This document shows positions 1 to 64,000 of a stretch of 64,000 nt of DNA, one piece after another. Under the pieces are notes generated by a model. That model was not told the origin of the DNA and did not search any database. It was given only the letters and a program-made list of their open reading frames with translations. The DNA is from Oceanomicrobium pacificus (lineage in GTDB: Bacteria; Pseudomonadota; Alphaproteobacteria; Rhodobacterales; Rhodobacteraceae), in the NCBI RefSeq assembly GCF_009833495.1, contig NZ_WUWG01000002.1:1-64000 (forward strand), written 5' to 3'. The translations under genes were made by a program, and so were the position numbers. Within the stretch, counting starts at the first letter, position 1, and the number at the start of each line of letters is the position of its first letter.

Positions 1-390
1 CCTAAGGAAAGCAATGCGCAAGCATGGCCGGCCCAAATCGATTATCACAGACAGGCTGCGTTCATATGGGGCGGCATTGAAAGAACTGGGGATTGTGGAC
101 AGTCAGGAAACCGGGCGCTGGTTGAACAATCGCGCCGAGAATTCGCTTTTGCCCTTCCGACGACGAGAACGGGCGATGCTTCGCTTCAGGCGCATGCGAA
201 GTTTGCAGAAATTCGCTGCCGTCCATGCGTCATTCTATAACTCGTTCAATTCGGAACGTAGCCTCACGTCAAGATCGAATTTCAAGCTGAACCGCGCCGC
301 CGCCCTGGCCGAATGGCGGGGTCTTTGTGTGGAATAAGGGGCAGCAACGCTGTCCATACGTAGACGAGTTCGAATTGGTCTGGCAGCACC
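1..390 (+). mobile_element. IS6-family insertion sequence, right part (left part outside window)
   Basis: Bases 1-390 match bases 4378-4767 of the complete copy further right with no difference that I could find by eye. The element ends at the imperfect inverted-repeat terminus GGTCTGGCAGCACC (377-390), whose reverse complement resembles the left terminus GGCACTGTCAAAGA of the complete copy. Only the 3' half of the transposase gene and the right end lie in the window. The end is 30 bp upstream of the next gene's start codon, so the element may supply or disrupt that gene's promoter. Confidence 0.9.
2..337 (+). CDS. IS6-family DDE transposase, C-terminal part (cut by window edge)
   Basis: The frame is open from base 2 to the TAA at 335-337. 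It carries the second catalytic Asp (motif IITDRLRSY), the catalytic Glu (NNRAENS) and the conserved basic tail (FRRRERAMLRFRR) of IS6-family transposases. The encoded residues are the same as the last 111 residues of the complete transposase at 4010-4714. The first catalytic Asp and the N-terminal helix-turn-helix are beyond the left edge, so whether the gene is intact cannot be judged here. Confidence 0.92.
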   Translation, partial: LRKAMRKHGRPKSIITDRLRSYGAALKELGIVDSQETGRWLNNRAENSLLPFRRRERAMLRFRRMRSLQKFAAVHASFYNSFNSERSLTSRSNFKLNRAAALAEWRGLCVE

Positions 391-420
391 AACGCGACTG
401 AACGTACTGGAGAAATAACC

Positions 421-1332
421 ATGGCAAGTCTCGTAACTCGCATTGGCGTTCATGTACTCGCCCTGTTCTTGTGGCTCTCATCGCCAGCTGCGGCACAGGC
501 CCCCATTGCCGGCAATTATGGCATTGGTGCCGGCTTGGGCCAGACCTCCGCCATTCTTCCGCCGCCGGGAACGCGCGTGATCGAAAATGGGTGGATTGCC
601 TACAGTATCGACAGGTTCGTTGACGATGAAGGTAAGGACATAGGGGCTCCGGGTGGTGACGTGCACGCTGCGCGCCTAGCGTTTCGCTACGTCTTCCCAG
701 GGATCGAAATTCTGGGCGCGGATTATTCCGCCGGCCTTGTCTTGAGTTATCGGGATCAGGTCCTGCGACCGGCCCCCGGATCCGGAACCGCCTACCAGCA
801 AGGTGATTCCGTCATCACTCCAATCGCGCTTGGGTGGCACATGGGCGCCTGGCACACGCAAGTCTCGTATTCGATCTGGGTCCCCACCGGCAAGTTCGAA
901 GACGGCGGCCAGACCAACACTGGCAAGGGGCTCTGGAGCCAGATGTTCTACGTCGGGACGACCTGGCGGCAGGAAGCCGACCTGCCCTGGGCGGCAACCT
1001 TGCAGGCCCGGTACGAGACTTTCGGCGAGCAGAAGGACACGGACATTCGGCCCGGCGATGTCTTTTCGCTCGAAGCCGCTGTTGGAAAGGAAGTGGTCCC
1101 TGGTTTGAGCCTTGGGGTTCTGGCGGCGACGTCTTTCCAGGTGTCGCAGCAATCCGGCACTCCGGGCGGAAACCCCGAAAAGTACCGGATCAACGTCGCC
1201 GGCGGCGAGATCGTCTGGAAACCCAGCTCCCTCCCCGGAGCGCAGGTTGCCCTGCGAGTGGGCAAGGACTTTGACAATCGCAACACCACCGAAGGTGTGG
1301 CGAGCCTGTTGTCTCTGGCCTACGCTTTCTGA
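421..1332 (+). CDS. outer-membrane beta-barrel protein, phenol-degradation MetA/SphA-like
   Basis: A 303-residue protein with a clear Sec signal peptide (hydrophobic residues 10-22, cleavage likely after AAAQA near 25-27). The mature part is built of alternating hydrophobic/polar strands with glycine- and aromatic-rich turns and ends in the aromatic residue Phe of LSLAYAF, as outer-membrane barrels do. The pattern (YSIWVPTGKF; LQARYETFGEQ) resembles the 'putative MetA-pathway of phenol degradation' channel family, proposed to take up hydrophobic or aromatic compounds. RBS GGAGA lies 7 nt before the ATG at 421. It sits 30 bp from an IS6 end and upstream of a secreted amidohydrolase on the same strand; a joint role in importing and hydrolysing an external substrate is inferred. 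Family assignment is by pattern only. Confidence 0.65.
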   Translation: MASLVTRIGVHVLALFLWLSSPAAAQAPIAGNYGIGAGLGQTSAILPPPGTRVIENGWIAYSIDRFVDDEGKDIGAPGGDVHAARLAFRYVFPGIEILGADYSAGLVLSYRDQVLRPAPGSGTAYQQGDSVITPIALGWHMGAWHTQVSYSIWVPTGKFEDGGQTNTGKGLWSQMFYVGTTWRQEADLPWAATLQARYETFGEQKDTDIRPGDVFSLEAAVGKEVVPGLSLGVLAATSFQVSQQSGTPGGNPEKYRINVAGGEIVWKPSSLPGAQVALRVGKDFDNRNTTEGVASLLSLAYAF

Positions 1333-1390
1333 CCCCAACGATCCGTTCCGTGCCCTGCGGTCCAAGACGCATCGGGAGCCACTCGCGACC

Positions 1391-1543
1391 CTATAGCATC
1401 GCACCCAACATGCCGATGATGGTTGCAGACGACAGGATGACAACGATGACTGCAAGCGTCTCCCGCCGCCTCGCGCGCTCAATCAGTTCAGCTGGCGACT
1501 CGTGATGCTCTTGCCCGCTTAATTCTTCACTGTGATTGATCAT
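1391..1543 (-). CDS. possible small single-span membrane protein (50 aa)
   Basis: An uninterrupted minus-strand frame from ATG (1543) to TAG (1391). The first 29 residues are acidic then basic (QEHHESPAELIERARRRE), followed by one hydrophobic stretch (residues 30-50, LAVIVVILSSATIIGMLGAM), giving a tidy N-in, single-span design. The Shine-Dalgarno region (GGAATGGA) is weak. It fills the otherwise empty space between two plus-strand genes. There is no family I recognise; it could be a chance frame. Confidence 0.4.
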   Translation of the reverse strand: MINHSEELSGQEHHESPAELIERARRRETLAVIVVILSSATIIGMLGAML

Positions 1544-1804
1544 CGAACGTCCATTCCCGGGTATGTTGCTGCCTGGGGAATGAGGTGATGCTGAGAGTGC
1601 TCAGGCGGGATGTTCAAAACAGTTCGTTACGGTTTCGAACCGATACTCATTCTGGTGAATCGCCGTGATGCACAAGTCGCCTGGAGCGGTTCACTGCGTG
1701 AACCCAGCATGGTCGCACGGATGCATGAGCCAACAGGTACCCTCGACATACAAGACCAGAAATTGGCTCGCCTAGGTCGCCAATATATCCCATGACCATT
1801 CAAG

Positions 1805-1822
1805 TTTTTTTTGGGGGGGGGG
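1805..1822 (+). repeat. T8-G10 double homopolymer tract
   Basis: Eight T followed directly by ten G, 58 bp upstream of the amidohydrolase start codon. Runs of this length are prone to slipped-strand length change, and a tract in a promoter spacer or leader can switch expression. No gene reading frame that I trust runs across it, so any effect would be on transcription or the leader. Confidence 0.8.
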
Positions 1823-1879
1823 CCATGGCAAGACAGAAAACTTTGAGTAAGGTGAACTTGCCAACAGGGGAGAATCGAG

Positions 1880-3619
1880 ATGAAGTTGATTATGGCCAGT
1901 GTCCTGGCACTAAGCGCGAGCGTTGCTCATGCCCAGGATGCCGCAGATCTGGTTTTGAAGAACGCTTTCGTCCTGACAATGGACAAGGAAAATCCCGAGG
2001 CTCAAGCCGTTGCCGTGCGGGGCAATCAGATCGTGTATGTCGGCGACGTGAACGGCGTGGAAAGCTTTACCGGCGAGAACACCGAAGTTCTTGACCTGAC
2101 CGGCAAGATGGTGCTCCCCGGCTATGTCAGCGCCCACGACCATGTTCTTGGCTCCGCGTGGTCGACACTAGGCGTCGATCTGAATGCGGCAAAAGACAAA
2201 GAAGAAACACTGCAGATGCTGCGGGACTACGTGGCGGAAAACCCGGATCTGCCGATCGTTGTCGGCCAAGGATACAATGCAACCCTTATGGGGGGGGCGC
2301 CGACTGCCGCCGAGTTGGATGAAATCATCCCCGACAAGATCGCGATTATCATCGACTTCACCATTCACGACGCTTGGCTGAACACCAAGGCGCTCGAAGC
2401 CGGAAACATCACCAAAGATACGCCGGACCCGGTGCCGGGGGTTACTTACTGGATCAGGGATGACGACGGGAACCCATTGGGCGTCGGCAAGGAAGGATCG
2501 TGGTTTCCTGTCTATACGAAGGTCGCTTGGGATCCCGAGCGAATGATCGAGGAAAGCCGCGAAAAACTTCAGCCGCAAGTGGTCGCAGGCGGCACAACAA
2601 CAGCACTGATTCCTGGTGTTGTCACTCCGAATTTCACAAACGCACCTGGCATGTTCGATGATTTGGAGATTTCCATGAAGGTGCTTGAAAAAGCGCTCGC
2701 CGACGGTGATTTGCCAGTGCGAACGTTTGTTCAACCGGCCTACAAGGACGCGACAGCCGATCCGGTTGAATTTGCGGCGCGGGCACGTGCAATGGCCGAC
2801 AAGTACAACGGTGACTTGTTTCGCGTACATGGCATCAAGTTACACCCCGAAGGGACATGGAGTGCCGGCGCGGTTCTGATGCTGGAGCCGTTCGAGGGAA
2901 CAGACAATATAGGCATCTCGGCGGTGAAACCGGATCAGATGAAAGAGGTCGTCAAGGCAGCAAACGACCAAGGTCTAGATGTTTTTGCCCATGTTGAAGG
3001 GTCGGGCACTGTGCGTGGGATGATTGACGCGATCCTTGCGTCGCGCGACTCCGGCAACGCGGACGAGCGCAATGCGCTGCATCACTATCAGATCGTTCAT
3101 CCTGATGACCAGCAACGCATGATCGACAACAGCATTCCGGTAAACATCACTCCGATTTTTTCGGTGGATTGGGCTGGGCAGGATCAGGACTTTCTCAGCA
3201 TGTTGGGTGACACGCGGACGAACGAGCGTGTTTCTCAATACAGGCCACTGGCCGATGCCGGGGTCAGCGTCAGCCTTGCAGGAGATTACCCATCCGCGCC
3301 GATGTCGACCAACAGTATGCTCTATCAGATCTATACTGCGGTTACGTTCAAGAACCCCCTGGACCCCGCGAACTCTAAGAAGTTCCCAAATGGTGCTGCC
3401 CCGCTGGATCTGATGCAGGCGATTGAGGCCGTAACAATCAATCCTGCTTGGCAATTGAGAATGGAAGACAAGCTGGGCTCCCTAGAGGTGGGGAAATTGG
3501 CCGATATTGTGATTCTGGACCGAAATATTTTGGAGTTGGATAATCCCGAAGAACTGCTGACGACCAAGGTTCAGGCAACGATCATGGATGGCCAATTCCG
3601 TCATCGTGACGGACTGTGA
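1880..3619 (+). CDS. secreted metal-dependent amidohydrolase (YtcJ-like, amidohydrolase family 3)
   Basis: A 579-residue protein beginning with a short Sec signal peptide (residues 1-18, cleavage near AHAQD), so it should act in the periplasm. The N-terminal beta-sandwich start (LVLKNAFVLTMD) leads into the barrel with the metal-binding HxH as H86-D87-H88, a lysine in GIKLHPEGTW, histidines in HVEGSG and HYQIVHPDD, a late Asp in LAGDYP, and the C-terminal sandwich (LGSLEVGKLADIVILDRN). This is the arrangement of YtcJ-type amidohydrolases, which hydrolyse C-N or C-O bonds in varied small molecules; the substrate cannot be told. RBS AGGGGAG is 8 nt before ATG 1880. A T8-G10 tract lies upstream and an IS6 remnant starts 14 bp after the stop, so the gene is enclosed by mobile DNA. 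Confidence 0.85.
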   Translation: MKLIMASVLALSASVAHAQDAADLVLKNAFVLTMDKENPEAQAVAVRGNQIVYVGDVNGVESFTGENTEVLDLTGKMVLPGYVSAHDHVLGSAWSTLGVDLNAAKDKEETLQMLRDYVAENPDLPIVVGQGYNATLMGGAPTAAELDEIIPDKIAIIIDFTIHDAWLNTKALEAGNITKDTPDPVPGVTYWIRDDDGNPLGVGKEGSWFPVYTKVAWDPERMIEESREKLQPQVVAGGTTTALIPGVVTPNFTNAPGMFDDLEISMKVLEKALADGDLPVRTFVQPAYKDATADPVEFAARARAMADKYNGDLFRVHGIKLHPEGTWSAGAVLMLEPFEGTDNIGISAVKPDQMKEVVKAANDQGLDVFAHVEGSGTVRGMIDAILASRDSGNADERNALHHYQIVHPDDQQRMIDNSIPVNITPIFSVDWAGQDQDFLSMLGDTRTNERVSQYRPLADAGVSVSLAGDYPSAPMSTNSMLYQIYTAVTFKNPLDPANSKKFPNGAAPLDLMQAIEAVTINPAWQLRMEDKLGSLEVGKLADIVILDRNILELDNPEELLTTKVQATIMDGQFRHRDGL

Positions 3620-3632
3620 GTGGGCTGCCAGA

Positions 3633-3952
3633 GGCAATGTCAGAGCAACTTGGCTTGCGACGGGGTAGGGCTGAGTAGCGTCCCGGCATGACGAAACGCG
3701 ACCCGTTCAAGTTTTTCTGAACCTCACCTGAGATCATCCGTCTCGGGGTCATGATGTATGTGCGCTTCCAGCTGTCGCTGCGCGACGTGGAGGATCTTCT
3801 GCACGAACGCGGCGTCGACATCAACCACGAGGCCGTGCGATTTTGGTGGCATAGGTTCGGGCCGGTGTTCGCTTCGGAGATCCGGCGGAAACGCGCTGAG
3901 CGATTGCGGTCAGGGCCGCAATTGCGATGGCACCTGGACGAAATGTTTGTGA
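3633..3952 (+). mobile_element. truncated older IS6-family element, left end only
   Basis: Begins with GGCAATGTCAGAGCA at 3633, which differs in only a few bases from the left terminus GGCACTGTCAAAGAA of the intact IS6 copy. The following 320 bp carry the start of a related transposase gene and stop exactly where the intact copy begins (3953). The right half is missing from the window, so the newer copy either inserted here and the rest was deleted, or recombined with it. Confidence 0.8.
3688..3952 (+). pseudogene. IS6-family transposase fragment with internal stop
   Basis: Starts ATG at 3688 (MTKRDPFKFF) but meets TGA at 3718-3720, then continues in the same frame with TSPEIIRLGVMMYVRF and on through the helix-turn-helix and the first catalytic Asp (WHLDEMFV). 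The frame is then cut at 3953 by the intact IS6 copy. Compared with the intact transposase the fragment is clearly homologous but diverged (for example INHEAVRFWW against VSHEAVRYWW). The stop replaces the codon that is Lys in the intact copy. No active enzyme can be made. Confidence 0.85.
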
Positions 3953-4767
3953 GGCACTGTCAAAGAAAACCGGCTTGAGGCGGGTAGATCGGTTTTGTAG
4001 CGTCGCGACATGACCAGAAGATCGCCGTTTCGCTATTTCAAAACCAGTCAGGAAATCATCCGCTTGGCTGTAATGCTGTATGTCCGTTTCCCACTTTCGC
4101 TTCGCAATGTGGAGGATCTTCTGCATGAGCGGGGTGTCGATGTGAGCCACGAAGCGGTTCGATATTGGTGGCATCGATTTGGTCCGATGTTCGCTTCTGA
4201 AATCCGAAAGCGGCGCATTTCCGGCATGAAGTCGAGCCAGTGGCGTTGGCATCTGGATGAGATGTTCGTGAAGATCAATGGCGAACGGCACTACCTTTGG
4301 CGGGCTGTCGATCACGAAGGTGAGGTGCTTGAAAGCTTTGTCACAAAGGCCCGCGACAAGAAAGCTGCATTGAAATTCCTAAGGAAAGCAATGCGCAAGC
4401 ATGGCCGGCCCAAATCGATTATCACAGACAGGCTGCGTTCATATGGGGCGGCATTGAAAGAACTGGGGATTGTGGACAGTCAGGAAACCGGGCGCTGGTT
4501 GAACAATCGCGCCGAGAATTCGCTTTTGCCCTTCCGACGACGAGAACGGGCGATGCTTCGCTTCAGGCGCATGCGAAGTTTGCAGAAATTCGCTGCCGTC
4601 CATGCGTCATTCTATAACTCGTTCAATTCGGAACGTAGCCTCACGTCAAGATCGAATTTCAAGCTGAACCGCGCCGCCGCCCTGGCCGAATGGCGGGGTC
4701 TTTGTGTGGAATAAGGGGCAGCAACGCTGTCCATACGTAGACGAGTTCGAATTGGTCTGGCAGCACC
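3953..4767 (+). mobile_element. complete IS6-family insertion sequence (815 bp)
   Basis: Left terminus GGCACTGTCAAAGA at 3953, right terminus GGTCTGGCAGCACC ending at 4767, imperfect inverted repeats, one transposase gene between. The length is typical of IS6 elements (about 0.8 kb). The 8-bp flanks (GTTTGTGA left, GCCACTTG right) do not match, so there is no target duplication; IS6 elements lose this when they move by cointegrate formation or recombine with another copy. It is directly repeated with the copy at the left edge and inserted at the broken end of an older relative. Confidence 0.92.
4010..4714 (+). CDS. IS6-family DDE transposase
   Basis: A full-length 234-residue transposase. 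Residues 14-60 hold the N-terminal helix-turn-helix (SLRNVEDLLHERGVDVSHEA); the catalytic residues are D83 (WHLDEMF), D140 (IITDRLRSY) and E169 (NNRAENS), followed by the basic segment FRRRERAMLRFRR. IS6-family enzymes move their element by copy-in and targeted conservative cointegrate formation, which leads to directly repeated copies flanking cargo, as seen here. The 3' half is the same as in the copy at the left edge. Start chosen at the ATG after the left terminus, matching the family length. Confidence 0.95.
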   Translation: MTRRSPFRYFKTSQEIIRLAVMLYVRFPLSLRNVEDLLHERGVDVSHEAVRYWWHRFGPMFASEIRKRRISGMKSSQWRWHLDEMFVKINGERHYLWRAVDHEGEVLESFVTKARDKKAALKFLRKAMRKHGRPKSIITDRLRSYGAALKELGIVDSQETGRWLNNRAENSLLPFRRRERAMLRFRRMRSLQKFAAVHASFYNSFNSERSLTSRSNFKLNRAAALAEWRGLCVE

Positions 4768-5002
4768 GCCACTTGCCCTCGCGAAAGCGTTCTCCCGACT
4801 CGGCTGCGGCCGGATTTTTCCCTTGTTTTCGAGCGTTATGCGGGACGGGCTGAGCACTAGCAGTAGCGCCAGGTGGCCCGAAAGCGGTCTCTAAGGGGCG
4901 ATTTTCTCCGGACCTCATGACTTCGCCGTTTTGGTGATTAGCTTGCAAGGCGCTGAAAAACCACGTCTTTGCGACGTAACTGGCCAAACACTTCGAGGCT
5001 AC

Positions 5003-5227
5003 GATCCCTTCGTGTTCCGCCAGTTCGGCGATGGTCGCGAACTTCCCTGATTCCAGCATGCGCTTCCAGCGGAACGCACGGGCCAGCGCCTTGACGAGGG
5101 TGCTGTCTGTCCGTCGCGGTTGCGTTGCACCCTCGGGTAACTGCATCTCTTTGCGCCCGCCACGCTTCACGATCCTGAATGGGACGTGGAGTGTAATCGT
5201 CTCGGGGGTCGGAGCCCCGCAGGTCAT
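5003..5227 (-). pseudogene. truncated conserved helix-turn-helix-type hypothetical protein
   Basis: The first 75 residues (MTCGAPTPETITLHVPF ... FRWKRMLESGKFATIAELAEHEGI) look like the start of a small conserved protein found beside site-specific recombinases in alphaproteobacterial mobile DNA; from memory such proteins continue with a helix-turn-helix, but here the sequence changes after AEHEGI. The frame stays open down to the IS6 end without family resemblance. The start ATG (5225-5227) overlaps the stop of an upstream minus-strand frame (5224-5226, tail GLGDLACEMLAGGIEATA), an operon-style overlap that supports both being remnants of real genes. The adjacent 4768-5002 contains no gene I can recognise. 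Identification is from memory of the family and moderate. Confidence 0.5.
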
Positions 5228-5378
5228 GCGGTCGCCTCGATGCCGCCAGCCAGCATTTCGCAGGCCAGATCGCCGAGACCGTCGACGCGTATGGCATCTC
5301 GGCCGGACAGATGCTCAGGCGCACGTCTCAATCACTTTCAAGTCAGGCACTCTGGGTCAAAGCGGACTTATCCCCTTG

Positions 5379-5855
5379 ATGCGCCAAAGTGCACAAGGGC
5401 AGCCGATCATTTTGATCTCACCCGAATTCCCTGAAGAAGCTGCGTCTAAGCTGCTGGCAGCTGACATTCGAATGGTATTGCTTTCTGACTTCCTGGATGA
5501 TCTGGAAACTGATGAGCCGTGTATTTTGGCCGAGCACCGTCGCGACGGGCCAGAACTCGTCATCTATCACGACAGCGGCAAGGTCGAATGGCGAGGCAGA
5601 TCGATTGTTTTCACCCATCAGACGTTCCCGGCGTTCTTGCGCATGGTCAAGCGGTTGAAGACAAACGATCCGATAGCACCCGGACCGGTGGTTGAAGATA
5701 CGACCGGTCGGGCCGCGTCAGACCTGGTGCGCGAAATGAGAGCAAAAGTGACCAGCGCCGGGTTCTCCGACAACGAGGCCAAGTCTTTCATCAAGACCCA
5801 CCATGCTCGTGGATACTCAGTCACTGTGCCTCTGGACAAAATCGCCTTTGAATAG
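5379..5855 (+). CDS. winged-helix DNA-binding protein (OmpR/PhoB-type effector half), probably N-terminally truncated
   Basis: The 158 residues from ATG 5379 end in a segment that fits an OmpR-type winged helix: a strand-turn start (GKVEWRGRSIVFTHQTFPAFLRMV, where this family has a similar 'G..w.g..l.LT..ef.lL' pattern), an asparagine/arginine-rich helix (ASDLVREMRAKV) and the final hairpin (IKTHHARGYSVTVP, compare the usual 'TVRGRGY'). The front part (QPIILISPEFPEEAASKLLAADIRMVLLSDF) could be the remains of a receiver-like fold. The frame remains open leftwards to 5031, but that stretch lies over the recombination debris and reads as antisense, so the true start may be lost. It precedes the DUF262 gene by 82 bp and could regulate it. 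Moderate confidence. Confidence 0.55.
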   Translation: MRQSAQGQPIILISPEFPEEAASKLLAADIRMVLLSDFLDDLETDEPCILAEHRRDGPELVIYHDSGKVEWRGRSIVFTHQTFPAFLRMVKRLKTNDPIAPGPVVEDTTGRAASDLVREMRAKVTSAGFSDNEAKSFIKTHHARGYSVTVPLDKIAFE

Positions 5856-5937
5856 CCAGAGGCAGCCATTTCACATCTGTCGTTTTTGTTGAGCCTCGTT
5901 GTAGGGTCAGACAAAGCAAAGATTTCAATCAGGTGTT

Positions 5938-7596
5938 GTGATGGAAGCCCGTACCAAGAGTGTTGAAGACTGGTTCTCGATGATCCGCGAGGGTTTGCTG
6001 ACGCTCCCGCGGTTTCAGCGGTTTGAAGCGTGGCGGCCAAACCAGATCGAAGGCGTCCTGGAAAACATGCTGCGGGTGCCTTTGCTGCCGATTGGGGCGT
6101 TGCTGATCCTCGAAGTCGGCGACAAAGAGTTGTTCCATTCACGGCCGATTTCGGGGGCGCCCGAGCCTAAGGGCATGCCTCAGATGAATCTGCTCGACGG
6201 GCAACAGCGGATGACCGCGGTCTGGCGATCCCTCACGGACGACTACGACGAATTCACAGTCTTCGTCTCGCTGGAGAACGATGAGCAGCCAGAAATAGAA
6301 ATCGTGAAGCGCTATCTGAACAAGAGCGGAAAGCGCATGCCGCTTTGGGCGGACAATCCTCCGGAATGCCTTGAGCGTCATTTGTTCCCTGTATCGATCT
6401 TGTGCCCCGGGTCGAAAGGGGAGCAGGCCATGGACGAATGGACAGAACGTGCGGAGACGTCCAAGTCCACCGACAAGGCCATTATGCGCTTGCGGCAGCG
6501 CATGGCGTCCTATCCCATTCCATTTCTGTCCTTGCCCGTGACAACGGAGCAGGAAACCGCCCTCGACGTCTTCATCAAAATGAACACCTCCGCTTCCCCG
6601 TTGAAGGATTTCGACATTGTTGTCGCTCAGCTGGAAGGCGCGGTGGGAGACTCGTTGCACGACATGATCGGCGAGCTTCATGAAGAAGTCCCGGCCGCAG
6701 GTGACTATGGCAAAATCGAGGATACGGCGCTGGCAATCGGCGCATTGCTCAATGGCAAACCGCCGCTGAAGCGGACTTATCTGGATCCAGAATTTGGGAG
6801 CGAGTTGGCGGCAGTCTGGGACCAAGTGGTTCTGGGTATGAAGCGTGGGGTGGCGTTCCTGCGCGACGAGGCAATCTTCAATGAAAAGCTCCTGCCAACC
6901 GAAGTCATTGTCTATCTGACGTCTGCCCTATGGGCCAATGTCCCGATTGACGGTGTGGATCAGGAAGGGCGCGCACGCACATTGATCCGCAAGGCAATCT
7001 GGCGGGCCAGTTTCACTGACAGGTACCTCAAAACAGCGACCACGCGAGCTTTTGCAGACTACAAGGCGATCCTCGCCGAGATTACAGATCCTACAACAGA
7101 TGCGCAGGCAGACCTTTTCGATGAGGCACAGAACCCCTTGCCGCAACCTGCAGAGCTCATTCGGGGCGGCTGGCCGAGCCGGAAAGATCGTCTTGGGCGG
7201 GCAATCATGGCCGTATCACTTTATGGCGGCGGGTATGACTTTGCAGATGGTGCAAAGGCGACTGCTGAGAATGTACGCTTCCGCGAGTATCATCACGTCT
7301 ATCCACGCGCTCTTCTGCAGGACAATTTTCCAGACCATGAAGTCAATTCGGCGCTGAATTGTTCCCTGATATCCTGGAAGACAAACCGGAAAATCGCGGC
7401 AAAGACACCAAAACAGTATCTCGAAGAACGGGCTCAGGATGCAAATGCCACCGAAGATCAGGTACGGCATCGATTGGAAAGCCACCTCGTCCCCTACGAC
7501 GATTTGGTGTCGGGAGACTTCAAGAGCTTCGTCGAAGCGCGGGCCGAGCGGGTCCATGCTGCGATGGTGAAACTGGCAGACGGCTCGTTGCCTTGA
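5938..7596 (+). CDS. DUF262 / GmrSD-like protein with C-terminal HNH domain
   Basis: A 552-residue protein. The N-terminal DUF262 (ParB/Srx-like nucleotidase) fold is recognised by LPRFQRFEAW (residues 24-33) and the signature LLDGQQRMTA (DGQQR at 87-91). The C-terminal part has the ββα-metal HNH pattern: H452-H453 in YHHVYPRALL, N474 in NCSLISW and N483. GmrS/GmrD and related DUF262-HNH (DUF1524-type) proteins are type IV restriction enzymes that cut modified phage DNA using NTP hydrolysis; here both halves are fused in one chain as in many single-protein homologues. The frame offers GTG 5938 or ATG 5941 as the start; ATG is as likely. Neighbours are a winged-helix protein and a McrBC-like module, consistent with a defence island. 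Confidence 0.85.
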   Translation: MMEARTKSVEDWFSMIREGLLTLPRFQRFEAWRPNQIEGVLENMLRVPLLPIGALLILEVGDKELFHSRPISGAPEPKGMPQMNLLDGQQRMTAVWRSLTDDYDEFTVFVSLENDEQPEIEIVKRYLNKSGKRMPLWADNPPECLERHLFPVSILCPGSKGEQAMDEWTERAETSKSTDKAIMRLRQRMASYPIPFLSLPVTTEQETALDVFIKMNTSASPLKDFDIVVAQLEGAVGDSLHDMIGELHEEVPAAGDYGKIEDTALAIGALLNGKPPLKRTYLDPEFGSELAAVWDQVVLGMKRGVAFLRDEAIFNEKLLPTEVIVYLTSALWANVPIDGVDQEGRARTLIRKAIWRASFTDRYLKTATTRAFADYKAILAEITDPTTDAQADLFDEAQNPLPQPAELIRGGWPSRKDRLGRAIMAVSLYGGGYDFADGAKATAENVRFREYHHVYPRALLQDNFPDHEVNSALNCSLISWKTNRKIAAKTPKQYLEERAQDANATEDQVRHRLESHLVPYDDLVSGDFKSFVEARAERVHAAMVKLADGSLP

Positions 7597-7628
7597 CCTG
7601 TTCGTTCTGACCTCAACCGAAGTGAAGG

Positions 7629-7670
7629 TTTCCCAGAACCTCCCATAAACTTCCCAGACCGTTCCCACCA
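7629..7670 (+). repeat. four near-copies of a TTCCCA-containing 10-11 bp unit
   Basis: The stretch reads as TTCCCAGAAC, CTCCCATAAAC, TTCCCAGACC, GTTCCCACCA, an about one-helical-turn spaced repeat of a (T)TCCCA core, between the DUF262 gene and the sigma-like gene. Such phased arrays can bind a regulator or replication protein, but this is too short to be sure it is not chance. Confidence 0.35.
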
Positions 7671-7730
7671 ATCGAAGCCCGGCAATCGGCACTCTCGGAG
7701 CATCAGAAACGATGACCGAGGCACACCGAT

Positions 7731-8306
7731 ATGCAAGTCGAGCTTGAACCGAAACACGTCCACATCATCACCTCAGAGGCCGCAGCGATGGCGCGGCACT
7801 TGCAACGCAAACTGGGCTTGCCCGTTTGTGAGCAGGAAGACTTGGCCCAGGATCTGCTGGTCGATCTCTTGCGTCGCTTGCCCGCCTATGATCCGGCCAA
7901 AGGCAGCCTGGGTGCATTTTCAGGCCTGATCCTCCGGAATCAAGCGTCACGCATCGCAATGAAAATCGTGCGGGAACGCCGTGCGGCAGGTGGCTTTACA
8001 GTTTCCCTTGATGCGCCGGTCGCGGAGGACGATCCCCGCCCTTTGGTTGAGGCTATTTCTGACACTCAGGGTCTCGCTGCTTGGCACGGCCAACACCTGT
8101 CGCAAGCCGAGAAGCAACAAGGCCGTATCTCGCTCGAGACTGCACTGGCGCAGTTGCCTCCTCCAAACATAACAGGCACGGCTTCCGTGTCAGTGGCGGG
8201 AAGCTACTTGCATGCTCATAGACCGCCAGCTAACTATTTGGTAAAAGCGGCTTTTGGTCTTTCGGATCCTTCGCGAGCGCCCAATGCAGCCAGCAAAGAC
8301 ATTTGA
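7731..8306 (+). pseudogene. sigma-70-like (region 2) protein, 3' part replaced
   Basis: The first ~145 residues resemble sigma-70 family region 2 as found in mobile-element sigma-like proteins: the region around VCEQEDLAQDLLVDLLRR, then YDPAKGSLGAFSGLILRN and a basic helix RIAMKIVRERRAAGG. A normal protein would continue after ALAQLP with region 4 (helix-turn-helix), but from about base 8160 the sequence turns into PPPNITGTASVSVAGS and ends at 8306 with no such domain. I therefore read it as a gene cut by the arrival of the McrBC-like cassette. The last 4 bases overlap the TTG start of the next gene. RBS is not obvious (GAGGCACACCGAT). Confidence 0.6.
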
Positions 8307-10450
8307 AGAGCGCAGATCTCGACGGGCAGCCTATTGTGAACACAAAAACCGGTACAAATAGATCTCTACGAATAGAGGACTTGGGGCCCGAAGTTGATCG
8401 CCTTCGATTGGACGAGCTTCGGCAGGCTTGGGGGTACGCGGCTGATGATCCCTTACTTGCCATTGGAAAATTAAAGGGCCGAGAAATATCGAATGGCAAG
8501 AAGATCTTTTTCCTTGAGCATCTAGAACACCCTCGTTCCGCAACTGGCTTTGTGTATCCTGAAGATGTCTCTGGCCGTCCAGCGAGCGCTTTCGTGCCGC
8601 CTCCCGAGGTCTCCCGGCTTGAACTAGATGTAAGTGGCGCGAAAGAAGAGATTTGGGCTATTGCAGAGCTCGAGCTTTCCTCAAATCGCGAGCGCGAAAA
8701 GCATAAAAATCCCCACAAGTGCGACGTTAGAAGAGGTTCGCTTCGGTTGCTTCGGAAGCTTCCGGAAGACTGGGTTCCGGCTATCATCGGTGATGAGAGC
8801 CCTCGGCTTATTAGCGCCGCCGCAATGTCCGTGATTGAAGCCGAGATCAAAACTGAAAGAGAAAAACTTCAAGAAGAACTTGGAGTGCTTCAAAATGAGA
8901 CCGCCGAAGCCGGTGGAGCTCTTAACGGGCTCCGACACGCGGTCGCGGGCGAAGAGCGGAAGCTCATGACGTTACAAGCAAAAAGTGAAAGAGAGATTGC
9001 CTTGATGGAAACGCGCGTCCGCCGCCTCAACGATCTCCTCGACCAGAAGGGACGTCGACTTGTTGCTCTTGGCCTAATTGACGAAGATGACCTAGCCGTG
9101 CTTTTGCCTTCTTCCGGAAAGCATTCCGAACAACCAGGACACAGCTTCCAGTCCGATTTCGGCGGCGATTTCGAACGATTGGCGCCCTTCATTCAGGCGA
9201 GGCTGTATGCACGCGGAATGTTGTTTAGCCAAGCACAGCTTCGCGACGTGCTTGCTTTAGTAAGAACGCACGATCTTTTTGTGCTTGCCGGTGACTCTGG
9301 GTCAGGAAAAACAAGCCTCATTAAAGCGACGGTGGAGTCGCTGGGCGGCCGCTGCACTATCGTCCCGGTCAAGCCGAACTGGACGGGTCCGGAAGACTTG
9401 CTCGGCTACTTTAATCCGATTGAACGCAGCTACCAGTCGACGCCGTTCCTAAAGGCTCTACAGCTTGCTGCAAGTGAGCCGCACATTCTGCACTTTATTG
9501 TTCTGGATGAGATGAACCTTGCGCGAGTAGAGCATTATTTCGCCGATTTTCTCAGCCTTCTTGAGAACCGAGAAACTGTTCCGGACATCACGCTCTACAC
9601 CTCTGACGAGGAACGGCATACCGTCGTTTCCCACGGCCTGTTCCTTGCAATTGAAGAGGAAGTCCGGAAGCGTGTCGGCCTCCCCGAAACTGCCACGCTC
9701 GAAGATCTACTCAAAAATGAAGAAGCAAATCGTCTTCTGCACCGCCTCGGTGGCTTCGAGGATGCGGAGTCGATTTTAGAGCATCATGCGCGTTTGCGGC
9801 GAGCGATGGCTGCGCAGATTCGTACACCAACCTCCCTTGCAATGCCGCCAAACGTACGAATTGTTGGCGCAATAAACATTGACGAGACAACCTATTTTTT
9901 ATCTCCGAAGGTGTTGGACCGGATCCACGTGGTTCGTTTTCGCAACCCGGTTCTCCAAGACTGGTCAGCGATTGACGCCGAAGTGGAAGAGTCCGACCTT
10001 GATCTCGCGCTTCCCTTGTACCTTCCTCCGAGTGAAATTGGGTCCAGAACCGATTATCCGCGCTTTGATCCAAGCGATCCTAATACCGAATTTCTTGTGA
10101 GGTTGGCCCGGGAATACCTAGATCCGCTGGGAATCGAGTTCGGGTTCAGGGCTATACGTCAAAGCTTGCATTACATAGACCGCGCAAGAGATGTTGGTGT
10201 GGAGCCGCCAGAGGCGCTCAACAACGTTTTACTGCATAAGGTTCTCCCAAAGCTCGTGGTAGACACTACCCGCCAGGGACCAAGTGGGACGAAACGGGCA
10301 GAGCTTCTGTCTGATCTGCGCGACGCCGTTGCGGAAGCGATGACAGAACTCGATCTTTCCTCCGTTCCCGAGAGTTGCGTTGTTGAACTCGATCGAGTGA
10401 TCGCCGGCGTTGACGGTAATAATGGGATCGCTAACTACTGGTTGCGCTGA
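8303..10450 (+). CDS. McrB-like AAA+ NTPase with N-terminal sensor-like domain and coiled coil
   Basis: A 715-residue protein. Residues 1-165 form a domain I do not recognise (beta-rich, with GFVYPEDV and a conserved-looking CDVRRGSLRLL); residues about 170-255 are a charged coiled coil (EAEIKTEREKLQEELGVLQ and following); the rest is an AAA+ module of the McrB branch: Walker A GDSGSGKT (330-337), Walker B FIVLDEMNLARVEHYFADF (D402-E403), and the sensor/NxxD-like NIDETTYFLSPKVLDR (N525, D527). In McrBC the B subunit powers DNA translocation and activates the C nuclease. The next gene, a DUF2357 nuclease, starts on the last base region of this one, so they are cotranslated. Start is TTG 8303; GTG 8336 is an alternative. 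Confidence 0.85.
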   Translation: MKSADLDGQPIVNTKTGTNRSLRIEDLGPEVDRLRLDELRQAWGYAADDPLLAIGKLKGREISNGKKIFFLEHLEHPRSATGFVYPEDVSGRPASAFVPPPEVSRLELDVSGAKEEIWAIAELELSSNREREKHKNPHKCDVRRGSLRLLRKLPEDWVPAIIGDESPRLISAAAMSVIEAEIKTEREKLQEELGVLQNETAEAGGALNGLRHAVAGEERKLMTLQAKSEREIALMETRVRRLNDLLDQKGRRLVALGLIDEDDLAVLLPSSGKHSEQPGHSFQSDFGGDFERLAPFIQARLYARGMLFSQAQLRDVLALVRTHDLFVLAGDSGSGKTSLIKATVESLGGRCTIVPVKPNWTGPEDLLGYFNPIERSYQSTPFLKALQLAASEPHILHFIVLDEMNLARVEHYFADFLSLLENRETVPDITLYTSDEERHTVVSHGLFLAIEEEVRKRVGLPETATLEDLLKNEEANRLLHRLGGFEDAESILEHHARLRRAMAAQIRTPTSLAMPPNVRIVGAINIDETTYFLSPKVLDRIHVVRFRNPVLQDWSAIDAEVEESDLDLALPLYLPPSEIGSRTDYPRFDPSDPNTEFLVRLAREYLDPLGIEFGFRAIRQSLHYIDRARDVGVEPPEALNNVLLHKVLPKLVVDTTRQGPSGTKRAELLSDLRDAVAEAMTELDLSSVPESCVVELDRVIAGVDGNNGIANYWLR

Positions 10451-13071
10451 TGCCTTTGGTCGAGCTTCGATACCTGGACGTTCGATGGAAGGCGTCAGGA
10501 ACCGCAAAATCAGTCACAGTTGCACCGCGATCCATCCCGATCGAGATTGAACTCGACGGAACAATGCGTGCCGAGACAGAGATCTTTCATGATCTCTATC
10601 CGGTGCTAGGGATGCGATTGGATGACGCATTAGCTGAGCACACACCCGTATTCGTCACCGCAGGTGAAGATAATGTTAGAATGCAGCCTGTTTCAGACTC
10701 TGAGGGGCACACATGGTGGGTGGAAGCTGGTCCTTGGCACGAGCGCAGCAAGAGGCATCTATGCGAACTACACCGGACAATCGGTAAGTTCGAAATCCAG
10801 GTTGGAGATCAAAGACTCATCCTTAACAACGTCGCTGCAGGTCTTGGCAGAGTCGAACTAGAGGATTTCTTAAGAGATTTTCAAAATGACCTTTACTGGC
10901 TTTTACTTGGCTTTGGTTCTGGTAAAGCAGTTTTGGGTGGCCGACCTGTTCCTGGCGGAAGCAAGGGGGAGATCGGACACGACCAACGACCACATGGCGC
11001 TGATTTATTGCTCGCTGATGCGCTTGAGCGGTTTTCTGAAGCTGTCGAAAGAGTTCTGCATCGACCTTCGCACGACCTCCATGAGGTTCATGGTCTGCAG
11101 GTTCTCGCCAAGCTGAGACCGAACCAGATGTCGTTCCGGCAGTATGTCCGGAATCCTTCAGTAAACAGGCTTCAGGGCCGTCAGGCAGAAGTCACGGTCG
11201 ATATCGCCGAAAACCGCTATATTCGGCACATGGTTCAAGTGGCGGCAAAGCTTTCCGAGAAGTTGGCGCTTGCAACAACACGGCAGGTGCAGGCCCTTGA
11301 AGAGAGAGCAGCGAGCGAAATTGAGCGTTGTAAAGAGTATCGGGCGACACAGTATCGAATGGTTGAGAGTAGCGTGTTCGACCGGCAACTCGCAGAGGCG
11401 CAGGAAACCTTAGAGAGGATCAGAGGCCTGTCCGAATGGACTTCTGAGCAATTTCCTGCCGATGCAAGACACATAGAAATCTCGATAGGAAAACAATTTG
11501 GAGAAGGGGGTAACACTTTCTTTTGCAACAAGCCTGACGGGAAGCCGACAAAAGATCCTTCCCGTGGCATAAAGTATTGGGTCATCAAGTTGCCCGACGC
11601 TTTAGCGTCCGCAGTTACCGCCGCTCGCCCATTGCGACCCACCTATGAGATTGATGCCATCATGAGCGTGCAGGCGATTGGTCCAGAGGATCAAGGCCGC
11701 TTGCTCGAACTTCACCAAGTAATTGCTGTGGAGCCGCGATCCGAGGCAATTGGAAGAAAACTGCGAAAGAGGGCGCGCCTTGCAGCAAGTGACTGGCTTG
11801 CACCGCTCTCGCGTGAAGAGCGCCTTGAACTTCAGCAGGAGGCGCGGACTGCTGAGTTGCGGGCGAACACCTATTCGGAGCGTGCTGCTGCCGGAAATTC
11901 GGCGGCCTCTGCATTGGATCGCTCTTGGAAACGACTTAGCCGCCAAAATCGAGACTGGGGCAGAATGGGGGTTCGGTCGGATCCACAGATGCCCTTTGGA
12001 ATGCGTTTTAGTCAGACACCAGTGTACTCTGCATGCCTTGCTGCGTTTCGAAAGGTTAGCGAACTAGCGGATCGGGCGGGTTTCGGCGAAGATACCTTAG
12101 ATGCTGTTGATAGGATTGGAATCCTCCATGCGAGCGCACTCTACGAACATTGGTGTCTGATCAAAATCTTACTGGTGTTGATTGAAGAGTTTCGCTTTGT
12201 GCCTCAGGCTGGGTGGCAGGAGTTGCTTATTCGGGGCGTAACAGGCAATCGGGAAACAATATCCATTGAGTTGGCGCATGAATCGTTTGATCTCTGCGCC
12301 AAGCTCGATATTCAGCCAGTCCTACCTAATGGGCGAACTCCAGACTTCAGACTGCGCTTCAAGCGGGACGCTTGGTTTAGTAGAAGCCTCGACAGAACCT
12401 CTATCTTTTCGCGCGCAAGCGCGCCCTCAGACTGGGACGGTCAGACTGCGTTGGTCATGGACGCTAAGTTTCGAAATTCTTGGAAGGTTGGTGAGCTCGG
12501 AGATGTGCTCCTGACCTTGGTTGAGGCCAAACGCTACGGTGGCGATCGCGATCGCGTATTTGTTCTTCAGCCGGCGGGTCGAACAGTGGAATCGCCTAAC
12601 AGTCCGTTGGATTGGGGGAAGGACTGTGATTACGGCCAAACGGCGAACGTAGACCACATGAGGGGACATGTCCGACTTGCGCCTGGTGCGCAAGCAAGTC
12701 GGTCAACGAACAACTTGAAGCGCTTGATTGCGCTTCATTTGCAGGCATATTTTCCCGCGCCTGGAAGCACGCCGACAGAGCTTTCGGATACAGACTACAG
12801 CATATGTGTTCGTTGCGGAACTAAGCATATTGCTGAAAAAACTCAATGGCTTAAGACCAAGTCTGGCTACACGTACTGGGCGATGAGCTGCCCGTCGTGC
12901 GAAATGGTTTCTACACGTACCCATTGCTATGATTGCAGGACAACGCTGTTCAAGAACGGATACCAGCTGACGTATCATCAGACTTTGGCCGATCAGATCA
13001 CGAATGTGTTTTGCCCGTCTTGTGGAGCGTTCTTCGAGGAAGAGCATAGCCATCAAGTTCAAACAGTATGA
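10450..13071 (+). CDS. DUF2357 / McrC-like PD-(D/E)xK nuclease with two C-terminal zinc ribbons
   Basis: An 873-residue protein starting with ATG 10450, sharing one base with the previous stop. Residues 1-300 show the beta-rich DUF2357-type N-terminal region; a long helical segment (about 300-350 and 440-520) follows. The nuclease core has an alpha-helical lead (ASALYEHWCLIKILLVL), then D632 in RTPDFRLRF and D671-A-K673 in ALVMDAKF, i.e. the PD-(D/E)xK triad of the McrC/DUF524 lineage. The C terminus has four CxxC pairs, C786/C789 with C814/C817 and C826/C829 with C855/C858, forming two zinc ribbons. It should be the effector of the NTPase encoded upstream in a type IV-like restriction system. 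The zinc ribbons could bind DNA or partner protein. Target modification is unknown. Confidence 0.85.
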   Translation: MPLVELRYLDVRWKASGTAKSVTVAPRSIPIEIELDGTMRAETEIFHDLYPVLGMRLDDALAEHTPVFVTAGEDNVRMQPVSDSEGHTWWVEAGPWHERSKRHLCELHRTIGKFEIQVGDQRLILNNVAAGLGRVELEDFLRDFQNDLYWLLLGFGSGKAVLGGRPVPGGSKGEIGHDQRPHGADLLLADALERFSEAVERVLHRPSHDLHEVHGLQVLAKLRPNQMSFRQYVRNPSVNRLQGRQAEVTVDIAENRYIRHMVQVAAKLSEKLALATTRQVQALEERAASEIERCKEYRATQYRMVESSVFDRQLAEAQETLERIRGLSEWTSEQFPADARHIEISIGKQFGEGGNTFFCNKPDGKPTKDPSRGIKYWVIKLPDALASAVTAARPLRPTYEIDAIMSVQAIGPEDQGRLLELHQVIAVEPRSEAIGRKLRKRARLAASDWLAPLSREERLELQQEARTAELRANTYSERAAAGNSAASALDRSWKRLSRQNRDWGRMGVRSDPQMPFGMRFSQTPVYSACLAAFRKVSELADRAGFGEDTLDAVDRIGILHASALYEHWCLIKILLVLIEEFRFVPQAGWQELLIRGVTGNRETISIELAHESFDLCAKLDIQPVLPNGRTPDFRLRFKRDAWFSRSLDRTSIFSRASAPSDWDGQTALVMDAKFRNSWKVGELGDVLLTLVEAKRYGGDRDRVFVLQPAGRTVESPNSPLDWGKDCDYGQTANVDHMRGHVRLAPGAQASRSTNNLKRLIALHLQAYFPAPGSTPTELSDTDYSICVRCGTKHIAEKTQWLKTKSGYTYWAMSCPSCEMVSTRTHCYDCRTTLFKNGYQLTYHQTLADQITNVFCPSCGAFFEEEHSHQVQTV

Positions 13072-13092
13072 AAATGGAGAAGGTTCGACGTC

Positions 13093-13111
13093 AGTCCCGT
13101 TCCCTCCGCCA
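13093..13111 (+). other. tRNA-Ser-like 3' end, possible attachment-site remnant
   Basis: AGTCCCGTTCCCTCCGCCA resembles the 3' end of a serine tRNA (end of T loop, T-stem strand, acceptor strand, discriminator G, CCA). No tRNA body precedes it. Integrases that target tRNA genes leave exactly such a 3' duplicate at the far end of the integrated element, with the native tRNA terminator behind it, which is also seen here. This puts the defence genes to the left on the element. A second copy was not found inside the window. Confidence 0.5.
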
Positions 13112-13136
13112 CTTGCACGTTGCAAACCCGAAAACA

Positions 13137-13157
13137 GGTCCCTCGCGGGGCCTTTTT
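13137..13157 (+). terminator. rho-independent terminator
   Basis: Stem GGTCCC/GGGGCC (13137-13142 with 13147-13152, one G-T pair), loop TCGC, followed by T5. It lies 25 bp after the tRNA-like 3' end, the normal place for a tRNA terminator, and 66 bp after the nuclease stop codon, so it can also end that operon. Confidence 0.7.
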
Positions 13158-13485
13158 CTTTATGTGCCAAAGGGGTTTGCAGGGACCATCCGCCCTTCGG
13201 AGACTGGCCAGCTGCGCGAGATCGGTCTCCGAACGCCCACCGTCTCTTTCCACCCGCCCTGCGCTCTCCGCGAGACGGATTCAAAACCCCCATATATCTC
13301 AATGGACTGATCGGAGCGCGCTGCGCCCGTGTTTCGCTGGTTCCGGCTTGTCTCAAGGCAGATGGCGACGCGACACGGGCGGCGTGGTCTTTGGTATGTC
13401 TTGGGAGCTTTGCGCGAAGTTCCTGGGGAGTAGTAGAGATCGAAAAGATCAGGGGGCAACCGGCGTGGAGGGGGCTCGCGCGGGA

Positions 13486-13746
13486 TCAGGGCAGACTATC
13501 GGGTGAGACTTCACCAGGTTCTAGGGAGATCACCAGCCTTCGCCGTGGATCTGTTTCCTCGGCATTCCCCTGAAGCCATGCAAGGATGTGCTGCGAGTCC
13601 TCTACCGAAACCGTTGCATCGCGGGAGATGCGGAACCCTGCCATGCGTTCAAGATCGCGCGGTCCCAGCATCGATCTTTCCAAGTACGTCCGGATCGAAA
13701 AGACCGGCATGGGATCTGGAAAGAATGACTTGGCCGCAGCATTCAC
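13486..13746 (-). CDS. hypothetical 86-aa protein (weak)
   Basis: An ATG-started minus-strand frame (13746 to 13486) with plausible composition (MNAAAKSFFPDPMPVFSIRT at the start, VEDSQHILAWLQGN later) and no low-complexity runs. There is no family I recognise and no strong ribosome-binding site. It may be a relic or a chance frame in a gene-poor junction. Confidence 0.25.
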   Translation of the reverse strand: MNAAAKSFFPDPMPVFSIRTYLERSMLGPRDLERMAGFRISRDATVSVEDSQHILAWLQGNAEETDPRRRLVISLEPGEVSPDSLP

Positions 13747-13872
13747 CCGAACAGGCGTTCATCCGTATGACCTGCGACTGCCCTAGTCCACGTATCCCGA
13801 CCGCTTACTGTGCTACTCATGGACAACAGTGATAGGAAAGCAATTACACAGACTTTCTGTGCCGGTTGATTT

Positions 13873-13950
13873 CTAGCCGACACTCCACGAGATTCGGTTT
13901 CCGTTGATCTCGACGGTCTTGCTTGTGCCGGAGAGATCGAGCTTTGAACC
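13873..13950 (-). pseudogene. C-terminal scrap of an unknown protein
   Basis: The minus-strand frame ending at TAG (13873-13875) reads GSKLDLSGTSKTVEINGNRI then SWSVG before the stop, a strand-turn-strand text that looks like a real protein end, but a stop codon lies a few codons upstream and there is no start. I take it as a remnant. Confidence 0.3.
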
Positions 13951-14004
13951 TAGAAGATACCATCATCATTGAATTCCAAATGCGGTAAATCATTGGCTCA
14001 ACGT

Positions 14005-14826
14005 ATGACCGACTCTCTTTCCGACTACATCTCCAGAGATCTTCGAAAAGTCGATGGCTGGTTGACGGCTTTTGACGCCCGGCTAATCGTGGAGATACTG
14101 AATTGGCAATTGGCCAACGGAGTCGTCGGGTGTCTGGGCGAAATTGGGGTTCACCATGGCAAGCTTCTGATTTTGCTTCAATTGGCTGCTCGGGCCGATG
14201 AATCCGTGTTCGGCGTGGACCTCTTCGAGAACCAGTCAGAGAATGTCGACCGATCCGGGCGCGGAGACCGAGATGCGCTGATGCGCAACGCCGACCGCTT
14301 CGGGTCGGGGTCCGAAGCTCTCGTCATCATGAAGCGCAACTCTCTGAAGCTAGAATGGCCCGAGATCGAAAAAGCTACGCAGTCGGACTGCAGATTTTTC
14401 AGTGTGGATGGTGGCCACACGACAGAAATAACAAAGAATGACCTGATGATCGCCGATCAGAGCCTGGCAAGCGAGGGCGTGATTTGCCTCGATGACTATT
14501 TCAACAAGTCGTTCCCGGAAGTGTCGATCGGTCTCTGCCAGTTCATGAGCGACGCAAATCTGGCTCCGTTCGGGATATCGGAAAACAAGGTCTTTCTGTG
14601 CCGCCCGGAGTTGCAGAAGGCATATTCCGATTGCCTGCGAGGGGCCGTTCGCGAAGCCGAGCACGCCTCGGATGTGGATTTTTTCGGGTATGCAACACCG
14701 GTTCTGCAGAAGCCGAGAGTGGCCTACGAACGCATCAAGACGTCCAGGCTTGCGCGACAGCTTCAAGACACGGAACTCGGTGAGTCGCTCAAGCCATTGG
14801 TGAGGAGATTGTTTGCACGGTCCTGA
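14005..14826 (+). CDS. class I SAM-dependent methyltransferase, glycan-locus type
   Basis: About 273 residues from ATG 14005. The Rossmann-like first motif is GCLGEIGVHHGK, the second strand ends in VFGVDLFEN, and the acidic metal/substrate region is FFSVDGGHTTEITKNDL followed by GVICLDDYF, the pattern of Methyltransf_24-type enzymes that methylate small molecules or sugars. It is the first gene of the surface-polysaccharide group and may modify a sugar in the glycan. An in-frame TTG at 13969 would add 12 residues, but the ATG fits better. A hairpin follows the stop codon at 14845-14873. Confidence 0.75.
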   Translation: MTDSLSDYISRDLRKVDGWLTAFDARLIVEILNWQLANGVVGCLGEIGVHHGKLLILLQLAARADESVFGVDLFENQSENVDRSGRGDRDALMRNADRFGSGSEALVIMKRNSLKLEWPEIEKATQSDCRFFSVDGGHTTEITKNDLMIADQSLASEGVICLDDYFNKSFPEVSIGLCQFMSDANLAPFGISENKVFLCRPELQKAYSDCLRGAVREAEHASDVDFFGYATPVLQKPRVAYERIKTSRLARQLQDTELGESLKPLVRRLFARS

Positions 14827-14844
14827 GGCGTGTGAACCCTGTGG

Positions 14845-14873
14845 ACACTGGTGATATCAGTGCGAACCAGTGT
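14845..14873 (+). terminator. candidate terminator hairpin
   Basis: Perfect 8-bp inverted repeat ACACTGGT ... ACCAGTGT with a 13-nt loop, 19 bp after the methyltransferase stop; a T6 run lies 16 bp further on, so it is not a textbook intrinsic terminator. Confidence 0.4.
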
Positions 14874-15255
14874 TGGATCCAAGAAGCTCTTTTTTGTCAC
14901 CAGTTTTGTAACAAAATCAATTAACTGGATGCGTTTGCCCTTCCGTTGGTGGAGCGGCCGAAGCAATGGGACTCCCGGGTGACGGCGCGGATCAAGGCAG
15001 CCTTCGTGGTCAAAGCGGGCGAATCTCGCCGGCGCAGCCAGATGGCGTTATGCTTGGGCTGTCGGCACTGTAGAAAAGTGACCCGTCTTACCACCGCCAT
15101 TTCTGATCCGCCGAAATGATACGGCGGACACACAGGCTATTGCAATGAAACCCTGTTTGCATCCGGCAGAAACCGCTTCTCTAGATTTGGCATTTATCAA
15201 ATTTTAGCGAATAATACGACACATCGAAATTCACAGAACGTTGCTATAAACCGGC
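14874..15255. other. noncoding gap between methyltransferase and kinase-like gene
   Basis: No protein-coding frame with family features. The GC content falls towards the right (AT-rich from about 15,180), which suits a promoter for the following glycan operon. GTAGAAAAGTGACCCGTC at about 15,071 is reminiscent of an insertion-sequence end but no partner end or transposase is present. Confidence 0.5.
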
Positions 15256-16227
15256 ATGTATCTTTTTGATTTCGATTTTGATGGCGGAAGTCGTTTGGAC
15301 GCGCTGAAGGCTCTTCAGCGCTACTATCCCGATTACTCAGGCAAAAGGCGGGCGCTGAAAGCGCTGAATGCCATCAACCAACTCAGCATAAGGGTCCCGG
15401 CCGGCAGCATCCCAAAGATTGCCCGGATCACGCCCTTGATTCCGCGGGCTGAGGCCACGGGCACCCGTGCCTATCTTCTTCACAAGGTGTATCAAAATGA
15501 CCGCGCCTACATTTTCGATCAGGATCGGGAGGGCCAAACCGTCGACGTTATCAAAGTCGCGTTGAGCGCTGGCGCGGCGGCGGGCCTGAAGCGAGAGGCC
15601 GAAACGCTCAGAACATTGTACGGGCGAACCGAATTCACCATTCCGGAAGTGAAGGCGTATAGAATCTGGGAAGACGGTTGCCTCATTCGGATGAGCGCAG
15701 TTTCATCCGACCAGGTCGCTCACGACAAACGCAGGCCATTGCCGGAAGCGGTGTTTGACGCTGTTGCGATACTTCGTGTTTCGAATGCGCCAAGATCGCT
15801 CCAGGCTTGCCAGATTGATGGCTGGCAGGAAGCGCGTCGTCGCATCCGCACAACCTCTATTGAGCGTGTCGCAATGGATATCCGTTGTGAGGATGAGTTT
15901 GAAGTTTCTGCGGCGCACCGGGATCTCGGTTCGGAAAATGTCTTCAGCCGCCCTGACGCTCGGGGAGTAGCGGATTTCACCCTTATCGATTGGGAGTTCT
16001 TTTCAGATACTGCGCCGGCCATGACGGATCGCGTCAGCCAATGGCTCGGCTGCCGTCATCGGGACATCAAGGGCTGGCGCGGACCGGACAGGAATGCGCT
16101 TGCAGAAGAGTTCCTTGCCGATTTTCATAACACTCCGGGTGGTCAGACGGCCGCCATTCTCGCACTGCTCCACCTTGCTGAACTGGGTATCGATCTGGCT
16201 TGTTACCTTACCGGAGAGAAAAAATAA
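15256..16227 (+). CDS. APH/lipopolysaccharide-kinase-like phosphotransferase
   Basis: A 323-residue protein with the protein-kinase-like (APH) fold: a lysine in VDVIKVAL (K100), a helix Glu in REAETLRTLYG (E115), the catalytic loop H221-R-D223-LGSEN228 and the metal-binding D245 in TLIDWEFF. Such kinases phosphorylate sugars or lipopolysaccharide core; given its position as first gene of a glycosyltransferase operon, a glycan or lipid-linked sugar substrate is inferred. It overlaps the next frame by up to 28 bp. ATG start at 15256, without a strong RBS. Confidence 0.7.
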   Translation: MYLFDFDFDGGSRLDALKALQRYYPDYSGKRRALKALNAINQLSIRVPAGSIPKIARITPLIPRAEATGTRAYLLHKVYQNDRAYIFDQDREGQTVDVIKVALSAGAAAGLKREAETLRTLYGRTEFTIPEVKAYRIWEDGCLIRMSAVSSDQVAHDKRRPLPEAVFDAVAILRVSNAPRSLQACQIDGWQEARRRIRTTSIERVAMDIRCEDEFEVSAAHRDLGSENVFSRPDARGVADFTLIDWEFFSDTAPAMTDRVSQWLGCRHRDIKGWRGPDRNALAEEFLADFHNTPGGQTAAILALLHLAELGIDLACYLTGEKK

Positions 16228-17294
16228 TCGTCTGCGACAACATAGTTTTCGAGCTGCAATCTGTCGGCGGCGTTTCGAAATACTGGTCGGAAACGATTAA
16301 GCGCCTAGACAATTCCCTTGATGCTCTGAGCTTTCTCGAAGGCCCCTGTGTAGAGCAGAATATCTTTCGTGCCGAATTGAGTTTGCGGAGTCCGGTTTTC
16401 CCAGATCGGGGTTGGTTGTTGCGGCGGAGACTTTTTTCTTCTCGAGTTCAAGCTGATGTTTTTCATTCCAGCTACTACCGTATCTCTCATCAAACTAAGG
16501 CCAATATTGTAACTATTCACGACTTCATGAACGAACTCTTCCCGACTGGACCGCGTGATGTTCTTTTGGCGAGATTGAAGCGGCGGGCCTGTCGAAATGC
16601 CAAGATGATCGTGGCTGTATCGGAAAGAACCAGGCAGGACCTTCTGAAGCATTATCCGTTTGTCGATCCTGGACGGGTCAAGGTGATATATAATGGCGTT
16701 GACGGTTCCTTTTATCCAGATCCCCGCAAGCACCCGTTTGGCATTGACGGGAGGTCATTAACGCCGCGGGGTTATTTTCTGTATGTCGGTGGTCGCGGAT
16801 ACTGCAAAAATTTCCCTCTCGTACTCAGGTTTCTGGCGGAATCTCGTCGGCAGGGCCTAGAATTGCCGTTGATCACAGTGGGCGGTGGACCGCTTACCGA
16901 AAGCGAATGGACCTTTGCGCGGGAGTTGGGGATACAGGAAAGCGCAATCCATCAGTACTATCACCTTCCCACTTCCGAACTGCGTGTTCTGTATTCCAAC
17001 TGCATGGCGTTGTTGATCCCGTCGATCTACGAGGGCTTTGGCTTGCCTGCCGCGGAAGGTGCGAGATGCGGTGCGCTTGTCCTTTCGGCCCGCGGATCCG
17101 CGCTGGACGAAATTGTCGGCGAAACGGAATTTGCCTTTGATCTTCGCCGCGAGGAGGAGGCGTCTCGTCTCCTGTCGCTTGGTCTGGAATCTCAATACGG
17201 TGAGTCGGAACGCGTACGCATGCAAGAGCGCTCGAACAAATTCAATTGGGATTCGTCGTCCGAAAGATTGATTGAAGTCTACAATGAGATCTGA
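16200..17294 (+). CDS. glycosyltransferase family 4 (GT-B)
   Basis: 364 residues if the TTG at 16200 is the start. The family-4 signature is clear: acceptor-side DVFHSSYYRI and VTIHDFMNELFP, the hinge VIYNGVD and FLYVGGRGYCKNFPL, and the nucleotide-sugar EX7E motif in IPSIYEGFGLPAAEG. It transfers a sugar from an NDP-sugar during glycan assembly on the cytoplasmic side. Homologues usually begin MIVCDNIVF; here that point has ATA (16224-16226), overlapping the upstream TAA, with GGAGAG 6 nt ahead. Either the unusual TTG far upstream or a rare ATA start is used. Confidence 0.88.
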   Translation: MLPYRREKIIVCDNIVFELQSVGGVSKYWSETIKRLDNSLDALSFLEGPCVEQNIFRAELSLRSPVFPDRGWLLRRRLFSSRVQADVFHSSYYRISHQTKANIVTIHDFMNELFPTGPRDVLLARLKRRACRNAKMIVAVSERTRQDLLKHYPFVDPGRVKVIYNGVDGSFYPDPRKHPFGIDGRSLTPRGYFLYVGGRGYCKNFPLVLRFLAESRRQGLELPLITVGGGPLTESEWTFARELGIQESAIHQYYHLPTSELRVLYSNCMALLIPSIYEGFGLPAAEGARCGALVLSARGSALDEIVGETEFAFDLRREEEASRLLSLGLESQYGESERVRMQERSNKFNWDSSSERLIEVYNEI

Positions 17295-18162
17295 GGGACA
17301 TAACAAAGGTGAACGTTTACCTATCACGGTCGTCATACTGACCAAAAACGAAGAGAAAACTGTTTGTGATGCTATCGCGTCCGTGCTGGATGACTTCGCT
17401 GAGGTCGTCGTGCTTGATAGCTTTAGCACGGACCGAACGGAGGAATGTGCGCGGTCGGCGGGCGCCAATGTGGTCAAGAATGAGTTCAAAGGCTATGCCA
17501 GCCAACGCAACTTCGCGCTACGTGAAATGCCGAGGGCGACGGATTGGGTATTCTTCCTGGACGCCGATGAAAGAATATCGAAAGAGCTTACTGCTGAACT
17601 CAGACGTGATTTCCTGCGGCTCTCGGAAACGTGCCGTTTGTTGTACGTGCGCCGCAAGGACATGTTCGAGGGCCGGTGGATCAAGCGCAGTTCAGGATAT
17701 CCGACATGGTTCGGGCGACTCTGCCACGCACCATCTGTGACGGTCCGACGGGAAATCAACGAAGAGTTTCATTGCCAGGGAGCAACCGAGCGCTTGAAGG
17801 AACATCTGCTCCACTTTCCGTTCCAGCGGGGCCTCAGTCATTGGCTCGAAAGGCACAATTCTTATTCCTCCCTCGAAGCGGCCACCAAGGTAGAGGGCGA
17901 GAAAGCTGACGTCCGGCTACTTTTCACCGGCGACCCCGGATTGCGTCGCAGAGGCCTGAAGCAAATCTACATGCGCTTGCCGTTCCGGCCACTTGTAGGG
18001 TTTCTGTATCTCTATGTCTTCAAAGGCGGCTTTCTGGATGGGCGTCCGGGCTTACGATACGCTTTGCTCAGAGCGTTCTACGAACTGATGATCTCAATAA
18101 AGCTCGACGAGATACGCGCGGCCAAAATTCGTGATGTTTCCATCAAAAAGGATCGTCGCTGA
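17284..18162 (+). CDS. glycosyltransferase family 2 (LPS core type)
   Basis: 292 residues from ATG 17284, which overlaps the end of the previous gene by 11 bp. GT-A features: PITVVILTKNEEKTVCDAI at the nucleotide site, LDSFSTDRTEE, and the DXD-type FFLDADERI. The C-terminal half (GLKQIYMRLPFRPLVGFLYL) is like WaaE/KdtX glucosyltransferases, which act on lipid-linked core sugars at the membrane. It sits in a tightly packed operon (stop shares bases with the next start). The in-frame TTG at 17272 is less likely. Confidence 0.88.
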   Translation: MRSEGHNKGERLPITVVILTKNEEKTVCDAIASVLDDFAEVVVLDSFSTDRTEECARSAGANVVKNEFKGYASQRNFALREMPRATDWVFFLDADERISKELTAELRRDFLRLSETCRLLYVRRKDMFEGRWIKRSSGYPTWFGRLCHAPSVTVRREINEEFHCQGATERLKEHLLHFPFQRGLSHWLERHNSYSSLEAATKVEGEKADVRLLFTGDPGLRRRGLKQIYMRLPFRPLVGFLYLYVFKGGFLDGRPGLRYALLRAFYELMISIKLDEIRAAKIRDVSIKKDRR

Positions 18163-18770
18163 TGGCCTGGGCAAAGTATATTGTCGTGATCGGACCGGAC
18201 GGCAGCGGAAAGACGAGTGTGGCCGACATGTTGGCCCAGTCCCTGAGAGACGAGGGGCGACATGTAGCCCGGAAAAACTTCTCTTTCGGCTTCATGCCCC
18301 CGGTTTCGGCGCTCTTGGGGCGTCGCAAGCTGAAAGAATTTCGCGAAGGCGAACCCAACTCGGGCATGGTGAAACCTTTGGGGCGCGCGCACGCCATGTT
18401 TCTGGCGTGCTGGTACGGCATTGATCACCTTCTGGGGTATCTTGGCCCACAATGCTGGCGGAAGAATGCAGTCGTAGTTTTTGCACGCTCGTATCACGAT
18501 TTTCTGTATCAACGCGCGTACCTGAAACTGCCACCAGTGCTGCCTCGTTTCTTCCTCGCACTGGGGCCCAAGCCCGATCTTGTCGCGACCCCTATGCGCG
18601 ACCCGCAATCCATTCATGATCAAAAGCCGGAACTAACGGCCACTGAGATCACTGAGCAATACGAACGGATTTTGCAGCGGTTTCAACGATACAGCTATTT
18701 CGCGGCAATTGATGCGTCCGAGGGCACTGAAGCGACTGTGAAAAGCATCCGTCAAAGAGCTCACCTGTGA
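18162..18770 (+). CDS. P-loop thymidylate-kinase-like protein
   Basis: 202 residues with a Walker A GPDGSGKTS at 11-19 in the position used by thymidylate kinases, then a long helical lid-like region and YERILQRFQRYSYFAAIDAS near the end. The dTMP-binding motif of true Tmk (DRY/F...) is not obvious; ARSYHDFLYQRAY stands in that place. In glycan loci such kinases are suspected to phosphorylate sugars or lipid carriers, and relatives are sometimes fused to a nucleotidyltransferase, which here is encoded two genes on (19964). Function unresolved. Confidence 0.65.
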   Translation: MAWAKYIVVIGPDGSGKTSVADMLAQSLRDEGRHVARKNFSFGFMPPVSALLGRRKLKEFREGEPNSGMVKPLGRAHAMFLACWYGIDHLLGYLGPQCWRKNAVVVFARSYHDFLYQRAYLKLPPVLPRFFLALGPKPDLVATPMRDPQSIHDQKPELTATEITEQYERILQRFQRYSYFAAIDASEGTEATVKSIRQRAHL

Positions 18771-19960
18771 AGCTTCAGGAAGCAGCCCTGTCGATCGTCG
18801 AACAGATGTTTGCCTCGGCCTTCACATTCTTTGCCATCGTGTTTGCAGCCCGATTGCTGGCGTCTGACTCCCTGTCGCTCTATACGGCGTATTTCAGCCT
18901 CAACCAGTCCTTTTCCTTTTTCCTGATGGGGATGGTGCTGTTTCCGATCGCGTCATCGAGCGGCTCTGATGCGGGTCGCCAACTGGGGACATCGGTCGTT
19001 CTGCTCGGTTTCTTGTTGGTGTGCTTCGCGCTTGTCGCTCCAATGGCCATGCGCATGTTTGAAAGCTTCGAGGGGCGCATAAACTTTCAGACCACGGCTC
19101 TGGCCGTTATTTTCTTCATCTCGCAATGTTTTTTCGAAAGCGCGCGCTGGCTCACTATTCGGCTTCACGGCGCAAGGGTGACGCTCACAGGGACGATTGC
19201 GCGTTTTGTTTTGTTTTTCGGCACACTCTTTCTATTGGGTTCCGGGCGGCTTGATGGGCCCGTGTTCACCCTTGCGCAGGTTGCTGCCAACTTTTTCGCC
19301 GTGTCGATTTATGCATTCGTTTTGTGGCCGTCGCTTTGCAAGATCGAACTTTGTTTGCCGGGCAGATATTATTCGTTTCACTTCGCAACTCTTGGCAATT
19401 CCAGCGCCAACTTTGCTACAAACTTCGCAGCGGTAGTACTCATTGACCGTGCATGGGGCGCTGGCGGACTGGCAGCCTTTCAGGCAATGCGCTCAGTGAC
19501 CAATCCGGTCGGGTTGCTCAGCCAGGTGATCGACAATCACATCAGCGCCAAACTCTCACAAACCGGTCGCAACTTTAACTTTGGTGCAAGCCATGTCGGC
19601 TTTGCTGCCACGGCAGTGCTTCTGGCCACAATGGTGGCAACGCTGATCGGTCCTTGGGCGACAGAACTGATACTGGGTGAAGACTTCGTGCCATGGTGGC
19701 CCCTCTTTCCCACGATGCTTTTTGCCTCGCTCGCACATGCGGCGACGCGGCCGGTTCTCGGCCGTTGGCGGATAGCGGGCAATGTGTGGGCTCTGAATGT
19801 CTATTCCTTGTTGGTATTGTTCGGCGTCCTGCCCATGATGCTGATGCTTGGAGCGATAGGGGAAACGCGCATTCTTGTTCTTGTTTTTGCAGCGCAGCCC
19901 TTCGTTTGCTTTGTCGTGCTGTATTTCAACAGCCGGTTTGGCTCTTTCAAGGACGAGTGA
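18767..19960 (+). CDS. polysaccharide flippase-like integral membrane protein (Wzx type)
   Basis: 397 residues with about 12 hydrophobic segments (for example FASAFTFFAIVFAARLLA, FLMGMVLFPIASS, LGTSVVLLGFLLVCF, LATMVATLIG, LVLVFAAQPFVCFVVLY) and the loosely conserved pattern of the MATE/MurJ/Wzx group. It would flip an undecaprenyl-linked glycan to the periplasm. Starts with GTG 18767, overlapping the previous stop by 4 bp, which indicates coupled translation. Confidence 0.75.
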   Translation: MKLQEAALSIVEQMFASAFTFFAIVFAARLLASDSLSLYTAYFSLNQSFSFFLMGMVLFPIASSSGSDAGRQLGTSVVLLGFLLVCFALVAPMAMRMFESFEGRINFQTTALAVIFFISQCFFESARWLTIRLHGARVTLTGTIARFVLFFGTLFLLGSGRLDGPVFTLAQVAANFFAVSIYAFVLWPSLCKIELCLPGRYYSFHFATLGNSSANFATNFAAVVLIDRAWGAGGLAAFQAMRSVTNPVGLLSQVIDNHISAKLSQTGRNFNFGASHVGFAATAVLLATMVATLIGPWATELILGEDFVPWWPLFPTMLFASLAHAATRPVLGRWRIAGNVWALNVYSLLVLFGVLPMMLMLGAIGETRILVLVFAAQPFVCFVVLYFNSRFGSFKDE

Positions 19961-19963
19961 ACA

Positions 19964-20662
19964 GTGGCCGCTTCCATTCCCACCGCATCTGATGCGCTGA
20001 TTGCCGCACTAAAGGCATTGAACGCCGCAAACCTCCCCTTCGTTGTGCTGCGAAACCATGAAGGGCTTCCCCACCATTGGAGCAACGACGTAGACATTCT
20101 GGTTGAACCAGTCGCGTTGGAGGAAGCGCACAAGACAGTTCTTGATGCCGTTCAGAAAAACTCAGCCAACCGTCCTATAGACGTAATGCGGCGCCTGAAC
20201 TTTCGCGCAACCCGGCTTTCCTGCGCTGATCGCGTCCTTCAGGTCGACCTTTACTCGCTGCTCAGCAAGGCTTGGGTGACTTACGCCGATACCATGCGAA
20301 TACTGGAGGCGCGCCAATCTGCGAATTCGCTTTTCGCTGTACCGGAGCCGACGCATGAAGCTTTGCTGATCGCCGCAAAGGAACTGTTCTCGTACAGGGA
20401 AATCCGAAAGCGCTATCATGCACAACTGGCCGGGTTTGATGCTGCGAAAGCCGAAGCTGCCGCAGAATCTGTTTTCGGTCCGTATGTCAGTTCAAGCGGG
20501 CTGAGCCTCCTTATCGAAGCGTTGAAAGATCCGACAGTTAGGGGCTACCCGGGCTTGCGATTAGGGCGGCAAATGGACGTGGTCTCAGCTGTCCGTTGGG
20601 CCGCGTTGCGCAGGAATGGTTGGATCGCTCAAGCTTCGATCAAAGGCACGGTGCGCAGTTAG
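19964..20662 (+). CDS. nucleotidyltransferase-fold protein of glycan locus
   Basis: 232 residues starting with GTG 19964, three bases after the flippase stop. The motif FVVLRNHEGLPHHWSNDVDI with D42-x-D44 is the metal-binding core of the minimal nucleotidyltransferase (polymerase-beta-like) fold; VLQVDLYSLL offers the third acid. Homologous domains are fused to thymidylate-kinase-like domains in some genomes, so this protein and the kinase at 18162 probably form one functional unit. Possible roles are nucleotidylation of a sugar phosphate or of a polymer end; unproven. Confidence 0.6.
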   Translation: MAASIPTASDALIAALKALNAANLPFVVLRNHEGLPHHWSNDVDILVEPVALEEAHKTVLDAVQKNSANRPIDVMRRLNFRATRLSCADRVLQVDLYSLLSKAWVTYADTMRILEARQSANSLFAVPEPTHEALLIAAKELFSYREIRKRYHAQLAGFDAAKAEAAAESVFGPYVSSSGLSLLIEALKDPTVRGYPGLRLGRQMDVVSAVRWAALRRNGWIAQASIKGTVRS

Positions 20663-20821
20663 ACCCGCGGATTATTAATCCTCGGCTGAGTGTTTTGATG
20701 GGGAAGCGGGGCGGGTGGTGCTGTGAAGGAGGTCCAATTAAACATTCATCTGGAATTTGCCTCCGACACCGATGCCATGTCTTATAGATGAACCTTTGCA
20801 ACTTCACAGTGAAAGCGCGAA

Positions 20822-22006
20822 TTGCTTCGTTTGGTTTCAGCCACGTTCTGTGTTTTCTATCCGCTACTGATTGTTTCAGTAAATAGTCCGCTTTTATCTG
20901 ATGCTTTCATTTCTGCAAACCAAGCATTCAGGCACATTCTGGTATGGTCGATGGCAGTTTGCGCCGTGGTCGAACGTCGCGCAACCCTGTCCAACCGGCG
21001 CATCGCCGCTTGCGTAAAAATTTCCGCGCTGGCGTCGGTGATAGCCGTCTTGCTTTGGGTTGGGAAAACCGGGCTCGGTGCGCAAAAGTCGATAGCAAGC
21101 CTCTACAACGCATTTGAACCCGTTGTTGTGATCCTGTGCGCGTCGGGTCTTTCCCTGACGATGGTTCGGCGCTCGCATGCGGCTTTGTTCGTAAGATCGC
21201 TGGTTGTTTGGCTGCTCGTCTTTGCGGCCATACACGTCATGAGCGGCTTTGATCTTAACACCAGCGTGTACGGGCGCCTCCGTTGGACATTTGGGTTCGT
21301 TCATCCTGGAAAAGTGGCGCAATTGGTCATGTTGGTGGTGCTATTTCATGTATTTAGTGAGGGGCGCGATAAATCTTTGCGGAGTTCTGCATATTTGTTT
21401 TTTGTAATGATCTCTGCTGGCTTGGCTGTCTTTATGACAAGTACCCGTGCAATGTTTGTGGTTTACTTCATCACGCTTGTGTATCTGATTAGTGAGGGCG
21501 TAAGGTCAGATCAAAAAGCCCCTCTGGCATGGGCTTGGGGGGCGGGACTTGTTGGCGTTGCCGCATATCTTTTTGTTGGTATTGACGAGGCATCGCGTCA
21601 TTTTCTCCTAAGTGGAAGGATTGCGTGGCTGCTTCAAAGTGTCGATCTGAATTTCGGGGGGAGGGGGCTGGCGCCATTTTTTTTGGGTGTTTTTGACGAC
21701 CCGGTCGGCAACTTGAGCAATGTTTCTAGTTATTCAGGAAGCGATATCATTTCATTTAGGGTTGATAGTGGTTATTTGGAAGTTGTTACAAGTAGTGGAT
21801 TTTTGGTTCTGGCGCTACTTTCCGTAGTACTTTTGATTATGGTGCAAGCGTCAACGAAGCGAGATCTGAGAAGTGCAGCCCTTGTAGCCATTCTTGGATT
21901 TTTTCTGGCCGGAGAATCTGGATTCTTCGCCGTCGGGAATTCGTTTGGCCTAATGGTCGTCACTCTGGCGATGGTGGCAATGCGATCACCCAGGCATCGA
22001 TTCTAG
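20822..22006 (+). CDS. O-antigen polymerase / ligase-like membrane protein
   Basis: 394 residues, about 11 transmembrane segments, with the large periplasmic loop late in the chain (SGRIAWLLQSVDLNFGGRG to RVDSGYLEVVTSSG) where Wzy/WaaL proteins carry catalytic arginines and the conserved 'D.gyl.v....G' text. It would polymerise or ligate the lipid-linked glycan in the periplasm. The start is TTG 20822 without a good RBS; 159 bp with no gene separates it from the previous gene. Base use is more AT-rich than the catabolic island, as is common in such loci. Confidence 0.75.
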   Translation: MLRLVSATFCVFYPLLIVSVNSPLLSDAFISANQAFRHILVWSMAVCAVVERRATLSNRRIAACVKISALASVIAVLLWVGKTGLGAQKSIASLYNAFEPVVVILCASGLSLTMVRRSHAALFVRSLVVWLLVFAAIHVMSGFDLNTSVYGRLRWTFGFVHPGKVAQLVMLVVLFHVFSEGRDKSLRSSAYLFFVMISAGLAVFMTSTRAMFVVYFITLVYLISEGVRSDQKAPLAWAWGAGLVGVAAYLFVGIDEASRHFLLSGRIAWLLQSVDLNFGGRGLAPFFLGVFDDPVGNLSNVSSYSGSDIISFRVDSGYLEVVTSSGFLVLALLSVVLLIMVQASTKRDLRSAALVAILGFFLAGESGFFAVGNSFGLMVVTLAMVAMRSPRHRF

Positions 22007-22127
22007 CAACAGTCAGGGTCTGATTGCGCCGATAGTCGTGACGGCATTGCGGGTTCAGATTCTACTTGGAAACATGTCGATTGAGACCTGCCTGTGAAAA
22101 AGCGTCGGACCACACACTGAGTTTGAT

Positions 22128-22349
22128 TGGTTGGGCTTCGACTACGGGCTCCAAGTCCCTACTGTCGTATGCCAGCGCTTTTCCGTCCATGAGTGGCCGC
22201 GCCTTGTCCCGGACGAGACCGCATTGATCGAGGAGAATATGGTGCTGATGGTGGAACCGGGGAGCTATGTCCCGGGCCTCGGTGGTATCCGCACCGAGTT
22301 CATTCTGCGGGTCACCAGATCAGGAGCGGAGGCGCTGGCGACCTTCTAG
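22128..22349 (+). pseudogene. M24 (Xaa-Pro aminopeptidase-like) C-terminal fragment
   Basis: The frame reads WLGFDYGLQVPTVV, then LIEENMVLMVEPGSYVPGLG and IRTEFILRVTRSGAEALATF, matching the final part of M24 peptidases where a metal-binding Glu lies in the VEPG motif. The preceding two-thirds of the enzyme, including the Asp ligands, is absent. Bases 22007-22127 hold no gene. The fragment marks a deletion or recombination boundary at the end of the polysaccharide locus. Confidence 0.75.
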
Positions 22350-22418
22350 TGCCTGTCCTGCGTGGTGGAACCGGCTGGCAAGCGGGTTTTGTCGGTTCTG
22401 CGGGCCGGACCGGTCCCG

Positions 22419-23270
22419 CTAGACCGCGCCCCAGACAACCATGCCCCCCCAGACAACCAACCCGACGCCGGCGGCTTTCGCAACCCGGTCGCCCAACGGC
22501 GTCAGTTTCTCCACCGCCACGAAAAGCGCGAGGCCGACGATCCAGTAGAGGTTCATGATCCCGCCCGCGAACAGGAGCGCCATAAGCGCCGAGCAGCAGC
22601 CGAGGCAGTAGGCGCCATGGTGCAGCCCCATGTGAAAGGCGCCGCCGATCCCGTCGCGTCGGTGCTCGGACAGGAACCTTGCCGGCGACTGGCATTGCCG
22701 CAGGCAGGACGCTTTCAGCGGCAGGAACTGGTAAATGCCGGCTGCGATCAGGAGCAATCCGCCGGGCCAGGTGTCGATCAGGACCATCATGGTGGCGGAG
22801 ACACGGCCGGTCGCCTCCAGCCCCCATTGCGCGGCGGTGGCGAGCACGCTGAACATGGCCCATATCGCAAGATAGCCTGCGAGGAATGCCGTGGACCGGC
22901 CCGCGACCCGACCTGGACCGGCATGGCGCAGAAGCGCAACATGGAGCAGGACGGTCGGCGCGACGCTCGGGACCATCATGGCCGCCATCATGACCCACCA
23001 CATCAGGAAGACGAGGACCGCGTAGCCCGTGCTCCACGCGCCCGCCGCTTGCGGTCCCGGCATGTCGCGCATGTCGCGCATCGCGGTCATTTCGAGAGCT
23101 GACATGCGCATGCCCACGCCGTAGACCGTGTAGAGGCCGGCGAGCAGAACAAGCGTGCCGAGCAGGGCCGCGACGAGCCGCCGGTCGCGCCGCAAGAGCC
23201 GCTCGGCTACGTCCTGTCCCGTCACCGGCGGTGATACGCTCCGGTCAAGCGGCTTCGAGGACGCCGGCAT
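22419..23270 (-). CDS. DUF2182 membrane protein (predicted metal-binding)
   Basis: 283 residues, 6 to 7 hydrophobic helices. Signature features of DUF2182: MWWVMMAAMMVPSVAP with its Met-rich helix, the Cys motif ASCLRQCQSPARFL, GLHHGAYCLGCCSALM, and GIMNLYWI. The Met/Cys/His groups suggest copper or another soft metal. The start overlaps the end of the upstream DUF1326 gene by 26 bp, so both are cotranscribed; the two families often occur as a pair. Biological role unknown. Confidence 0.9.
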   Translation of the reverse strand: MPASSKPLDRSVSPPVTGQDVAERLLRRDRRLVAALLGTLVLLAGLYTVYGVGMRMSALEMTAMRDMRDMPGPQAAGAWSTGYAVLVFLMWWVMMAAMMVPSVAPTVLLHVALLRHAGPGRVAGRSTAFLAGYLAIWAMFSVLATAAQWGLEATGRVSATMMVLIDTWPGGLLLIAAGIYQFLPLKASCLRQCQSPARFLSEHRRDGIGGAFHMGLHHGAYCLGCCSALMALLFAGGIMNLYWIVGLALFVAVEKLTPLGDRVAKAAGVGLVVWGGMVVWGAV

Positions 23271-23883
23271 TGTTCATGTGGATCTCGACCAGATGGGCGT
23301 GGCTGTCCGTGTTGCCCGTCAGCGATATCTCGCCTTGGGTCGTCGTCGTGCCTTTCGCCACTTCGGCAATCCGGTATTCGAACCCGTGGGGGAGGTCGAT
23401 CCGTGCCCGATGCTCGGCGCCCGTGACCGGGTTGACGAGCGGTCCGGCGGTCGTCTCGAAAATGTCGCCGGCCTTCACATGGCCCTTGCGGGCGGCAATA
23501 TCGACATCGACCGCAACAGGGCGGTAGAGCGTGTCGAGTTTCGTTGGGGACATGGCGGCATAGACCCACCAGAAGGTGGCCATCTCCTCTGTGTCCCCTC
23601 CGGTAAAAATGCTCTGGAGCGCGGCGCGCTGCGCCTTGCTGGCCTTCTCGTCGATGATGATCTGCATCGTGCCATTGCCCTCATGCACCGCACCGGGCCA
23701 CTTGTAGAGCACGGCCGACGTGATGCCGGACAGATCGACATCGCCATAGTGCCCCTTGCTGATGACGAAGCCGACCGCCGCTTCGCATGTGCCTTTGGTC
23801 GGAAGCGACATGAACTGGCACGGGCACCCCGTGTCACAGTTGCAGTTCGCCAACTCGTAGCCATGAATTTCCCAAGGTGTCAT
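23245..23883 (-). CDS. DUF1326 protein, partner of DUF2182
   Basis: 212 residues from ATG 23883, preceded by GGGGGAT. The N-terminal Cys cluster NCNCDTGCPCQF and the conserved ISKGHYGDVDLSG and WWVYAAMSPTK identify DUF1326. The Cys cluster is likely a metal site. A longer frame beginning GTG 23925 adds 14 residues, but the family starts at the WEIHGYELANC region. It leads the two-gene operon with the DUF2182 membrane protein. Confidence 0.88.
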   Translation of the reverse strand: MTPWEIHGYELANCNCDTGCPCQFMSLPTKGTCEAAVGFVISKGHYGDVDLSGITSAVLYKWPGAVHEGNGTMQIIIDEKASKAQRAALQSIFTGGDTEEMATFWWVYAAMSPTKLDTLYRPVAVDVDIAARKGHVKAGDIFETTAGPLVNPVTGAEHRARIDLPHGFEYRIAEVAKGTTTTQGEISLTGNTDSHAHLVEIHMNNAGVLEAA

Positions 23884-24073
23884 CTCGCATCCCCCACAGT
23901 GCAAATGATCAGAGGATGATACCACATATTCGTCAAAATATGCGGTGATGTATGCGTCCGTATTTTCAGTTGCCGGTCAGTATCTTGACGCTACATGCTG
24001 TAAATGCAGGTCAGAATACTTGTCGTTTTAAGTTGGACGAGGCGCCGCGATTGTGAGGTTGCCGAAACCGAGC

Positions 24074-24898
24074 CTATTCCTTTACTCGCAAATGCACGCG
24101 AAGTCCGGGGCGCAGATAGCCTTCGGGGTTCGGAAACTCGACGATCACCGATCCTTCGCCGGTCTCGAGATTCATGTCGAAACCGACTGACACCGCATAA
24201 CCGAGTTCCGAATAGGCGCCGCCGTTCGGGCCGATCATCTCGAACTCCAGCTTGCGGGCCTCCTCCAGCGTGTAGCCGCCTTCCTGAATGCGCCGGACAA
24301 CCTCCTCGGGGCGGATCGGGATGCGCACATGGATCGGGTCGAGTTGCACGATATTGGCAATCGCGCCGGACAGGGCGGCGCTGTAATTCCCGCCGACAAC
24401 GACCTTGGGCGCGGAAATGAGCCCGTCCGCAGGTGCATAGATGGAGTGGCGCTGCAATTCCTCCCTCGCGATGGCAAGCTCTGCCTCGGCGACCTTGAGG
24501 TCGAGCTCGAACACCTCGACATTGAACTCCGCATCCCCCAGCGCGGCTATCGACACGGCCTCCCGCCGTTCCAGCTCCTGCTGGCGCTCCAGATCCGACC
24601 GGCCCTCCGTAAGAATGGCCTCGGCGCGGGCGAGCTTGACTTCAGCCAACTGGACCTCGAGCGCGGCGGCGGAAGCATCCATTTCGACGAGCAGGTCGCC
24701 TTCCGACACAAACTCCCCTTCTGAAAAGTGGAGCGCCGAAATGTGGCCATCGACAGATGTCGTGACTTCCCAGGCATTGGCGGCGAAAGTCACGCCGGGG
24801 AGAAGGCGCTGGAGTTCTTGTGCATTGGCGGATGTCACCATGAGAGTGGCAAAAGCGACTGGAATCAGCGACCCCAAAATCTTGAACAGGCGCCTCAT
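24074..24898 (-). CDS. HlyD/RND-type periplasmic adaptor (membrane fusion protein)
   Basis: 274 residues from ATG 24898 with a good GGAGGT site. Signal peptide at 1-28 (IPVAFATLMVTSANAQ). Lipoyl half-motifs flank a helical hairpin: VTTSVDGHISALHFSEGEFV, then the coiled region (LAEVKLARAEAILTEGRSDL to LQRHSIYAPADG), then the second lipoyl half LISAPKVVVGGNYSA and a beta-barrel. At 274 residues it is shorter than usual adaptors (350-400), lacking most of the membrane-proximal domain. No RND pump or outer-membrane channel gene lies within the window, so it is an orphan adaptor. Confidence 0.8.
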   Translation of the reverse strand: MRRLFKILGSLIPVAFATLMVTSANAQELQRLLPGVTFAANAWEVTTSVDGHISALHFSEGEFVSEGDLLVEMDASAAALEVQLAEVKLARAEAILTEGRSDLERQQELERREAVSIAALGDAEFNVEVFELDLKVAEAELAIAREELQRHSIYAPADGLISAPKVVVGGNYSAALSGAIANIVQLDPIHVRIPIRPEEVVRRIQEGGYTLEEARKLEFEMIGPNGGAYSELGYAVSVGFDMNLETGEGSVIVEFPNPEGYLRPGLRVHLRVKE

Positions 24899-25164
24899 TG
24901 TGTGACCTCCGTCGTTGAATGTCCCCGTGCAAACTATCATGGCGCGTGATGATTGTCTTGCTCGGCACTCTCTGTTCGTTTGCAGGTATTCGATGGATTC
25001 AGGGTCTGAGTGAAGCTGTTGTTATTGCGCGATGATCTGCTGCGCGTTGTGTCAGGCCTCAACTGGTTTGGGTCGCCAAATTTGGCTGTGGCTAAGGGCA
25101 TTTTAGTGCAGGACTTTGGTGTGAAAATTCAAAATACTTGAGTTGAGAGTCTTTTTAGAGTGAA

Positions 25165-26292
25165 TTGAACGCCTATAGAAGTAGCTTAACCGGTGCTAAA
25201 TTGAAGTTTGTATTCAACTTGTTTGTCATTCTGGGCATCAGTGCGCTGATCTTCGGAGGCATAGAGCTGACGGTCCGTCTGTTTTTCCCCCAGACCGTTT
25301 CGACGACGTATATCGAGGGCGGTCCGATGGCCGTCCCTGACCCGACCCTGGGCTACCTGAACAGACCAAATACCGTCGCGAGAGTTGCCGCGCCTGAATA
25401 TGATGCTGAGTATCGGGTGGACGCCGATGGCTTCAGATATGGCGCGGAAGGTGGTCAGTCTTTCGCCACAAACAACGCAAGAACCGTTCTGCTTATCGGC
25501 GACTCCTTCACGTTTGGCGCGGCAAATCACTATAAGGACACATGGGCTGCAAGGCTGGCTGAAGCCGCCGATGCGGCAGGCCAGCCGGTAAATCTCGTGA
25601 ATGCGGGTGTGCCGGGGTACAGTACGACGCAACAGGCTCTTTATCTGGAAAGGCTCTTTGACGACCATCAGCCCGAAACCGTGATACTGATGTTCTTGCC
25701 GAACGACCTGTTTGCAAACGAGCCAATTCGGACGGTCGACGGTTTGGAGGTGGCGGAACGGGATGCAAGTTCCGTCACCGGCGGACGTGCGAAGAAGAAG
25801 TCGTCTCTGCAGTCTCTGACGCTGTTGAAGCGTCTTCTAATGAATTTCGACGGGACGTATGTCGGTCTCTACCTCATGACGCCTCGACGACAGTTCTTCG
25901 AGGTTCCGCAATCCGACCTGATGACCCGCAAACTCGAAACGACGAAAGATGTTATCGCGCGAATGGCCGATTTCACTCGGTCGCATGGGGCGGAGTTGCT
26001 CGTGATCTCGGTTCCGCAACTGGCGCAGGTCCTTGTCGCCGCGTCCGGTGCACCTGACCCTTCTATTGATGTGCACCTCATCGATCGCTTGCTGGGTGAC
26101 TTTGCCGACACGCAGGGGGTCCGCTGGGTTTCCACGTTGGGTCCCCTGACAGAGGCATATCTGAGGGATGGGCGTGATCTCTACTTCCGATTCGACGGGC
26201 ATCTCAATGCGCGCGGGAACGCGTTGATGGCGCAGTTGGTTCAGGACGCGCTCTTGTCCGAATTACGCATCCGGTCGGTTTCGTCCGATTGA
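25165..26292 (+). CDS. membrane-anchored SGNH/GDSL hydrolase
   Basis: Up to 375 residues. One N-terminal transmembrane helix (residues 14-32, FVFNLFVILGISALIFGG) anchors a periplasmic catalytic domain with block I LLIGDSFTFG (nucleophile Ser), block II-type NAGVPGYST, block III FLPNDLF and block V FDGHLNARGN (Asp-x-x-His). Such enzymes act as acyl or acetyl esterases/transferases on surface glycans (AlgX/DHHW-like). Its position after the polysaccharide genes fits this. Start is TTG 25165; TTG 25201 is an alternative. The 266 bp before it hold no gene. Confidence 0.8.
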   Translation: MNAYRSSLTGAKLKFVFNLFVILGISALIFGGIELTVRLFFPQTVSTTYIEGGPMAVPDPTLGYLNRPNTVARVAAPEYDAEYRVDADGFRYGAEGGQSFATNNARTVLLIGDSFTFGAANHYKDTWAARLAEAADAAGQPVNLVNAGVPGYSTTQQALYLERLFDDHQPETVILMFLPNDLFANEPIRTVDGLEVAERDASSVTGGRAKKKSSLQSLTLLKRLLMNFDGTYVGLYLMTPRRQFFEVPQSDLMTRKLETTKDVIARMADFTRSHGAELLVISVPQLAQVLVAASGAPDPSIDVHLIDRLLGDFADTQGVRWVSTLGPLTEAYLRDGRDLYFRFDGHLNARGNALMAQLVQDALLSELRIRSVSSD

Positions 26293-26417
26293 ACGAAATC
26301 AGGTGAATCGGCTCCCATAATCCTTGCTGCGTAAGAGCAGAGGCGACTCCCATATCGTTATTGAACTTGTCGGCTCTTGCAGCCCCTGCCAGAAGTCGGT
26401 TTCGCACGGCAAAAAAA

Positions 26418-26446
26418 TTGACAAGTCATATTTGTCTGATAAATAG
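26418..26446 (+). promoter_or_regulatory. promoter with operator-like palindrome for the GntR regulator gene
   Basis: TTGACA (26418-26423) followed after 15-17 bp by ATAAAT/AAATAG. The inverted repeat GACAA-7bp-TTGTC overlaps the -35 box, suggesting autorepression by the FadR-type regulator encoded 25 bp downstream. It is the AT-rich island in an otherwise GC-rich area. Confidence 0.55.
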
Positions 26447-26470
26447 GATGATACGAAACAAGGGGTCTTC

Positions 26471-27211
26471 ATGGCTGAAACGGTATCACTTACGGCGCGG
26501 AGCGGGCTGAGCTGGCAGATAGCCAGCGCCATCGGCACGCGGATCGTCAACGGCGAATATGCGCCTGGCGACGTGCTGCCGACCGAGAGTGATCTGGGCG
26601 AGGCCTACAATGTCGGGCGCTCCGCCGTGCGCGAGGCGATCAAGATGCTCGCCTCCAAGGGGTTAGTAGATGCCCGCCCGCGGCGTGGCACGATCGTGTG
26701 CGAACGCAACGCCTGGAGCTTTCTCGACGCGGACCTTCTGAGCTGGCTTGAGGGCTCGGCGCCCGATCAGGAATTCCTGCTGGAGCTGGTCGACATGCGC
26801 ATGGCCATCGAGACCGAGGCCGCGGCGCTCGCGGCCGGTCGGTCGGTGGCGCAAGAGGTCAAGGAAATCCGCGCGGCCTACGAGAAGATGGTCGCCGCCG
26901 AGATCGGGCAAGCCGACCCGATCGCGGCCGATCTCGAATTTCACAAGGCGATCGTGTCAGCGAGCGGCAACCGGTTCATGCGGCCGCTGGTGGCAATCGT
27001 CTCGACCGCACTGCGGTTCAGCTTCCGCTACACAAACGCGCTTGCGGGCGCGCATGTGGGCGATCTCGAAGAACATGAACGTATCCTTCTCGCGATCGAA
27101 GCCGGGGACGCCGAAGGCGCCCGCGCCGCGGTCCGCTCGCTGCTGCAAAGCGTGCGCGACGCGGTCGAGCGCGGGGGACAAAAGAATTCCGACGGACTTG
27201 AACAGACATAG
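26471..27211 (+). CDS. FadR-type GntR transcriptional regulator
   Basis: 246 residues. Winged helix-turn-helix at 14-78 (LPTESDLGEAYNVGRSAVRE, then LVDARPRRGTIVC for the wing), followed by an all-helical FCD ligand-binding domain with metal-site candidates D154 and H158 (ADLEFHKAIV), H195 and H202. Members of this type (DgoR, ExuR-like) respond to sugar acids. It is the first gene before a ribose/fructose-type ABC operon with sugar-acid enzymes on the same strand and most likely represses it. A palindrome on its own promoter suggests autoregulation. Confidence 0.9.
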   Translation: MAETVSLTARSGLSWQIASAIGTRIVNGEYAPGDVLPTESDLGEAYNVGRSAVREAIKMLASKGLVDARPRRGTIVCERNAWSFLDADLLSWLEGSAPDQEFLLELVDMRMAIETEAAALAAGRSVAQEVKEIRAAYEKMVAAEIGQADPIAADLEFHKAIVSASGNRFMRPLVAIVSTALRFSFRYTNALAGAHVGDLEEHERILLAIEAGDAEGARAAVRSLLQSVRDAVERGGQKNSDGLEQT

Positions 27212-27298
27212 GAGGCTTCGGAATCCGCCAGCCCGAGGAGGGACCAAGGCGGTAGAGAAACGGGACCGATGAGCGGCCCGTCAACTTGGGAGGACAGA

Positions 27299-28291
27299 AT
27301 GAATATCTCACTCAAGGCTGCAGCATGCGCTGCGGTCATCGGCGGAGCCGTGCTCGGCGCCATCTCGCCCGCCATTGCCGACGACCATTCCGACCAGCGC
27401 TACGTGATGGTCGTGCCGATCGCCGGCCACCCGTTCTGGGTGCCGATCCGTCAGGGTGCACAGGATGCAGCCGACCAGCTCGGCGTCGAGTTCGAGTTCA
27501 CCGGTCCGGTGGAATTCGATGCCATCGCCCAGCAGAACCAGATGGAACAGATCGCGCTGACCCAGCCGACCGCCTTCCTGACCGGTGCCTTCGATCCGTC
27601 CATGTCCGATGTGATCGACCGGGTGACCGACATGGGTGTGCCGGTCGCGACCTTCGACAGCGACGCGCCTGAATCCAAGCGCATCACCTTCGTCGGGCCG
27701 GACCACTACAATGTGGGCTACCAGTACGGCAAGAAGATCGTCGAGCTGATCTCGGCGGAAGGCAAGGACGAGGGGCAGATTGGCCTACTGACGGCAATCA
27801 ACCAGACCAATCTGCAAGTTCGCATCCAGGGCCTGAAAGACTATCTGGCTGCCAACGCCCCCAGTTTCGAGGTTGTTGCGGTCGAAGACAACCAGGGAGA
27901 TGACCAGGTCACTGCAGAGCGCACCAAAACGATGCTGCTCGGCAACCCCGACATTGACGGGATCGTGGTCATCAACGCGACCGGCACCGGTGTGGCCACC
28001 GCGCTGACCGAACTCGACATGAAGGGCAAGGTGCAGGTTGTCACCTCCGACGTGTTCGATCCGATCCTCTGCGGCATCATGGATGGTGCGATCCAGACCA
28101 CGAGCGCGGTGAACACCTATCTCGAAGGCTACATGTCGCTGCTGCTGGCCTACCAGTATGTGAACGGCAATGTCGACAAGGTGCCGGGTGCCGATGTGGG
28201 CGTCTCCAAACTGCCGCCGGTCATCGATCCGGGCCTGTTCTTCATCACTGAAGAGAATGCCGAAGTCTTCCTGACCGGAAGCTGTTCCTAA
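27299..28291 (+). CDS. sugar ABC transporter periplasmic binding protein (RbsB/FrcB family)
   Basis: 330 residues from ATG 27299, with GGGAGG 6-11 nt upstream. Signal peptide 1-26 (cleavage near AIADD). Type I periplasmic-binding fold: YVMVVPIAGHPFWVPI, FDSDAPESKRITFVG, QGDDQVTAERTKTMLLGNPD, and the late VTSDVFDP. It binds a pentose/hexose-like sugar for the FrcBCA-type importer encoded by the next two genes. The upstream ATG at 27269 would put residues before the signal peptide and is rejected. A strong hairpin after the stop may raise its expression above that of the permease. Confidence 0.92.
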   Translation: MNISLKAAACAAVIGGAVLGAISPAIADDHSDQRYVMVVPIAGHPFWVPIRQGAQDAADQLGVEFEFTGPVEFDAIAQQNQMEQIALTQPTAFLTGAFDPSMSDVIDRVTDMGVPVATFDSDAPESKRITFVGPDHYNVGYQYGKKIVELISAEGKDEGQIGLLTAINQTNLQVRIQGLKDYLAANAPSFEVVAVEDNQGDDQVTAERTKTMLLGNPDIDGIVVINATGTGVATALTELDMKGKVQVVTSDVFDPILCGIMDGAIQTTSAVNTYLEGYMSLLLAYQYVNGNVDKVPGADVGVSKLPPVIDPGLFFITEENAEVFLTGSCS

Positions 28292-28298
28292 CCGTTGC

Positions 28299-28326
28299 CC
28301 GGCCGCCGCGGATACGCGGCGGCCGG
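28299..28326 (+). promoter_or_regulatory. intercistronic GC hairpin after binding-protein gene
   Basis: Perfect 12-bp stem CCGGCCGCCGCG / CGCGGCGGCCGG with loop GATA, starting 8 bp after the stop codon. No T run follows, so it is more an mRNA 3' stabiliser or partial attenuator that lets the binding protein be made in excess, than a full terminator. Confidence 0.75.
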
Positions 28327-28348
28327 TATCCAACCTGGAGTGAATGAA

Positions 28349-29344
28349 ATGACCGCAACACAAGTGGAACGGCCCAGCCTGGGGCGCCGCGAAGGGATCG
28401 AGTGGAAACGGATCCTGCTGACGCGCGAGATGATCGTCTTCGTGATGATCCTGCTGCTCGGGATCGCCTCCACGATGATCTCGCCCTATTTCCTGACCGC
28501 CGCAAATATCAAGAATGTCGTCATCGGCATGTCGGTCGAGATGGTTGTGGCCATCGGGCTGACCCTTGTCCTGATCTCCGGCGGGATCGACCTGTCGGTG
28601 GCCTCCGTCGTCGCGCTGTCCGCTGTGGTGGTCGCGCTGGTGTTCGATGCAGGCGGATCGGTGCCGCTCGCCCTGTTCGCAGGCATCATGTCGGGCGTCA
28701 TCGTGGGCGCCGTCAACGGCGCGCTGATCGCCTATGTGAACCTCAATCCGCTTATCACGACGCTCGGCACGATGACGATCTTCCGCTCGGCGGTCTACAT
28801 CCTGTCCGGCGGCTATGCCATGTCCTCGATCCCGGCATCCTTCAAGGAGATCGCCAACGGGACCTGGGTACTTGGCCTGCCCAATCTCGTCGTGCTGACC
28901 GTGCTTCTGGTGCTGGTGTTCCACGTGCTCGTGGCGAACAATGTCTGGTTCCGGAAATTTTCCTTCCTCGGCGGCTCGGAAATGGCGGCCGTACGGGCGG
29001 GGATCAACACGCGCCGGCTGAAGATGCTCGGCTACATCATCTGTTCGGTTCTGGCGGCGGTCGCCGGGATCATCGTCGTGGCGCGCCTCGGCTCGTCCTT
29101 CCCCAACACCGCTCAGGGGATGGAACTGCGTGTCATCACCGCCGTCATCGTCGGCGGCTGTTCGATCTATGGCGGCAAGGGCACGATCATCGGTGCCGCG
29201 CTCGGCGTCCTGTTCCTGGCGCTCGTCAACAACATCCTCGTCCTCAATTCGGTGTCGGTCTACTGGCAGGGGGTGGCCTCGGGCTGCGTCCTCATTCTCG
29301 CCATCCTCTCGGACGCAATCATCAACCGGGGGAAACGCTCATGA
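28349..29344 (+). CDS. sugar ABC transporter permease (RbsC/FrcC family)
   Basis: 331 residues from ATG 28349 (GGAG 9 nt upstream). About 9-10 membrane helices; family markers: LVLISGGIDLSVASVVALSA, NGALIAYVNLNPLITTLGTM, and the EAA-like ITAVIVGGCSIYGGKGT. It forms the channel for the sugar bound by the preceding protein, as a homodimer. The stop overlaps the ATPase start (ATGA). An upstream TTG at 28295 would run through the hairpin and is rejected. Confidence 0.93.
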   Translation: MTATQVERPSLGRREGIEWKRILLTREMIVFVMILLLGIASTMISPYFLTAANIKNVVIGMSVEMVVAIGLTLVLISGGIDLSVASVVALSAVVVALVFDAGGSVPLALFAGIMSGVIVGAVNGALIAYVNLNPLITTLGTMTIFRSAVYILSGGYAMSSIPASFKEIANGTWVLGLPNLVVLTVLLVLVFHVLVANNVWFRKFSFLGGSEMAAVRAGINTRRLKMLGYIICSVLAAVAGIIVVARLGSSFPNTAQGMELRVITAVIVGGCSIYGGKGTIIGAALGVLFLALVNNILVLNSVSVYWQGVASGCVLILAILSDAIINRGKRS

Positions 29345-30093
29345 GCCGGCAAGCTTTGGTGGAAATGACCGGGATCGAAAAACGGTTCGGTCCGGTCGAG
29401 GTGCTCAAGGGCGTCGATTTCGAACTCTATGAGAACGAGGTTCTGGCCCTTCTGGGGGACAATGGCGCGGGCAAGTCCACGCTCATCAAGGTCCTCTCGG
29501 GCTACTACCAGCCCGACGCGGGCGAGATCTCGGTCGGCGGCGAGGACCGGAAGTTCGGCACGCCGCAGGACGCACGCGAAGCGGGGATCGAGACGATCTA
29601 TCAGGATCTCGCGCTTTTCGACAATCTGGACGTGGCGGCCAATGTCTATGCCGGCAAGGAGATCGTCGGTGGCGGCTGGCGGAAGCTCCTCGGCTTCGTC
29701 GATCACAAGACCATGCGTGAAACCGCGGCCGACGCCGTGTCGAAAATGGCGATCAACATCCCGCGGATCGACGTGGAGGTGAGTGCCTTCTCCGGCGGTC
29801 AGCGTCAATGTGTGGCGCTTGCGAAGTCGATCATGTGGGGCCGCAAGGTCGTCATCATGGACGAACCGACAGCCGCGCTTGGCGTCCGCGAGACGGGCAA
29901 GGTGCTCGACCTCATCCGCACCCTCAAGAGCCACAATCTGAGCGTCATCGTCATCATGCACAATATCGAGCATGTCATGGAAGTGGCCGAACGCGCGATC
30001 GTCATGCGCTCGGGCACGCGGCGGGGCACGGTGGACCTGAAGGGCCCCGACGACCGCGAAAGCCACGACAAGATCGTCCAGATGCTGATGTGA
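29341..30093 (+). CDS. sugar ABC transporter ATPase, single-domain FrcA type
   Basis: 250 residues. Walker A GDNGAGKST (39-47), signature FSGGQRQCVALAKS, Walker B VVIMDEPTAALG, switch His in VIVIMHNIEHV. It has one nucleotide-binding domain, as FrcA, whereas RbsA/XylG carry two in tandem; it must therefore work as a homodimer. Starts with ATG overlapping the permease stop. The frame extends far upstream without stops, but that part is antisense-like to the permease's coding frame and is not real. Confidence 0.93.
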   Translation: MSRQALVEMTGIEKRFGPVEVLKGVDFELYENEVLALLGDNGAGKSTLIKVLSGYYQPDAGEISVGGEDRKFGTPQDAREAGIETIYQDLALFDNLDVAANVYAGKEIVGGGWRKLLGFVDHKTMRETAADAVSKMAINIPRIDVEVSAFSGGQRQCVALAKSIMWGRKVVIMDEPTAALGVRETGKVLDLIRTLKSHNLSVIVIMHNIEHVMEVAERAIVMRSGTRRGTVDLKGPDDRESHDKIVQMLM

Positions 30094-30121
30094 CGTCCGG
30101 GCAGGGAAGAAAGCAAAGCAC

Positions 30122-30874
30122 ATGAACAGCTACGACCTGAAAGGCCAGCGCGCCATCGTCACCGGTGGCGGGCGTGGAATGGGCCTCGGCATCGCGGACC
30201 TTTTCCTCAAGAGCGGCGCCTCCGTGTCGCTCTGGGACATCAGCGCCGACACGCTGGCGGACGCGGCGGCCACGCTTGACGCGGGCGACCGTGTGGACAC
30301 GCAGGTGGTCGATGTCTCCGACCTGGCCTCGGTGGAGGCCGCGACGGCCGCCGTACGCGACCGGTTCGGCGGCATCGACATCCTTGTGAATGCCGCCGGA
30401 ATTGCCGGAGGCAACATGCCGCTCGACAGCTACGACGTGGACCTGTGGAACAAGACCCAGGCGATCAATGTCAACGGCACGTTCCACACCTGCCGCGCTG
30501 TCGTGCCGGTGATGAAAGAGGGGGATTACGGCCGTATCGTCAATGTCTCCTCCATGGCAGGCAAAGACGGCAACCCGAACGCGAGCGCCTACTCCGTCTC
30601 CAAGGCGGCAGTGATTGCACTGACCAAGTCGCTTGGCAAGGAACTGGCGACGACCGGCATCCGCGCAAATGTCATCACACCGGCCGTGATCGAGACCCCG
30701 ATGGTGGCCGCGGTCACGCCTGAACAACTCGAATATATGCTGGCAAAAATCCCGATGGGGCGCATGGGCACCGTCGCGGAGATTGCCAACCTCACCGCAT
30801 GGCTCTGCAGCCGCGACTGTTCCTATTCGACCGGCGCCGTCTTCGACATTTCCGGCGGCCGGGCCACCTATTGA
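30122..30874 (+). CDS. SDR dehydrogenase, probably 2-keto-3-deoxy-aldonate (fuconate-type) 4-dehydrogenase
   Basis: 250 residues, classical SDR: TGGGRGMGLGIA cofactor loop (15-26), NAAGIAG, and the S144-Y157-K161 catalytic set (SAYSVSKAAV). C terminus DISGGRATY. Proteins of this kind paired with an FAH-family hydrolase oxidise 2-keto-3-deoxy-L-fuconate/rhamnonate to the 2,4-diketo acid; the hydrolase gene starts 12 bp downstream. A close paralogue with the same C-terminal SGGRATY is at 40677. The substrate is inferred from context. Confidence 0.8.
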   Translation: MNSYDLKGQRAIVTGGGRGMGLGIADLFLKSGASVSLWDISADTLADAAATLDAGDRVDTQVVDVSDLASVEAATAAVRDRFGGIDILVNAAGIAGGNMPLDSYDVDLWNKTQAINVNGTFHTCRAVVPVMKEGDYGRIVNVSSMAGKDGNPNASAYSVSKAAVIALTKSLGKELATTGIRANVITPAVIETPMVAAVTPEQLEYMLAKIPMGRMGTVAEIANLTAWLCSRDCSYSTGAVFDISGGRATY

Positions 30875-30886
30875 AGGATTTCAGCA

Positions 30887-31756
30887 ATGAAACTCGTACG
30901 TTTTGGTGATGCCGGTGCCGAGAAACCGGGCCTGATCGACGCCGCCGGCGACCTGCGCGACCTGTCTGCGGAAATTGACGACGTAACAGGTGCCGTGCTC
31001 GGCCCCGATATGCTCGACCGCCTCAGGGCCATCGACACGGACGCGCTCCCGTTTGTGCCGGGTCAGCCCCGCATCGGCCCCTGCGTGGGCGATATCGGGC
31101 GCATCATTTGCATCGGACTCAACTATTCCGACCATGCTGCCGAAAGCGGCATGGCCGAACCTGACGAACCGGTCATCTTCATAAAAGGGTGTGCGGCAAC
31201 GGGGCCGAACGACACAGTCACCATCCCGCTCGGGGCGACCAAGCCCGACTGGGAAGTGGAACTGGCGGTCGTCATCGGCAGCCGGACCCAGCATGTCTCC
31301 GAAGACGACTCGCTCGACCATGTGGCCGGATATGCGGTCGCCAATGATGTCAGCGAACGGGCTTTCCAGCATGAAATGGGCGGCCAGTGGACCAAGGGCA
31401 AAAGCTGCGAGGGGTTCGCGCCTCTCGGCCCGTGGCTCGTCACCGCGGACGAGGTCGGCGATCCGCAAAAGCTCGGCATCTGGCTGGAGGTGAACGGCCA
31501 CCGCTATCAGGACGGATCGACCGCCGACCAGATTTTCGGCGTCCGCACGGTGGTGAGCTACCTGTCGCGCTTCATGGTGCTCAATCCCGGCGACGTCATC
31601 TTGACCGGCACGCCCGCAGGCGTCGGCGCCGGCATCCAGCCCGAACCGGTCTGGCTGAAGCCCGGCGATACGGTGCGGCTCGGCATCGACAAGCTGGGCG
31701 TGCAGGAACAGCGCTACGTGGCCTTTGAAGCCGCCCAGTCCGTGGCTGCACAATGA
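30887..31756 (+). CDS. FAH-family hydrolase, probably 2,4-diketo-3-deoxy-aldonate hydrolase
   Basis: 289 residues. FAH-fold markers: CIGLNYSDHAAESGM (H83), metal ligands E123 and E125 in DWEVELAVVIG and D154 in VANDVSER, then GKSCEGFAPLGPWLV and LTGTPAGVGAG. Members next to SDR dehydrogenases cleave 2,4-diketo-3-deoxy-L-fuconate/rhamnonate to pyruvate plus a lactate-type acid. Stop overlaps the start of the dehydratase gene. Paralogue at 39820. Cytoplasmic. Exact sugar unknown. Confidence 0.82.
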   Translation: MKLVRFGDAGAEKPGLIDAAGDLRDLSAEIDDVTGAVLGPDMLDRLRAIDTDALPFVPGQPRIGPCVGDIGRIICIGLNYSDHAAESGMAEPDEPVIFIKGCAATGPNDTVTIPLGATKPDWEVELAVVIGSRTQHVSEDDSLDHVAGYAVANDVSERAFQHEMGGQWTKGKSCEGFAPLGPWLVTADEVGDPQKLGIWLEVNGHRYQDGSTADQIFGVRTVVSYLSRFMVLNPGDVILTGTPAGVGAGIQPEPVWLKPGDTVRLGIDKLGVQEQRYVAFEAAQSVAAQ

Positions 31757-33471
31757 GCGGCCGCAAGCTCCGGTCGAGCCAATGGTTTGGCAATGTCGAC
31801 AAGCTCGGCTTCACCGCCCGTGGCTGGATGAAGAACCAGGGCCTCCCCGACGACCAGTTTGACGGTCGGCCGGTGATCGGCATTTGCAACACCTGGTCGC
31901 AACTCACGCCCTGCAATGCGCATCTGCGCGAACTGGCCGAGAAGGTCGCCCGTGGCGTGCATGAAGCCGGCGGCTTCCCGGTCGAGTTCCCGGTGATGAG
32001 CCTTGGCGAGACGCTGATGCGCCCCAACGCGATGATGTTCCGCAACCTCGCCGCGATGGATGTGGAGGAAACGATCCGCGCCAATCCGATCGACGGTGTG
32101 GTTCTGCTCGCGGGCTGCGACAAGACCACACCGGCCACGGTGATGGGGGCCGCCAGCTGCGACGTGCCGACGATCGTCGTCTCCGGCGGACCGATGCTGA
32201 ACGGGCGCCATCGTGGCCGGCAGATCGGATCGGGCACCGACGTGTGGCGCCTGTCCGACGAGTTGAACACCGGCAAGATCACCAAGGCCGAGTTCATCGA
32301 GGCGGAAAGCTGCATGAACCGCTCCGCCGGGTCCTGCATGACGATGGGCACGGCGTCCACCATGGCATCGATGGTCGAGGCGTTGGGTCTGGCCCTGCCG
32401 ACAAACGCGGCCATCCCCGCCGTGGACAGCCGGCGCAAAACGCTTGCGCAGATGGCCGGCCGGCGGATCGTCGACATGGTGACCGAAGACCTGCGTATCT
32501 CCAAGATCCTGACGAAAACCGCGTTCGAGAACGCGATCCGTGTCAACGGCGCGATCGGCGGGTCGACCAACGCGGTGCTCCACCTGATCGCCATCGCCGG
32601 CCGGATCGGCGTGGACCTGACGCTGGAGGATTGGGACCGGCTCGGGCGCGACATGCCCTGCCTCGTCAACCTCAAGCCGTCGGGCGATTTCCTGATGGAA
32701 GATTTCTATTATGCCGGCGGACTGCCTGCGGTGATGAAGGAGATCGACAGCCATCTCGACGGCGCGGCCATCACCGTGACCGGCAAGCCCTTGTCCGATG
32801 GATATGCGGATGCGGAATGTTTCGACCGCGACGTGATCCGGACCCTCGACGCGCCCTTCAAATCCCTTGGCGGTATCGCCGTGCTCAAGGGCAATCTGGC
32901 GCCGAAAGGCGCGGTGCTCAAACCGTCTGCGGCGAGCCCGAAGCTGATGCAGCATCGCGGTCGTGCCGTCGTTTTCGAGACCTATGACGACTACAAGCGG
33001 CTGATCGACGACGAGAGTTTCGACATGTCGCCCGATGATATCATGGTGACGAAAATGTGCGGGCCGCGCGGCTATCCGGGCTTTCCCGAGGTCGGGAACA
33101 TGGCTCTGCCCCGACGGTTTCTCAAAGCCGGTATCACGGACATGATCCGCATTTCGGACGCCCGCATGTCGGGCACCGCCTACGGCACGACGATCCTCCA
33201 TGTCGCGCCGGAGGCCGCCGCGGGCGGGCCGCTCGCAATCGTGCGCACCGGTGACATGATCGAGATCGACGTGCCGAACCGGCGACTCCATCTCGACCTG
33301 CCGGAGGAGGAGATCGCCCGCCGTCTGGAACTGTTCGAGACGCCGCCGCTGTACCTCGACAGCGGCTATTCCCGGCTCTACCAGGAGTCGGTCCTGCAGG
33401 CCGACAAGGGCGCGGATTTCGACTTCCTTGTCGGGTGCCGCGGCACGCCGCCGCCGAAAGACCCGTTCTGA
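31753..33471 (+). CDS. IlvD/EDD-family sugar-acid dehydratase (arabonate dehydratase type)
   Basis: 572 residues. Iron-sulfur ligands C54 (NTWSQLTPCN), C122 (LLAGCDKTTPA) and C195 (NRSAGSCMTMGTAST); Mg/substrate region WFGNVDKLGFTARGWMKNQG is typical of aldonate dehydratases for pentonates/deoxyhexonates rather than dihydroxyacid dehydratase. C-terminal domain markers KMCGPRGYPGFPEVGN and SDARMSGTAYG. It converts an aldonate to the 2-keto-3-deoxy acid, feeding the SDR and FAH enzymes just upstream. Overlaps both neighbours by a few bases. Confidence 0.9.
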   Translation: MSGRKLRSSQWFGNVDKLGFTARGWMKNQGLPDDQFDGRPVIGICNTWSQLTPCNAHLRELAEKVARGVHEAGGFPVEFPVMSLGETLMRPNAMMFRNLAAMDVEETIRANPIDGVVLLAGCDKTTPATVMGAASCDVPTIVVSGGPMLNGRHRGRQIGSGTDVWRLSDELNTGKITKAEFIEAESCMNRSAGSCMTMGTASTMASMVEALGLALPTNAAIPAVDSRRKTLAQMAGRRIVDMVTEDLRISKILTKTAFENAIRVNGAIGGSTNAVLHLIAIAGRIGVDLTLEDWDRLGRDMPCLVNLKPSGDFLMEDFYYAGGLPAVMKEIDSHLDGAAITVTGKPLSDGYADAECFDRDVIRTLDAPFKSLGGIAVLKGNLAPKGAVLKPSAASPKLMQHRGRAVVFETYDDYKRLIDDESFDMSPDDIMVTKMCGPRGYPGFPEVGNMALPRRFLKAGITDMIRISDARMSGTAYGTTILHVAPEAAAGGPLAIVRTGDMIEIDVPNRRLHLDLPEEEIARRLELFETPPLYLDSGYSRLYQESVLQADKGADFDFLVGCRGTPPPKDPF

Positions 33472-34214
33472 TGCCGGCGAACTACCCGGACCTTGAGGGA
33501 CGGACCGTTTTCATCACCGGCGGTGCGGCAGGTATCGGTGCGGCGATGGTGCGGGGATTTGCAGGGCAGGGCGCGCGCGTGGCCTTCGTCGATATAGACG
33601 AGGCCGCGGGCACGGCTCTGGCGGAGGAGACCGGCGCAGCCTTCACGCCGTGCGATATCCGCGACGTTGACCGGCTCGAGGAGATCATCGCCGCGACCGG
33701 CGCGCGGTTCGGACCGGTGCGTGTGCTCGTCAACAACGCTGCCAACGACCAGCGCCACGACGTGGAGGAGGTCACGCCCGACTACTGGCGCGAGCGTCTG
33801 TCGATCAACCTCGACCATGTGTTCTTCGCGGCCCGTGCCGCGCGGCGGCAGATGGGCCCGGAGGGCGGCGGGGCGATCATCAATTACGGCTCCACCAACT
33901 GGCTGGTGGGTGGCACGGGCATGATCGCCTACCAGGCGGCCAAGTCTGCCATCCACGGGATCACGAAGGGGCTCTGCAACGAATTCGGTCCGGACAATAT
34001 CCGGGTCAACTGCATCCTGCCGGGCTGGGTGATGACCGAGCGCCAGCTGGCGCTCTGGATGGATGAGGACGGCGCCCGATGGCTCAGTGAGCGGCAGGCC
34101 CTGCCGGGGCGGATCTCGCCCGAGAACGTGGCCGACATGGCGCTGTTTCTCGCCTCCGACGCCGCCGCCATGTGTTCGGGCCAGTTCTTCACCGTGGACG
34201 GAGGCATGATCTGA
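33471..34214 (+). CDS. SDR sugar 1-dehydrogenase
   Basis: 247 residues from ATG 33471 (TGATG overlap with the dehydratase stop). Cofactor loop TGGAAGIGAA, and the unusual NNAANDQRH where most SDRs have NNAG; this Ala-Asn-Asp text is typical of xylose/arabinose/galactose 1-dehydrogenases. Catalytic S141, Y154, K158. It would oxidise the free sugar at C1 to the lactone, which the next gene product hydrolyses. Paralogue at 46539 with the same NGAAND variation. Confidence 0.82.
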   Translation: MPANYPDLEGRTVFITGGAAGIGAAMVRGFAGQGARVAFVDIDEAAGTALAEETGAAFTPCDIRDVDRLEEIIAATGARFGPVRVLVNNAANDQRHDVEEVTPDYWRERLSINLDHVFFAARAARRQMGPEGGGAIINYGSTNWLVGGTGMIAYQAAKSAIHGITKGLCNEFGPDNIRVNCILPGWVMTERQLALWMDEDGARWLSERQALPGRISPENVADMALFLASDAAAMCSGQFFTVDGGMI

Positions 34215-35131
34215 TGGCGGTGCGGACCGGCGACTATGTCATACATGACGACCGGTTCTGCGACCTCATCCTCGGTCCCCATGTGGCCGTGGAACAGCTT
34301 TGGGACGGCGGCCGCTGGACCGAGGGACCGGTCTGGTTCGGTGATGCGGGGCATCTCCTGTGGTCCGACATCCCCAACAACCGGATCATGCGCTGGACCG
34401 AAGATGGCGTCTCGACCTTTCGTGCGCCATCCGGTTTCGCCAATGGCCATACACGCGACCTGCAGGGGCGGCTGGTCAGCTGCGAACACGGGCCGCGGCG
34501 CGTGACACGGACCGAGTTCGACGGAACGGTGACCGTTCTGGCAGACAGCTTTGCGGGCAAGCGGCTCAATTCACCCAATGACGTGGTCGTCGCGGCGGAC
34601 GGCGCGGTCTGGTTTACCGATCCCGACTACGGGATCCTGACCGATTTCGAGGGCCACGCGGCTGCCCGCGAGCAGTCGGGGTGCTTCCTCTTCCGTCTGG
34701 ACTTGGAAAGCGGCGATCTTGCGGTGATGGCCGATGATTTCGCGAAACCCAACGGGCTCGCATTCTCGCCCGACGGGCAGCGGCTCTATGTGGCCGATAC
34801 CGGCCGGAGCCACGATCCCGAAGGGCCGGGCCATATCCGCGCATTCGATGTCGGGCCGGACGGGCTCCTGTCGGGCGGCAAGGTGTTCGCAGCCCCGGAT
34901 CGCGGGCTGGCGGACGGGTTCCGCTGCGATCTTCACGGCAATCTCTGGTCGAGCGCGGGCGACGGCGTGCACTGTTTCGCGCCAGACGGCACCTGTCTGG
35001 GGCGCATCCTGATCCCGCAAGTTGTGTCGAACTGCACCTTCGGCGGACCGGCGCGCAACCGGCTTTTCATCACCGCAACCACTGGCCTTTATGCCGTGTT
35101 CCTCAACACGCGCGGGGCCGGAGCACACTGA
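34214..35131 (+). CDS. SMP-30/gluconolactonase-type sugar lactonase
   Basis: 305 residues from ATG 34214, overlapping the previous stop by one base. Six-bladed propeller text: EGPVWFGDAGHLLWSDIPNN, NGHTRDLQGRLVSCEHG, LNSPNDVVVAADGAVWFTDP, KPNGLAFSPDGQRLYVADT, ADGFRCDLHGNLWSSAGDG. The calcium ligands of the family (Glu at EGP, Asn in SPNDV, Asp in LYVADTGRS region) are present. It opens the aldonolactone made by the SDR encoded immediately upstream, giving the substrate for the dehydratase. Confidence 0.92.
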   Translation: MAVRTGDYVIHDDRFCDLILGPHVAVEQLWDGGRWTEGPVWFGDAGHLLWSDIPNNRIMRWTEDGVSTFRAPSGFANGHTRDLQGRLVSCEHGPRRVTRTEFDGTVTVLADSFAGKRLNSPNDVVVAADGAVWFTDPDYGILTDFEGHAAAREQSGCFLFRLDLESGDLAVMADDFAKPNGLAFSPDGQRLYVADTGRSHDPEGPGHIRAFDVGPDGLLSGGKVFAAPDRGLADGFRCDLHGNLWSSAGDGVHCFAPDGTCLGRILIPQVVSNCTFGGPARNRLFITATTGLYAVFLNTRGAGAH

Positions 35132-35147
35132 ACGGACGGGGGCAGCA

Positions 35148-36494
35148 ATGAGCGACAAGAGACCACAGGATGCCCGCGGAACTGTCCGGCGCGACGCGGA
35201 TGTGATCATTGTCGGGGCGGGCGCCGCCGGTGTCGCGGCCGCTGTCACCGCCGCGCGGCAAGGGCTCCGGACGGTGCTGCTTGAACGTTACGGTTTTTGC
35301 GGGGGTGGCGCGGTTGCGGGCCTGTCGGGCACCGTCTGTGGTATCTATGAAGCTACCGATGATGCGGGCGCTCCGCCGCGCAAGGCCGTTTTCGGCTTCC
35401 TTGACACATTCATCGCGGAGATGGAGGCTCGCGGCGGGCTCGGGCCGCCGGTGCGCTATGGCAAGACCTTCACCCGTGTCCATGACCAACTCATCTGGCG
35501 TGAGGCCGCAGACGCGCTCCTTGAATCCGCAGGCGTAGAGATATTCTTCCACACGACCGTGGCGGCGGTGACCCTCGACGGCGACCGGGTTCTGGGCGTG
35601 ACCGCTCATACCAAGGAAGGCACGTTCGACTTCCGCGCGCCCGTCACGATCGACGCAAGCGGCGATGCGGATGTGACCGCCATGGCCGGGTTTCCGAACT
35701 TCATCGGTGACGAGGGCCGCGTCCAGAACCCGACAATGATCTTCCGTCTGCTCGGCGTGGATGTGGACCGCTTTCTTGCCCGCTACGGGTCGGACACGAT
35801 CATGCCGCCCGATGTCACCGAGATGATCCAGACCGCCAATGCAGGCAACGAATACCGTCTTCCGCGCTCGAAGATCTGGATGTTCACCACGACGCGGCCG
35901 GGCGAGTTGCTGGCCAACTGCACGCGGATCGTGGGTCGTGACGGGCGCGAACTGAACCCGCTTTTTGCCGCTGACTTCACCGAAGCCGAGGTCGAGGGCC
36001 GCCGCCAGATGCGCGAGTATGCCCGCTTTTTCCGCGACCATATCGAGGGCTGCGAGGACAGTTTCGTCAATGACACGGGCGTGCAGGTCGGCGTGCGCCA
36101 GACCCGCCAGATCGACGGTGTGTACCGGCTGCGAAATGCGGATGTGACCGGCGGTGCCAAATTTGCCGACGGGATCGCCCGTTCGCCCTGGCCGATCGAA
36201 CTGCATGCCGGTGCGAAACCCAAGGTCCACTGGCTCCTCAACGATGTCTACGAGGTGCCGTACCGGTGTTTCGTGCCTGCGCGCGGCGAGGGGCTTATTG
36301 CGGCCGGACGCTGCCTGAGCGCCGAGCATGAGGCCGTCGCCTCGGCCCGTGTCACGGCCCAATGCTTTTCCTATGGCCATGCGATCGGCCATGCGGCAGC
36401 GATCTGCGTCAAGGAGGGCCTGCAGCCCCGTGACGTGGACGGCGCGCGTATCCGGCGCATCCTCAACGATGAAGGAGCGAGGTTGGATGGTTGA
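35148..36494 (+). CDS. FAD-dependent oxidoreductase (FAD_oxidored family)
   Basis: 448 residues from ATG 35148 after a GGGGG-rich site. N-terminal dinucleotide fold ADVIIVGAGAAGVAAAVTAA, then LLERYGFCGGGAVAGLSGTV, a motif of the FAD_oxidored (PF12831-type) group; near the C terminus EVPYRCFVPARGEGLIAAG and SCSAEH-like GRCLSAEHEAVAS close the FAD site. The substrate is unknown; in this operon it could oxidise a sugar acid or polyol hydroxyl. It overlaps the next gene by 8 bp, so it belongs to the same pathway unit. Confidence 0.8.
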   Translation: MSDKRPQDARGTVRRDADVIIVGAGAAGVAAAVTAARQGLRTVLLERYGFCGGGAVAGLSGTVCGIYEATDDAGAPPRKAVFGFLDTFIAEMEARGGLGPPVRYGKTFTRVHDQLIWREAADALLESAGVEIFFHTTVAAVTLDGDRVLGVTAHTKEGTFDFRAPVTIDASGDADVTAMAGFPNFIGDEGRVQNPTMIFRLLGVDVDRFLARYGSDTIMPPDVTEMIQTANAGNEYRLPRSKIWMFTTTRPGELLANCTRIVGRDGRELNPLFAADFTEAEVEGRRQMREYARFFRDHIEGCEDSFVNDTGVQVGVRQTRQIDGVYRLRNADVTGGAKFADGIARSPWPIELHAGAKPKVHWLLNDVYEVPYRCFVPARGEGLIAAGRCLSAEHEAVASARVTAQCFSYGHAIGHAAAICVKEGLQPRDVDGARIRRILNDEGARLDG

Positions 36495-38163
36495 ACGTCA
36501 GTTGCGCAGCAATTTCGAACCGGGCACCACGCGCTGGGCCGTGCGGCGCGCGCAGTGGCTTGCCATGGGCCTCAGCGAGGAGGACCTCCTGAAGCCGAAA
36601 ATCGCGGTGGTGAACAGTTCCTCGAAACTCTCGGTCTGTTTCCAGCATCTCGACGGCGTCTCCGAGACGGTGCAGGCCGCGATCCGAGACGCGGGCGGTG
36701 TGCCGTTCGAGATCCGCACCGTCGCGCCGTCCGATTTCATTACCTCTGCCGGACGTCAGGGGCGCTATCTGATGCCGACCCGTGATCTGTTGGTGAACGA
36801 TGTCGAGGTGCAGGTCGAAGGCGCGGAACTTGACGGGATGATCCTGCTATCTTCCTGTGACAAGACCACGCCCGCGCACTTGATGGCTGCCGGCCGGCTG
36901 GACATTCCCGCGCTCATCCTGACCTGCGGCTACCAGTTGGGTGGCGACTGCGCCGGCCGCCATGTGGATATCGAGACGCTCTACAATTCCGTCGGCGCGC
37001 TGAAGGCCGGGCAGATCGATCTGGCCGACCTGAAGGCCATGTCCTGTCAGGCCATCACGGGGCCGGGGGTCTGTGCGGGGCTTGCCACCGCCAATTCGAT
37101 GCATGTCACAGCCGAGGCGCTCGGCATGACGGTGCCCGGAAATGCGCCGATCCGCGCCGGCTCCGACAGGCTCGCGGACTATGCGCGCAAGGCCGGCACC
37201 CGGATCGTGCAGATGGTCGATGAGGGGCTGACCGCGCGCAAGGTCCTGACGCCCGCCGCGTTCCACAATGCGGTGACGGTCGCCATCGCGCTGGGCTGCT
37301 CGGTCAATGTCGTGCGGCACCTGATTGCCAGCGCCATCGAGGCCGAGGCGGATTTCGACGTGCTTGCCGCCTTCGACAGGCTGGGGCGGGACCTGCCGCA
37401 GATCACGCAGGTCCGGCCCAACGGGCCGACGCGGATCGAGGAACTGGACGCCGCAGGCGGGTGCCGTGGCGCGATGGTCCAGCTCCGCGACCGGCTCGAT
37501 CTGGCGGCGATGACCGCGTCGGGGCAGCGGCTCGGAGATGTGCTCGACGCCGCGCCTGCGCCTGATGCAACTGTGATCCGGCCGCTGGCCGATCCCTTCC
37601 GGCCCGATCCGGGGCTTCTGGTGCTGAAGGGCAGCCTCGCCCCTGACGGGGCGATCGTGAAGCTATCCGCCGTTCCGGGGGCCGTGCGCCGGTTCAGCGG
37701 TCCGGCCCGTGTGTTCGAGGATGAGAGCGAGGCCATCGCAGGACTTGGCGACGGCTCGATTTCCAAGGGCGATGTGATCGTCCTGCGGATGCTCGGCCCG
37801 AAAGGCGGACCGGGAACCGTTTTCGCCGCCAGCTTCATGGCTGCACTCGTGGGCGCCGGTCTCGGCGCGGATGTGGCCGTGGTGACGGATGGTGAATTGT
37901 CGGGCCTCAACAGCGGGATAACGGTCGGCCAGGTCATGCCGGAGGCGGCCGAGGGCGGGCCGCTTGCCGTCGTTCGAGACGGCGATACGATCACCATCGA
38001 CATGGAGGCGCGGTCCCTCGATCTGGGTCTTGAAGCGCCCGCGCTTTCTGACCGGCTGGCGGCGCTCGACCTCGAATTGTCCGAAGAACGTCCGGGCTGG
38101 CTGCGCTTCTATCGCGACCTGGTGCAGCCGCTCTCGAAGGGCGCGGTACTCGGGACCCGCTAG
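36487..38163 (+). CDS. second IlvD/EDD-family dehydratase
   Basis: 558 residues from ATG 36487. Cluster cysteines C51 (SSSKLSVCFQHLDG), C124 (LLSSCDKTTPA) and C196 (ITGPGVCAGLATANS) are kept, but the N-terminal substrate region differs strongly from the first dehydratase (31753), lacking its WFGN...GWMKNQG text. C-terminal markers LRMLGPKGGPGT and VTDGELSGLNSG fit the family. It probably acts on a different sugar acid, perhaps the product of the FAD enzyme. A strong terminator follows, making this the last gene of the GntR-controlled operon. Confidence 0.85.
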   Translation: MVERQLRSNFEPGTTRWAVRRAQWLAMGLSEEDLLKPKIAVVNSSSKLSVCFQHLDGVSETVQAAIRDAGGVPFEIRTVAPSDFITSAGRQGRYLMPTRDLLVNDVEVQVEGAELDGMILLSSCDKTTPAHLMAAGRLDIPALILTCGYQLGGDCAGRHVDIETLYNSVGALKAGQIDLADLKAMSCQAITGPGVCAGLATANSMHVTAEALGMTVPGNAPIRAGSDRLADYARKAGTRIVQMVDEGLTARKVLTPAAFHNAVTVAIALGCSVNVVRHLIASAIEAEADFDVLAAFDRLGRDLPQITQVRPNGPTRIEELDAAGGCRGAMVQLRDRLDLAAMTASGQRLGDVLDAAPAPDATVIRPLADPFRPDPGLLVLKGSLAPDGAIVKLSAVPGAVRRFSGPARVFEDESEAIAGLGDGSISKGDVIVLRMLGPKGGPGTVFAASFMAALVGAGLGADVAVVTDGELSGLNSGITVGQVMPEAAEGGPLAVVRDGDTITIDMEARSLDLGLEAPALSDRLAALDLELSEERPGWLRFYRDLVQPLSKGAVLGTR

Positions 38164-38191
38164 CGCAGGTCCGTTCTCCCCGCGGGTACCG

Positions 38192-38225
38192 GTGCCCCGC
38201 TCCCTGAGGCCAGGGAGCGGGGCAC
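38192..38225 (+). terminator. strong terminator hairpin at operon end
   Basis: A 14-bp perfect stem GTGCCCCGCTCCCT / AGGGAGCGGGGCAC with a 6-nt loop, followed by AATTTTA, 28 bp after the stop codon of the second dehydratase. It separates the GntR-led operon from the LacI-controlled operon. Confidence 0.85.
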
Positions 38226-38430
38226 AATTTTACGGCACTGCGGGAATCGCAGCAGAAAGATTCGTCTTCTCGCCATCGCGGCCTTCGGGATCGGGGAAGG
38301 GGTGCAATCTTCGGTTGTCCTGATCGGTGCCTGACCGCGGTCGTCAGAGGTTTCAACGGGCTGTGATTCAAGGCTTGCTTCACTCGCAACGGACTTCAGT
38401 CTGCAACCCATCCGTGCGTGCAGGAACTTG

Positions 38431-38492
38431 TTGACAGGAGGGTTGCGCCTCGGTTTATGTTCACGTTAACATTTAAATGTTCACGGGAACAA
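38431..38492 (+). promoter_or_regulatory. promoter with two LacI-type operators
   Basis: TTGACA at 38431-38436 and TTTATG at 38454-38459 (17-bp spacer). Two 16-bp palindromes follow: ATGTTCACGTTAACAT (38457-38472), overlapping the -10 box, and ATGTTCACGGGAACAA (38477-38492). Their centres are 20 bp apart, so both face the same side of DNA. They share the half-site ATGTTCA with the perfect palindrome at the lacI-type gene (48299-48314), so that regulator very probably represses here. The first gene starts at 38504. Confidence 0.8.
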
Positions 38493-38503
38493 TTGAGGGT
38501 CGG

Positions 38504-39817
38504 ATGTCGAATCGAATTGACAAGGTGATTGCGCGGCGGGTCTGGGACAGTCGCGGGAACCCGACCGTCGAGGTGGAAGTGCAGACCACAGGCGGCCGTG
38601 TAGGGCGCGCCATCGCGCCTGCGGGCGCCTCGCGCGGGACGCGGGAAGCCATAGACATGCGGGACGGCGGCAAGGCGCTTGGCGGGCTCGATGTCGGGCA
38701 GGCCGTTGCCAATGTCGCGGAGCGCATCGCACCCGCGCTGAGCGGCCTCGATGCAACGGACCAGAAAGCCGCAGACGACGCCATTCTTGCGCTCGATCCG
38801 AGCGCCCTGAAGGACAGGCTTGGCGGCAATGCGACTGTCGCGGCATCGCTGGCTGTGGCCCATGCGGGCGCGGCCGCCAAGGGCGAACCGCTCTGGCAGC
38901 ATCTGGCCGACCTGTCGGGCGCGACGCCGAGCATCCCCCTGCCGGAAATCCAGATCTTCGGCGGCGGTGCCCATGCGGGGCGGCGCGTCGACATTCAGGA
39001 TTTCATGGTGATGGTGCCCGGCGCCTCGACCTTCGGGGAGGCGCTCGAGATCACGTCGGAGGTCTACCGCGCCGCGGGCAGCCTGATGGAGCGTAAGGGC
39101 CGGTTGGCCGGCGTTGCGGACGAGGGCGGCTGGTGGCCGGTGTTCGATCACAACGAAGAGGCGCTCGAAACGCTGGTGAAGGCGATCGAACTGGCCGGGG
39201 AGACGCCGGGCGACCGCGTTGTCATCTCGCTCGATATCGCGGCATCGGAATTCGGCAAGGATGGCCGTTACCGGCTGGCGCTGGAGGACCGCGAACTGGG
39301 GCGGGACGAGATGATCCGCCTGCTCGGTGACTGGCTCGACGCCTATCCGATCGCCTCGATCGAGGATCCACTGGCCGAGGATGATCCCGACGGGATGCGG
39401 GCCTTCACCGCGGCCTATGGCGACCGGGTCCAGATCATCGGTGACGATTATCTGGTGACCAACAGCGCATTGGTGCGCGACGCGGCCACGGATCGCGCCT
39501 GCAACGCGGTGCTGATCAAGGTCAATCAGGTCGGCACGCTGAGCGAGGCGCTCGACTGCCTGACAACCGCGTCCGATCGCGGGTTCGGCACCATCGTCTC
39601 GGCCCGTTCGGGCGAGACCGAGGATGTCTCGATCAGCCATATGGCGGTGGGCTTCGGCGCCCGTCAGCTCAAGGTCGGGTCCTTCACCCGCTCCGAGCGG
39701 ATGGCGAAATGGAATGAATGTCTCCGCATCGGTGATGCGATCGGGCAGGACCGGTTTGTCGCTGGCGCACCGCTGGCCGACACCGCCTGGGCCCGCACTT
39801 ACAAGGGAGCAGCCTGA
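38504..39817 (+). CDS. divergent enolase paralogue, proposed sugar-acid dehydratase
   Basis: 437 residues from ATG 38504. Clearly enolase-fold: ARRVWDSRGNPTVEVEV at the start, metal ligands D244 (SLDIAASEF), E287 (IASIEDPLAEDD) and D314 (IIGDDYLVTN), base K339 (LIKVNQVG), E207 (ADEGGWWP), H157 (GGGAHAG), K390 (QLKVGS). Departures from housekeeping enolase: the loop GASTG is GASRG, the Glu of QEFM is D166, and the His of SHRSGETED is A367. Arg368 and Ser369 remain. It leads a LacI-controlled operon with FAH, SDR and ABC genes but no IlvD or MR/MLE dehydratase, so I infer dehydration of an aldonate-like acid. An ATG at 38477 lies inside an operator and is rejected. Confidence 0.88.
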   Translation: MSNRIDKVIARRVWDSRGNPTVEVEVQTTGGRVGRAIAPAGASRGTREAIDMRDGGKALGGLDVGQAVANVAERIAPALSGLDATDQKAADDAILALDPSALKDRLGGNATVAASLAVAHAGAAAKGEPLWQHLADLSGATPSIPLPEIQIFGGGAHAGRRVDIQDFMVMVPGASTFGEALEITSEVYRAAGSLMERKGRLAGVADEGGWWPVFDHNEEALETLVKAIELAGETPGDRVVISLDIAASEFGKDGRYRLALEDRELGRDEMIRLLGDWLDAYPIASIEDPLAEDDPDGMRAFTAAYGDRVQIIGDDYLVTNSALVRDAATDRACNAVLIKVNQVGTLSEALDCLTTASDRGFGTIVSARSGETEDVSISHMAVGFGARQLKVGSFTRSERMAKWNECLRIGDAIGQDRFVAGAPLADTAWARTYKGAA

Positions 39818-39819
39818 CT

Positions 39820-40680
39820 ATGAAACTGATGCGTTTCGGTGACCGCTACGGAAAGAAACGGCTTGTCGTCGAGGATGAGAGCGGCACGCTGCGCGATGCC
39901 ACGGGGCTCGTGGGCGACCTGAACCCCGACACGCTGGGCGCGGGCGCGCTCGCCACGCTGAAAACCGCCGACCTGTCGGTTCTTCCGGCTTTCGATCCGG
40001 CCGGGCAGCGGGTCGCGCCGCCGGTCGCGCAGCCGCGCAACATCTGGTGCGTCGGTCTGAACTATTCCGACCATGCGGCCGAAGCCGGCATGGACATTCC
40101 CGAGGAACCGATCCTCTTCAACAAGTCCTCCGCCACCTATTGCGGCCCGATGGACGATATCCTGCACGCGCCGGACATGACCAAACTCGACTGGGAGGTC
40201 GAACTGGGCATCGTGATCGGCAAACCGACCCTTGGCATCTCCAAGGCCGAGGCGATGGACCATGTTGCCGGTTTCACGCTTGTCAATGACGTGTCCGAAC
40301 GGGCCTGGCAGCTGGAACGCGGCGGCCAGTGGGTGAAGGGCAAGAGCTACCCTAATTTTTGTCCCACCGGCCCGTGGCTGGTCACGGCCGACGCGATCGG
40401 CGACGTGCAGGCGCTCGACATGTGGCTCGACGTGAACGGCCAGCGGATGCAGACCGGTTCGACCTCGAAGATGATCTTCGATGTGGCCACCATCGTCAGC
40501 TACATGAGCACCTTCTGTCAGCTGGAGCCGGGCGACCTGATCTGCACCGGCACGCCGCCGGGCGTGGGCGCGGGCATGACCCCGCCGGTCTGGCTGACCC
40601 CGGGTGACCGCGTGACGCTCGGCATCGAGGGGCTGGGCGAACAGGCGCAGTCCGTCGTCGCCGTCGGAGCCGCCGCATGA
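39820..40680 (+). CDS. FAH-family hydrolase (second copy)
   Basis: 286 residues, ATG 39820 two bases after the enolase-like stop, with GGGAGC upstream. WCVGLNYSDHAAEAGM (H85), metal ligands E126 and E128 (DWEVELGIVIG) and D157 (LVNDVSER), GKSYPNFCPTGPWLV, and CTGTPPGVGAG. Paralogue of 30887, with about the same architecture but clear divergence. Expected to cleave a 2,4-diketo-3-deoxy acid to pyruvate and a shorter acid. The stop overlaps the SDR start by 4 bp. Confidence 0.82.
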   Translation: MKLMRFGDRYGKKRLVVEDESGTLRDATGLVGDLNPDTLGAGALATLKTADLSVLPAFDPAGQRVAPPVAQPRNIWCVGLNYSDHAAEAGMDIPEEPILFNKSSATYCGPMDDILHAPDMTKLDWEVELGIVIGKPTLGISKAEAMDHVAGFTLVNDVSERAWQLERGGQWVKGKSYPNFCPTGPWLVTADAIGDVQALDMWLDVNGQRMQTGSTSKMIFDVATIVSYMSTFCQLEPGDLICTGTPPGVGAGMTPPVWLTPGDRVTLGIEGLGEQAQSVVAVGAAA

Positions 40681-41426
40681 ACCGCTACGACCTGTCCGGC
40701 AAGGTGGCCGTCGTGACCGGCGGCTGCAACGGGATCGGCGCCGCCGTGGCCGACCGGATGGTCGAAAGCGGCGCGCGGGTCGCGATCTGGGACATGGATG
40801 TGTCGGCACCCGAGGCGCGGATCACTGCGTTGAAGGCCGAGGATATCCGCCTGTTCGCGACCGATGTGTCCGACCTCGACAGCGTGTCCAAGGCCATGTC
40901 CGCAACCGAGGACGCTTTCGGTCAGGTCGACATTCTGGTGAACAGCGCCGGCATTGCCGGGCCGACCGCGACCGTGGTCGACTATCCGGCAGATGCGTGG
41001 CGCCAGGTTCAGACCGTCAATCTCGACGGGACGTTCCATTGCTGCAAATCTGTCGTCCCCGGAATGGTGGCGCGCGACTATGGGCGGATTGTCAACGTCG
41101 CCTCCATCGCGGGCAAGGAAGGCAACCCCAATGCCAGCGCCTATTCGGCGTCGAAGGCGGCGGTGATCGCGCTGACCAAGTCGCTCGGCAAGGAACTCGC
41201 GAAGAGCGATATCGCCGTCAACTGCATTACGCCGGCGACGGCGCAGACCCGCATCCTCGAACAGGTGAGCGCGGAATTCATCGACTATATGCGCGGCAAG
41301 ATCCCGCGCGAACGGTTCGTCACCGTGGAGGAGATCGCGAACATGGTCCTCTGGATGGCTTCGGCGGAGAACAGCTTCACCACCGGCGCCGTGTTCGACC
41401 TGTCAGGCGGGAGGGCCACATATTGA
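40677..41426 (+). CDS. SDR dehydrogenase (second 2-keto-3-deoxy-acid dehydrogenase type)
   Basis: 249 residues. TGGCNGIGAAVA cofactor loop, NSAGIAG, catalytic S143, Y156, K160 (SAYSASKAAV), C-terminal DLSGGRATY. It is a close paralogue of the SDR at 30122: the block GKEGNPNASAYSASKAAVIA differs from that copy in few positions. It follows its FAH partner, the reverse of the order in the first operon. Expected to make the 2,4-diketo acid cleaved by that partner. Confidence 0.8.
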   Translation: MNRYDLSGKVAVVTGGCNGIGAAVADRMVESGARVAIWDMDVSAPEARITALKAEDIRLFATDVSDLDSVSKAMSATEDAFGQVDILVNSAGIAGPTATVVDYPADAWRQVQTVNLDGTFHCCKSVVPGMVARDYGRIVNVASIAGKEGNPNASAYSASKAAVIALTKSLGKELAKSDIAVNCITPATAQTRILEQVSAEFIDYMRGKIPRERFVTVEEIANMVLWMASAENSFTTGAVFDLSGGRATY

Positions 41427-42187
41427 CCGGCGCAACAAGTAAAGTGGTCGAGGGCCGGCTGGCCGGTCAGGTGGCTTGCGTCACCGCGGCCGGACAGGGC
41501 ATCGGCCGGGCGATTGCAGAACGGCTCGCCGCCGAGGGCGCGACCGTTCATGCGTCCGACCTTGACGGAACCCTGCTCGACGGGCTCGACGCCGCCAGCT
41601 GCTCGGCGGTCGATGCGACCGATGCAGGCGCGGTCGGGCGCTGGCTGGACGGGATCGGCACCGTTGATTGCGTCGCCCACGCGGTCGGCTTCGTGCATCA
41701 CGGCACGGTCGAGGGCACGAGCGATGCGGACTGGCGCAAGAGCCAGAGCATCTGCCTCGACAGTGCCTTTCACGTCACCCGCGCCGCGGTGCCGCTGATG
41801 AAAGCGCGCGGCGGTTCGGTGACGCTGGTTGCGTCGCTGGCCTCCTCGATCAAGGGCTATCCGTTCCGCGCGGCCTACGGTGCGGCCAAGGGCGGCGTGA
41901 TCGGGCTGATGAAAGCCTGTGCCGCCGATTACCTGCAGGACGGCATCCGGTTCAACGCGATCTGTCCCGGCGTCGTCGACACACCGTCGCTGCGCGCGCG
42001 GATCGCGGCGCTGGCGGAAGAACTGGGCGGGCTCGATGCGGCCGAAGCCTGGTTTCTGGAGCGCCAGCCGGCCGGCCGGTTCGCGCGGCCGGAGGAAATT
42101 GCCGGCACCTGCGCCTGGCTTGCATCTGCGGATGCAGGCTTCGTGACGGGCCAGACAATCAACGTGGACGGGGGCATATCGATCTGA
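41423..42187 (+). CDS. SDR oxidoreductase
   Basis: 254 residues from TTG 41423, which overlaps the previous stop; GGGAGG lies 8 nt upstream and supports it (GTG 41444 is the alternative). Cofactor region VTAAGQGIGRAIA; where most SDRs have NNAG this one has AHAVGFVHHG, and catalytic S138, Y152, K156 are present. C terminus TGQTINVDGGISI. It resembles sugar or 2-keto-3-deoxy-acid dehydrogenases; it may catalyse a separate oxidation in the same pathway. Real start is not the long frame opening at 40997, which is a shadow. Confidence 0.78.
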   Translation: MTGATSKVVEGRLAGQVACVTAAGQGIGRAIAERLAAEGATVHASDLDGTLLDGLDAASCSAVDATDAGAVGRWLDGIGTVDCVAHAVGFVHHGTVEGTSDADWRKSQSICLDSAFHVTRAAVPLMKARGGSVTLVASLASSIKGYPFRAAYGAAKGGVIGLMKACAADYLQDGIRFNAICPGVVDTPSLRARIAALAEELGGLDAAEAWFLERQPAGRFARPEEIAGTCAWLASADAGFVTGQTINVDGGISI

Positions 42188-42249
42188 ACCGCCCGGCGGT
42201 CCACGCAACAAGAACCATAAACATCGAGAGTCCAACGGAGGAGACCAAC

Positions 42250-43521
42250 ATGACACTCAAGATGAAAACCCTGATTGCCGGCGCATCCGGCATCGCAATG
42301 GCCACGCTCGCCACCGGTGCGCAGGCCGAGCCGAAAACCAACATGATGCACCAGTGGGCGCAGGGCTCGGAAGCGGCCGCCATCGCCAAACTGGGCGAGA
42401 TGTTCGAAGCCGCGGGCGGCACCTGGGAGCAGACCGCCATTTCCGGTCATACGTCGAACACGCTGGCCAAGCTGCGCTCCGACGTCGTGTCGGGCAACGC
42501 CCCGGCGGCCGTGCAGCTGAAAGGCCCCGAGATCGCCGAATGGAACGCCACCGGTGCCACTGCGAACCTCGACGAAGTTGCCGCCGCTGAGGGCTGGGAC
42601 GATGTTGTCGCACCCGAACTTGTCTCGGTCATGAAGCCGACCGGCAACTGGGTGGCCGCACCGATGAACATCCACCGCGTGAACTGGCTCTACAGCTCGC
42701 CGAAGATCCTCGGTGAACTGGGTCTCGACGTGCCCAAGACCTGGGACGAGTTCAACGCAGCCTGCGACAAGATCGTCGCCGCCGGCCACACCTGCATCGC
42801 ACACGGTGCCGCCGACTGGTCCGACAGCACGACCTTCGACAGCATCGTCTACGGTATGGATATCGACCTCTACCGCGCGGCCTTCCAGGAAGCGGATGTG
42901 GACGCAATGCGCAGCCAGGGCATGATCGACGCGTTCGCGCAGCTCCGCAAAATGGTTGGCTACATGGATGACGGCATCAACGGCCGGTCCTGGGAGCAGT
43001 CGATGACCATGACCATGACCGGTGAGGCCGCCTTCTTCCTGATGGGCGACTGGACCGTGGCATCGGCCAACCTGGCCGGTTTCGTCGAGGGCGAGGACTA
43101 TTACTGCCACCAGACGCCGGTCAACTGGGATGGCGACGGGTTCATCCTGAATGCCGACTCGGTCGTCTTCTTCAACCAGAAGGACGAAGATTACATCGAG
43201 GGCCAGAAACTGCTGGCGCAGATCATCATGTCGCCGGAATTCCAGGTGACCTTCAACGTGGCCAAGGGCTCGATCCCGTCGCGCACCGATGTGGACCTGT
43301 CCGAGGGCGGTTTCACCCAGTGCCAGCAGAAGGGTCTGGAAGACCTGAAAGCAAGTGTCGAGCAGGGCACGCTGGTGCGCTCGATGGCCCACAACATGAC
43401 CGTGCTGCAGAAATATCGCGGCGCGATGATGGAAGTGATCACCGAATTCGTGGCGGATGACTCGATCACCCCCGAAGAGGCGGCCAACCAGCTCGCAGAC
43501 GCTGTCGAGCTGCAGGGCTGA
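42250..43521 (+). CDS. sugar ABC transporter binding protein (family 1, GtsA/UgpB-like)
   Basis: 423 residues from ATG 42250 after GGAGGAG. Signal peptide 1-26 (ATGAQAEP). Type II binding-protein features: HQWAQGSEAAAIAKLGEMFE, GNAPAAVQLKGPEIAEW, APMNIHRVNWLYSSPKIL, GEAAFFLMGDWTVASAN, which match glucose/mannose-type binding proteins. It delivers the sugar to the permease pair encoded 78 bp downstream; the gap holds a GC hairpin. Part of the operon under LacI control. Confidence 0.92.
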   Translation: MTLKMKTLIAGASGIAMATLATGAQAEPKTNMMHQWAQGSEAAAIAKLGEMFEAAGGTWEQTAISGHTSNTLAKLRSDVVSGNAPAAVQLKGPEIAEWNATGATANLDEVAAAEGWDDVVAPELVSVMKPTGNWVAAPMNIHRVNWLYSSPKILGELGLDVPKTWDEFNAACDKIVAAGHTCIAHGAADWSDSTTFDSIVYGMDIDLYRAAFQEADVDAMRSQGMIDAFAQLRKMVGYMDDGINGRSWEQSMTMTMTGEAAFFLMGDWTVASANLAGFVEGEDYYCHQTPVNWDGDGFILNADSVVFFNQKDEDYIEGQKLLAQIIMSPEFQVTFNVAKGSIPSRTDVDLSEGGFTQCQQKGLEDLKASVEQGTLVRSMAHNMTVLQKYRGAMMEVITEFVADDSITPEEAANQLADAVELQG

Positions 43522-43541
43522 GCCTCGGCTCCGCCCTCGGG

Positions 43542-43570
43542 CCCGCGCCGGTTCCCTAGGCCGGCGCGGG
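43542..43570 (+). promoter_or_regulatory. intercistronic GC hairpin after binding-protein gene
   Basis: Perfect 10-bp stem CCCGCGCCGG / CCGGCGCGGG with a 9-nt loop, 21 bp after the binding-protein stop, no T run. Same position and style as the hairpins at 28299 and 53604. Confidence 0.75.
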
Positions 43571-43598
43571 TCCAGTTTGCGACCCGAATAGAGAGTGC

Positions 43599-44525
43599 AT
43601 GATGGCTGATCCATCCAACGCAACCCGACCGCGCTTGTCCGCGATCCTGTCCGGCTGGACACCGCAGCTGGTCCTAGTGCCCACCCTTGTTGCGGCCCTG
43701 GTCTATGTGGTGATCTTCTCGCTCTGGACCATCTGGATCTCGGTTTCCAAATCCACGCTCCTGCCCAACATGGCCTATGGGGGCTTTGGCGAGTATGCGG
43801 CGCTCTGGCAGAGCAAGCGCTGGATCGTGTCCTACCAGAACCTCTTCCTGTTCGGCACGCTCTACGTCGTCGGCTCGCTTGTCACCGGCACGCTTCTGGC
43901 GATCCTGATCGACCAGCGGGTGCGGTTCGAGAGCGTCTGGCGCACCATCTTCCTCTACCCGCTCGCCATTTCCTTCATCGTCACCGGGACCGTCTGGCGC
44001 TGGATTTTCCACCCGCAGACGGGAGTCGAGAAAGCGCTCCATGATATCGGCTGGCTGAGCGCCCAGTTCGACTGGATCACGGACCGCGACATGGCGCTCT
44101 ATGTCGTGATCTTCACCGGCATATGGCACAGTTCCGGATTTGCAATGGCGCTGATCCTTGCGGGCCTGCGGTCGGTCGATGCGGACCTGATCAAGGCCGC
44201 GCAGATCGACGGGGCCTCGATGCCGCGCACCTACCGCAAGGTGGTGCTGCCGACGATCTGGCCGATTTTCGTCGCCGTGACGGTCGTCCTGCTGCAATTC
44301 GCGATCAAGACCTATGACCTTGTGGTTGCGCTTACCCAAGGGGGGCCGGGGGTTGCCACCACCGTGCCGGCCATCGTCGTCTATGACTTGATGTTCCAGC
44401 GTGGCCAGATCGCGCAAGGGGCCGCGGCAGCGGTGATGATCCTTGTCGCACTGGCGCTCGTGCTCGTGCCCTATGCCATCTGGTCGGGCATTCGCGCCAA
44501 ACGGGAGGCCGCACATCATGGCTGA
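43599..44525 (+). CDS. sugar ABC transporter permease (MalF/UgpA type)
   Basis: 308 residues, six membrane segments (VLVPTLVAALVYVVIFSLW, LFLFGTLYVVGSLVTGTLLA and further), with the EAA cytoplasmic loop in AAQIDGASMPRTYRKVVLP. ATG 43599 or the adjacent ATG 43602 can start it. It pairs with the permease that starts 8 bp before its stop codon. Together with 42250 and 45429 this is a full carbohydrate importer. Confidence 0.93.
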   Translation: MMADPSNATRPRLSAILSGWTPQLVLVPTLVAALVYVVIFSLWTIWISVSKSTLLPNMAYGGFGEYAALWQSKRWIVSYQNLFLFGTLYVVGSLVTGTLLAILIDQRVRFESVWRTIFLYPLAISFIVTGTVWRWIFHPQTGVEKALHDIGWLSAQFDWITDRDMALYVVIFTGIWHSSGFAMALILAGLRSVDADLIKAAQIDGASMPRTYRKVVLPTIWPIFVAVTVVLLQFAIKTYDLVVALTQGGPGVATTVPAIVVYDLMFQRGQIAQGAAAAVMILVALALVLVPYAIWSGIRAKREAAHHG

Positions 44526-45417
44526 CACCACCCATCAGAGTTTCGACCCGCTTGCCACCGGCAGCCGCGCCCGGCAGACCCGGTCGCGCAGCATCGTCTA
44601 CCTGCTGCTCGGGCTGTTCGCGCTCCTCTACCTCTCGCCGCTGGTCATCATCTTCATGAACGCCTTCCGGCCGCTGGAGGAGATCGTCCGCGAAGGCTTC
44701 ATCTCCTTGCCCAACATGCTCTCGGCGACCTACTGGGTCGAGGCGTGGAGCACATTCTGTATCGGCGGCACCTGCGAGGGCGTCTCGCGCTACTTTTCCA
44801 ACACGCTCCTGATGACGGTGCCGGCCACGATCCTGTCCACCGCGATCGGGCTCGTGAACGGCTATGCCCTGTCCAAATGGCGGTTCAAGGGCGACACATG
44901 GGTCTTCGGCCTGATCACGCTCGGTGTCTTCATGCCGGCGCAGATGACGCTGCTGCCCTGGGCATTCGTGCTCGGCAAGATCGGCCTTTCGAACACGATT
45001 GCCGGACTAGTGCTGGTGCATACGGTGCAGGGGATCAGCTTCACGACGCTCTTCTGCCGCAACTATTTCCTCGCCGTGCCTGACGACCTGATCAAAGCCG
45101 CACGGATCGACGGGGCGGGGTTCTGGCGGATCTTCCGGCGCATCATGCTGCCTCTGTCCCCGCCGATCCTGATCGTCTGCGTGATCTGGCAGTTCACCGG
45201 CATCTGGAACGAGTTCCTGTTCGGCACCGTCTTCACATCCGGCAGCAACCAGCCGATCACCTCCGCCATCGTGGCCTTCTCCGGCTCCGGCACGGGCGAG
45301 CGGCACTATAATGTCGAGGCGGCATCCGTGATCTTCGCGGCCCTTCCGCCGCTCTTCATCTACGTCATCGGCGGCAAATATTTCGTCCGCGGCCTGACAT
45401 CCGGCGCGGTTAAATAA
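44518..45417 (+). CDS. sugar ABC transporter permease (MalG/UgpE type)
   Basis: 299 residues from ATG 44518 with GGGAGG upstream; overlaps the previous gene by 8 bp. Six membrane segments and the EAA loop AARIDGAGFWRIFRRIMLP. C-terminal FVRGLTSGAVK is the usual end of this family. A longer frame from 44443 overlaps the partner permease too deeply and is rejected. Confidence 0.93.
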   Translation: MADTTHQSFDPLATGSRARQTRSRSIVYLLLGLFALLYLSPLVIIFMNAFRPLEEIVREGFISLPNMLSATYWVEAWSTFCIGGTCEGVSRYFSNTLLMTVPATILSTAIGLVNGYALSKWRFKGDTWVFGLITLGVFMPAQMTLLPWAFVLGKIGLSNTIAGLVLVHTVQGISFTTLFCRNYFLAVPDDLIKAARIDGAGFWRIFRRIMLPLSPPILIVCVIWQFTGIWNEFLFGTVFTSGSNQPITSAIVAFSGSGTGERHYNVEAASVIFAALPPLFIYVIGGKYFVRGLTSGAVK

Positions 45418-45428
45418 CGAGGCATCCC

Positions 45429-46538
45429 ATGTCATCCCTTCTGATCCAAAACCTCAAGAAGAGCTACGGCGCCGTCGAAGTGCTCAAGGACATCAACCTG
45501 GAGGCGGAATCGGGCGAGTTCGTCGCGCTCGTCGGCCCGTCCGGCTGCGGCAAGTCCACGCTTCTGTCGATCATTGCCGGGCTGGAAAGCGTGACCTCCG
45601 GCGAGGTGCTGATCGAGGACCGTGTCGTCAACGACGATGCGCCCAAGGATCGCGACATCGCGATGGTCTTCCAGTCCTACGCGCTCTATCCGACGATGAC
45701 CGTGCGCCAGAACATGACCTTCGGCATGGAGTGCCGGAACATCGACAAGGCCACACAGGCCGAGACGGTGGACCGTGTGGCCGCGCTCCTGCAGATCGAG
45801 CCGCTTCTCGACCGCAAGCCGGGCCAGCTGTCCGGCGGCCAGCGCCAGCGTGTCGCGATGGGCCGTGCACTGGTGCGCGACCCGAAGCTCTTTCTTTTCG
45901 ACGAGCCGCTGTCCAACCTCGACGCGAAGCTGCGCGTGGAGATGCGCTCGGAGATCAAGAAGCTCCACCAGCGGATGGGACGCACCACGGTCTATGTGAC
46001 CCATGACCAGATCGAGGCGATGACGCTCGCCACCCGGATCGCGGTCATGCACAAGGGTGTGTTGCAGCAATATGATACGCCCGACATGATCTACAACCAG
46101 CCGGCAAACATGTTCGTGGCCGGTTTCATGGGGTCGCCCAACATGAATTTCTTCAAGGCGACAATCGTGGACGGCGATGTCGGTCTGGCCGTCAGGCTCG
46201 ACGGCTCGGACGGCCCCGCATTGCCGCTCGGTGCGGAGCAGGCCGCGACTGTCAGCGCCGGACAGGCGGTGGTCTTCGGAGTGCGTCCCGAACATTTCAG
46301 TCCGGCCCATGAACAGCGCGCGGAGCGCAAGGGGCGCGTGACAGTGCCGGTGCCGGTGACCGTCGATATGGACGAACCCACGGGCGCCGAGACGATCCTG
46401 ATGGCACGGGTGGCCGGGCAGGATGCGATCCTTGTCTGTGAACCCGAGGAAGCGCCGAAACCGGGCGAGACGATGGATTTCGCCATCGACATGGCCAAGG
46501 CCAGCCTCTTCGACGCGGCCACCGAAAGGCGGCTCTGA
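45429..46538 (+). CDS. sugar ABC transporter ATPase (UgpC/MsmK/MalK type)
   Basis: 369 residues. Walker A GPSGCGKST (36-44), Q-loop VFQSYALYPTMTV, signature LSGGQRQRVAMGRA, Walker B LFLFDEPLSNLDAKLR, switch His VTHDQIEAM, followed by the C-terminal regulatory OB-type domain (VFGVRPEHF). Energises the permease pair 43599/44518. The stop is directly followed by the ATG of the SDR gene, so one operon. Confidence 0.95.
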   Translation: MSSLLIQNLKKSYGAVEVLKDINLEAESGEFVALVGPSGCGKSTLLSIIAGLESVTSGEVLIEDRVVNDDAPKDRDIAMVFQSYALYPTMTVRQNMTFGMECRNIDKATQAETVDRVAALLQIEPLLDRKPGQLSGGQRQRVAMGRALVRDPKLFLFDEPLSNLDAKLRVEMRSEIKKLHQRMGRTTVYVTHDQIEAMTLATRIAVMHKGVLQQYDTPDMIYNQPANMFVAGFMGSPNMNFFKATIVDGDVGLAVRLDGSDGPALPLGAEQAATVSAGQAVVFGVRPEHFSPAHEQRAERKGRVTVPVPVTVDMDEPTGAETILMARVAGQDAILVCEPEEAPKPGETMDFAIDMAKASLFDAATERRL

Positions 46539-47285
46539 ATGGCTGGTCTTGCGGCGGATCTCGACGGCAAGCGGTCAATCCTGACGGGCGGCGCGACCGG
46601 CATCGGTGCGGCAATGGTCCGTGCCTTCGCCGGGCAGGGGGCCTATGTCGAGTTTCTCGATCTCAATGCGGAGGCCGGCGCGAAACTGGCGTCGGAACTC
46701 GGCGCGCGCGTCCGGTTCCACCATGTCGATCTGACCGACACGGACGCTTTGCAAGCCTGCATCGGAGAGATTGCCGGCGCGCGGGGTGTGGATATTCTCG
46801 TCAATGGCGCCGCCAACGACATGCGCCACAAATATGAGGATGTGACACCCGACAGCTGGCGGTCCACGCTGGCGGTCAATCTCGACCACCAGTTCTTCTG
46901 TGCGCAATCCGTGCTGCCGGTGATGCGGGCGCAGAAAGCCGGTGTGATCCTCAATTTCGGGTCCATTGCCTGGCGCGAGGGGCTGGCCGATGCGGTCGGC
47001 TATGTCACCGCCAAGGCGGGGATCGAAGGTCTGACGAAATCGCTGGCCCGCGAGGCCGGGTCCGATGGCGTTCGGGTGAATTGCCTGCTGCCGGGGTTCG
47101 TGCGCACCGAGCGCCAGGTGGAGAAGTGGCTGACGCCGGAACTGGAAGCGACCGTGATGGAGCGCCAGTGCCTGCCGCGCTACATCGAGCCGCAGGACAT
47201 CGCCGATGTGGCGCTGTTCCTCTGCTCGGACGCGGCGCGCGCGCTGACCAATCAGACCATCGTGGTCGACGCGGGCTGGACCTGA
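46539..47285 (+). CDS. SDR sugar 1-dehydrogenase (second copy)
   Basis: 248 residues. Cofactor loop TGGATGIGAA, NGAANDMRHKYEDVTPDSW (the Ala-Asn-Asp variant of sugar 1-dehydrogenases), catalytic S142, Y155, K159, and the late PGFVRTERQVEKWLTPE. Closest relative in the window is 33471. It would make the sugar lactone at the head of the LacI-controlled route; no lactonase is in this operon, so 34214 or spontaneous opening may serve. Ends overlapping tail-to-tail by 34 bp with the kinase-like gene on the other strand. Confidence 0.82.
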   Translation: MAGLAADLDGKRSILTGGATGIGAAMVRAFAGQGAYVEFLDLNAEAGAKLASELGARVRFHHVDLTDTDALQACIGEIAGARGVDILVNGAANDMRHKYEDVTPDSWRSTLAVNLDHQFFCAQSVLPVMRAQKAGVILNFGSIAWREGLADAVGYVTAKAGIEGLTKSLAREAGSDGVRVNCLLPGFVRTERQVEKWLTPELEATVMERQCLPRYIEPQDIADVALFLCSDAARALTNQTIVVDAGWT

Positions 47286-48280
47286 AGCGCCTCTTCCAGC
47301 CGCGCCACCAGCGCGTCGATGCGCGTCTCGGGGCGCGCGATCAGGTCGCGCGAGATGTCGCGCACGCGGGTCCGCTCTTCTTCCGACAGATACTCCACAG
47401 GGGATTTCCCGTCGATCCGCGCCAGCATGAGTGCAGGCAGAAGTGCGGCGACCCGCGCTTCGAGCCCGTCCGCATCCTCGAATGTGACCTGTCCGCGATA
47501 GGTGGTCCAGAAGGCCCGTACATCGGCAAGCAGCGCCGCGCGCATGTCGGGCAGGTGGACGGCCTTCAGAACCAGATGGTTCAGGCAGAAGGACGGGTCG
47601 AAGCTTGCATCGCCCATCGTCGCACATTCCGCATCGAGGAAAAGCGGATCGGCACCCCGGAACAGGATGTTCTTGGGGCTGACATCACCATGCACCAGCA
47701 CAAGGTCCGCCGCATAGAGCATGTCGGCAAGCGCGGTCAGCGGACCGGCCAGATCGGGATGACGCGTGGCGGTGAAGCTGAGATAGGGCTCGATCCGCAG
47801 GGCGCGGAAATCGTCCCGGTTGTCAAAGGCCGTCGCGTCGAAACCGGGTGCGGCAGAAGCCGCCTGCAGACGCACGAGCAGGTCGGCCACCCGTTCCGCG
47901 CCGCCGTCCAGACGCCCGCCGTCCAGCATGACGGATTTCCAGAGACACACATCCGGCCCGGCCACGAATTCCATCACGAAACCCTGCATCTCGGCCGACC
48001 GCCCGAGCAGGCGCGGCGCACAGGCCGGCGCGACCGACCCGGCAAATTCCAGCCAGGCATATTCGGCCGCGTTGCGGTGCACGGGTGCGGTCCAATCCTC
48101 TGCCACTTTCAGTTTGGCGAGGGCGAATTTCGCGCAATAGGTCTGCCCCTTCAGATCGAAGCGCACGATGTCGGAGGCGACGCCGCCCGTCAGCGGTTCG
48201 ACCCCGCTCACCTCCGCCGCCGTGCCGATGCCAAGATCGGCGACAAGCTGTTTGCACCGCGCGTCGATGGAAAGGGTCAT
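47252..48280 (-). CDS. APH-family phosphotransferase (sugar/small-molecule kinase-like)
   Basis: 342 residues. Kinase-like fold with TYCAKFALAKLKVA (Lys), the catalytic loop LVHGDVSPKNILF and the metal Asp in LFLDAECATMGD, and the substrate-helix EYAWLEFAG. Similar to choline/aminoglycoside/fructosamine kinases. Its start is 19 bp from the LacI-type operator at 48299, divergent from the regulator gene, so it is probably controlled by the same sugar signal. Substrate not determined; a sugar or aldonate kinase would be surprising in a non-phosphorylative route. Confidence 0.75.
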   Translation of the reverse strand: MTLSIDARCKQLVADLGIGTAAEVSGVEPLTGGVASDIVRFDLKGQTYCAKFALAKLKVAEDWTAPVHRNAAEYAWLEFAGSVAPACAPRLLGRSAEMQGFVMEFVAGPDVCLWKSVMLDGGRLDGGAERVADLLVRLQAASAAPGFDATAFDNRDDFRALRIEPYLSFTATRHPDLAGPLTALADMLYAADLVLVHGDVSPKNILFRGADPLFLDAECATMGDASFDPSFCLNHLVLKAVHLPDMRAALLADVRAFWTTYRGQVTFEDADGLEARVAALLPALMLARIDGKSPVEYLSEEERTRVRDISRDLIARPETRIDALVARLEEALQVQPASTTMV

Positions 48281-48298
48281 GGTCAGGTTCCGCTATCA

Positions 48299-48314
48299 AT
48301 GTTCACCTGAACAT
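48299..48314. promoter_or_regulatory. LacI-type operator (perfect palindrome)
   Basis: ATGTTCACCTGAACAT is a perfect 16-bp palindrome in the gap between the divergent kinase-like and lacI-type genes. It shares the ATGTTCA half-site with the two sites at 38457 and 38477. Probably the autoregulatory site and the controller of the kinase-like gene. Confidence 0.85.
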
Positions 48315-48377
48315 TCTATATTTAGCGAATGATTGTCAAGCGCTTCAAAGGGTCTTAAACCAGAAAAACGAAGGGAG

Positions 48378-49358
48378 ATGGCCGTGAGCAAGAGGGTAAC
48401 GATCAAGTCGATCGCCGAGGAACTCGGCATTTCCCACATGACGGTCTCCCGCGCGCTGTCGGGCAACCCCAACGTGCAGAAGTCGACCGCCGATGCGGTG
48501 CGCAAACGGGCCGAGGAAATGGGCTATGTGCGCAATGCCGCGGCGCGGGCCATGCGCGGTGACGAGAGCCGGATCGTGGGGCTTCTGGTCCCCAACATCA
48601 CCAACGATTTCTACGCCCGTTTCGCCAACAGTTTCGCTGAAGCCTGTGACCGCGAAGGCCTGCACCTGATCATCCATCTGACCAAGGACAACCACGAGCT
48701 GGAAGGTCAGGCCATGTTACGTCTGCGCGAGTTGCAGGCCCGGGCCGTTGTCTCGGTGCCGACGCCGCTGCCCGACGGCGCGCAGGCGGGCGCAACCACC
48801 GACATGCATCTGGTCCAGCTGATCCGTGAACGCGGCGACGGGGCGGACAGTGTGCTCGTCGATGATGCAGGCGCGATCCGGGATGCGGTGCTGCATCTGC
48901 ACGGGCGCGGCCATCGCCGCATTGCCTATATCGGTGCGCCCGATACGCTGTCCTCCGGCCGTGGAAGGCTTGCGGCCTTCCGCAGCGGAATCACGGCGGC
49001 GGGACTCGAGTTCGACACCGATCTGGTGCGCACCGAGCCGCCTTCGATCGGCATGGGCGAGCGGCTGACCCGCACAATCGTGTCCCATTCGGATGCCACG
49101 GCGCTGGTCTGTGGCGGGTTCGAGATCTCCAACGGGGCGCTGAAGGCCGCGATGCAGCTCGGCACGCTCAATCGCGGGCTGGATTTCGTCGGATACGGTA
49201 ACCCCGACTTCTATGCCTGGATCGGGCGCGGGCTTACGACGATCGATATTCCGGTTGTGGGTCTCGCCGATTGTGCCGTGCGGATGGTCGGTGAGGAGGG
49301 CGAGGTCCCCCTGACCGGACGACAGACATTCCCCGCGCGGCTGGTGGTCCGCGACTGA
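48378..49358 (+). CDS. LacI-family transcriptional regulator
   Basis: About 326 residues. N-terminal helix-turn-helix TIKSIAEELGISHMTVSRAL with the hinge helix NAAARAMRGDESR, then the periplasmic-binding-like effector domain (IVGLLVPNITNDFYARF; LVDDAGAIRDAVLHLHGRGH; RRIAYIGAP). ATG 48378 is given as start, but AAGGGAG ends just before it; GTG 48384, 6 nt downstream of that site, is the better-spaced start. Three ATGTTCA-type palindromes in the window match its expected binding sites. It should repress the enolase-like operon and respond to a sugar or sugar acid. Confidence 0.93.
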   Translation: MAVSKRVTIKSIAEELGISHMTVSRALSGNPNVQKSTADAVRKRAEEMGYVRNAAARAMRGDESRIVGLLVPNITNDFYARFANSFAEACDREGLHLIIHLTKDNHELEGQAMLRLRELQARAVVSVPTPLPDGAQAGATTDMHLVQLIRERGDGADSVLVDDAGAIRDAVLHLHGRGHRRIAYIGAPDTLSSGRGRLAAFRSGITAAGLEFDTDLVRTEPPSIGMGERLTRTIVSHSDATALVCGGFEISNGALKAAMQLGTLNRGLDFVGYGNPDFYAWIGRGLTTIDIPVVGLADCAVRMVGEEGEVPLTGRQTFPARLVVRD

Positions 49359-49430
49359 CCGCGCCATTCTTTGCCTTGACGCGGGCGTCGCGTCGGGCCG
49401 AGGCTTTCCCCGAAATCAGGGAGGCGAAGA

Positions 49431-50345
49431 ATGGAAAACCAGCAAGGCAGTCCGTTGAAAGTGGCGGTGATCGGCCTCGGGTCGATGGGCTACGGCATGG
49501 CGCAGTCCGCGCTGCGGGGCGGGCACAGGGTCTGGGGCAGCGACATCGCCCGGGACCAGGTTGACCGGTTTCGCGCAGAAGGCGGGGAAGCTGGCCCGCT
49601 GGCCGTGGCCTTGCCCGAACTTGATGTAATTGCCCTCGTGGTCCTCAATGCCGCCCAGACCGAGGATGTCCTCTTCGGCACGGACGGTGTCGCCCGGCAT
49701 CTGCGCCCCGGCGCGGTCATCCTGTCCTGTGCAACGGTCGCGCCGGCCTTTGCGCGCGAGATGGCGGCGCGGTCGGCGGAGCTTGGGCTTCTCTATCTCG
49801 ATGCGCCGATCTCTGGCGGCGCGGTCAAGGCCGCATCCGGCGCACTGACCATCATGGCATCGGGTCCGGAGGCGGGATTTTCTGCTGCCGGGCCGCTTCT
49901 CGACTGCCTTGCCGAGCGGGTCTTCCGGCTGGGCGATGCGGCAGGTGCGGGAAGTGCCATGAAGGCCGTGAACCAGCTTCTTGCGGGCGTCCATATCGCG
50001 GCCATGGCCGAGGCGCTCACCTTCGGCCTGTCGCAAGGCATCACGCCGGACAGGTTCCTTGACGTGATCCCGCAATGCGCCGGCACCAGCTGGATGCTTG
50101 AAAACCGCGCGCCGCATATTGTCGAGGGGGACTACACCCCCCGCAGTGCTGTCGATATTTGGCCGAAGGATCTGGGGATCGTCCGCGAGATCGCCGGGGC
50201 CAGCGGATGTCGGGTGCCGCTGGCTGACGCCGCGCTCGCGCGTTTCAGGGAAGCGTCTGCCGCGGGGCTGGGACGGGAGGATGATGCCGCCGTGGCCAAG
50301 ATCTATGCCCGCGAAGCCGGGCTCGACCTTCCCGGAGACGGGTGA
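49431..50345 (+). CDS. ltnD: beta-hydroxyacid dehydrogenase, L-threonate dehydrogenase-like
   Basis: 304 residues. Rossmann VAVIGLGSMGYGMAQSA, the LtnD-type VVLNAAQTEDVLFG and ILSCATVAP, substrate motif LDAPISGGAVKAASG, catalytic Lys178 in AMKAVNQLLAG. These match 3-hydroxyisobutyrate-family enzymes of the L-threonate/D-erythronate type, which oxidise C2 of four-carbon sugar acids. The usual partners (OtnK kinase, OtnC decarboxylase) are not in the window, so the substrate here may differ. RBS GGAGG 8 nt before the ATG. Nearly abuts the convergent gene (stops 3 bp apart). Confidence 0.75.
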   Translation: MENQQGSPLKVAVIGLGSMGYGMAQSALRGGHRVWGSDIARDQVDRFRAEGGEAGPLAVALPELDVIALVVLNAAQTEDVLFGTDGVARHLRPGAVILSCATVAPAFAREMAARSAELGLLYLDAPISGGAVKAASGALTIMASGPEAGFSAAGPLLDCLAERVFRLGDAAGAGSAMKAVNQLLAGVHIAAMAEALTFGLSQGITPDRFLDVIPQCAGTSWMLENRAPHIVEGDYTPRSAVDIWPKDLGIVREIAGASGCRVPLADAALARFREASAAGLGREDDAAVAKIYAREAGLDLPGDG

Positions 50346-50348
50346 GCT

Positions 50349-51173
50349 TTACCCCGCAAGGGTCAGCCCGAGCAGGCGCTCCGCCTTGGCGGTGGAGAAG
50401 AAACTTGCCCGTCCCTCGAAAGTGCCGCGAAGCGGCACATCGGGGAAATGCGTGGCGGCCAGCTCGCGGCTCGGGCGGTCATGGACCGTGTCGCGACCCG
50501 TGATGTAGAACGCCTCATGGCCCCTGTAGGGCGCGTCGAGGACCGCCAGACAGGCTGCGGCCGCATCATCGAAGAGCGTGTAGCCCCAGAGATGTTTGGC
50601 CGCATCATCGTCGCGCGGCAGGAAATTGCCCGCCGCCCCGTCCCGCGCCGGGGTGCAATAGTGGAACCGCAAGCTGGCGATGGTGGCGTCGGGGCAGAGC
50701 CGCGCGAACGCGTCGCCCTGTTGCTCGCAGATCCATTTCGACAGGCTGTAGGCATCCTCCGCCCGTGTCGGATGATCCTCGTCGAGCGGGAAATAGTCGA
50801 ACACCGGTGCGCGGCTGAAGGCCAGGCCCGTCGCATTGACGCTCGACGCCTGACAGATCCGCCGGATGCCCTGATCGAGCGCGGCATGCAGCGCATTGTA
50901 GCTGCCCGCCACATTGCCATTGTGCACGACAGGGTCGGGATGCGTGCCGGGGATCGGGATCGCCGCCAGATGGATGAGCGCGTCGTGACCGGCAAGGGCG
51001 GCGTGGAAAGCATCATAATCCGTGCAGTCGAGTTGCACCCCGTGCAGACGCGGATTGTCCGAGGCCTCCGGCGCCGTCCGGTCGATCGCGGTGACGCTGT
51101 GGCCGTCGCGAAGGGCGCGGGCGACAACCGCGCGTCCGACGCGGCCGGTGCTGCCTGTGATGGCGATTTTCAT
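50349..51173 (-). CDS. extended SDR / NAD-dependent epimerase-dehydratase-like (uronate-dehydrogenase-like)
   Basis: 274 residues from ATG 51173. MKIAITGSTGRVGRAVVA is the extended-SDR cofactor start; HLAAIPIPGTHPDPVV, SSVNATGLAF and YSLSKWICEQQG (YxxxK) follow. The text HLAA.P.....P..V...N resembles uronate and sugar-1 dehydrogenases. An upstream ATG (51215) directly after the GntR stop adds 14 residues and is possible, since these two genes are in one unit. The enzyme may supply or consume a sugar acid in the locus. Confidence 0.72.
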   Translation of the reverse strand: MKIAITGSTGRVGRAVVARALRDGHSVTAIDRTAPEASDNPRLHGVQLDCTDYDAFHAALAGHDALIHLAAIPIPGTHPDPVVHNGNVAGSYNALHAALDQGIRRICQASSVNATGLAFSRAPVFDYFPLDEDHPTRAEDAYSLSKWICEQQGDAFARLCPDATIASLRFHYCTPARDGAAGNFLPRDDDAAKHLWGYTLFDDAAAACLAVLDAPYRGHEAFYITGRDTVHDRPSRELAATHFPDVPLRGTFEGRASFFSTAKAERLLGLTLAG

Positions 51174-51216
51174 GGGGGGTGCCTGTCCTGCCTGTCGGTC
51201 GGTTGAAGCGGGCATC

Positions 51217-51876
51217 TCAGCCCTGATCGAGGTGGAAGCTCAGCGCCCGTCCAGCGCCGTTCACATGTCGGGTGATGACCTCAGTCGCGCTCGGCACATC
51301 ATTTTTGCGGAAGGCGGCGATCAACTGGTCATGTTCGATCAGAACGTCATGGTGCCGGCCCTTGGTGAGCACCTTGCGCCGCGTCAGCGTGTTGAGAAGC
51401 TGGCGCTGGCTCAGCCATGTGCGGGCCGCGCGCCGATTGGGATGGCCAAGCGCGATCAGGCTGTGAAACTCCATGTCGAGCGCGCCGAAACCCGGCCGGT
51501 CGAGCGGAGACATTTCACGGATGCGCGCCTGAATCCGTTCCAGTTCGTCCACCTGATCGGATGTGCAGATCGCGGCAAATCCGGCGGTCAGATAGGGCTC
51601 CACGAGGCGAATCATCTCGAAGATGTTGATCACTTCCTGCCGGTCGAGCTGGGTGACGGTCGCGCCCTTGTTCTTCTCGAACGTGACCAGTCCCTCGCCT
51701 TCCATCCGGCGCAGCACCTCGCGCACCGGGTTGATGCTCGTCCCGTAGCGTTTCGCAATGGCGTGGATGCGCAACGGTGTACCGCTCTGGTACTGGCCGT
51801 CGCCGATATCCGCGAGCAGGCGGTCATACAAAGGCAAATCGTGACTAAATTCGTTGGCAGGCGCGGTCATAGGCAC
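51217..51876 (-). CDS. FCD-type GntR transcriptional regulator
   Basis: 219 residues. Helix-turn-helix IHAIAKRYGTSINPVREVLR, wing LVTFEKNKGATV, then the FCD domain with metal/ligand residues in DMEFHSLIALGHP and EHDQLIAAFRKND. Divergent from the third sugar ABC operon (start 52104), which it likely controls, and cotranscribed with the extended SDR at 50349. Distinct from the FadR-type regulator at 26471 by shorter N terminus and sequence. Confidence 0.9.
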   Translation of the reverse strand: MPMTAPANEFSHDLPLYDRLLADIGDGQYQSGTPLRIHAIAKRYGTSINPVREVLRRMEGEGLVTFEKNKGATVTQLDRQEVINIFEMIRLVEPYLTAGFAAICTSDQVDELERIQARIREMSPLDRPGFGALDMEFHSLIALGHPNRRAARTWLSQRQLLNTLTRRKVLTKGRHHDVLIEHDQLIAAFRKNDVPSATEVITRHVNGAGRALSFHLDQG

Positions 51877-52035
51877 GGGTCCCCGTCAGTCTTCTTCTTG
51901 TCATTCTAGTCCATGCGCGGGGCCTGGCGGTTCTGTCAAACCGCCGCACCGTCCGGAAACCGCGTCACGTCGACCGGTTCGGCACCGCGTGTAGCGGCAC
52001 GATCCGGCCCGTTCCACAAATATTACATAAAATTC

Positions 52036-52064
52036 TTGACTCGGCACCCGTCTGGAAAAATGAT
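52036..52064 (+). promoter_or_regulatory. promoter of the third ABC operon
   Basis: TTGACT (52036-52041), 17-bp spacer, AATGAT (52059-52064), 40 bp before the binding-protein ATG, in the AT-rich part of the divergent gap with the gntR-type gene. The region 51877-52103 has no gene. Confidence 0.55.
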
Positions 52065-52103
52065 GTGTGAAAAAAATAACAAAGTTACCAAAGGGAGGAA
52101 AGG

Positions 52104-53582
52104 ATGTTTGCAATAGTTGCAGCACGGCCGCGCCGTGCACTGGCTAAAATGGGGGCGCTTCTCGCATCCTCGGCCATGATCTTGAGCGGCCCGGTCGCCG
52201 CTCAATCGATTGATCCGGAGAAATGGACGCCGGACTATGTCCGCTCCATCGCGGGCAAGACGACGGTCGATACGGCAGCGGAGTGCGCCAAGGCCGTGCC
52301 GCTCGATTACGAGGGGCAGGTCGATTACTGGTATGTCGGCCCGAACGAGGCCAACCCCGAGCTCGAGCACAAGATGTATGCCGACTTCTGGGCCGCCTGG
52401 GAGGAAACCTATCCCAATATCGAGGTGAACGCGCAGAACCTCGGCTACAATGACATGCTCAACAAGCTGCGCACGGCCGCGCTCGGCAATGCCGCGCCCG
52501 ACGTGGCGCGCCTGCCGATCCTCTGGGGCTCGGAGTTCGCCGCCAAGGGCCAGCTGAGCGAGCTGAAGCCCGAAGATGTGGGCTATGACAGCGCCAACTT
52601 CTGGCCGGGTGCAATGAAGTCGGTCTCGCTCAACGGCAAGACCTGGGGCATCCCGACCAACAACGAGACCATGGCCTTCATCTGGAATGCCGGCATTTTC
52701 GAGGAAGCCGGGCTCGATCCGGAAAAAGCGCCCGACACCTGGGCGGAAGTGGTCGAATATTCCAAGCAGATCAAGGAAAAGACCGGCAAGGCCGGCTATG
52801 GGCTGGTGGCGCGCGTCAACGCGGGCAACACACCGTTCCGCTTCATGCCCATGGTCTGGGGTGAAGGCGGCGGCGCGCTCGACGAGGCGTCCGAGAGCCC
52901 GACCTATCAGGATGTCTGGATCGGCAAGGAAGGCACGGTCCGCGCGGTGCAGAACTACTATGACATGTATGTTCGCGACAAATCCGTGCCGGTCTCGGCG
53001 CTGACCAACACCCAGACGGAAAACCAGGATCCGTTCCTGGCCAACCAGCTGGCCATGGTCATCGCGCATCCCAGCGAATATGCGACCATGCTCGACCGCG
53101 CCAACAAGGCCACCGGCAGCGACAAGGAAGCCGCCATGGCCGTTGTGAACAACATGCGCTACGGCAAGATCCCGGCTGGCCAGGATCGCCGCGCGGTGGT
53201 GTTCGGCGGGTCCAACGTCCACATTTTCAATCCTGACAATGTGGAAGGCGATCTCGACATGGAGGCCGCGAAGGCACTGGTCTGCTTCATGACCGGTCCG
53301 GAATGGTCCACGAAACTCGCCTGGGTCAGCTCCAACCCCGGCAACACACGTGGGTTCGAGACCGAGTGGATGAAGGAACGTCTCGACACGATCAAGTTCC
53401 TCGACGTTTCGACCTCGATGCTCCCGAGCGGCATACCCTTCCCGCCGGTCGCGGAAAGCCCCGAGATCATGAACATCATCATTCCCGAGATGCTGCAGAA
53501 CGCACTGACCGAGAAGATGACCGTCGAAGAGGCCGTGGCTGACGCGGAGAAGAAGGTCAAAGCGCTGCTGGATGGCATGTGA
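52104..53582 (+). CDS. sugar ABC transporter binding protein (family 1)
   Basis: 492 residues, longer than most family-1 binding proteins (about 420). Signal peptide to about residue 34 (MILSGPVAAQS). Markers: YVGPNEANPELEHKMYADFW, GYNDMLNKLRTAALGNAAPD, WGIPTNNETMAFIWNAGIFE, AHPSEYATMLDRA. RBS GGGAGG 5 nt before the ATG. First gene of the GntR-controlled importer and dehydratase operon; substrate probably the sugar or sugar acid handled by the two MR/MLE enzymes at the operon's end. Confidence 0.92.
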   Translation: MFAIVAARPRRALAKMGALLASSAMILSGPVAAQSIDPEKWTPDYVRSIAGKTTVDTAAECAKAVPLDYEGQVDYWYVGPNEANPELEHKMYADFWAAWEETYPNIEVNAQNLGYNDMLNKLRTAALGNAAPDVARLPILWGSEFAAKGQLSELKPEDVGYDSANFWPGAMKSVSLNGKTWGIPTNNETMAFIWNAGIFEEAGLDPEKAPDTWAEVVEYSKQIKEKTGKAGYGLVARVNAGNTPFRFMPMVWGEGGGALDEASESPTYQDVWIGKEGTVRAVQNYYDMYVRDKSVPVSALTNTQTENQDPFLANQLAMVIAHPSEYATMLDRANKATGSDKEAAMAVVNNMRYGKIPAGQDRRAVVFGGSNVHIFNPDNVEGDLDMEAAKALVCFMTGPEWSTKLAWVSSNPGNTRGFETEWMKERLDTIKFLDVSTSMLPSGIPFPPVAESPEIMNIIIPEMLQNALTEKMTVEEAVADAEKKVKALLDGM

Positions 53583-53603
53583 TCTTCTGAGAACTTGAAC
53601 GTG

Positions 53604-53635
53604 GGGCTCCCGCCGGTCCGTGCCGGCGGGGGCCC
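53604..53635 (+). promoter_or_regulatory. intercistronic GC hairpin after binding-protein gene
   Basis: 13-bp stem GGGCTCCCGCCGG / CCGGCGGGGGCCC with one G-T pair and loop TCCGTG, 21 bp after the stop, no T run. Third such hairpin in the same position relative to a binding-protein gene. Confidence 0.75.
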
Positions 53636-53691
53636 AGCCACCCGAACCAACAATCAACAAAAGACCGATCCGGGCGCGAGAAGGGGCGGAC

Positions 53692-54627
53692 ATGAGCAAG
53701 ACCCACCGCAGCGAGCCATCGACACGCGGCTTTTTCGGCCGCATTGCCGACCACCGGCTCGATTACCTCTATATCCTGCCGGCCCTCGGCGTGATGATGC
53801 TGGTGATCGCCTACCCGATCTACTACACGGTCTACCTGTCCTTCTTCCGCACGCCGCCGAGCCTTGCGATGCAGGACAAGATCTTCAACGGGATCGACAA
53901 TTACATCACCATCCTGACGGCCGAGAGCTTCCACGAGGTCACGATCAACACGATGGTCTGGACCTTCTGGTCGACCTTCATGGCGATGATCCTGGGCCTT
54001 GGCGCAGCGCTGGTGCTGAACCGCGAATTTGTGGGGCGCGGCGTCCTGCGCGGGCTGCTTCTGATCCCCTATGTCATCAGCGCGGTCGCGGCCTCCTACA
54101 TCTGGCGCTGGATCTATCACAGCGATTTCGGGGTGCTCGGCGCGATCCTGCTGCAGCTTGGTCTTATCGATGACAAGTTGAACCTGCTCGACAACGTGGA
54201 TCTGGTGCTGCCCTCGCTGATCGTGGTGAATGTGTGGAAGGAGTTTCCCTTCGCCATGATCATGATCCTGGCCGGCCTGCAAACGGTACCGGACCAGCTT
54301 CTGAATGCCGCGCGGGTCGACGGGGCAGGGGCTTTCGAGCGGTTCCGCCATGTCACGCTGCCGCATCTGAAAGGCGTGCTCGTCATCACGGTGCTGCTGC
54401 TCTTCGTGGCCAACCTCAACCATTTCACCATCCCGTGGATCATGACCGGCGGGGGGCCGGCCGGCGCCAGCGACATCTGGATCACCCAGATCTACCAAAT
54501 CGCCTTCGGCCGCATCCGTTTCGGGATCGCCAGCGCCTATTCGGTGATCCTGTTCGGGGTGATGGTCGTGATCGGATATTTCTACGTCAAGGCGCTGACC
54601 GGCGATGACGACAGGAGGCACGGATGA
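53692..54627 (+). CDS. sugar ABC transporter permease (MalF/UgpA type)
   Basis: 311 residues from ATG 53692. Membrane segments YLYILPALGVMMLVIAYPIY, TFWSTFMAMILGLGAALVL and others, EAA loop AARVDGAGAFERFRHVTLP. Overlaps the next permease by 4 bp. The upstream in-frame ATG at 53620 would run through the hairpin and is rejected. Confidence 0.93.
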   Translation: MSKTHRSEPSTRGFFGRIADHRLDYLYILPALGVMMLVIAYPIYYTVYLSFFRTPPSLAMQDKIFNGIDNYITILTAESFHEVTINTMVWTFWSTFMAMILGLGAALVLNREFVGRGVLRGLLLIPYVISAVAASYIWRWIYHSDFGVLGAILLQLGLIDDKLNLLDNVDLVLPSLIVVNVWKEFPFAMIMILAGLQTVPDQLLNAARVDGAGAFERFRHVTLPHLKGVLVITVLLLFVANLNHFTIPWIMTGGGPAGASDIWITQIYQIAFGRIRFGIASAYSVILFGVMVVIGYFYVKALTGDDDRRHG

Positions 54628-55478
54628 ACAGCCGTTTCCGTATCACCCGCTGGCATGTGATGGGCTGGATCTTCCTTGCCACGCTCCTCTTCTTCGCCGT
54701 GGCGCCGATGGTCTGGATGCTGATCACCAGCTTCAAGTCGCAGTTCGCCGCCCTGAAATACCCGCCGGAGCTCATTCCCCAGAACCCCAATCTGGAACAG
54801 TATGAGCGGCTCCTGTCACCCAAGAACGATGTCGGGCGGCAGTTCCTGCGCTACATGCTGAACTCGATCTGGGTCTCGACCGCCACCACCGTCTTCGGCG
54901 TCGCGGTGGCGGTGCCGGCGGCCTACGCGTTCGCGCGGTTCCGCTTCCCCGGCCGCAAGGCGCTCTTCTTCTCGGTCCTCTTCCGCAACATGTTCCCGGC
55001 TGTTGTCTTCCTGATGCCGCTCTTCATCATGATGCGCTGGATGGGGCTGGTGAACACCTACACCTCGCTCATCATCACCTATCTGACTTTCGGCCTGCCG
55101 TTGTCGATCTGGCTGCTGAAGGGCTTTTACGACAATATCCCGGTGGAACTGGAGCAGGCGGCGCGGATCGACGGCTGCACCCGGTTCCAGGCCTTCTACA
55201 TGGTTGTCATGCCGCTTTCGGCGCCGGGGATCATCGCGACCGCGATCTATTCCTTCATCACCGCGTGGAACGAATATGTCTATGCGCTGACCTTCCTCAA
55301 CGATGACGAGAAGCTGACCCTGCCCGTGGGCCTGCAACGGTTCTTTGCCGAATATGCGACCAACTGGCCGGGTCTGATGGCGGCCTCTTTCATCATGAGC
55401 GTGCCCGTCGTGGTCATGTTCCTGATCCTGCAGAAATATTTCGTGCGCGCCCTGACCGAAGGAGCGGTCAAGGCATGA
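54624..55478 (+). CDS. sugar ABC transporter permease (MalG/UgpE type)
   Basis: 284 residues. Six membrane segments beginning VMGWIFLATLLFFAVAPMVW; EAA loop AARIDGCTRFQAFYMVVMP; ends FVRALTEGAVKA. ATGA overlap with the partner permease indicates coupled translation. Confidence 0.93.
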   Translation: MNSRFRITRWHVMGWIFLATLLFFAVAPMVWMLITSFKSQFAALKYPPELIPQNPNLEQYERLLSPKNDVGRQFLRYMLNSIWVSTATTVFGVAVAVPAAYAFARFRFPGRKALFFSVLFRNMFPAVVFLMPLFIMMRWMGLVNTYTSLIITYLTFGLPLSIWLLKGFYDNIPVELEQAARIDGCTRFQAFYMVVMPLSAPGIIATAIYSFITAWNEYVYALTFLNDDEKLTLPVGLQRFFAEYATNWPGLMAASFIMSVPVVVMFLILQKYFVRALTEGAVKA

Positions 55479-55513
55479 GCGTTTGCGATGCGACTAACTG
55501 GACGGAGTGCTGA

Positions 55514-56608
55514 ATGGCGCAGGTTGATTTCGTGAATGTCGACAAATCCTATGGCAGCTTCCGCGCGGTCAAGGACGTGTCCTTCACCGTGGGCGACGGG
55601 GAATTCGTGGCGCTTGTCGGCCCGTCGGGCTGCGGCAAGACGACGACCCTGAACCTGATCGCGGGACTTCTGGACCTGACCGGTGGGGAAATCCGCGTCT
55701 CGGGCAAGGTCATCAACGATCTCGACCCCAAGGATCGGGACATCGCGATGGTGTTCCAGAATTACGCGCTCTACCCCAACAAGACGGTGGCGCAAAATCT
55801 CGGCTTCCCGCTGCGCATGCGCAAGGTGGCCAAGGCCGAGATCAAGGACAAGGTCGAGGAGGCGGCGCGGCTGCTCGACATCACCCATTTGCTCGACCGC
55901 TATCCCCGTGAGCTTTCCGGCGGTCAGCAGCAGCGCGTCGCGCTGGGCCGGGCGCTCGTGCGCGACCCTCAGGTCTTCCTGATGGACGAGCCCCTGTCGA
56001 ACCTCGACGCGAAGCTTCGCGTGCAGATGCGGGCGGAACTGAAACGGTTCCACCAGGATCTGAACGCAACCGTGATCTACGTCACGCACGACCAGTTGGA
56101 GGCCATGACCATGGCCGACAAGATGGCCGTGATGAGCGGCGGCGTGCTGCAGCAATATGATGCGCCTGAGCGCGTTTTCGAGGAACCGGCGAACCTCTTC
56201 GTGGCAAGTTTCGTGGGCAGCCCGGCGATGAACCTGCTACCGGCAACGCGGGTGGAGCGCGACGGCACGGTTTTCGCAACCGGGGAAGGGTGGGAGCTGA
56301 CGCTTTCAGACCGCAACGGCGCGGCGGCCCGCCGGTCCGAGACGGACGCCATCATCCTCGGTGCCCGTCACAGCAGTCTTGCGCTGCACGAGACCGAGAC
56401 AAGCGGCGCCATTCCCGCCCGCATCTACACGGTCGAGCCGACAGGCGACCTGACCTATGCCCATGTCGAGGTGGGGGACAAGACATTCGTCATCTCGGTT
56501 CCGCCGGACCGCCGCATTGCCGCCGACCAGCCGGTCTGGATCGGTTTCGACCAGAACAAACTGCATCTATTCGACGCCAAAACCGAACAGCGGATCGCGC
56601 AGGACTGA
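55514..56608 (+). CDS. sugar ABC transporter ATPase (UgpC/MalK type)
   Basis: 364 residues. Walker A GPSGCGKTT (36-44), Q-loop VFQNYALYPNKTV, signature LSGGQQQRVALGRA, Walker B VFLMDEPLSNLDAKLR, switch VTHDQLEAMT, C-terminal regulatory domain. Third member of the importer with 52104, 53692 and 54624. Followed after 35 bp by the dehydratase gene. Confidence 0.95.
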   Translation: MAQVDFVNVDKSYGSFRAVKDVSFTVGDGEFVALVGPSGCGKTTTLNLIAGLLDLTGGEIRVSGKVINDLDPKDRDIAMVFQNYALYPNKTVAQNLGFPLRMRKVAKAEIKDKVEEAARLLDITHLLDRYPRELSGGQQQRVALGRALVRDPQVFLMDEPLSNLDAKLRVQMRAELKRFHQDLNATVIYVTHDQLEAMTMADKMAVMSGGVLQQYDAPERVFEEPANLFVASFVGSPAMNLLPATRVERDGTVFATGEGWELTLSDRNGAAARRSETDAIILGARHSSLALHETETSGAIPARIYTVEPTGDLTYAHVEVGDKTFVISVPPDRRIAADQPVWIGFDQNKLHLFDAKTEQRIAQD

Positions 56609-56643
56609 ACTGCGCGCAACCGCCACGCCAGGGACATTTACCC

Positions 56644-57843
56644 ATGAAAATCATCGACATGAAATGCGCGGTGATCGGCGACAATCCCGTCGTCCGCATC
56701 ATCACCGACGAGGGCATCAGCGGCTATGGCGAGGGTGAGTATTTCAAGCCCTTCCTCAAACCCTATGTGCTCCATTTCAAGGATGCGATCCTGGGCGAGG
56801 ACCCGACAGACGTTGAACGGGTGATGATGCGCATTCGCCGGCGCGGGGCCTTCAAGCCCTGGGGCGCGGCGATCAGCATGATCGAACATGCGCTGTGGGA
56901 TATTGCCGGCAAGGCAGCCGGCGTGCCGGTCTACAAGCTGCTGGGCGGCAAGGTGCGCGACAAGGTGCGCGTCTATAACGGGGCCATCCGGACCGAGATG
57001 ACCGGCACCGACCCTGACGATTACGTGGCGGCGGTGCGCGAGATGAAGGCGCTGCCGCACGGGTTTTCCTTCATCAAGATGGGCGTCGCCTTCCACAGTC
57101 CGATGAAGGACAATGTCCCAAACTTCCACTATGGCGACCCGCAGCGGCCGAACCCGTTCCACGGGTTCACCGACAGCGGGCTTCTGACCGAACGCGGCAT
57201 GGCGCATCTGGTCGATTGCGTCGCCGCGATGAAGGAGGAACTGGGCGACGAGGTCGGGCTGGCGCTCGATTGCGGCCCGGGCTTCACGCCGATCGATGCG
57301 CTCAAATTCGCGCGTGCGGTGGAGCCGTTCAACCTGATGTGGCTCGAGGACATGATCACCGGCGACTATACGCCGTGGGTCAATGCCGATGTCTATCGCG
57401 ATGTGACGCAGGCCACGACAACGCCGATCCACACGGGCGAGCAGATCTACCTGCGGCAGAATTTCAAGGCGCTGATCGAAGGCCACGCGGTCAATGTGGT
57501 CGGGCCCGACCCGTGCGATGTGGGCGGTCTGGCCGAGATCAAGTGGATCGCGGAATATGCCGATCTGCACGGGATCATGATGGCGCCGCACGGCACCGGA
57601 AACGGGCTTCTGGGGCTTGCCGCTCTTGTGCAGGTCTGCGCCACCATGCCCTTGAATTATATTGGTTTCGAACTGCCGACCGGCCGGCCCGACTGGTGGT
57701 TCGATATTGTGGACGGGCTGCCCGACCCGCTGGTAAAGGACGGCTATATCGAAGTGCTCGACCGGCCCGGCATGGGGGTTGAACTCAACCGCGACCGTAC
57801 AGAGCCATACCTGCGCGAAGAGGATAAGGATTTCTTCGAATGA
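56644..57843 (+). CDS. MR/MLE-family sugar-acid dehydratase (enolase superfamily), copy 1
   Basis: 399 residues from ATG 56644. Capping domain KIIDMKCAVIGDNPVVRIIT, then the barrel with K145 (SFIKMGVAF), metal ligands D209 (LALDCGPGF), E235 (LMWLEDMITGDY) and E266 (IHTGEQIYL), catalytic H316 (MMAPHGTGNG) and E343 (GFELP). This is the arrangement of acid-sugar dehydratases (galactonate/mannonate group). Product would be a 2-keto-3-deoxy sugar acid. Stop overlaps the aldolase-like gene by 4 bp. The long frame opening at 56290 is the shadow of the ATPase gene. Paralogue at 58636. Confidence 0.9.
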   Translation: MKIIDMKCAVIGDNPVVRIITDEGISGYGEGEYFKPFLKPYVLHFKDAILGEDPTDVERVMMRIRRRGAFKPWGAAISMIEHALWDIAGKAAGVPVYKLLGGKVRDKVRVYNGAIRTEMTGTDPDDYVAAVREMKALPHGFSFIKMGVAFHSPMKDNVPNFHYGDPQRPNPFHGFTDSGLLTERGMAHLVDCVAAMKEELGDEVGLALDCGPGFTPIDALKFARAVEPFNLMWLEDMITGDYTPWVNADVYRDVTQATTTPIHTGEQIYLRQNFKALIEGHAVNVVGPDPCDVGGLAEIKWIAEYADLHGIMMAPHGTGNGLLGLAALVQVCATMPLNYIGFELPTGRPDWWFDIVDGLPDPLVKDGYIEVLDRPGMGVELNRDRTEPYLREEDKDFFE

Positions 57844-58577
57844 CCCACACGCCCGACATCACGCGCCCCGACCGGTCGGTCATCGAGGCGCTTTCCGGCA
57901 TCGGATCGGCCACCGCCAGCGCCGAGCTGCACCGGCTCGGCATCCGCAACACCCATATAGAGGGGCTGACCAGTTGGACGCCGGGCAAGTCGATCGTCGG
58001 CCCCGCGATCACGCTGCAATTCATGCCGTTGCGCGAGGATGTCTATCAGGACGATGAATATGGCGATCCCGAAGCACAGCTGCACCGCCATGCGCTCTAT
58101 CATGTGCAGGACGGTGACGTGGTCGTCGTCGATGCGCGCGGCAAGCTCGACAGCGGCGTCTTCGGAGAAATGATGATGACCTATCTGAAGGGCCGCGGCG
58201 GGCAGGGGGTCGTGATCGACGGCGCGCTGCGCGACTGGCCCAATATCCAGAAGGTCGATATCGGATGCTGGATCCGCGGCGTCACGCCCAACTATCACAC
58301 CCAGCGCGACATCTTTCCCTATGCGGTCAACGTGCCGATCGCCTGCGGCAACTGCTATGTGGCGCCGGGCGATATCATGGTGGCAGACGATGACGGCGCG
58401 GTGGTCGTGCCGGTCGGCATGGTCGATGCGCTGCTGGAGCGGGCCGTGTCCCATGTCGAGTGGGAGGAGTTTTCGCGCCTGAAGCTGAGCGAGGGCGGCG
58501 ACTTGCGCCGCTATTACCCGCTCTCCGACGATGCCCGTCCGGAATATGAAGCCTGGAAGGCCAAGCAGACATCCTGA
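57840..58577 (+). CDS. RraA-family protein, probable class II pyruvate aldolase (HMG/CHA-type)
   Basis: 245 residues. RraA/demethylmenaquinone-methyltransferase-like fold (IVGPAITLQFMPLR; VQDGDVVVVDARGKLDSGVF). E110 followed after exactly 20 residues by R131-D132 (VVIDGALRDW) is the metal-site pattern that separates catalytic 4-hydroxy-2-oxoacid aldolases from true RraA. Between two dehydratase genes, it probably cleaves their 4-hydroxy-2-oxo product to pyruvate and an aldehyde or acid. ATGA overlap with the upstream dehydratase. Confidence 0.85.
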   Translation: MTHTPDITRPDRSVIEALSGIGSATASAELHRLGIRNTHIEGLTSWTPGKSIVGPAITLQFMPLREDVYQDDEYGDPEAQLHRHALYHVQDGDVVVVDARGKLDSGVFGEMMMTYLKGRGGQGVVIDGALRDWPNIQKVDIGCWIRGVTPNYHTQRDIFPYAVNVPIACGNCYVAPGDIMVADDDGAVVVPVGMVDALLERAVSHVEWEEFSRLKLSEGGDLRRYYPLSDDARPEYEAWKAKQTS

Positions 58578-58635
58578 AACCCCGGCGCGGTCGCACCCGT
58601 CCGCGCCTGTTCCATACCGACAGAGGAGACATGCG

Positions 58636-59835
58636 GTGAAAATCACCGATCTCAAATGCGCCGTGATCGCGGACAGCCCCGTTCTGCGCATCACCACCGA
58701 CGAAGGCATCACCGGCTGGAGCCAGATCGAGACGCCGAAGCCCTATCTGCAGCCGATCGTGCTGCAACTGAAGGACTGGATTGTCGGGCAGGACCCGCGC
58801 GACGTGGAACGCGTGATGCGCCGGATCCGCGTGCGCGGGGGATTCAAGCCGTTTGGATCTGCCGTCAGCGCCATCGAACATGCGCTCTGGGACATCGCGG
58901 GCAAGGCAGCGGGCGTGCCGGTCTACCGGCTGCTTGGCGGCAGGGTGCGGGACCATGTCCGGACCTACCGCACGCTCTACCAGCACGAGATGGGCGTCGG
59001 TCACACGCCCGAGGACTATGTGAAATGGGCGGAATATGGCAAGTCGCTGCCCGAGGGCTTCACCATGTTCAAGCTGCCGACGAGTTTCCATTCCGCGATG
59101 GTCAGCGACCATCCTAATTTCTTCTACGGCGATGTCCAGACGGACGCGCCGTTCCCCTATCCGCACAAAGGCGTCATGACCGAAGACGGGATGGCGCATC
59201 TGGTCGATTGCGTGACCGCGGCCAAGGAAACGCTCGGATCTGCCTGCGGCCTCGCGGTTGATGCGGGCCCCGGCTACATGCCGCAGGATGCGCTCAAATT
59301 CGCCCGCGCGGTGGAGCATCTGAACCTGCTCTGGATCGAGGATATGATCACCGGCGACTATTCGCCCTTCGTCAATCACGATGTCTATCGCGATGTGACC
59401 CATGCGACGACCACGCCGATCCATACCGGCGAACAGATCTATCTGCGCCAGAACTACAAGCATCTGATCGAAAGCCACGCGGTCAATGTGGTCGGTCCCG
59501 ATCCGTGCGACGTGGGCGGGCTGGCCGAATTGAAATGGGTCGCGGAACATGCGGACCTGCACGGAATCGCGATGGCCCCGCATGGCACGGCCAACGGCAT
59601 TCTCGGGCTGGCGGCGCTCATTCAGGTCAGCGCGACCCTGCCGGATAATTTCATCGCCTTCGAATATCCTGCCCGGTTCGAGCCGTTCTGGTACGACATC
59701 ACCGAAGGGTTCGATGGCGTGCCGGTGAAGGACGGCCGCATCGCGGTGCCGGACCGGCCGGGCCTCGGCGTCGATCTGGTGCCCAAGGAGGCGAAGAAAT
59801 ACCTGTCCGAAGGGGACGCGGACTTTTTCGACTGA
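58636..59835 (+). CDS. MR/MLE-family sugar-acid dehydratase (enolase superfamily), copy 2
   Basis: 399 residues from GTG 58636; the ATG at 58631 leads to a stop after two codons, and the alignment with copy 1 (VKITDLKCAVIADSPVLRIT against MKIIDMKCAVIGDNPVVRII) supports GTG. Same catalytic set: FTMFKLPTSF, LAVDAGPGYM, LLWIEDMITGDYS, IHTGEQIYL, AMAPHGTANG, AFEYP. The Lys-containing loop differs (FKLPT against IKMGV), so the substrate may be an epimer or a related acid. Last gene of the operon; a hairpin follows. Confidence 0.9.
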   Translation: MKITDLKCAVIADSPVLRITTDEGITGWSQIETPKPYLQPIVLQLKDWIVGQDPRDVERVMRRIRVRGGFKPFGSAVSAIEHALWDIAGKAAGVPVYRLLGGRVRDHVRTYRTLYQHEMGVGHTPEDYVKWAEYGKSLPEGFTMFKLPTSFHSAMVSDHPNFFYGDVQTDAPFPYPHKGVMTEDGMAHLVDCVTAAKETLGSACGLAVDAGPGYMPQDALKFARAVEHLNLLWIEDMITGDYSPFVNHDVYRDVTHATTTPIHTGEQIYLRQNYKHLIESHAVNVVGPDPCDVGGLAELKWVAEHADLHGIAMAPHGTANGILGLAALIQVSATLPDNFIAFEYPARFEPFWYDITEGFDGVPVKDGRIAVPDRPGLGVDLVPKEAKKYLSEGDADFFD

Positions 59836-59844
59836 CGGGCGGGC

Positions 59845-59874
59845 AAGACCGGCGGGGCTGCGTCAGCCGGTCTT
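59845..59874. terminator. bidirectional hairpin between convergent genes
   Basis: 9-bp stem AAGACCGGC / GCCGGTCTT around a 12-nt loop, 10 bp after the plus-strand stop; its right arm is inside the last codons of the minus-strand gene. No long T run. Confidence 0.45.
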
Positions 59875-60915
59875 CAGCCCGGCTCGCAGCCGTTCGACCG
59901 CGCCGTCAAGGTCGGTCTGGAAGCCGGGCAGGAACAGGTCGCGCACAGCGGCGTTGAGCGCCTCGTCGGCGGCGGCTTCCGCGGCGCTCGCACCACCGGT
60001 CAGTTGTTCGAATTCCTCGAAAGCGTCGAGGATCAAGAGCGGCTCGTCGAGCACACCCTGCACCACCATGCTGATCGACATATGCTCGATCTGGTTGTCA
60101 TTCTCCGCCGGTCCGACGAAACGCGGCGCGAATCCCGAGACCCCCCAGATTTCCGCATCGCGGGCGGGTGTCCCGGTCTCATATTGCCAGATCGTCCCGA
60201 GGTGGAAGCGCCGCGCGAACCCGTGATCGAAAATCCGCATCTGCGTCAGCGGGTTGGTCCGAGTCGCGCCGGATATAAGCTGCTGCCACGCGTAGAGCGC
60301 CTTTTCCGATGGCGTGTCGAGATAGGGCGATTGCTCCAAGAGATGCTCTTGCGGCACTTCGAAGAGGAGCGCCAGCACCGGCGCGAACATGTCGAGCGCC
60401 GTATCGAGCGCCGTATCCTCCACGCCTCCGGTCTTGAAGCTGTGAAACCGCGTCCAGGCCGCACCGAGCGCGTCGAGATACGGCTTCCCCTCGGTCGTAT
60501 TGAGCGCGGCCACCACCTTGTAGCTCGTCCAGCCGTCGGCCAGCATGTCCGCTGTTTCGGCATCCCAGAACGCTGGCGGGATCGGCTGTCCAGCCGCGGC
60601 ACTTTTTTCCGTCAGCGCCGCAATGCCCGCAGCATATGCGGCCAGCGTGCTGGCATCGACCGTCCCGTCCGCAAGGCGCGCCATATGGCCCGATACGGCA
60701 ATATCTCCGAGGCGTGGCTCGGCATGCAGTCCGGCATCGCGCAAAGCATCGGCGATCCGGTCGGGGCTGGCTGGTGCTGCGTCGGCCGGTGTGGCCGGCG
60801 CCGACAGGCGATCCTCCGGCAGCCCGAAGAAGATCAGCCGCAATTGCGGCACCATCACCACCGCAAGCGCGAGGATGAGCAGGATCAGAAGGATCGAATA
60901 GACCAGCGTTTTCAT
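59863..60915 (-). CDS. hypothetical membrane-anchored protein
   Basis: 350 residues from ATG 60915 (GTG 60927 possible). One N-terminal membrane helix (TLVYSILLILLILALAVVMV) and then a soluble, helix-rich Ala-rich domain, presumably periplasmic, with WDAETADMLADGWTSYKVVA, MRIFDHGFARRFHLG and SISMVVQGVLDEPLLILDAF as its most conserved-looking parts. I recognise no family. It begins a set of four minus-strand genes unrelated to the catabolic island. Confidence 0.65.
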   Translation of the reverse strand: MKTLVYSILLILLILALAVVMVPQLRLIFFGLPEDRLSAPATPADAAPASPDRIADALRDAGLHAEPRLGDIAVSGHMARLADGTVDASTLAAYAAGIAALTEKSAAAGQPIPPAFWDAETADMLADGWTSYKVVAALNTTEGKPYLDALGAAWTRFHSFKTGGVEDTALDTALDMFAPVLALLFEVPQEHLLEQSPYLDTPSEKALYAWQQLISGATRTNPLTQMRIFDHGFARRFHLGTIWQYETGTPARDAEIWGVSGFAPRFVGPAENDNQIEHMSISMVVQGVLDEPLLILDAFEEFEQLTGGASAAEAAADEALNAAVRDLFLPGFQTDLDGAVERLRAGLKTG

Positions 60916-60976
60916 CGAGCGCCCCACGCGCAGATCATGATTTGGTCAAGTCTAACGCTTGCGGGGCGGCTTCGGT

Positions 60977-61273
60977 TCAACTTTCCTTGGTATAATCCTC
61001 GAACCCTTCCACGGACCCGCCGATCACGGTGCAGTTGCCGGCTGCGCGCACGTCCGGATCGGTCCAGTTCACGTTCCAGTTCACGATCACCGTGTTCCCG
61101 TCGCGCGATGCCGGAAAGACCGATATGGCGGCATTGGGCAGCCCGTTGAATTCGGGCACGTCCCACAAATAGTCATGGCACAATTTGAGCGCATTCGTGG
61201 TTTCGCGATCAAAGGCCAGAGCCGGCGCTGCGAGTGTCATGGTTGCTGCAAGGGCAACGAACAATGGTTTCAT
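60977..61273 (-). CDS. small secreted periplasmic protein, unknown function
   Basis: 98 residues. Signal peptide 1-20 (LFVALAATMTLAAPALAF), mature part of 78 residues with two Cys (LCHDYLW; GNCTVIGG) that can form a disulfide, and the repeat-like VIVNWNVNWTDPDV. No family recognised. RBS region AGGACCTGACAG upstream. Confidence 0.65.
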   Translation of the reverse strand: MKPLFVALAATMTLAAPALAFDRETTNALKLCHDYLWDVPEFNGLPNAAISVFPASRDGNTVIVNWNVNWTDPDVRAAGNCTVIGGSVEGFEDYTKES

Positions 61274-61384
61274 CTGTCAGGTCCTTCCCTGCTGTAATTC
61301 TTGATTGGAAAAGTCTTTCGTGGTGCCAGAGCCTAGACACCCGCGCAGGGCCGTCAAATACACAAGCGGGTGATTGCCGATCCG

Positions 61385-61846
61385 CTACTTTGCACCGGTC
61401 CGTTGCGGCATCAGCATGGCGCGGAAGTCTAGCCGCAATACGGCAAAGGCAACCAGTGCCAGCGTGCCAACAATGCCCGGCCAGGGCGAATACCCAAGCG
61501 CCGTGGCCGCTTGTCCAACCCCTGCGGCACCCATGCCCCCGTAGGTCCAGAGCATGACATGGCCATGCGTGATCTTTCGTGAAACGCGACCGCGTGAATA
61601 GCGCGCGAGCAGCACCCCCGCACCGAGCGACATCAGGCTGACAATCGCCAGGTAGTGGAAAATGCCAAGCGCTTCCGTGTCCTCATGAATGCCGAAGACG
61701 ATCAGGTTCGACAGGACCATCATGGACACGAACAAATGTCCCATCCGCTTGTGCTGCCCGTCGCCCTTGCGCCGGGCAAGGATCGCCGCGCCTAAGAGGA
61801 GCGCGGCGATCATCAGGCCAAGGTGCATGAGGCCGAGAATGGTCAT
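61385..61846 (-). CDS. four-helix membrane protein, DUF2306-like
   Basis: 153 residues, four hydrophobic segments (MIAALLLGAAILA, MMVLSNLIVFGI, IVSLMSLGAGVLLA, IVGTLALVAFAVL). The text RRKGDGQHKRMGHLFV after helix 1 and THGHVMLWTYGGMGAAGV before helix 4 fit DUF2306-type proteins with conserved His residues. Function unknown. Confidence 0.6.
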   Translation of the reverse strand: MTILGLMHLGLMIAALLLGAAILARRKGDGQHKRMGHLFVSMMVLSNLIVFGIHEDTEALGIFHYLAIVSLMSLGAGVLLARYSRGRVSRKITHGHVMLWTYGGMGAAGVGQAATALGYSPWPGIVGTLALVAFAVLRLDFRAMLMPQRTGAK

Positions 61847-61905
61847 GGGGACGAGGCTCGCAGCGGCGTGGGCAGCCTGTCAACTGAAAGGAGAATTGCT
61901 GCAAA

Positions 61906-62580
61906 TCAGCGTGCGCCGAAGCCTTTCAGAACGACCAGAACGGTCCGCCGCAGGATGAACATGTCGAGCCCGAATGATGCCATCTGGACATAGGCCCGGT
62001 CATAGGCCGCCTTGCGCCGCACCAGATTTCCGTCGTCGGCATAGCCGTTCATCACCTGTGCCATGCCGGTGATCCCCGGTGTCACCTCAAGCCGCCGGTC
62101 GTAATGCGGGACCGTCCGGCAATAGACGGTCGCATGGTCGAACATGTCCGGCCGGGGTCCGACGAGTGTCATCTGGCCCCGCGCGATGTTGATGATATTC
62201 GGCAATTCGTCGATCCGGTAGGTCCGCAGCATGGTGCCGAGCCGCGTGATGCGGCCTGTTTCCAAAGGGTCGTCATGCCCGCGACCCCTGTCTGCTGCCG
62301 CCACCATCGTGCGGAACTTGATCATCCGGAAGGGCTTTCCATACCGCCCCATGCGGGTCTGGACGAAAAAGAGCGGCCCGGGGTTCCACACCCGGTTCGC
62401 CACCGGCAGGACCAGACAACAGATCACCAGCGCGGGCAGGGCGGCGACCAGAAAGACGAGATCAACGGAGCGTTTCGCGAGCCTGTACCGGAGCGGATTT
62501 CCGAGCTGTCGCCGACGGCGGGTTTCGCTCTTGAGTTGAGCATCCACCATTCCGTCCAGTGTCTCGGCATATGCTTTCAT
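61906..62580 (-). CDS. undecaprenyl-phosphate sugar transferase (ExoY/WcaJ type)
   Basis: 224 residues. One N-terminal hydrophobic segment (LVFLVAALPALVICCLVLP) after KRSVDL, then the conserved catalytic region: FVQTRMGRYGKPFRMIKFRT, RTYRIDELPNIINI, LVGPRPDM, TPGITGMAQV. It moves a sugar-1-phosphate from UDP-sugar to undecaprenyl phosphate, the first step of exopolysaccharide repeat-unit assembly. Divergent from the Wzz/GumC-type gene at 63052, so a second polysaccharide locus begins here. Confidence 0.92.
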   Translation of the reverse strand: MKAYAETLDGMVDAQLKSETRRRRQLGNPLRYRLAKRSVDLVFLVAALPALVICCLVLPVANRVWNPGPLFFVQTRMGRYGKPFRMIKFRTMVAAADRGRGHDDPLETGRITRLGTMLRTYRIDELPNIINIARGQMTLVGPRPDMFDHATVYCRTVPHYDRRLEVTPGITGMAQVMNGYADDGNLVRRKAAYDRAYVQMASFGLDMFILRRTVLVVLKGFGAR

Positions 62581-63051
62581 CAGCTATCCCCAAGCCTGAG
62601 AATGCTGCCCGTTTTCGGGTTTCTTCTGACCCGCTTTCGTTCACATCCATACTGACACTAAATCTGGTCACGAATTCGGTGGGGGATGCGCAGCGCAAAG
62701 AAATAAGTTGCGCCACGTGGGCAATCACGAGTTCGCTGCGACGGATGCGAGTTCAAAGAATATTAATTAATGTAACGATTCGTCTAGTTTTGATCTAAAC
62801 TTCAACATTCGGAATGGTGGGAGATTCTGCGAATACTGTCTGATAGTTTCCAATGCAGCGAGAACCATTCAAATGCCGGATAGCTGGATGTGTGGTCCGA
62901 GCAGCATTCGGGCGGAGGGACAGGTTTTCTCACCCGGCACGTTTCCTTGTCCACGGTCGGACTTGGACTATCGCATTGGTTGCGCCTTTTTGCGCGCAGG
63001 TGCACAAATGATGATCCGGCCGGAAGTCTCGCTTATACTGCCGGGAGGCCT
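62581..63051. other. intergenic region between divergent exopolysaccharide genes
   Basis: 471 bp, AT-rich around 62,760-62,810 (TATTAATTAATGTAACG), expected to hold both promoters. A 60-codon plus-strand frame (62873-63055) overlaps the next start but has no features that convince me. No RNA gene seen. Confidence 0.5.
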
Positions 63052-64000
63052 ATGAACAAACCAGATCAGTCCTATCGTGGCGTTGCGCCTTCGACCATTC
63101 CCGATGGTCGGCCTGTGGATGATGACGAGATCGACCTTCTGGCGCTGCTGAACAGCCTGTGGCGCGGCAAGTGGATCATTCTTGCCGCGACGATCGCCTG
63201 CCTGTGTGGCGGCATCTACTACGCATTCGTCCACGCCACGCCGGTCTACACGTCGACAACGGTGATTGCGCTCGACAATCGCGACCAGACGCCGCTGCTC
63301 GACATTGCCAGCGTCATGTCCGGACTGTCCGGCGACCAGGCGACGATCAACACCGAGACGGAGGTGCTGAGATCGCGCAACCTCGCCGGACGGCTGGTCG
63401 AGGATCTCGGCCTTCTGGAAGATCCGGAATTCAACCGGTCTTTGCAGCCGGTATCGCCCTATGCCCCGAACGCACTGATCGCAACGGCACTTGTGGCGCT
63501 CGGGCTGCGCGAGGCCGAGGCCGGACCGCCGCCGCTGGAGAAGCAATTCACCGACACGACCTCTCAGCTGCTCGATGCCACCAGTGTCAGCAATGCGCGC
63601 GACAGTTACGCCTTCCGCGTCAGCGCGACGACTGAGGAGCCCCGGAAGTCTGCCGCCATCGCCGACCGGTTGGCGGAGATTTATATCGACGACCAGATGC
63701 GGGTGAAGTTCGAGGCGACCGAGCAGGCCGCCAAATGGCTGACGGAGCGGGCCGCGGAATTGCGGGTCACGCTCGAAGCGTCCGAGGAAGAGGCCAAGCG
63801 CTTCAATGCGGAAACCGACCTTGTCAGCCCGCAGGCGCTAGAAGGGCTGAACCGCCAGTTGAAGGACATGCGCGACAGGCTGGTCGATGCCGAGGTGGCG
63901 CTTGCCGCGGCGGAAAGTCGGTCCGCGGATATCGCTGCTGCAACATCCGCCGGGGATGTGGCGGCCGCCGCTACCACGCTTGACGACCCTATCCTCCGCG
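63052..64000 (+). CDS. Wzz/GumC-type polysaccharide chain-length / export protein, 5' part (cut by window edge)
   Basis: The frame from ATG 63052 (GGGAGG 5 nt before) is open to the window end, 316 codons. It starts MNKPDQSYRGVAPSTIPDG, has a cytosolic Wzz box (EIDLLALLNSLWRGKW), a membrane helix (IILAATIACLCGGIYYAFV), a periplasmic domain (TPVYTSTTVIAL), and a long helical coiled region (AEIYIDDQMRVKFEATEQA; WLTERAAELRVTLEASEEE). This is the N-terminal half of a polysaccharide co-polymerase, which in GumC/ExoP proteins ends with a BY-kinase domain; that part is outside. It controls chain length of the exopolysaccharide started by the transferase at 61906. Confidence 0.92.
   Translation, partial: MNKPDQSYRGVAPSTIPDGRPVDDDEIDLLALLNSLWRGKWIILAATIACLCGGIYYAFVHATPVYTSTTVIALDNRDQTPLLDIASVMSGLSGDQATINTETEVLRSRNLAGRLVEDLGLLEDPEFNRSLQPVSPYAPNALIATALVALGLREAEAGPPPLEKQFTDTTSQLLDATSVSNARDSYAFRVSATTEEPRKSAAIADRLAEIYIDDQMRVKFEATEQAAKWLTERAAELRVTLEASEEEAKRFNAETDLVSPQALEGLNRQLKDMRDRLVDAEVALAAAESRSADIAAATSAGDVAAAATTLDDPILR

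Follow-up and report, generated by a model that had tools for sequence, protein, structure and literature searches.

In Escherichia coli, the non-phosphorylative L-rhamnonate route is encoded by rhmD-yfaV-yfaU, which clusters a dehydratase, a transporter, and a 2-keto-3-deoxy-acid aldolase, and in this respect resembles the locus analysed here, found in a 64,000-nucleotide stretch of DNA from Oceanomicrobium pacificus (hereafter, the window). The dehydratase RhmD, like the two MR/MLE enzymes of the window (MRa and MRb), belongs to the enolase superfamily, and all three hold a K-M/L-P/G loop, a D-C/A pair after strand 3, and a PHG sequence at the base His. However, aligned identity to RhmD is about 31% for MRa and 26% for MRb, and their scores (109 and 90.1 bits) fall under the NCBIfam rhamnonate dehydratase cut-off of 393, so that an assignment to RhmD was rejected and the likeness is one of active-site pattern only. 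The aldolase YfaU is annotated as a 2-keto-3-deoxy-L-rhamnonate aldolase, and its family is not RraA-like.

Two other enzymes resemble the RraA-family protein of the window. The HMG/CHA aldolase LigK/PcmE shares with it an acidic residue-X20-R-D pattern, in which Arg-123 and Asp-124 of the aldolase are the catalytic and metal residues, although LigK/PcmE acts in an aromatic meta-cleavage pathway; the window protein was rejected as a member of this family, with scores under the NCBIfam cut-offs (111.3 vs. 304.5 and 111.9 vs. 179 bits). The second is FlDet from Flavobacterium UMI-01, a KDGR dehydratase/decarboxylase of the RraA family with a similar length (237 aa), which acts on a 2-keto-3-deoxy sugar acid (PMC8563752). 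FlDet is inactive on KDG and 4-hydroxy-2-oxoglutarate, the only substrate accepted among those tested being an aldarate-derived acid (PMC8563752), and its subfamily differs from that of the window protein.

In rhizobia, the gene dmtH of Mesorhizobium huakuii 7653R, an apparent orthologue, has been published as a demethylmenaquinone methyltransferase required for MK-7 and nitrogen fixation (PMC3237581), in contrast to the lyase proposed here for the window protein. The region RL3857-RL3866 of Rhizobium leguminosarum 3841 encodes, in this order, RraA, MR4, an ATPase, two permeases, a periplasmic sugar-binding protein (SBP), GntR, MR7, MR6, and MRa; it differs from the window in lacking MRb and in holding three further MR/MLE genes in place of one. 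The published tags RL3858, RL3860-2, and RL3864-66 (PMC3333776) would fit this gene order. A search of the open-licence literature found no paper that connects MR/MLE enzymes with dmtH or with this RraA, and none on RraA together with mandelate racemase.

Gene content and conservation of the locus

The first-pass annotation had described two 399-residue MR/MLE paralogues around an RraA-family protein, a description that the analysis bears out. MRa and MRb are 64% identical, and both exceed the Pfam cut-offs for MR_MLE_N and MR_MLE_C, which places them in the MR/MLE enolase superfamily, while the middle protein matches RraA-like alone (PF03737; 116.9 bits vs. a cut-off of 24.5). The importer genes occupy 52104-56608, and the divergent GntR and SDR genes 50349-51876:

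50349..51215, minus strand: candidate sugar or uronate dehydrogenase, an SDR of the NAD-dependent epimerase/dehydratase family (Pfam Epimerase)
51217..51876, minus strand: GntR/FCD transcriptional regulator (Pfam GntR and FCD)
52104..53582, plus strand: SBP of the ABC importer (Pfam SBP_bac_1)
53692..54627, plus strand: ABC permease A (Pfam BPD_transp_1; alternative upstream GTG at 53620)
54624..55478, plus strand: ABC permease B (Pfam BPD_transp_1; top NCBIfam match MalG, under its cut-off)
55514..56608, plus strand: ABC ATPase, UgpC/MalK type (NCBIfam PRK11650, 448 bits vs. a cut-off of 432)
56644..57843, plus strand: MRa, MR/MLE enolase-superfamily enzyme, probable sugar-acid dehydratase, 399 aa (K145, D209, E235, E266, D289, H316)
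57840..58577, plus strand: RraA-family protein (PRK08245 subfamily), probable metal-dependent 2-keto-3-deoxy-acid lyase, 245 aa (E110-X20-R131-D132)
58636..59835, plus strand: MRb, diverged MR/MLE paralogue, GTG start, 399 aa (K146, D209)

The SDR dehydrogenase, the GntR regulator, and the importer coordinates were absent from the first-pass annotation, as were the wide rhizobial distribution and the link to dmtH. The adjacent L-threonate dehydrogenase gene (49431-50345) was rejected as a member of the module, as it is unmatched across 82 loci.

The triplet genes are real: in loci L025-L028, orthologues with 83-91% protein identity occur in unchanged order, and the stop codon of MRa shares an ATGA with the start codon of RraA, as in the window. 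GntR orthologues show 63-70% identity in L025-L027, and those of the SDR 59% in L026 and 56% in L127 and L178. When conserved triplets were sought in other genomes, as had been proposed, the exact MRa-RraA-MRb arrangement proved rare, being present in 4 of 80 named loci; the linkage of RraA, MR/MLE genes, and importer is nonetheless strong. Of 384 further genomes of the class, 3 carry an RraA of this type (E<=1e-50), and in all three it adjoins an MR/MLE gene, a linkage beyond chance. Around MRa, the SBP is encoded in 68 of the 80 named loci (at least 55% identity), the ATPase in 67, and the GntR regulator in 60.

The view that rhizobial loci lack RraA, derived from 9-kb flanks in which the gene appeared in 21 of 80 loci, was overturned when plasmid and whole-genome searches placed the gene ~10 kb away, just outside those flanks. 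All 50 MRa-bearing Hyphomicrobiales genomes tested (50 of the 60 loci L045-L104) also carry this RraA, and in 48 of them the best-scoring copy lies 9.2-10.6 kb from MRa, distances that presuppose a match between numbered and named contigs (equal in length in the five cases compared). The exceptions by best-scoring copy are L058 (11.9 kb) and L101 (14.7 kb, with a second copy at 9.7 kb). In the 43 plasmid records common to both match lists, the RraA-MRa spacing is 0.8-10.6 kb. These data support a conserved genomic module formed by the importer, MR/MLE enzymes, and this RraA; as a set of genes, the grouping suggested by the first reading is thus supported in part, although its exact triplet is confined to the few loci mentioned. 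In L032 and L034, the module has as its neighbour a KDG-kinase-like gene that scores under its cut-off.

The RraA-family protein and the proposed pathway

Published class II pyruvate aldolase motifs of the RraA type are D-X20-RD or G-X20-RD-X2-E/D. The window protein holds E110, R131, and D132, the residues originally named, in an E110-X20-R131-D132 arrangement that continues as RDWPN, with no E/D at X2; it thus shows E where the published motif has D, while RD is retained. Rhizobial orthologues, ~61-62% identical to it, have D. Among 23 distinct genes more than 50% identical (window gene included; three end-of-contig fragments without the site left out), 19 have E and 4 have D as the first residue of the motif, and all 23 retain RD. 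The protein is a member of the PRK08245 subfamily (284.4 bits vs. an NCBIfam cut-off of 208). Its AlphaFold model (pLDDT 41.5) was set aside, and the reading of the site is sequence-based.

We give even odds to a reading in which the genes of this locus form a module that degrades a sugar or sugar acid by a non-phosphorylative (oxidative) Entner-Doudoroff-like scheme ending in aldol cleavage by RraA, a scheme for which we infer all the substrates and all four reactions. The sugar would be taken up by the CUT1-type ABC importer and oxidised to a lactone or acid by the divergent SDR. MRa and MRb, each on a different diastereomer, would then use the His of the His-Asp dyad to take the alpha proton, forming a Mg-bound enolate from which the 3-OH would be eliminated to yield a 2-keto-3-deoxy acid. 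Finally, RraA, acting as a class II metal enzyme, would split this acid into pyruvate and an aldehyde.

The product of both ManD and UxuA is 2-keto-3-deoxy-D-gluconate. In L178 (Mesorhizobium), an RraA of this type has MR4 on one side and a ManD equivalog (690 bits vs. a cut-off of 550) on the other, in a locus that also encodes a UxuA-like protein, an SDR orthologue, and an SMP-30 lactonase. This setting speaks for an Entner-Doudoroff-like route of the non-phosphorylative kind, with a 2-keto-3-deoxy-acid aldolase as its last enzyme, and the UxuA-SDR-ManD set recurs in L127, which also holds MRa. Against the pathway count the weak likeness of the window SDR to uronate dehydrogenase (43 bits to 3rft, the top PDB match being 3wj7 with 48 bits), to which it is distantly related, and the scarcity of its relatives, present in 1 of 80 loci at a minimum of 50% identity and as a Udh-like cluster in 5 of 80. 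The methyltransferase activity claimed for the rhizobial orthologue in the dmtH data also counts against it.

The main rival to the aldolase role is that of a dehydratase/decarboxylase. The term aldolase-competent, applied to this protein from the start, is fair on the motif, but the reaction published for FlDet, together with its inactivity on KDG and 4-hydroxy-2-oxoglutarate (PMC8563752), would by analogy count against an aldolase step. In an aldarate version of the pathway, which we regard as unlikely, the SDR would oxidise a uronate, and MRa and MRb would convert the aldarate (lactone), by opening or dehydrating it, into 2-keto-3-deoxy-glucarate. From this, RraA would form alpha-ketoglutaric semialdehyde through the dehydration and decarboxylation known from FlDet. 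Several loci have an SDR similar to uronate dehydrogenase (98 bits to 6mfh) next to MRa, and Gci and glucarate dehydratase, from the known uronate route, are also enolase-superfamily enzymes. Nevertheless, the dehydratases paired with the module in L178 and L127 are of the mannonate and not the aldarate type, and no aldehyde dehydrogenase was seen adjoining the window triplet in gene calls and Pfam matches. Moreover, FlDet is only 26% identical to Streptomyces RraAS2 (PMC8563752), to which the window protein (vs. 5x15) scores 234 bits, indicating different subfamilies.

Divergence of MRa and MRb

Both paralogues conserve the same catalytic set and differ in their Lys loops (IKMGV in MRa and FKLPT in MRb), as the first reading had it. 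The three acidic metal ligands and the His-Asp dyad characteristic of the MR/MLE enolase superfamily are present in MRa and MRb, with D209, E235, E266, D289, and H316 aligning with E. coli references and being invariant across an 18-row alignment. In an alignment of 80 MRa/MRb proteins (MRa of L035, L036, L038, L039, L043, and L044 having been missed by a home-made gene caller), the Lys loop of the 60 other rows is KQGISF in 58, and DCGPGW, HTGEQI, GPDP, and PHG appear in all 60. The predicted structure of MRb finds its best VIA match in 2qq6 (Z 42.5, rmsd 2.7, 369 residues aligned). Assignments to galactonate dehydratase DgoD/PRK14017 (180.2 and 181.2 bits vs. an NCBIfam cut-off of 311) and to D-mannonate dehydratase ManD (143.1 and 133.2 vs. 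550) were rejected.

The second Lys of the KxK motif is replaced by Gly or Pro in MRa and MRb. From D209 onwards these proteins read D-C-G (MRa) and D-A-G (MRb), in contrast to the D-F-H of E. coli DgoD, whose general-acid His (D-x-H) is absent from both in the alignment. Given both changes, which count against the proposed pathway, MRa and MRb may instead carry out epimerase or cycloisomerase chemistry.

MRb is a diverged duplicate. In a tree that leaves out several near-identical rhizobial rows and L039, it forms a single clade (support 100/100) with a stem of 0.75, vs. 0.15 for the triplet-MRa clade, and 55 sites are fixed differently between six MRb and five triplet MRa sequences, including residues 29-34, the Lys loop, and C210A in active-site loops. 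A separate, conserved, and diverged clade fits the proposal, made at the outset, of a second substrate. The same long stem and loop differences could also indicate that the two enzymes act at different points of one pathway (e.g., one as cycloisomerase or epimerase and the next as dehydratase) instead of performing the same step on two epimers, an option that we find somewhat less likely still than the aldarate version. The 3,6-anhydro-D-galactonate cycloisomerase (5olc) is among the matches of the MR/MLE enzymes, and rhizobial loci hold three or four different MR/MLE genes each, but the metal and dyad residues of the two window proteins are identical and MRb can stand alone. In genome G588, a lone MRb adjoins an MFS transporter, away from RraA, so that MRb need not feed RraA, which also counts against the proposed pathway.

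The rhizobial orthologue and dmtH

The rhizobial RraA orthologue apparently corresponds to dmtH of M. huakuii 7653R, as judged from primers, length, and reported identities. Neither the window protein nor two orthologues scanned with Pfam showed a methyltransferase domain, RraA-like being the only match. MqnC (E<=0.001) and MenD over its cut-off were each found in 0 of the 46 genomes with this RraA, a sample outside which M. huakuii 7653R falls; weaker MenD-profile matches occur in all 46 (best 85.8 bits vs. a cut-off of 244.2), and among 14 control genomes MenD is over the cut-off in 7 and MqnC in 2. The published methyltransferase role of dmtH is consequently doubtful. It is thus very improbable that RraA merely happens to lie in the operon and acts as a demethylmenaquinone methyltransferase (DmtH) or as a regulator of RNase E, despite the reported methylation of DMK-8 (PMC3237581) and the description of its relative RraAS2 as an RNase E inhibitor (PMC8563752), in view also of the ties of the gene to sugar-acid enzymes.

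A broader proposal, to which we give less than even odds, is that PRK08245-type RraA would be a class II aldolase that has gone unrecognised, acting on 2-keto-3-deoxy aldonates alongside banks of dehydratases of the enolase superfamily, and would be the same protein as DmtH. The nitrogen-fixation defect of dmtH mutants would then arise because a sugar-acid pathway is blocked in the bacteroids, or a keto-deoxy intermediate is toxic there, and not from lost menaquinone, and the published claim that menaquinone is a bacteroid electron carrier (PMC3237581) would become simply testable. In a published proteome (PMC7950203), a "dimethylmenaquinone methyltransferase" (RLV_4576A) and a "mandelate racemase" (RLV_98) are far apart and could not be tied to the module.

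If true, the placement of PRK08245-type RraA with enolase-superfamily sugar-acid enzymes, whose substrates and activities we likewise infer, would give a function to a family widely misnamed as "ribonuclease activity regulator RraA" or "dimethylmenaquinone methyltransferase", and would add a new member to the small set of pyruvate lyases of non-phosphorylative sugar-acid routes. It would also account for a CUT1 importer that is reported to be induced in three plant rhizospheres and whose mutant is a poor competitor (PMC3333776). The window itself offers what seems to be a natural pair of duplicated dehydratases, of which one has stayed conserved and the other has diverged fast, on either side of a putative lyase that they share.

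Gene layout and active sites of the MR/MLE paralogues

The first-pass annotation had placed two MR/MLE genes on either side of an RraA-type protein, and this arrangement is confirmed, with the three genes following an importer on the + strand.

Genes of the importer-MR/MLE-RraA region
50349-51215, divergent from the importer together with the GntR/FCD regulator: SDR
51217-51876, divergent from the importer: GntR/FCD regulator
52104-56608, +: sugar-type ABC importer, upstream of MRa
56644-57843, +: MRa, directly after the importer genes
57840-58577, +: RraA, between MRa and MRb
58636-59835, +: MRb, last gene of the + row
59863-60927, -: next gene after MRb, in the opposite direction

MRa and RraA overlap in an ATGA, in the window as well as in four loci of other genomes with the same gene order (L025-L028), which suggests translational coupling of both genes. 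According to Pfam and NCBIfam, MRa and MRb belong to the MR/MLE group within the enolase superfamily, and neither matched a curated specific function in these profiles; RraA falls into the NCBIfam subfamily PRK08245 (284.4 bits, cut-off 208).

When aligned with E. coli RhmD, DgoD, RspA and GudD, both paralogues retain all three metal ligands (D209, E235 and E266) and the D289-H316 dyad. Unlike DgoD, which reads DFHGR, MRa (DCGPG) and MRb (DAGPG) lack the D-x-H histidine. Their Lys loops read KMG and KLP, respectively, and the closest active-site pattern is that of RhmD, because it exhibits KMP in this loop and DCW after strand 3, although identity to RhmD is low (31% for MRa, 26% for MRb). Given this RhmD-like pattern at low identity and the missing D-x-H histidine, both enzymes are candidate dehydratases, with dehydration as the likely reaction. 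The structure model of MRb (pLDDT 87.8, pTM 0.89) has the enolase-superfamily fold, and its top match by both Foldseek and VIA (Z 42.5) is 2qq6, whose function is unknown.

The window also holds an L-threonate dehydrogenase (49431-50345, +; curated model 414, cut-off 350), matched in none of the 82 loci compared. Two more sugar-acid blocks (26471-47285) contain GntR, sugar importers, IlvD/EDD dehydratases, SDRs and FAH hydrolases, one of the latter with 2,4-didehydro-3-deoxy-L-rhamnonate hydrolase as best match, under cut-off. A full-length second enolase (38477-39817, +; 446.5 bits, cut-off 300) has an IlvD/EDD dehydratase on one side and a fumarylacetoacetase-like hydrolase on the other, and another enolase of the genome is on contig C5 (681.2 bits); a glycolytic-type enolase inside a sugar-acid cluster is unusual.

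Recurrence of the module and divergence of MRb

In the locus DNA of the 80 named loci (the best 80 of 207 in the MRa scan), the sugar-binding protein (SBP) of the importer was found in 68, its ATPase in 67 and GntR in 60, together with the further rhizobial MR/MLE genes MR6 (63), MR7 (52) and MR4 (42). RraA was found in 21, an underestimate because rhizobial RraA sits just past the 9-kb flank. A whole-genome search of 50 MRa-bearing genomes, drawn from 60 loci (L045-L104), detected this RraA in all of them at E<=1e-60; its best-scoring copy lies 9.2-10.6 kb from MRa in 48, and 11.9 and 14.7 kb away in the remaining two. On plasmids, both genes are 0.8-10.6 kb apart on at least 43 records among the matches listed for both; the full match sets comprise 93 and 96 records. 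In R. johnstonii 3841, the genes run in the order RraA, MR4, ATPase, permease, permease, and SBP facing GntR, MR7, MR6 and MRa. Conversely, of the 384 other genomes in the class sample, only three contained this RraA (E<=1e-50), adjoined by an MR/MLE gene in all three; in one (L122), MRa was not found in the 20 kb examined. The search for conserved triplets called for by the first-pass annotation thus shows wide recurrence of the importer/MR/MLE/RraA linkage, but MRb in 4 of the 80 loci. Many Mesorhizobium loci (23/80) carry a NIPSNAP-family gene right before MRa (e.g., L045:8617-8991).

Its sequence marks MRb as a diverged duplicate. A tree of 49 rows unites the six MRb sequences in a single group (support 100/100) nested within the MRa family; the stem of this group measures 0.75, compared with 0.15 for the triplet-locus MRa (five sequences), to which MRb is sister with weak support (86/60). 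Fifty-five group-fixed sites differ between MRb and triplet MRa; residues 29-34, the Lys loop and C210A are among them. A search of 389 other genomes of the order gave one MRb-type match (81%), in G588 (L126:9851-11056). This lone MRb has an MFS transporter as its neighbour; the closest NCBIfam relative of the transporter, under cut-off, is the D-galactonate transporter subfamily. MRb could therefore serve a substrate of its own. The first-pass proposal of an importer-dehydratase-aldolase pathway is partly supported, through the conserved linkage, and is extended here; the G588 MRb lies away from importer and RraA.

The rhizobial gene dmtH and plant-associated data

The 249-aa product of Mesorhizobium huakuii dmtH has been described as a bacteroid-specific demethylmenaquinone methyltransferase required for nitrogen fixation (PMC3237581). 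We take dmtH to be this RraA gene on the basis of primers, length and named relatives rather than the JN400272 sequence. Across the best 30 rhizobial loci, the published qPCR primer matches exactly within RraA in 11 and the upstream primer in two, 22 bases 5' of the start codon; the forward and reverse ORF primers show at least one and at least three mismatches, and the second downstream primer has no site with fewer than four. Three of six translated rhizobial RraA genes encode 249 aa, and in WSM1325 and CFN42, the best relatives named in that paper, RraA lies 10.5 and 10.0 kb from MRa. In 46 RraA-bearing genomes, a profile search gave no match for MqnC and none over cut-off for MenD (weak matches in all 46, best 85.8 vs 244.2 bits); MenD and MqnC exceeded cut-off in 7 and 2 of 14 control genomes. 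By these results, the relatives concerned seem to lack the known routes to demethylmenaquinone. Against a non-menaquinone reading of dmtH count the reported detection of MK-7, in-vitro methylation with crude E. coli homogenate, and complementation (PMC3237581).

RL3860-2 of R. leguminosarum 3841 has been reported as a CUT1 system without an assigned solute, with the MR/MLE genes RL3858 and RL3864-66 around it, and as induced in the rhizospheres of pea, alfalfa and sugar beet; an RL3860 mutant scored 0.58 as competition index, the enzyme genes are hardly induced (two at 1.4-1.5-fold), and lignin-derived aromatics were the authors' guess for the solute (PMC3333776). We infer from gene order that this region is the cluster of L074/L175. 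The lentil-specific bacteroid proteins RLV_95-98 include 5-dehydro-4-deoxyglucarate dehydratase and mandelate racemase (PMC7950203, Table 3); these entries could not be placed in the module.

RraA chemistry and a candidate pathway

All 23 distinct genes of this RraA type carry E- or D-X20-RD, and catalysis and metal binding by the HMG/CHA aldolase of P. putida require its Arg-123 and Asp-124, which occupy the equivalent positions (PMC5065237). A compact candidate pathway is encoded in Mesorhizobium sp. BR1-1-16 (L178:3374-9348), as a row of UxuA-like, SDR, ManD, RraA, MR4 and SMP-30 lactonase (Pfam SGL) genes. Its SDR and RraA are 56% and 61% identical to the window proteins. Its MR4 match is at 78%, ManD exceeds its equivalog cut-off (690.4 vs 550), and the UxuA-like protein passes a subfamily model (223.9 vs 191) but misses TIGR00695 (156.6 vs 199.55). 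G588 (L127) has the same UxuA-SDR-ManD row ~6.5 kb from an MRa. The product of ManD and UxuA is 2-keto-3-deoxy-D-gluconate (KDG). This row supports a non-phosphorylative Entner-Doudoroff-like pathway, in which aldose dehydrogenase, lactonase, dehydratase and aldolase would act in that order, and which would also account for the CUT1-type importer. Two observations count against it: the RraA-family enzyme FlDet is reported to dehydrate and decarboxylate 2-keto-3-deoxy-glucarate and to be inactive on KDG (PMC8563752), and an SDR resembling uronate dehydrogenase adjoins MRa in five named loci. The system would be a further, novel form of the known sugar-acid catabolic clusters, with a plausible new lyase type.

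The same genome holds a second RraA (L141, C3:63000-82000), 34-35% identical and with G-X20-RD-X2-E, near an MR/MLE gene, a UxuA-like gene and DHDPS-family genes.
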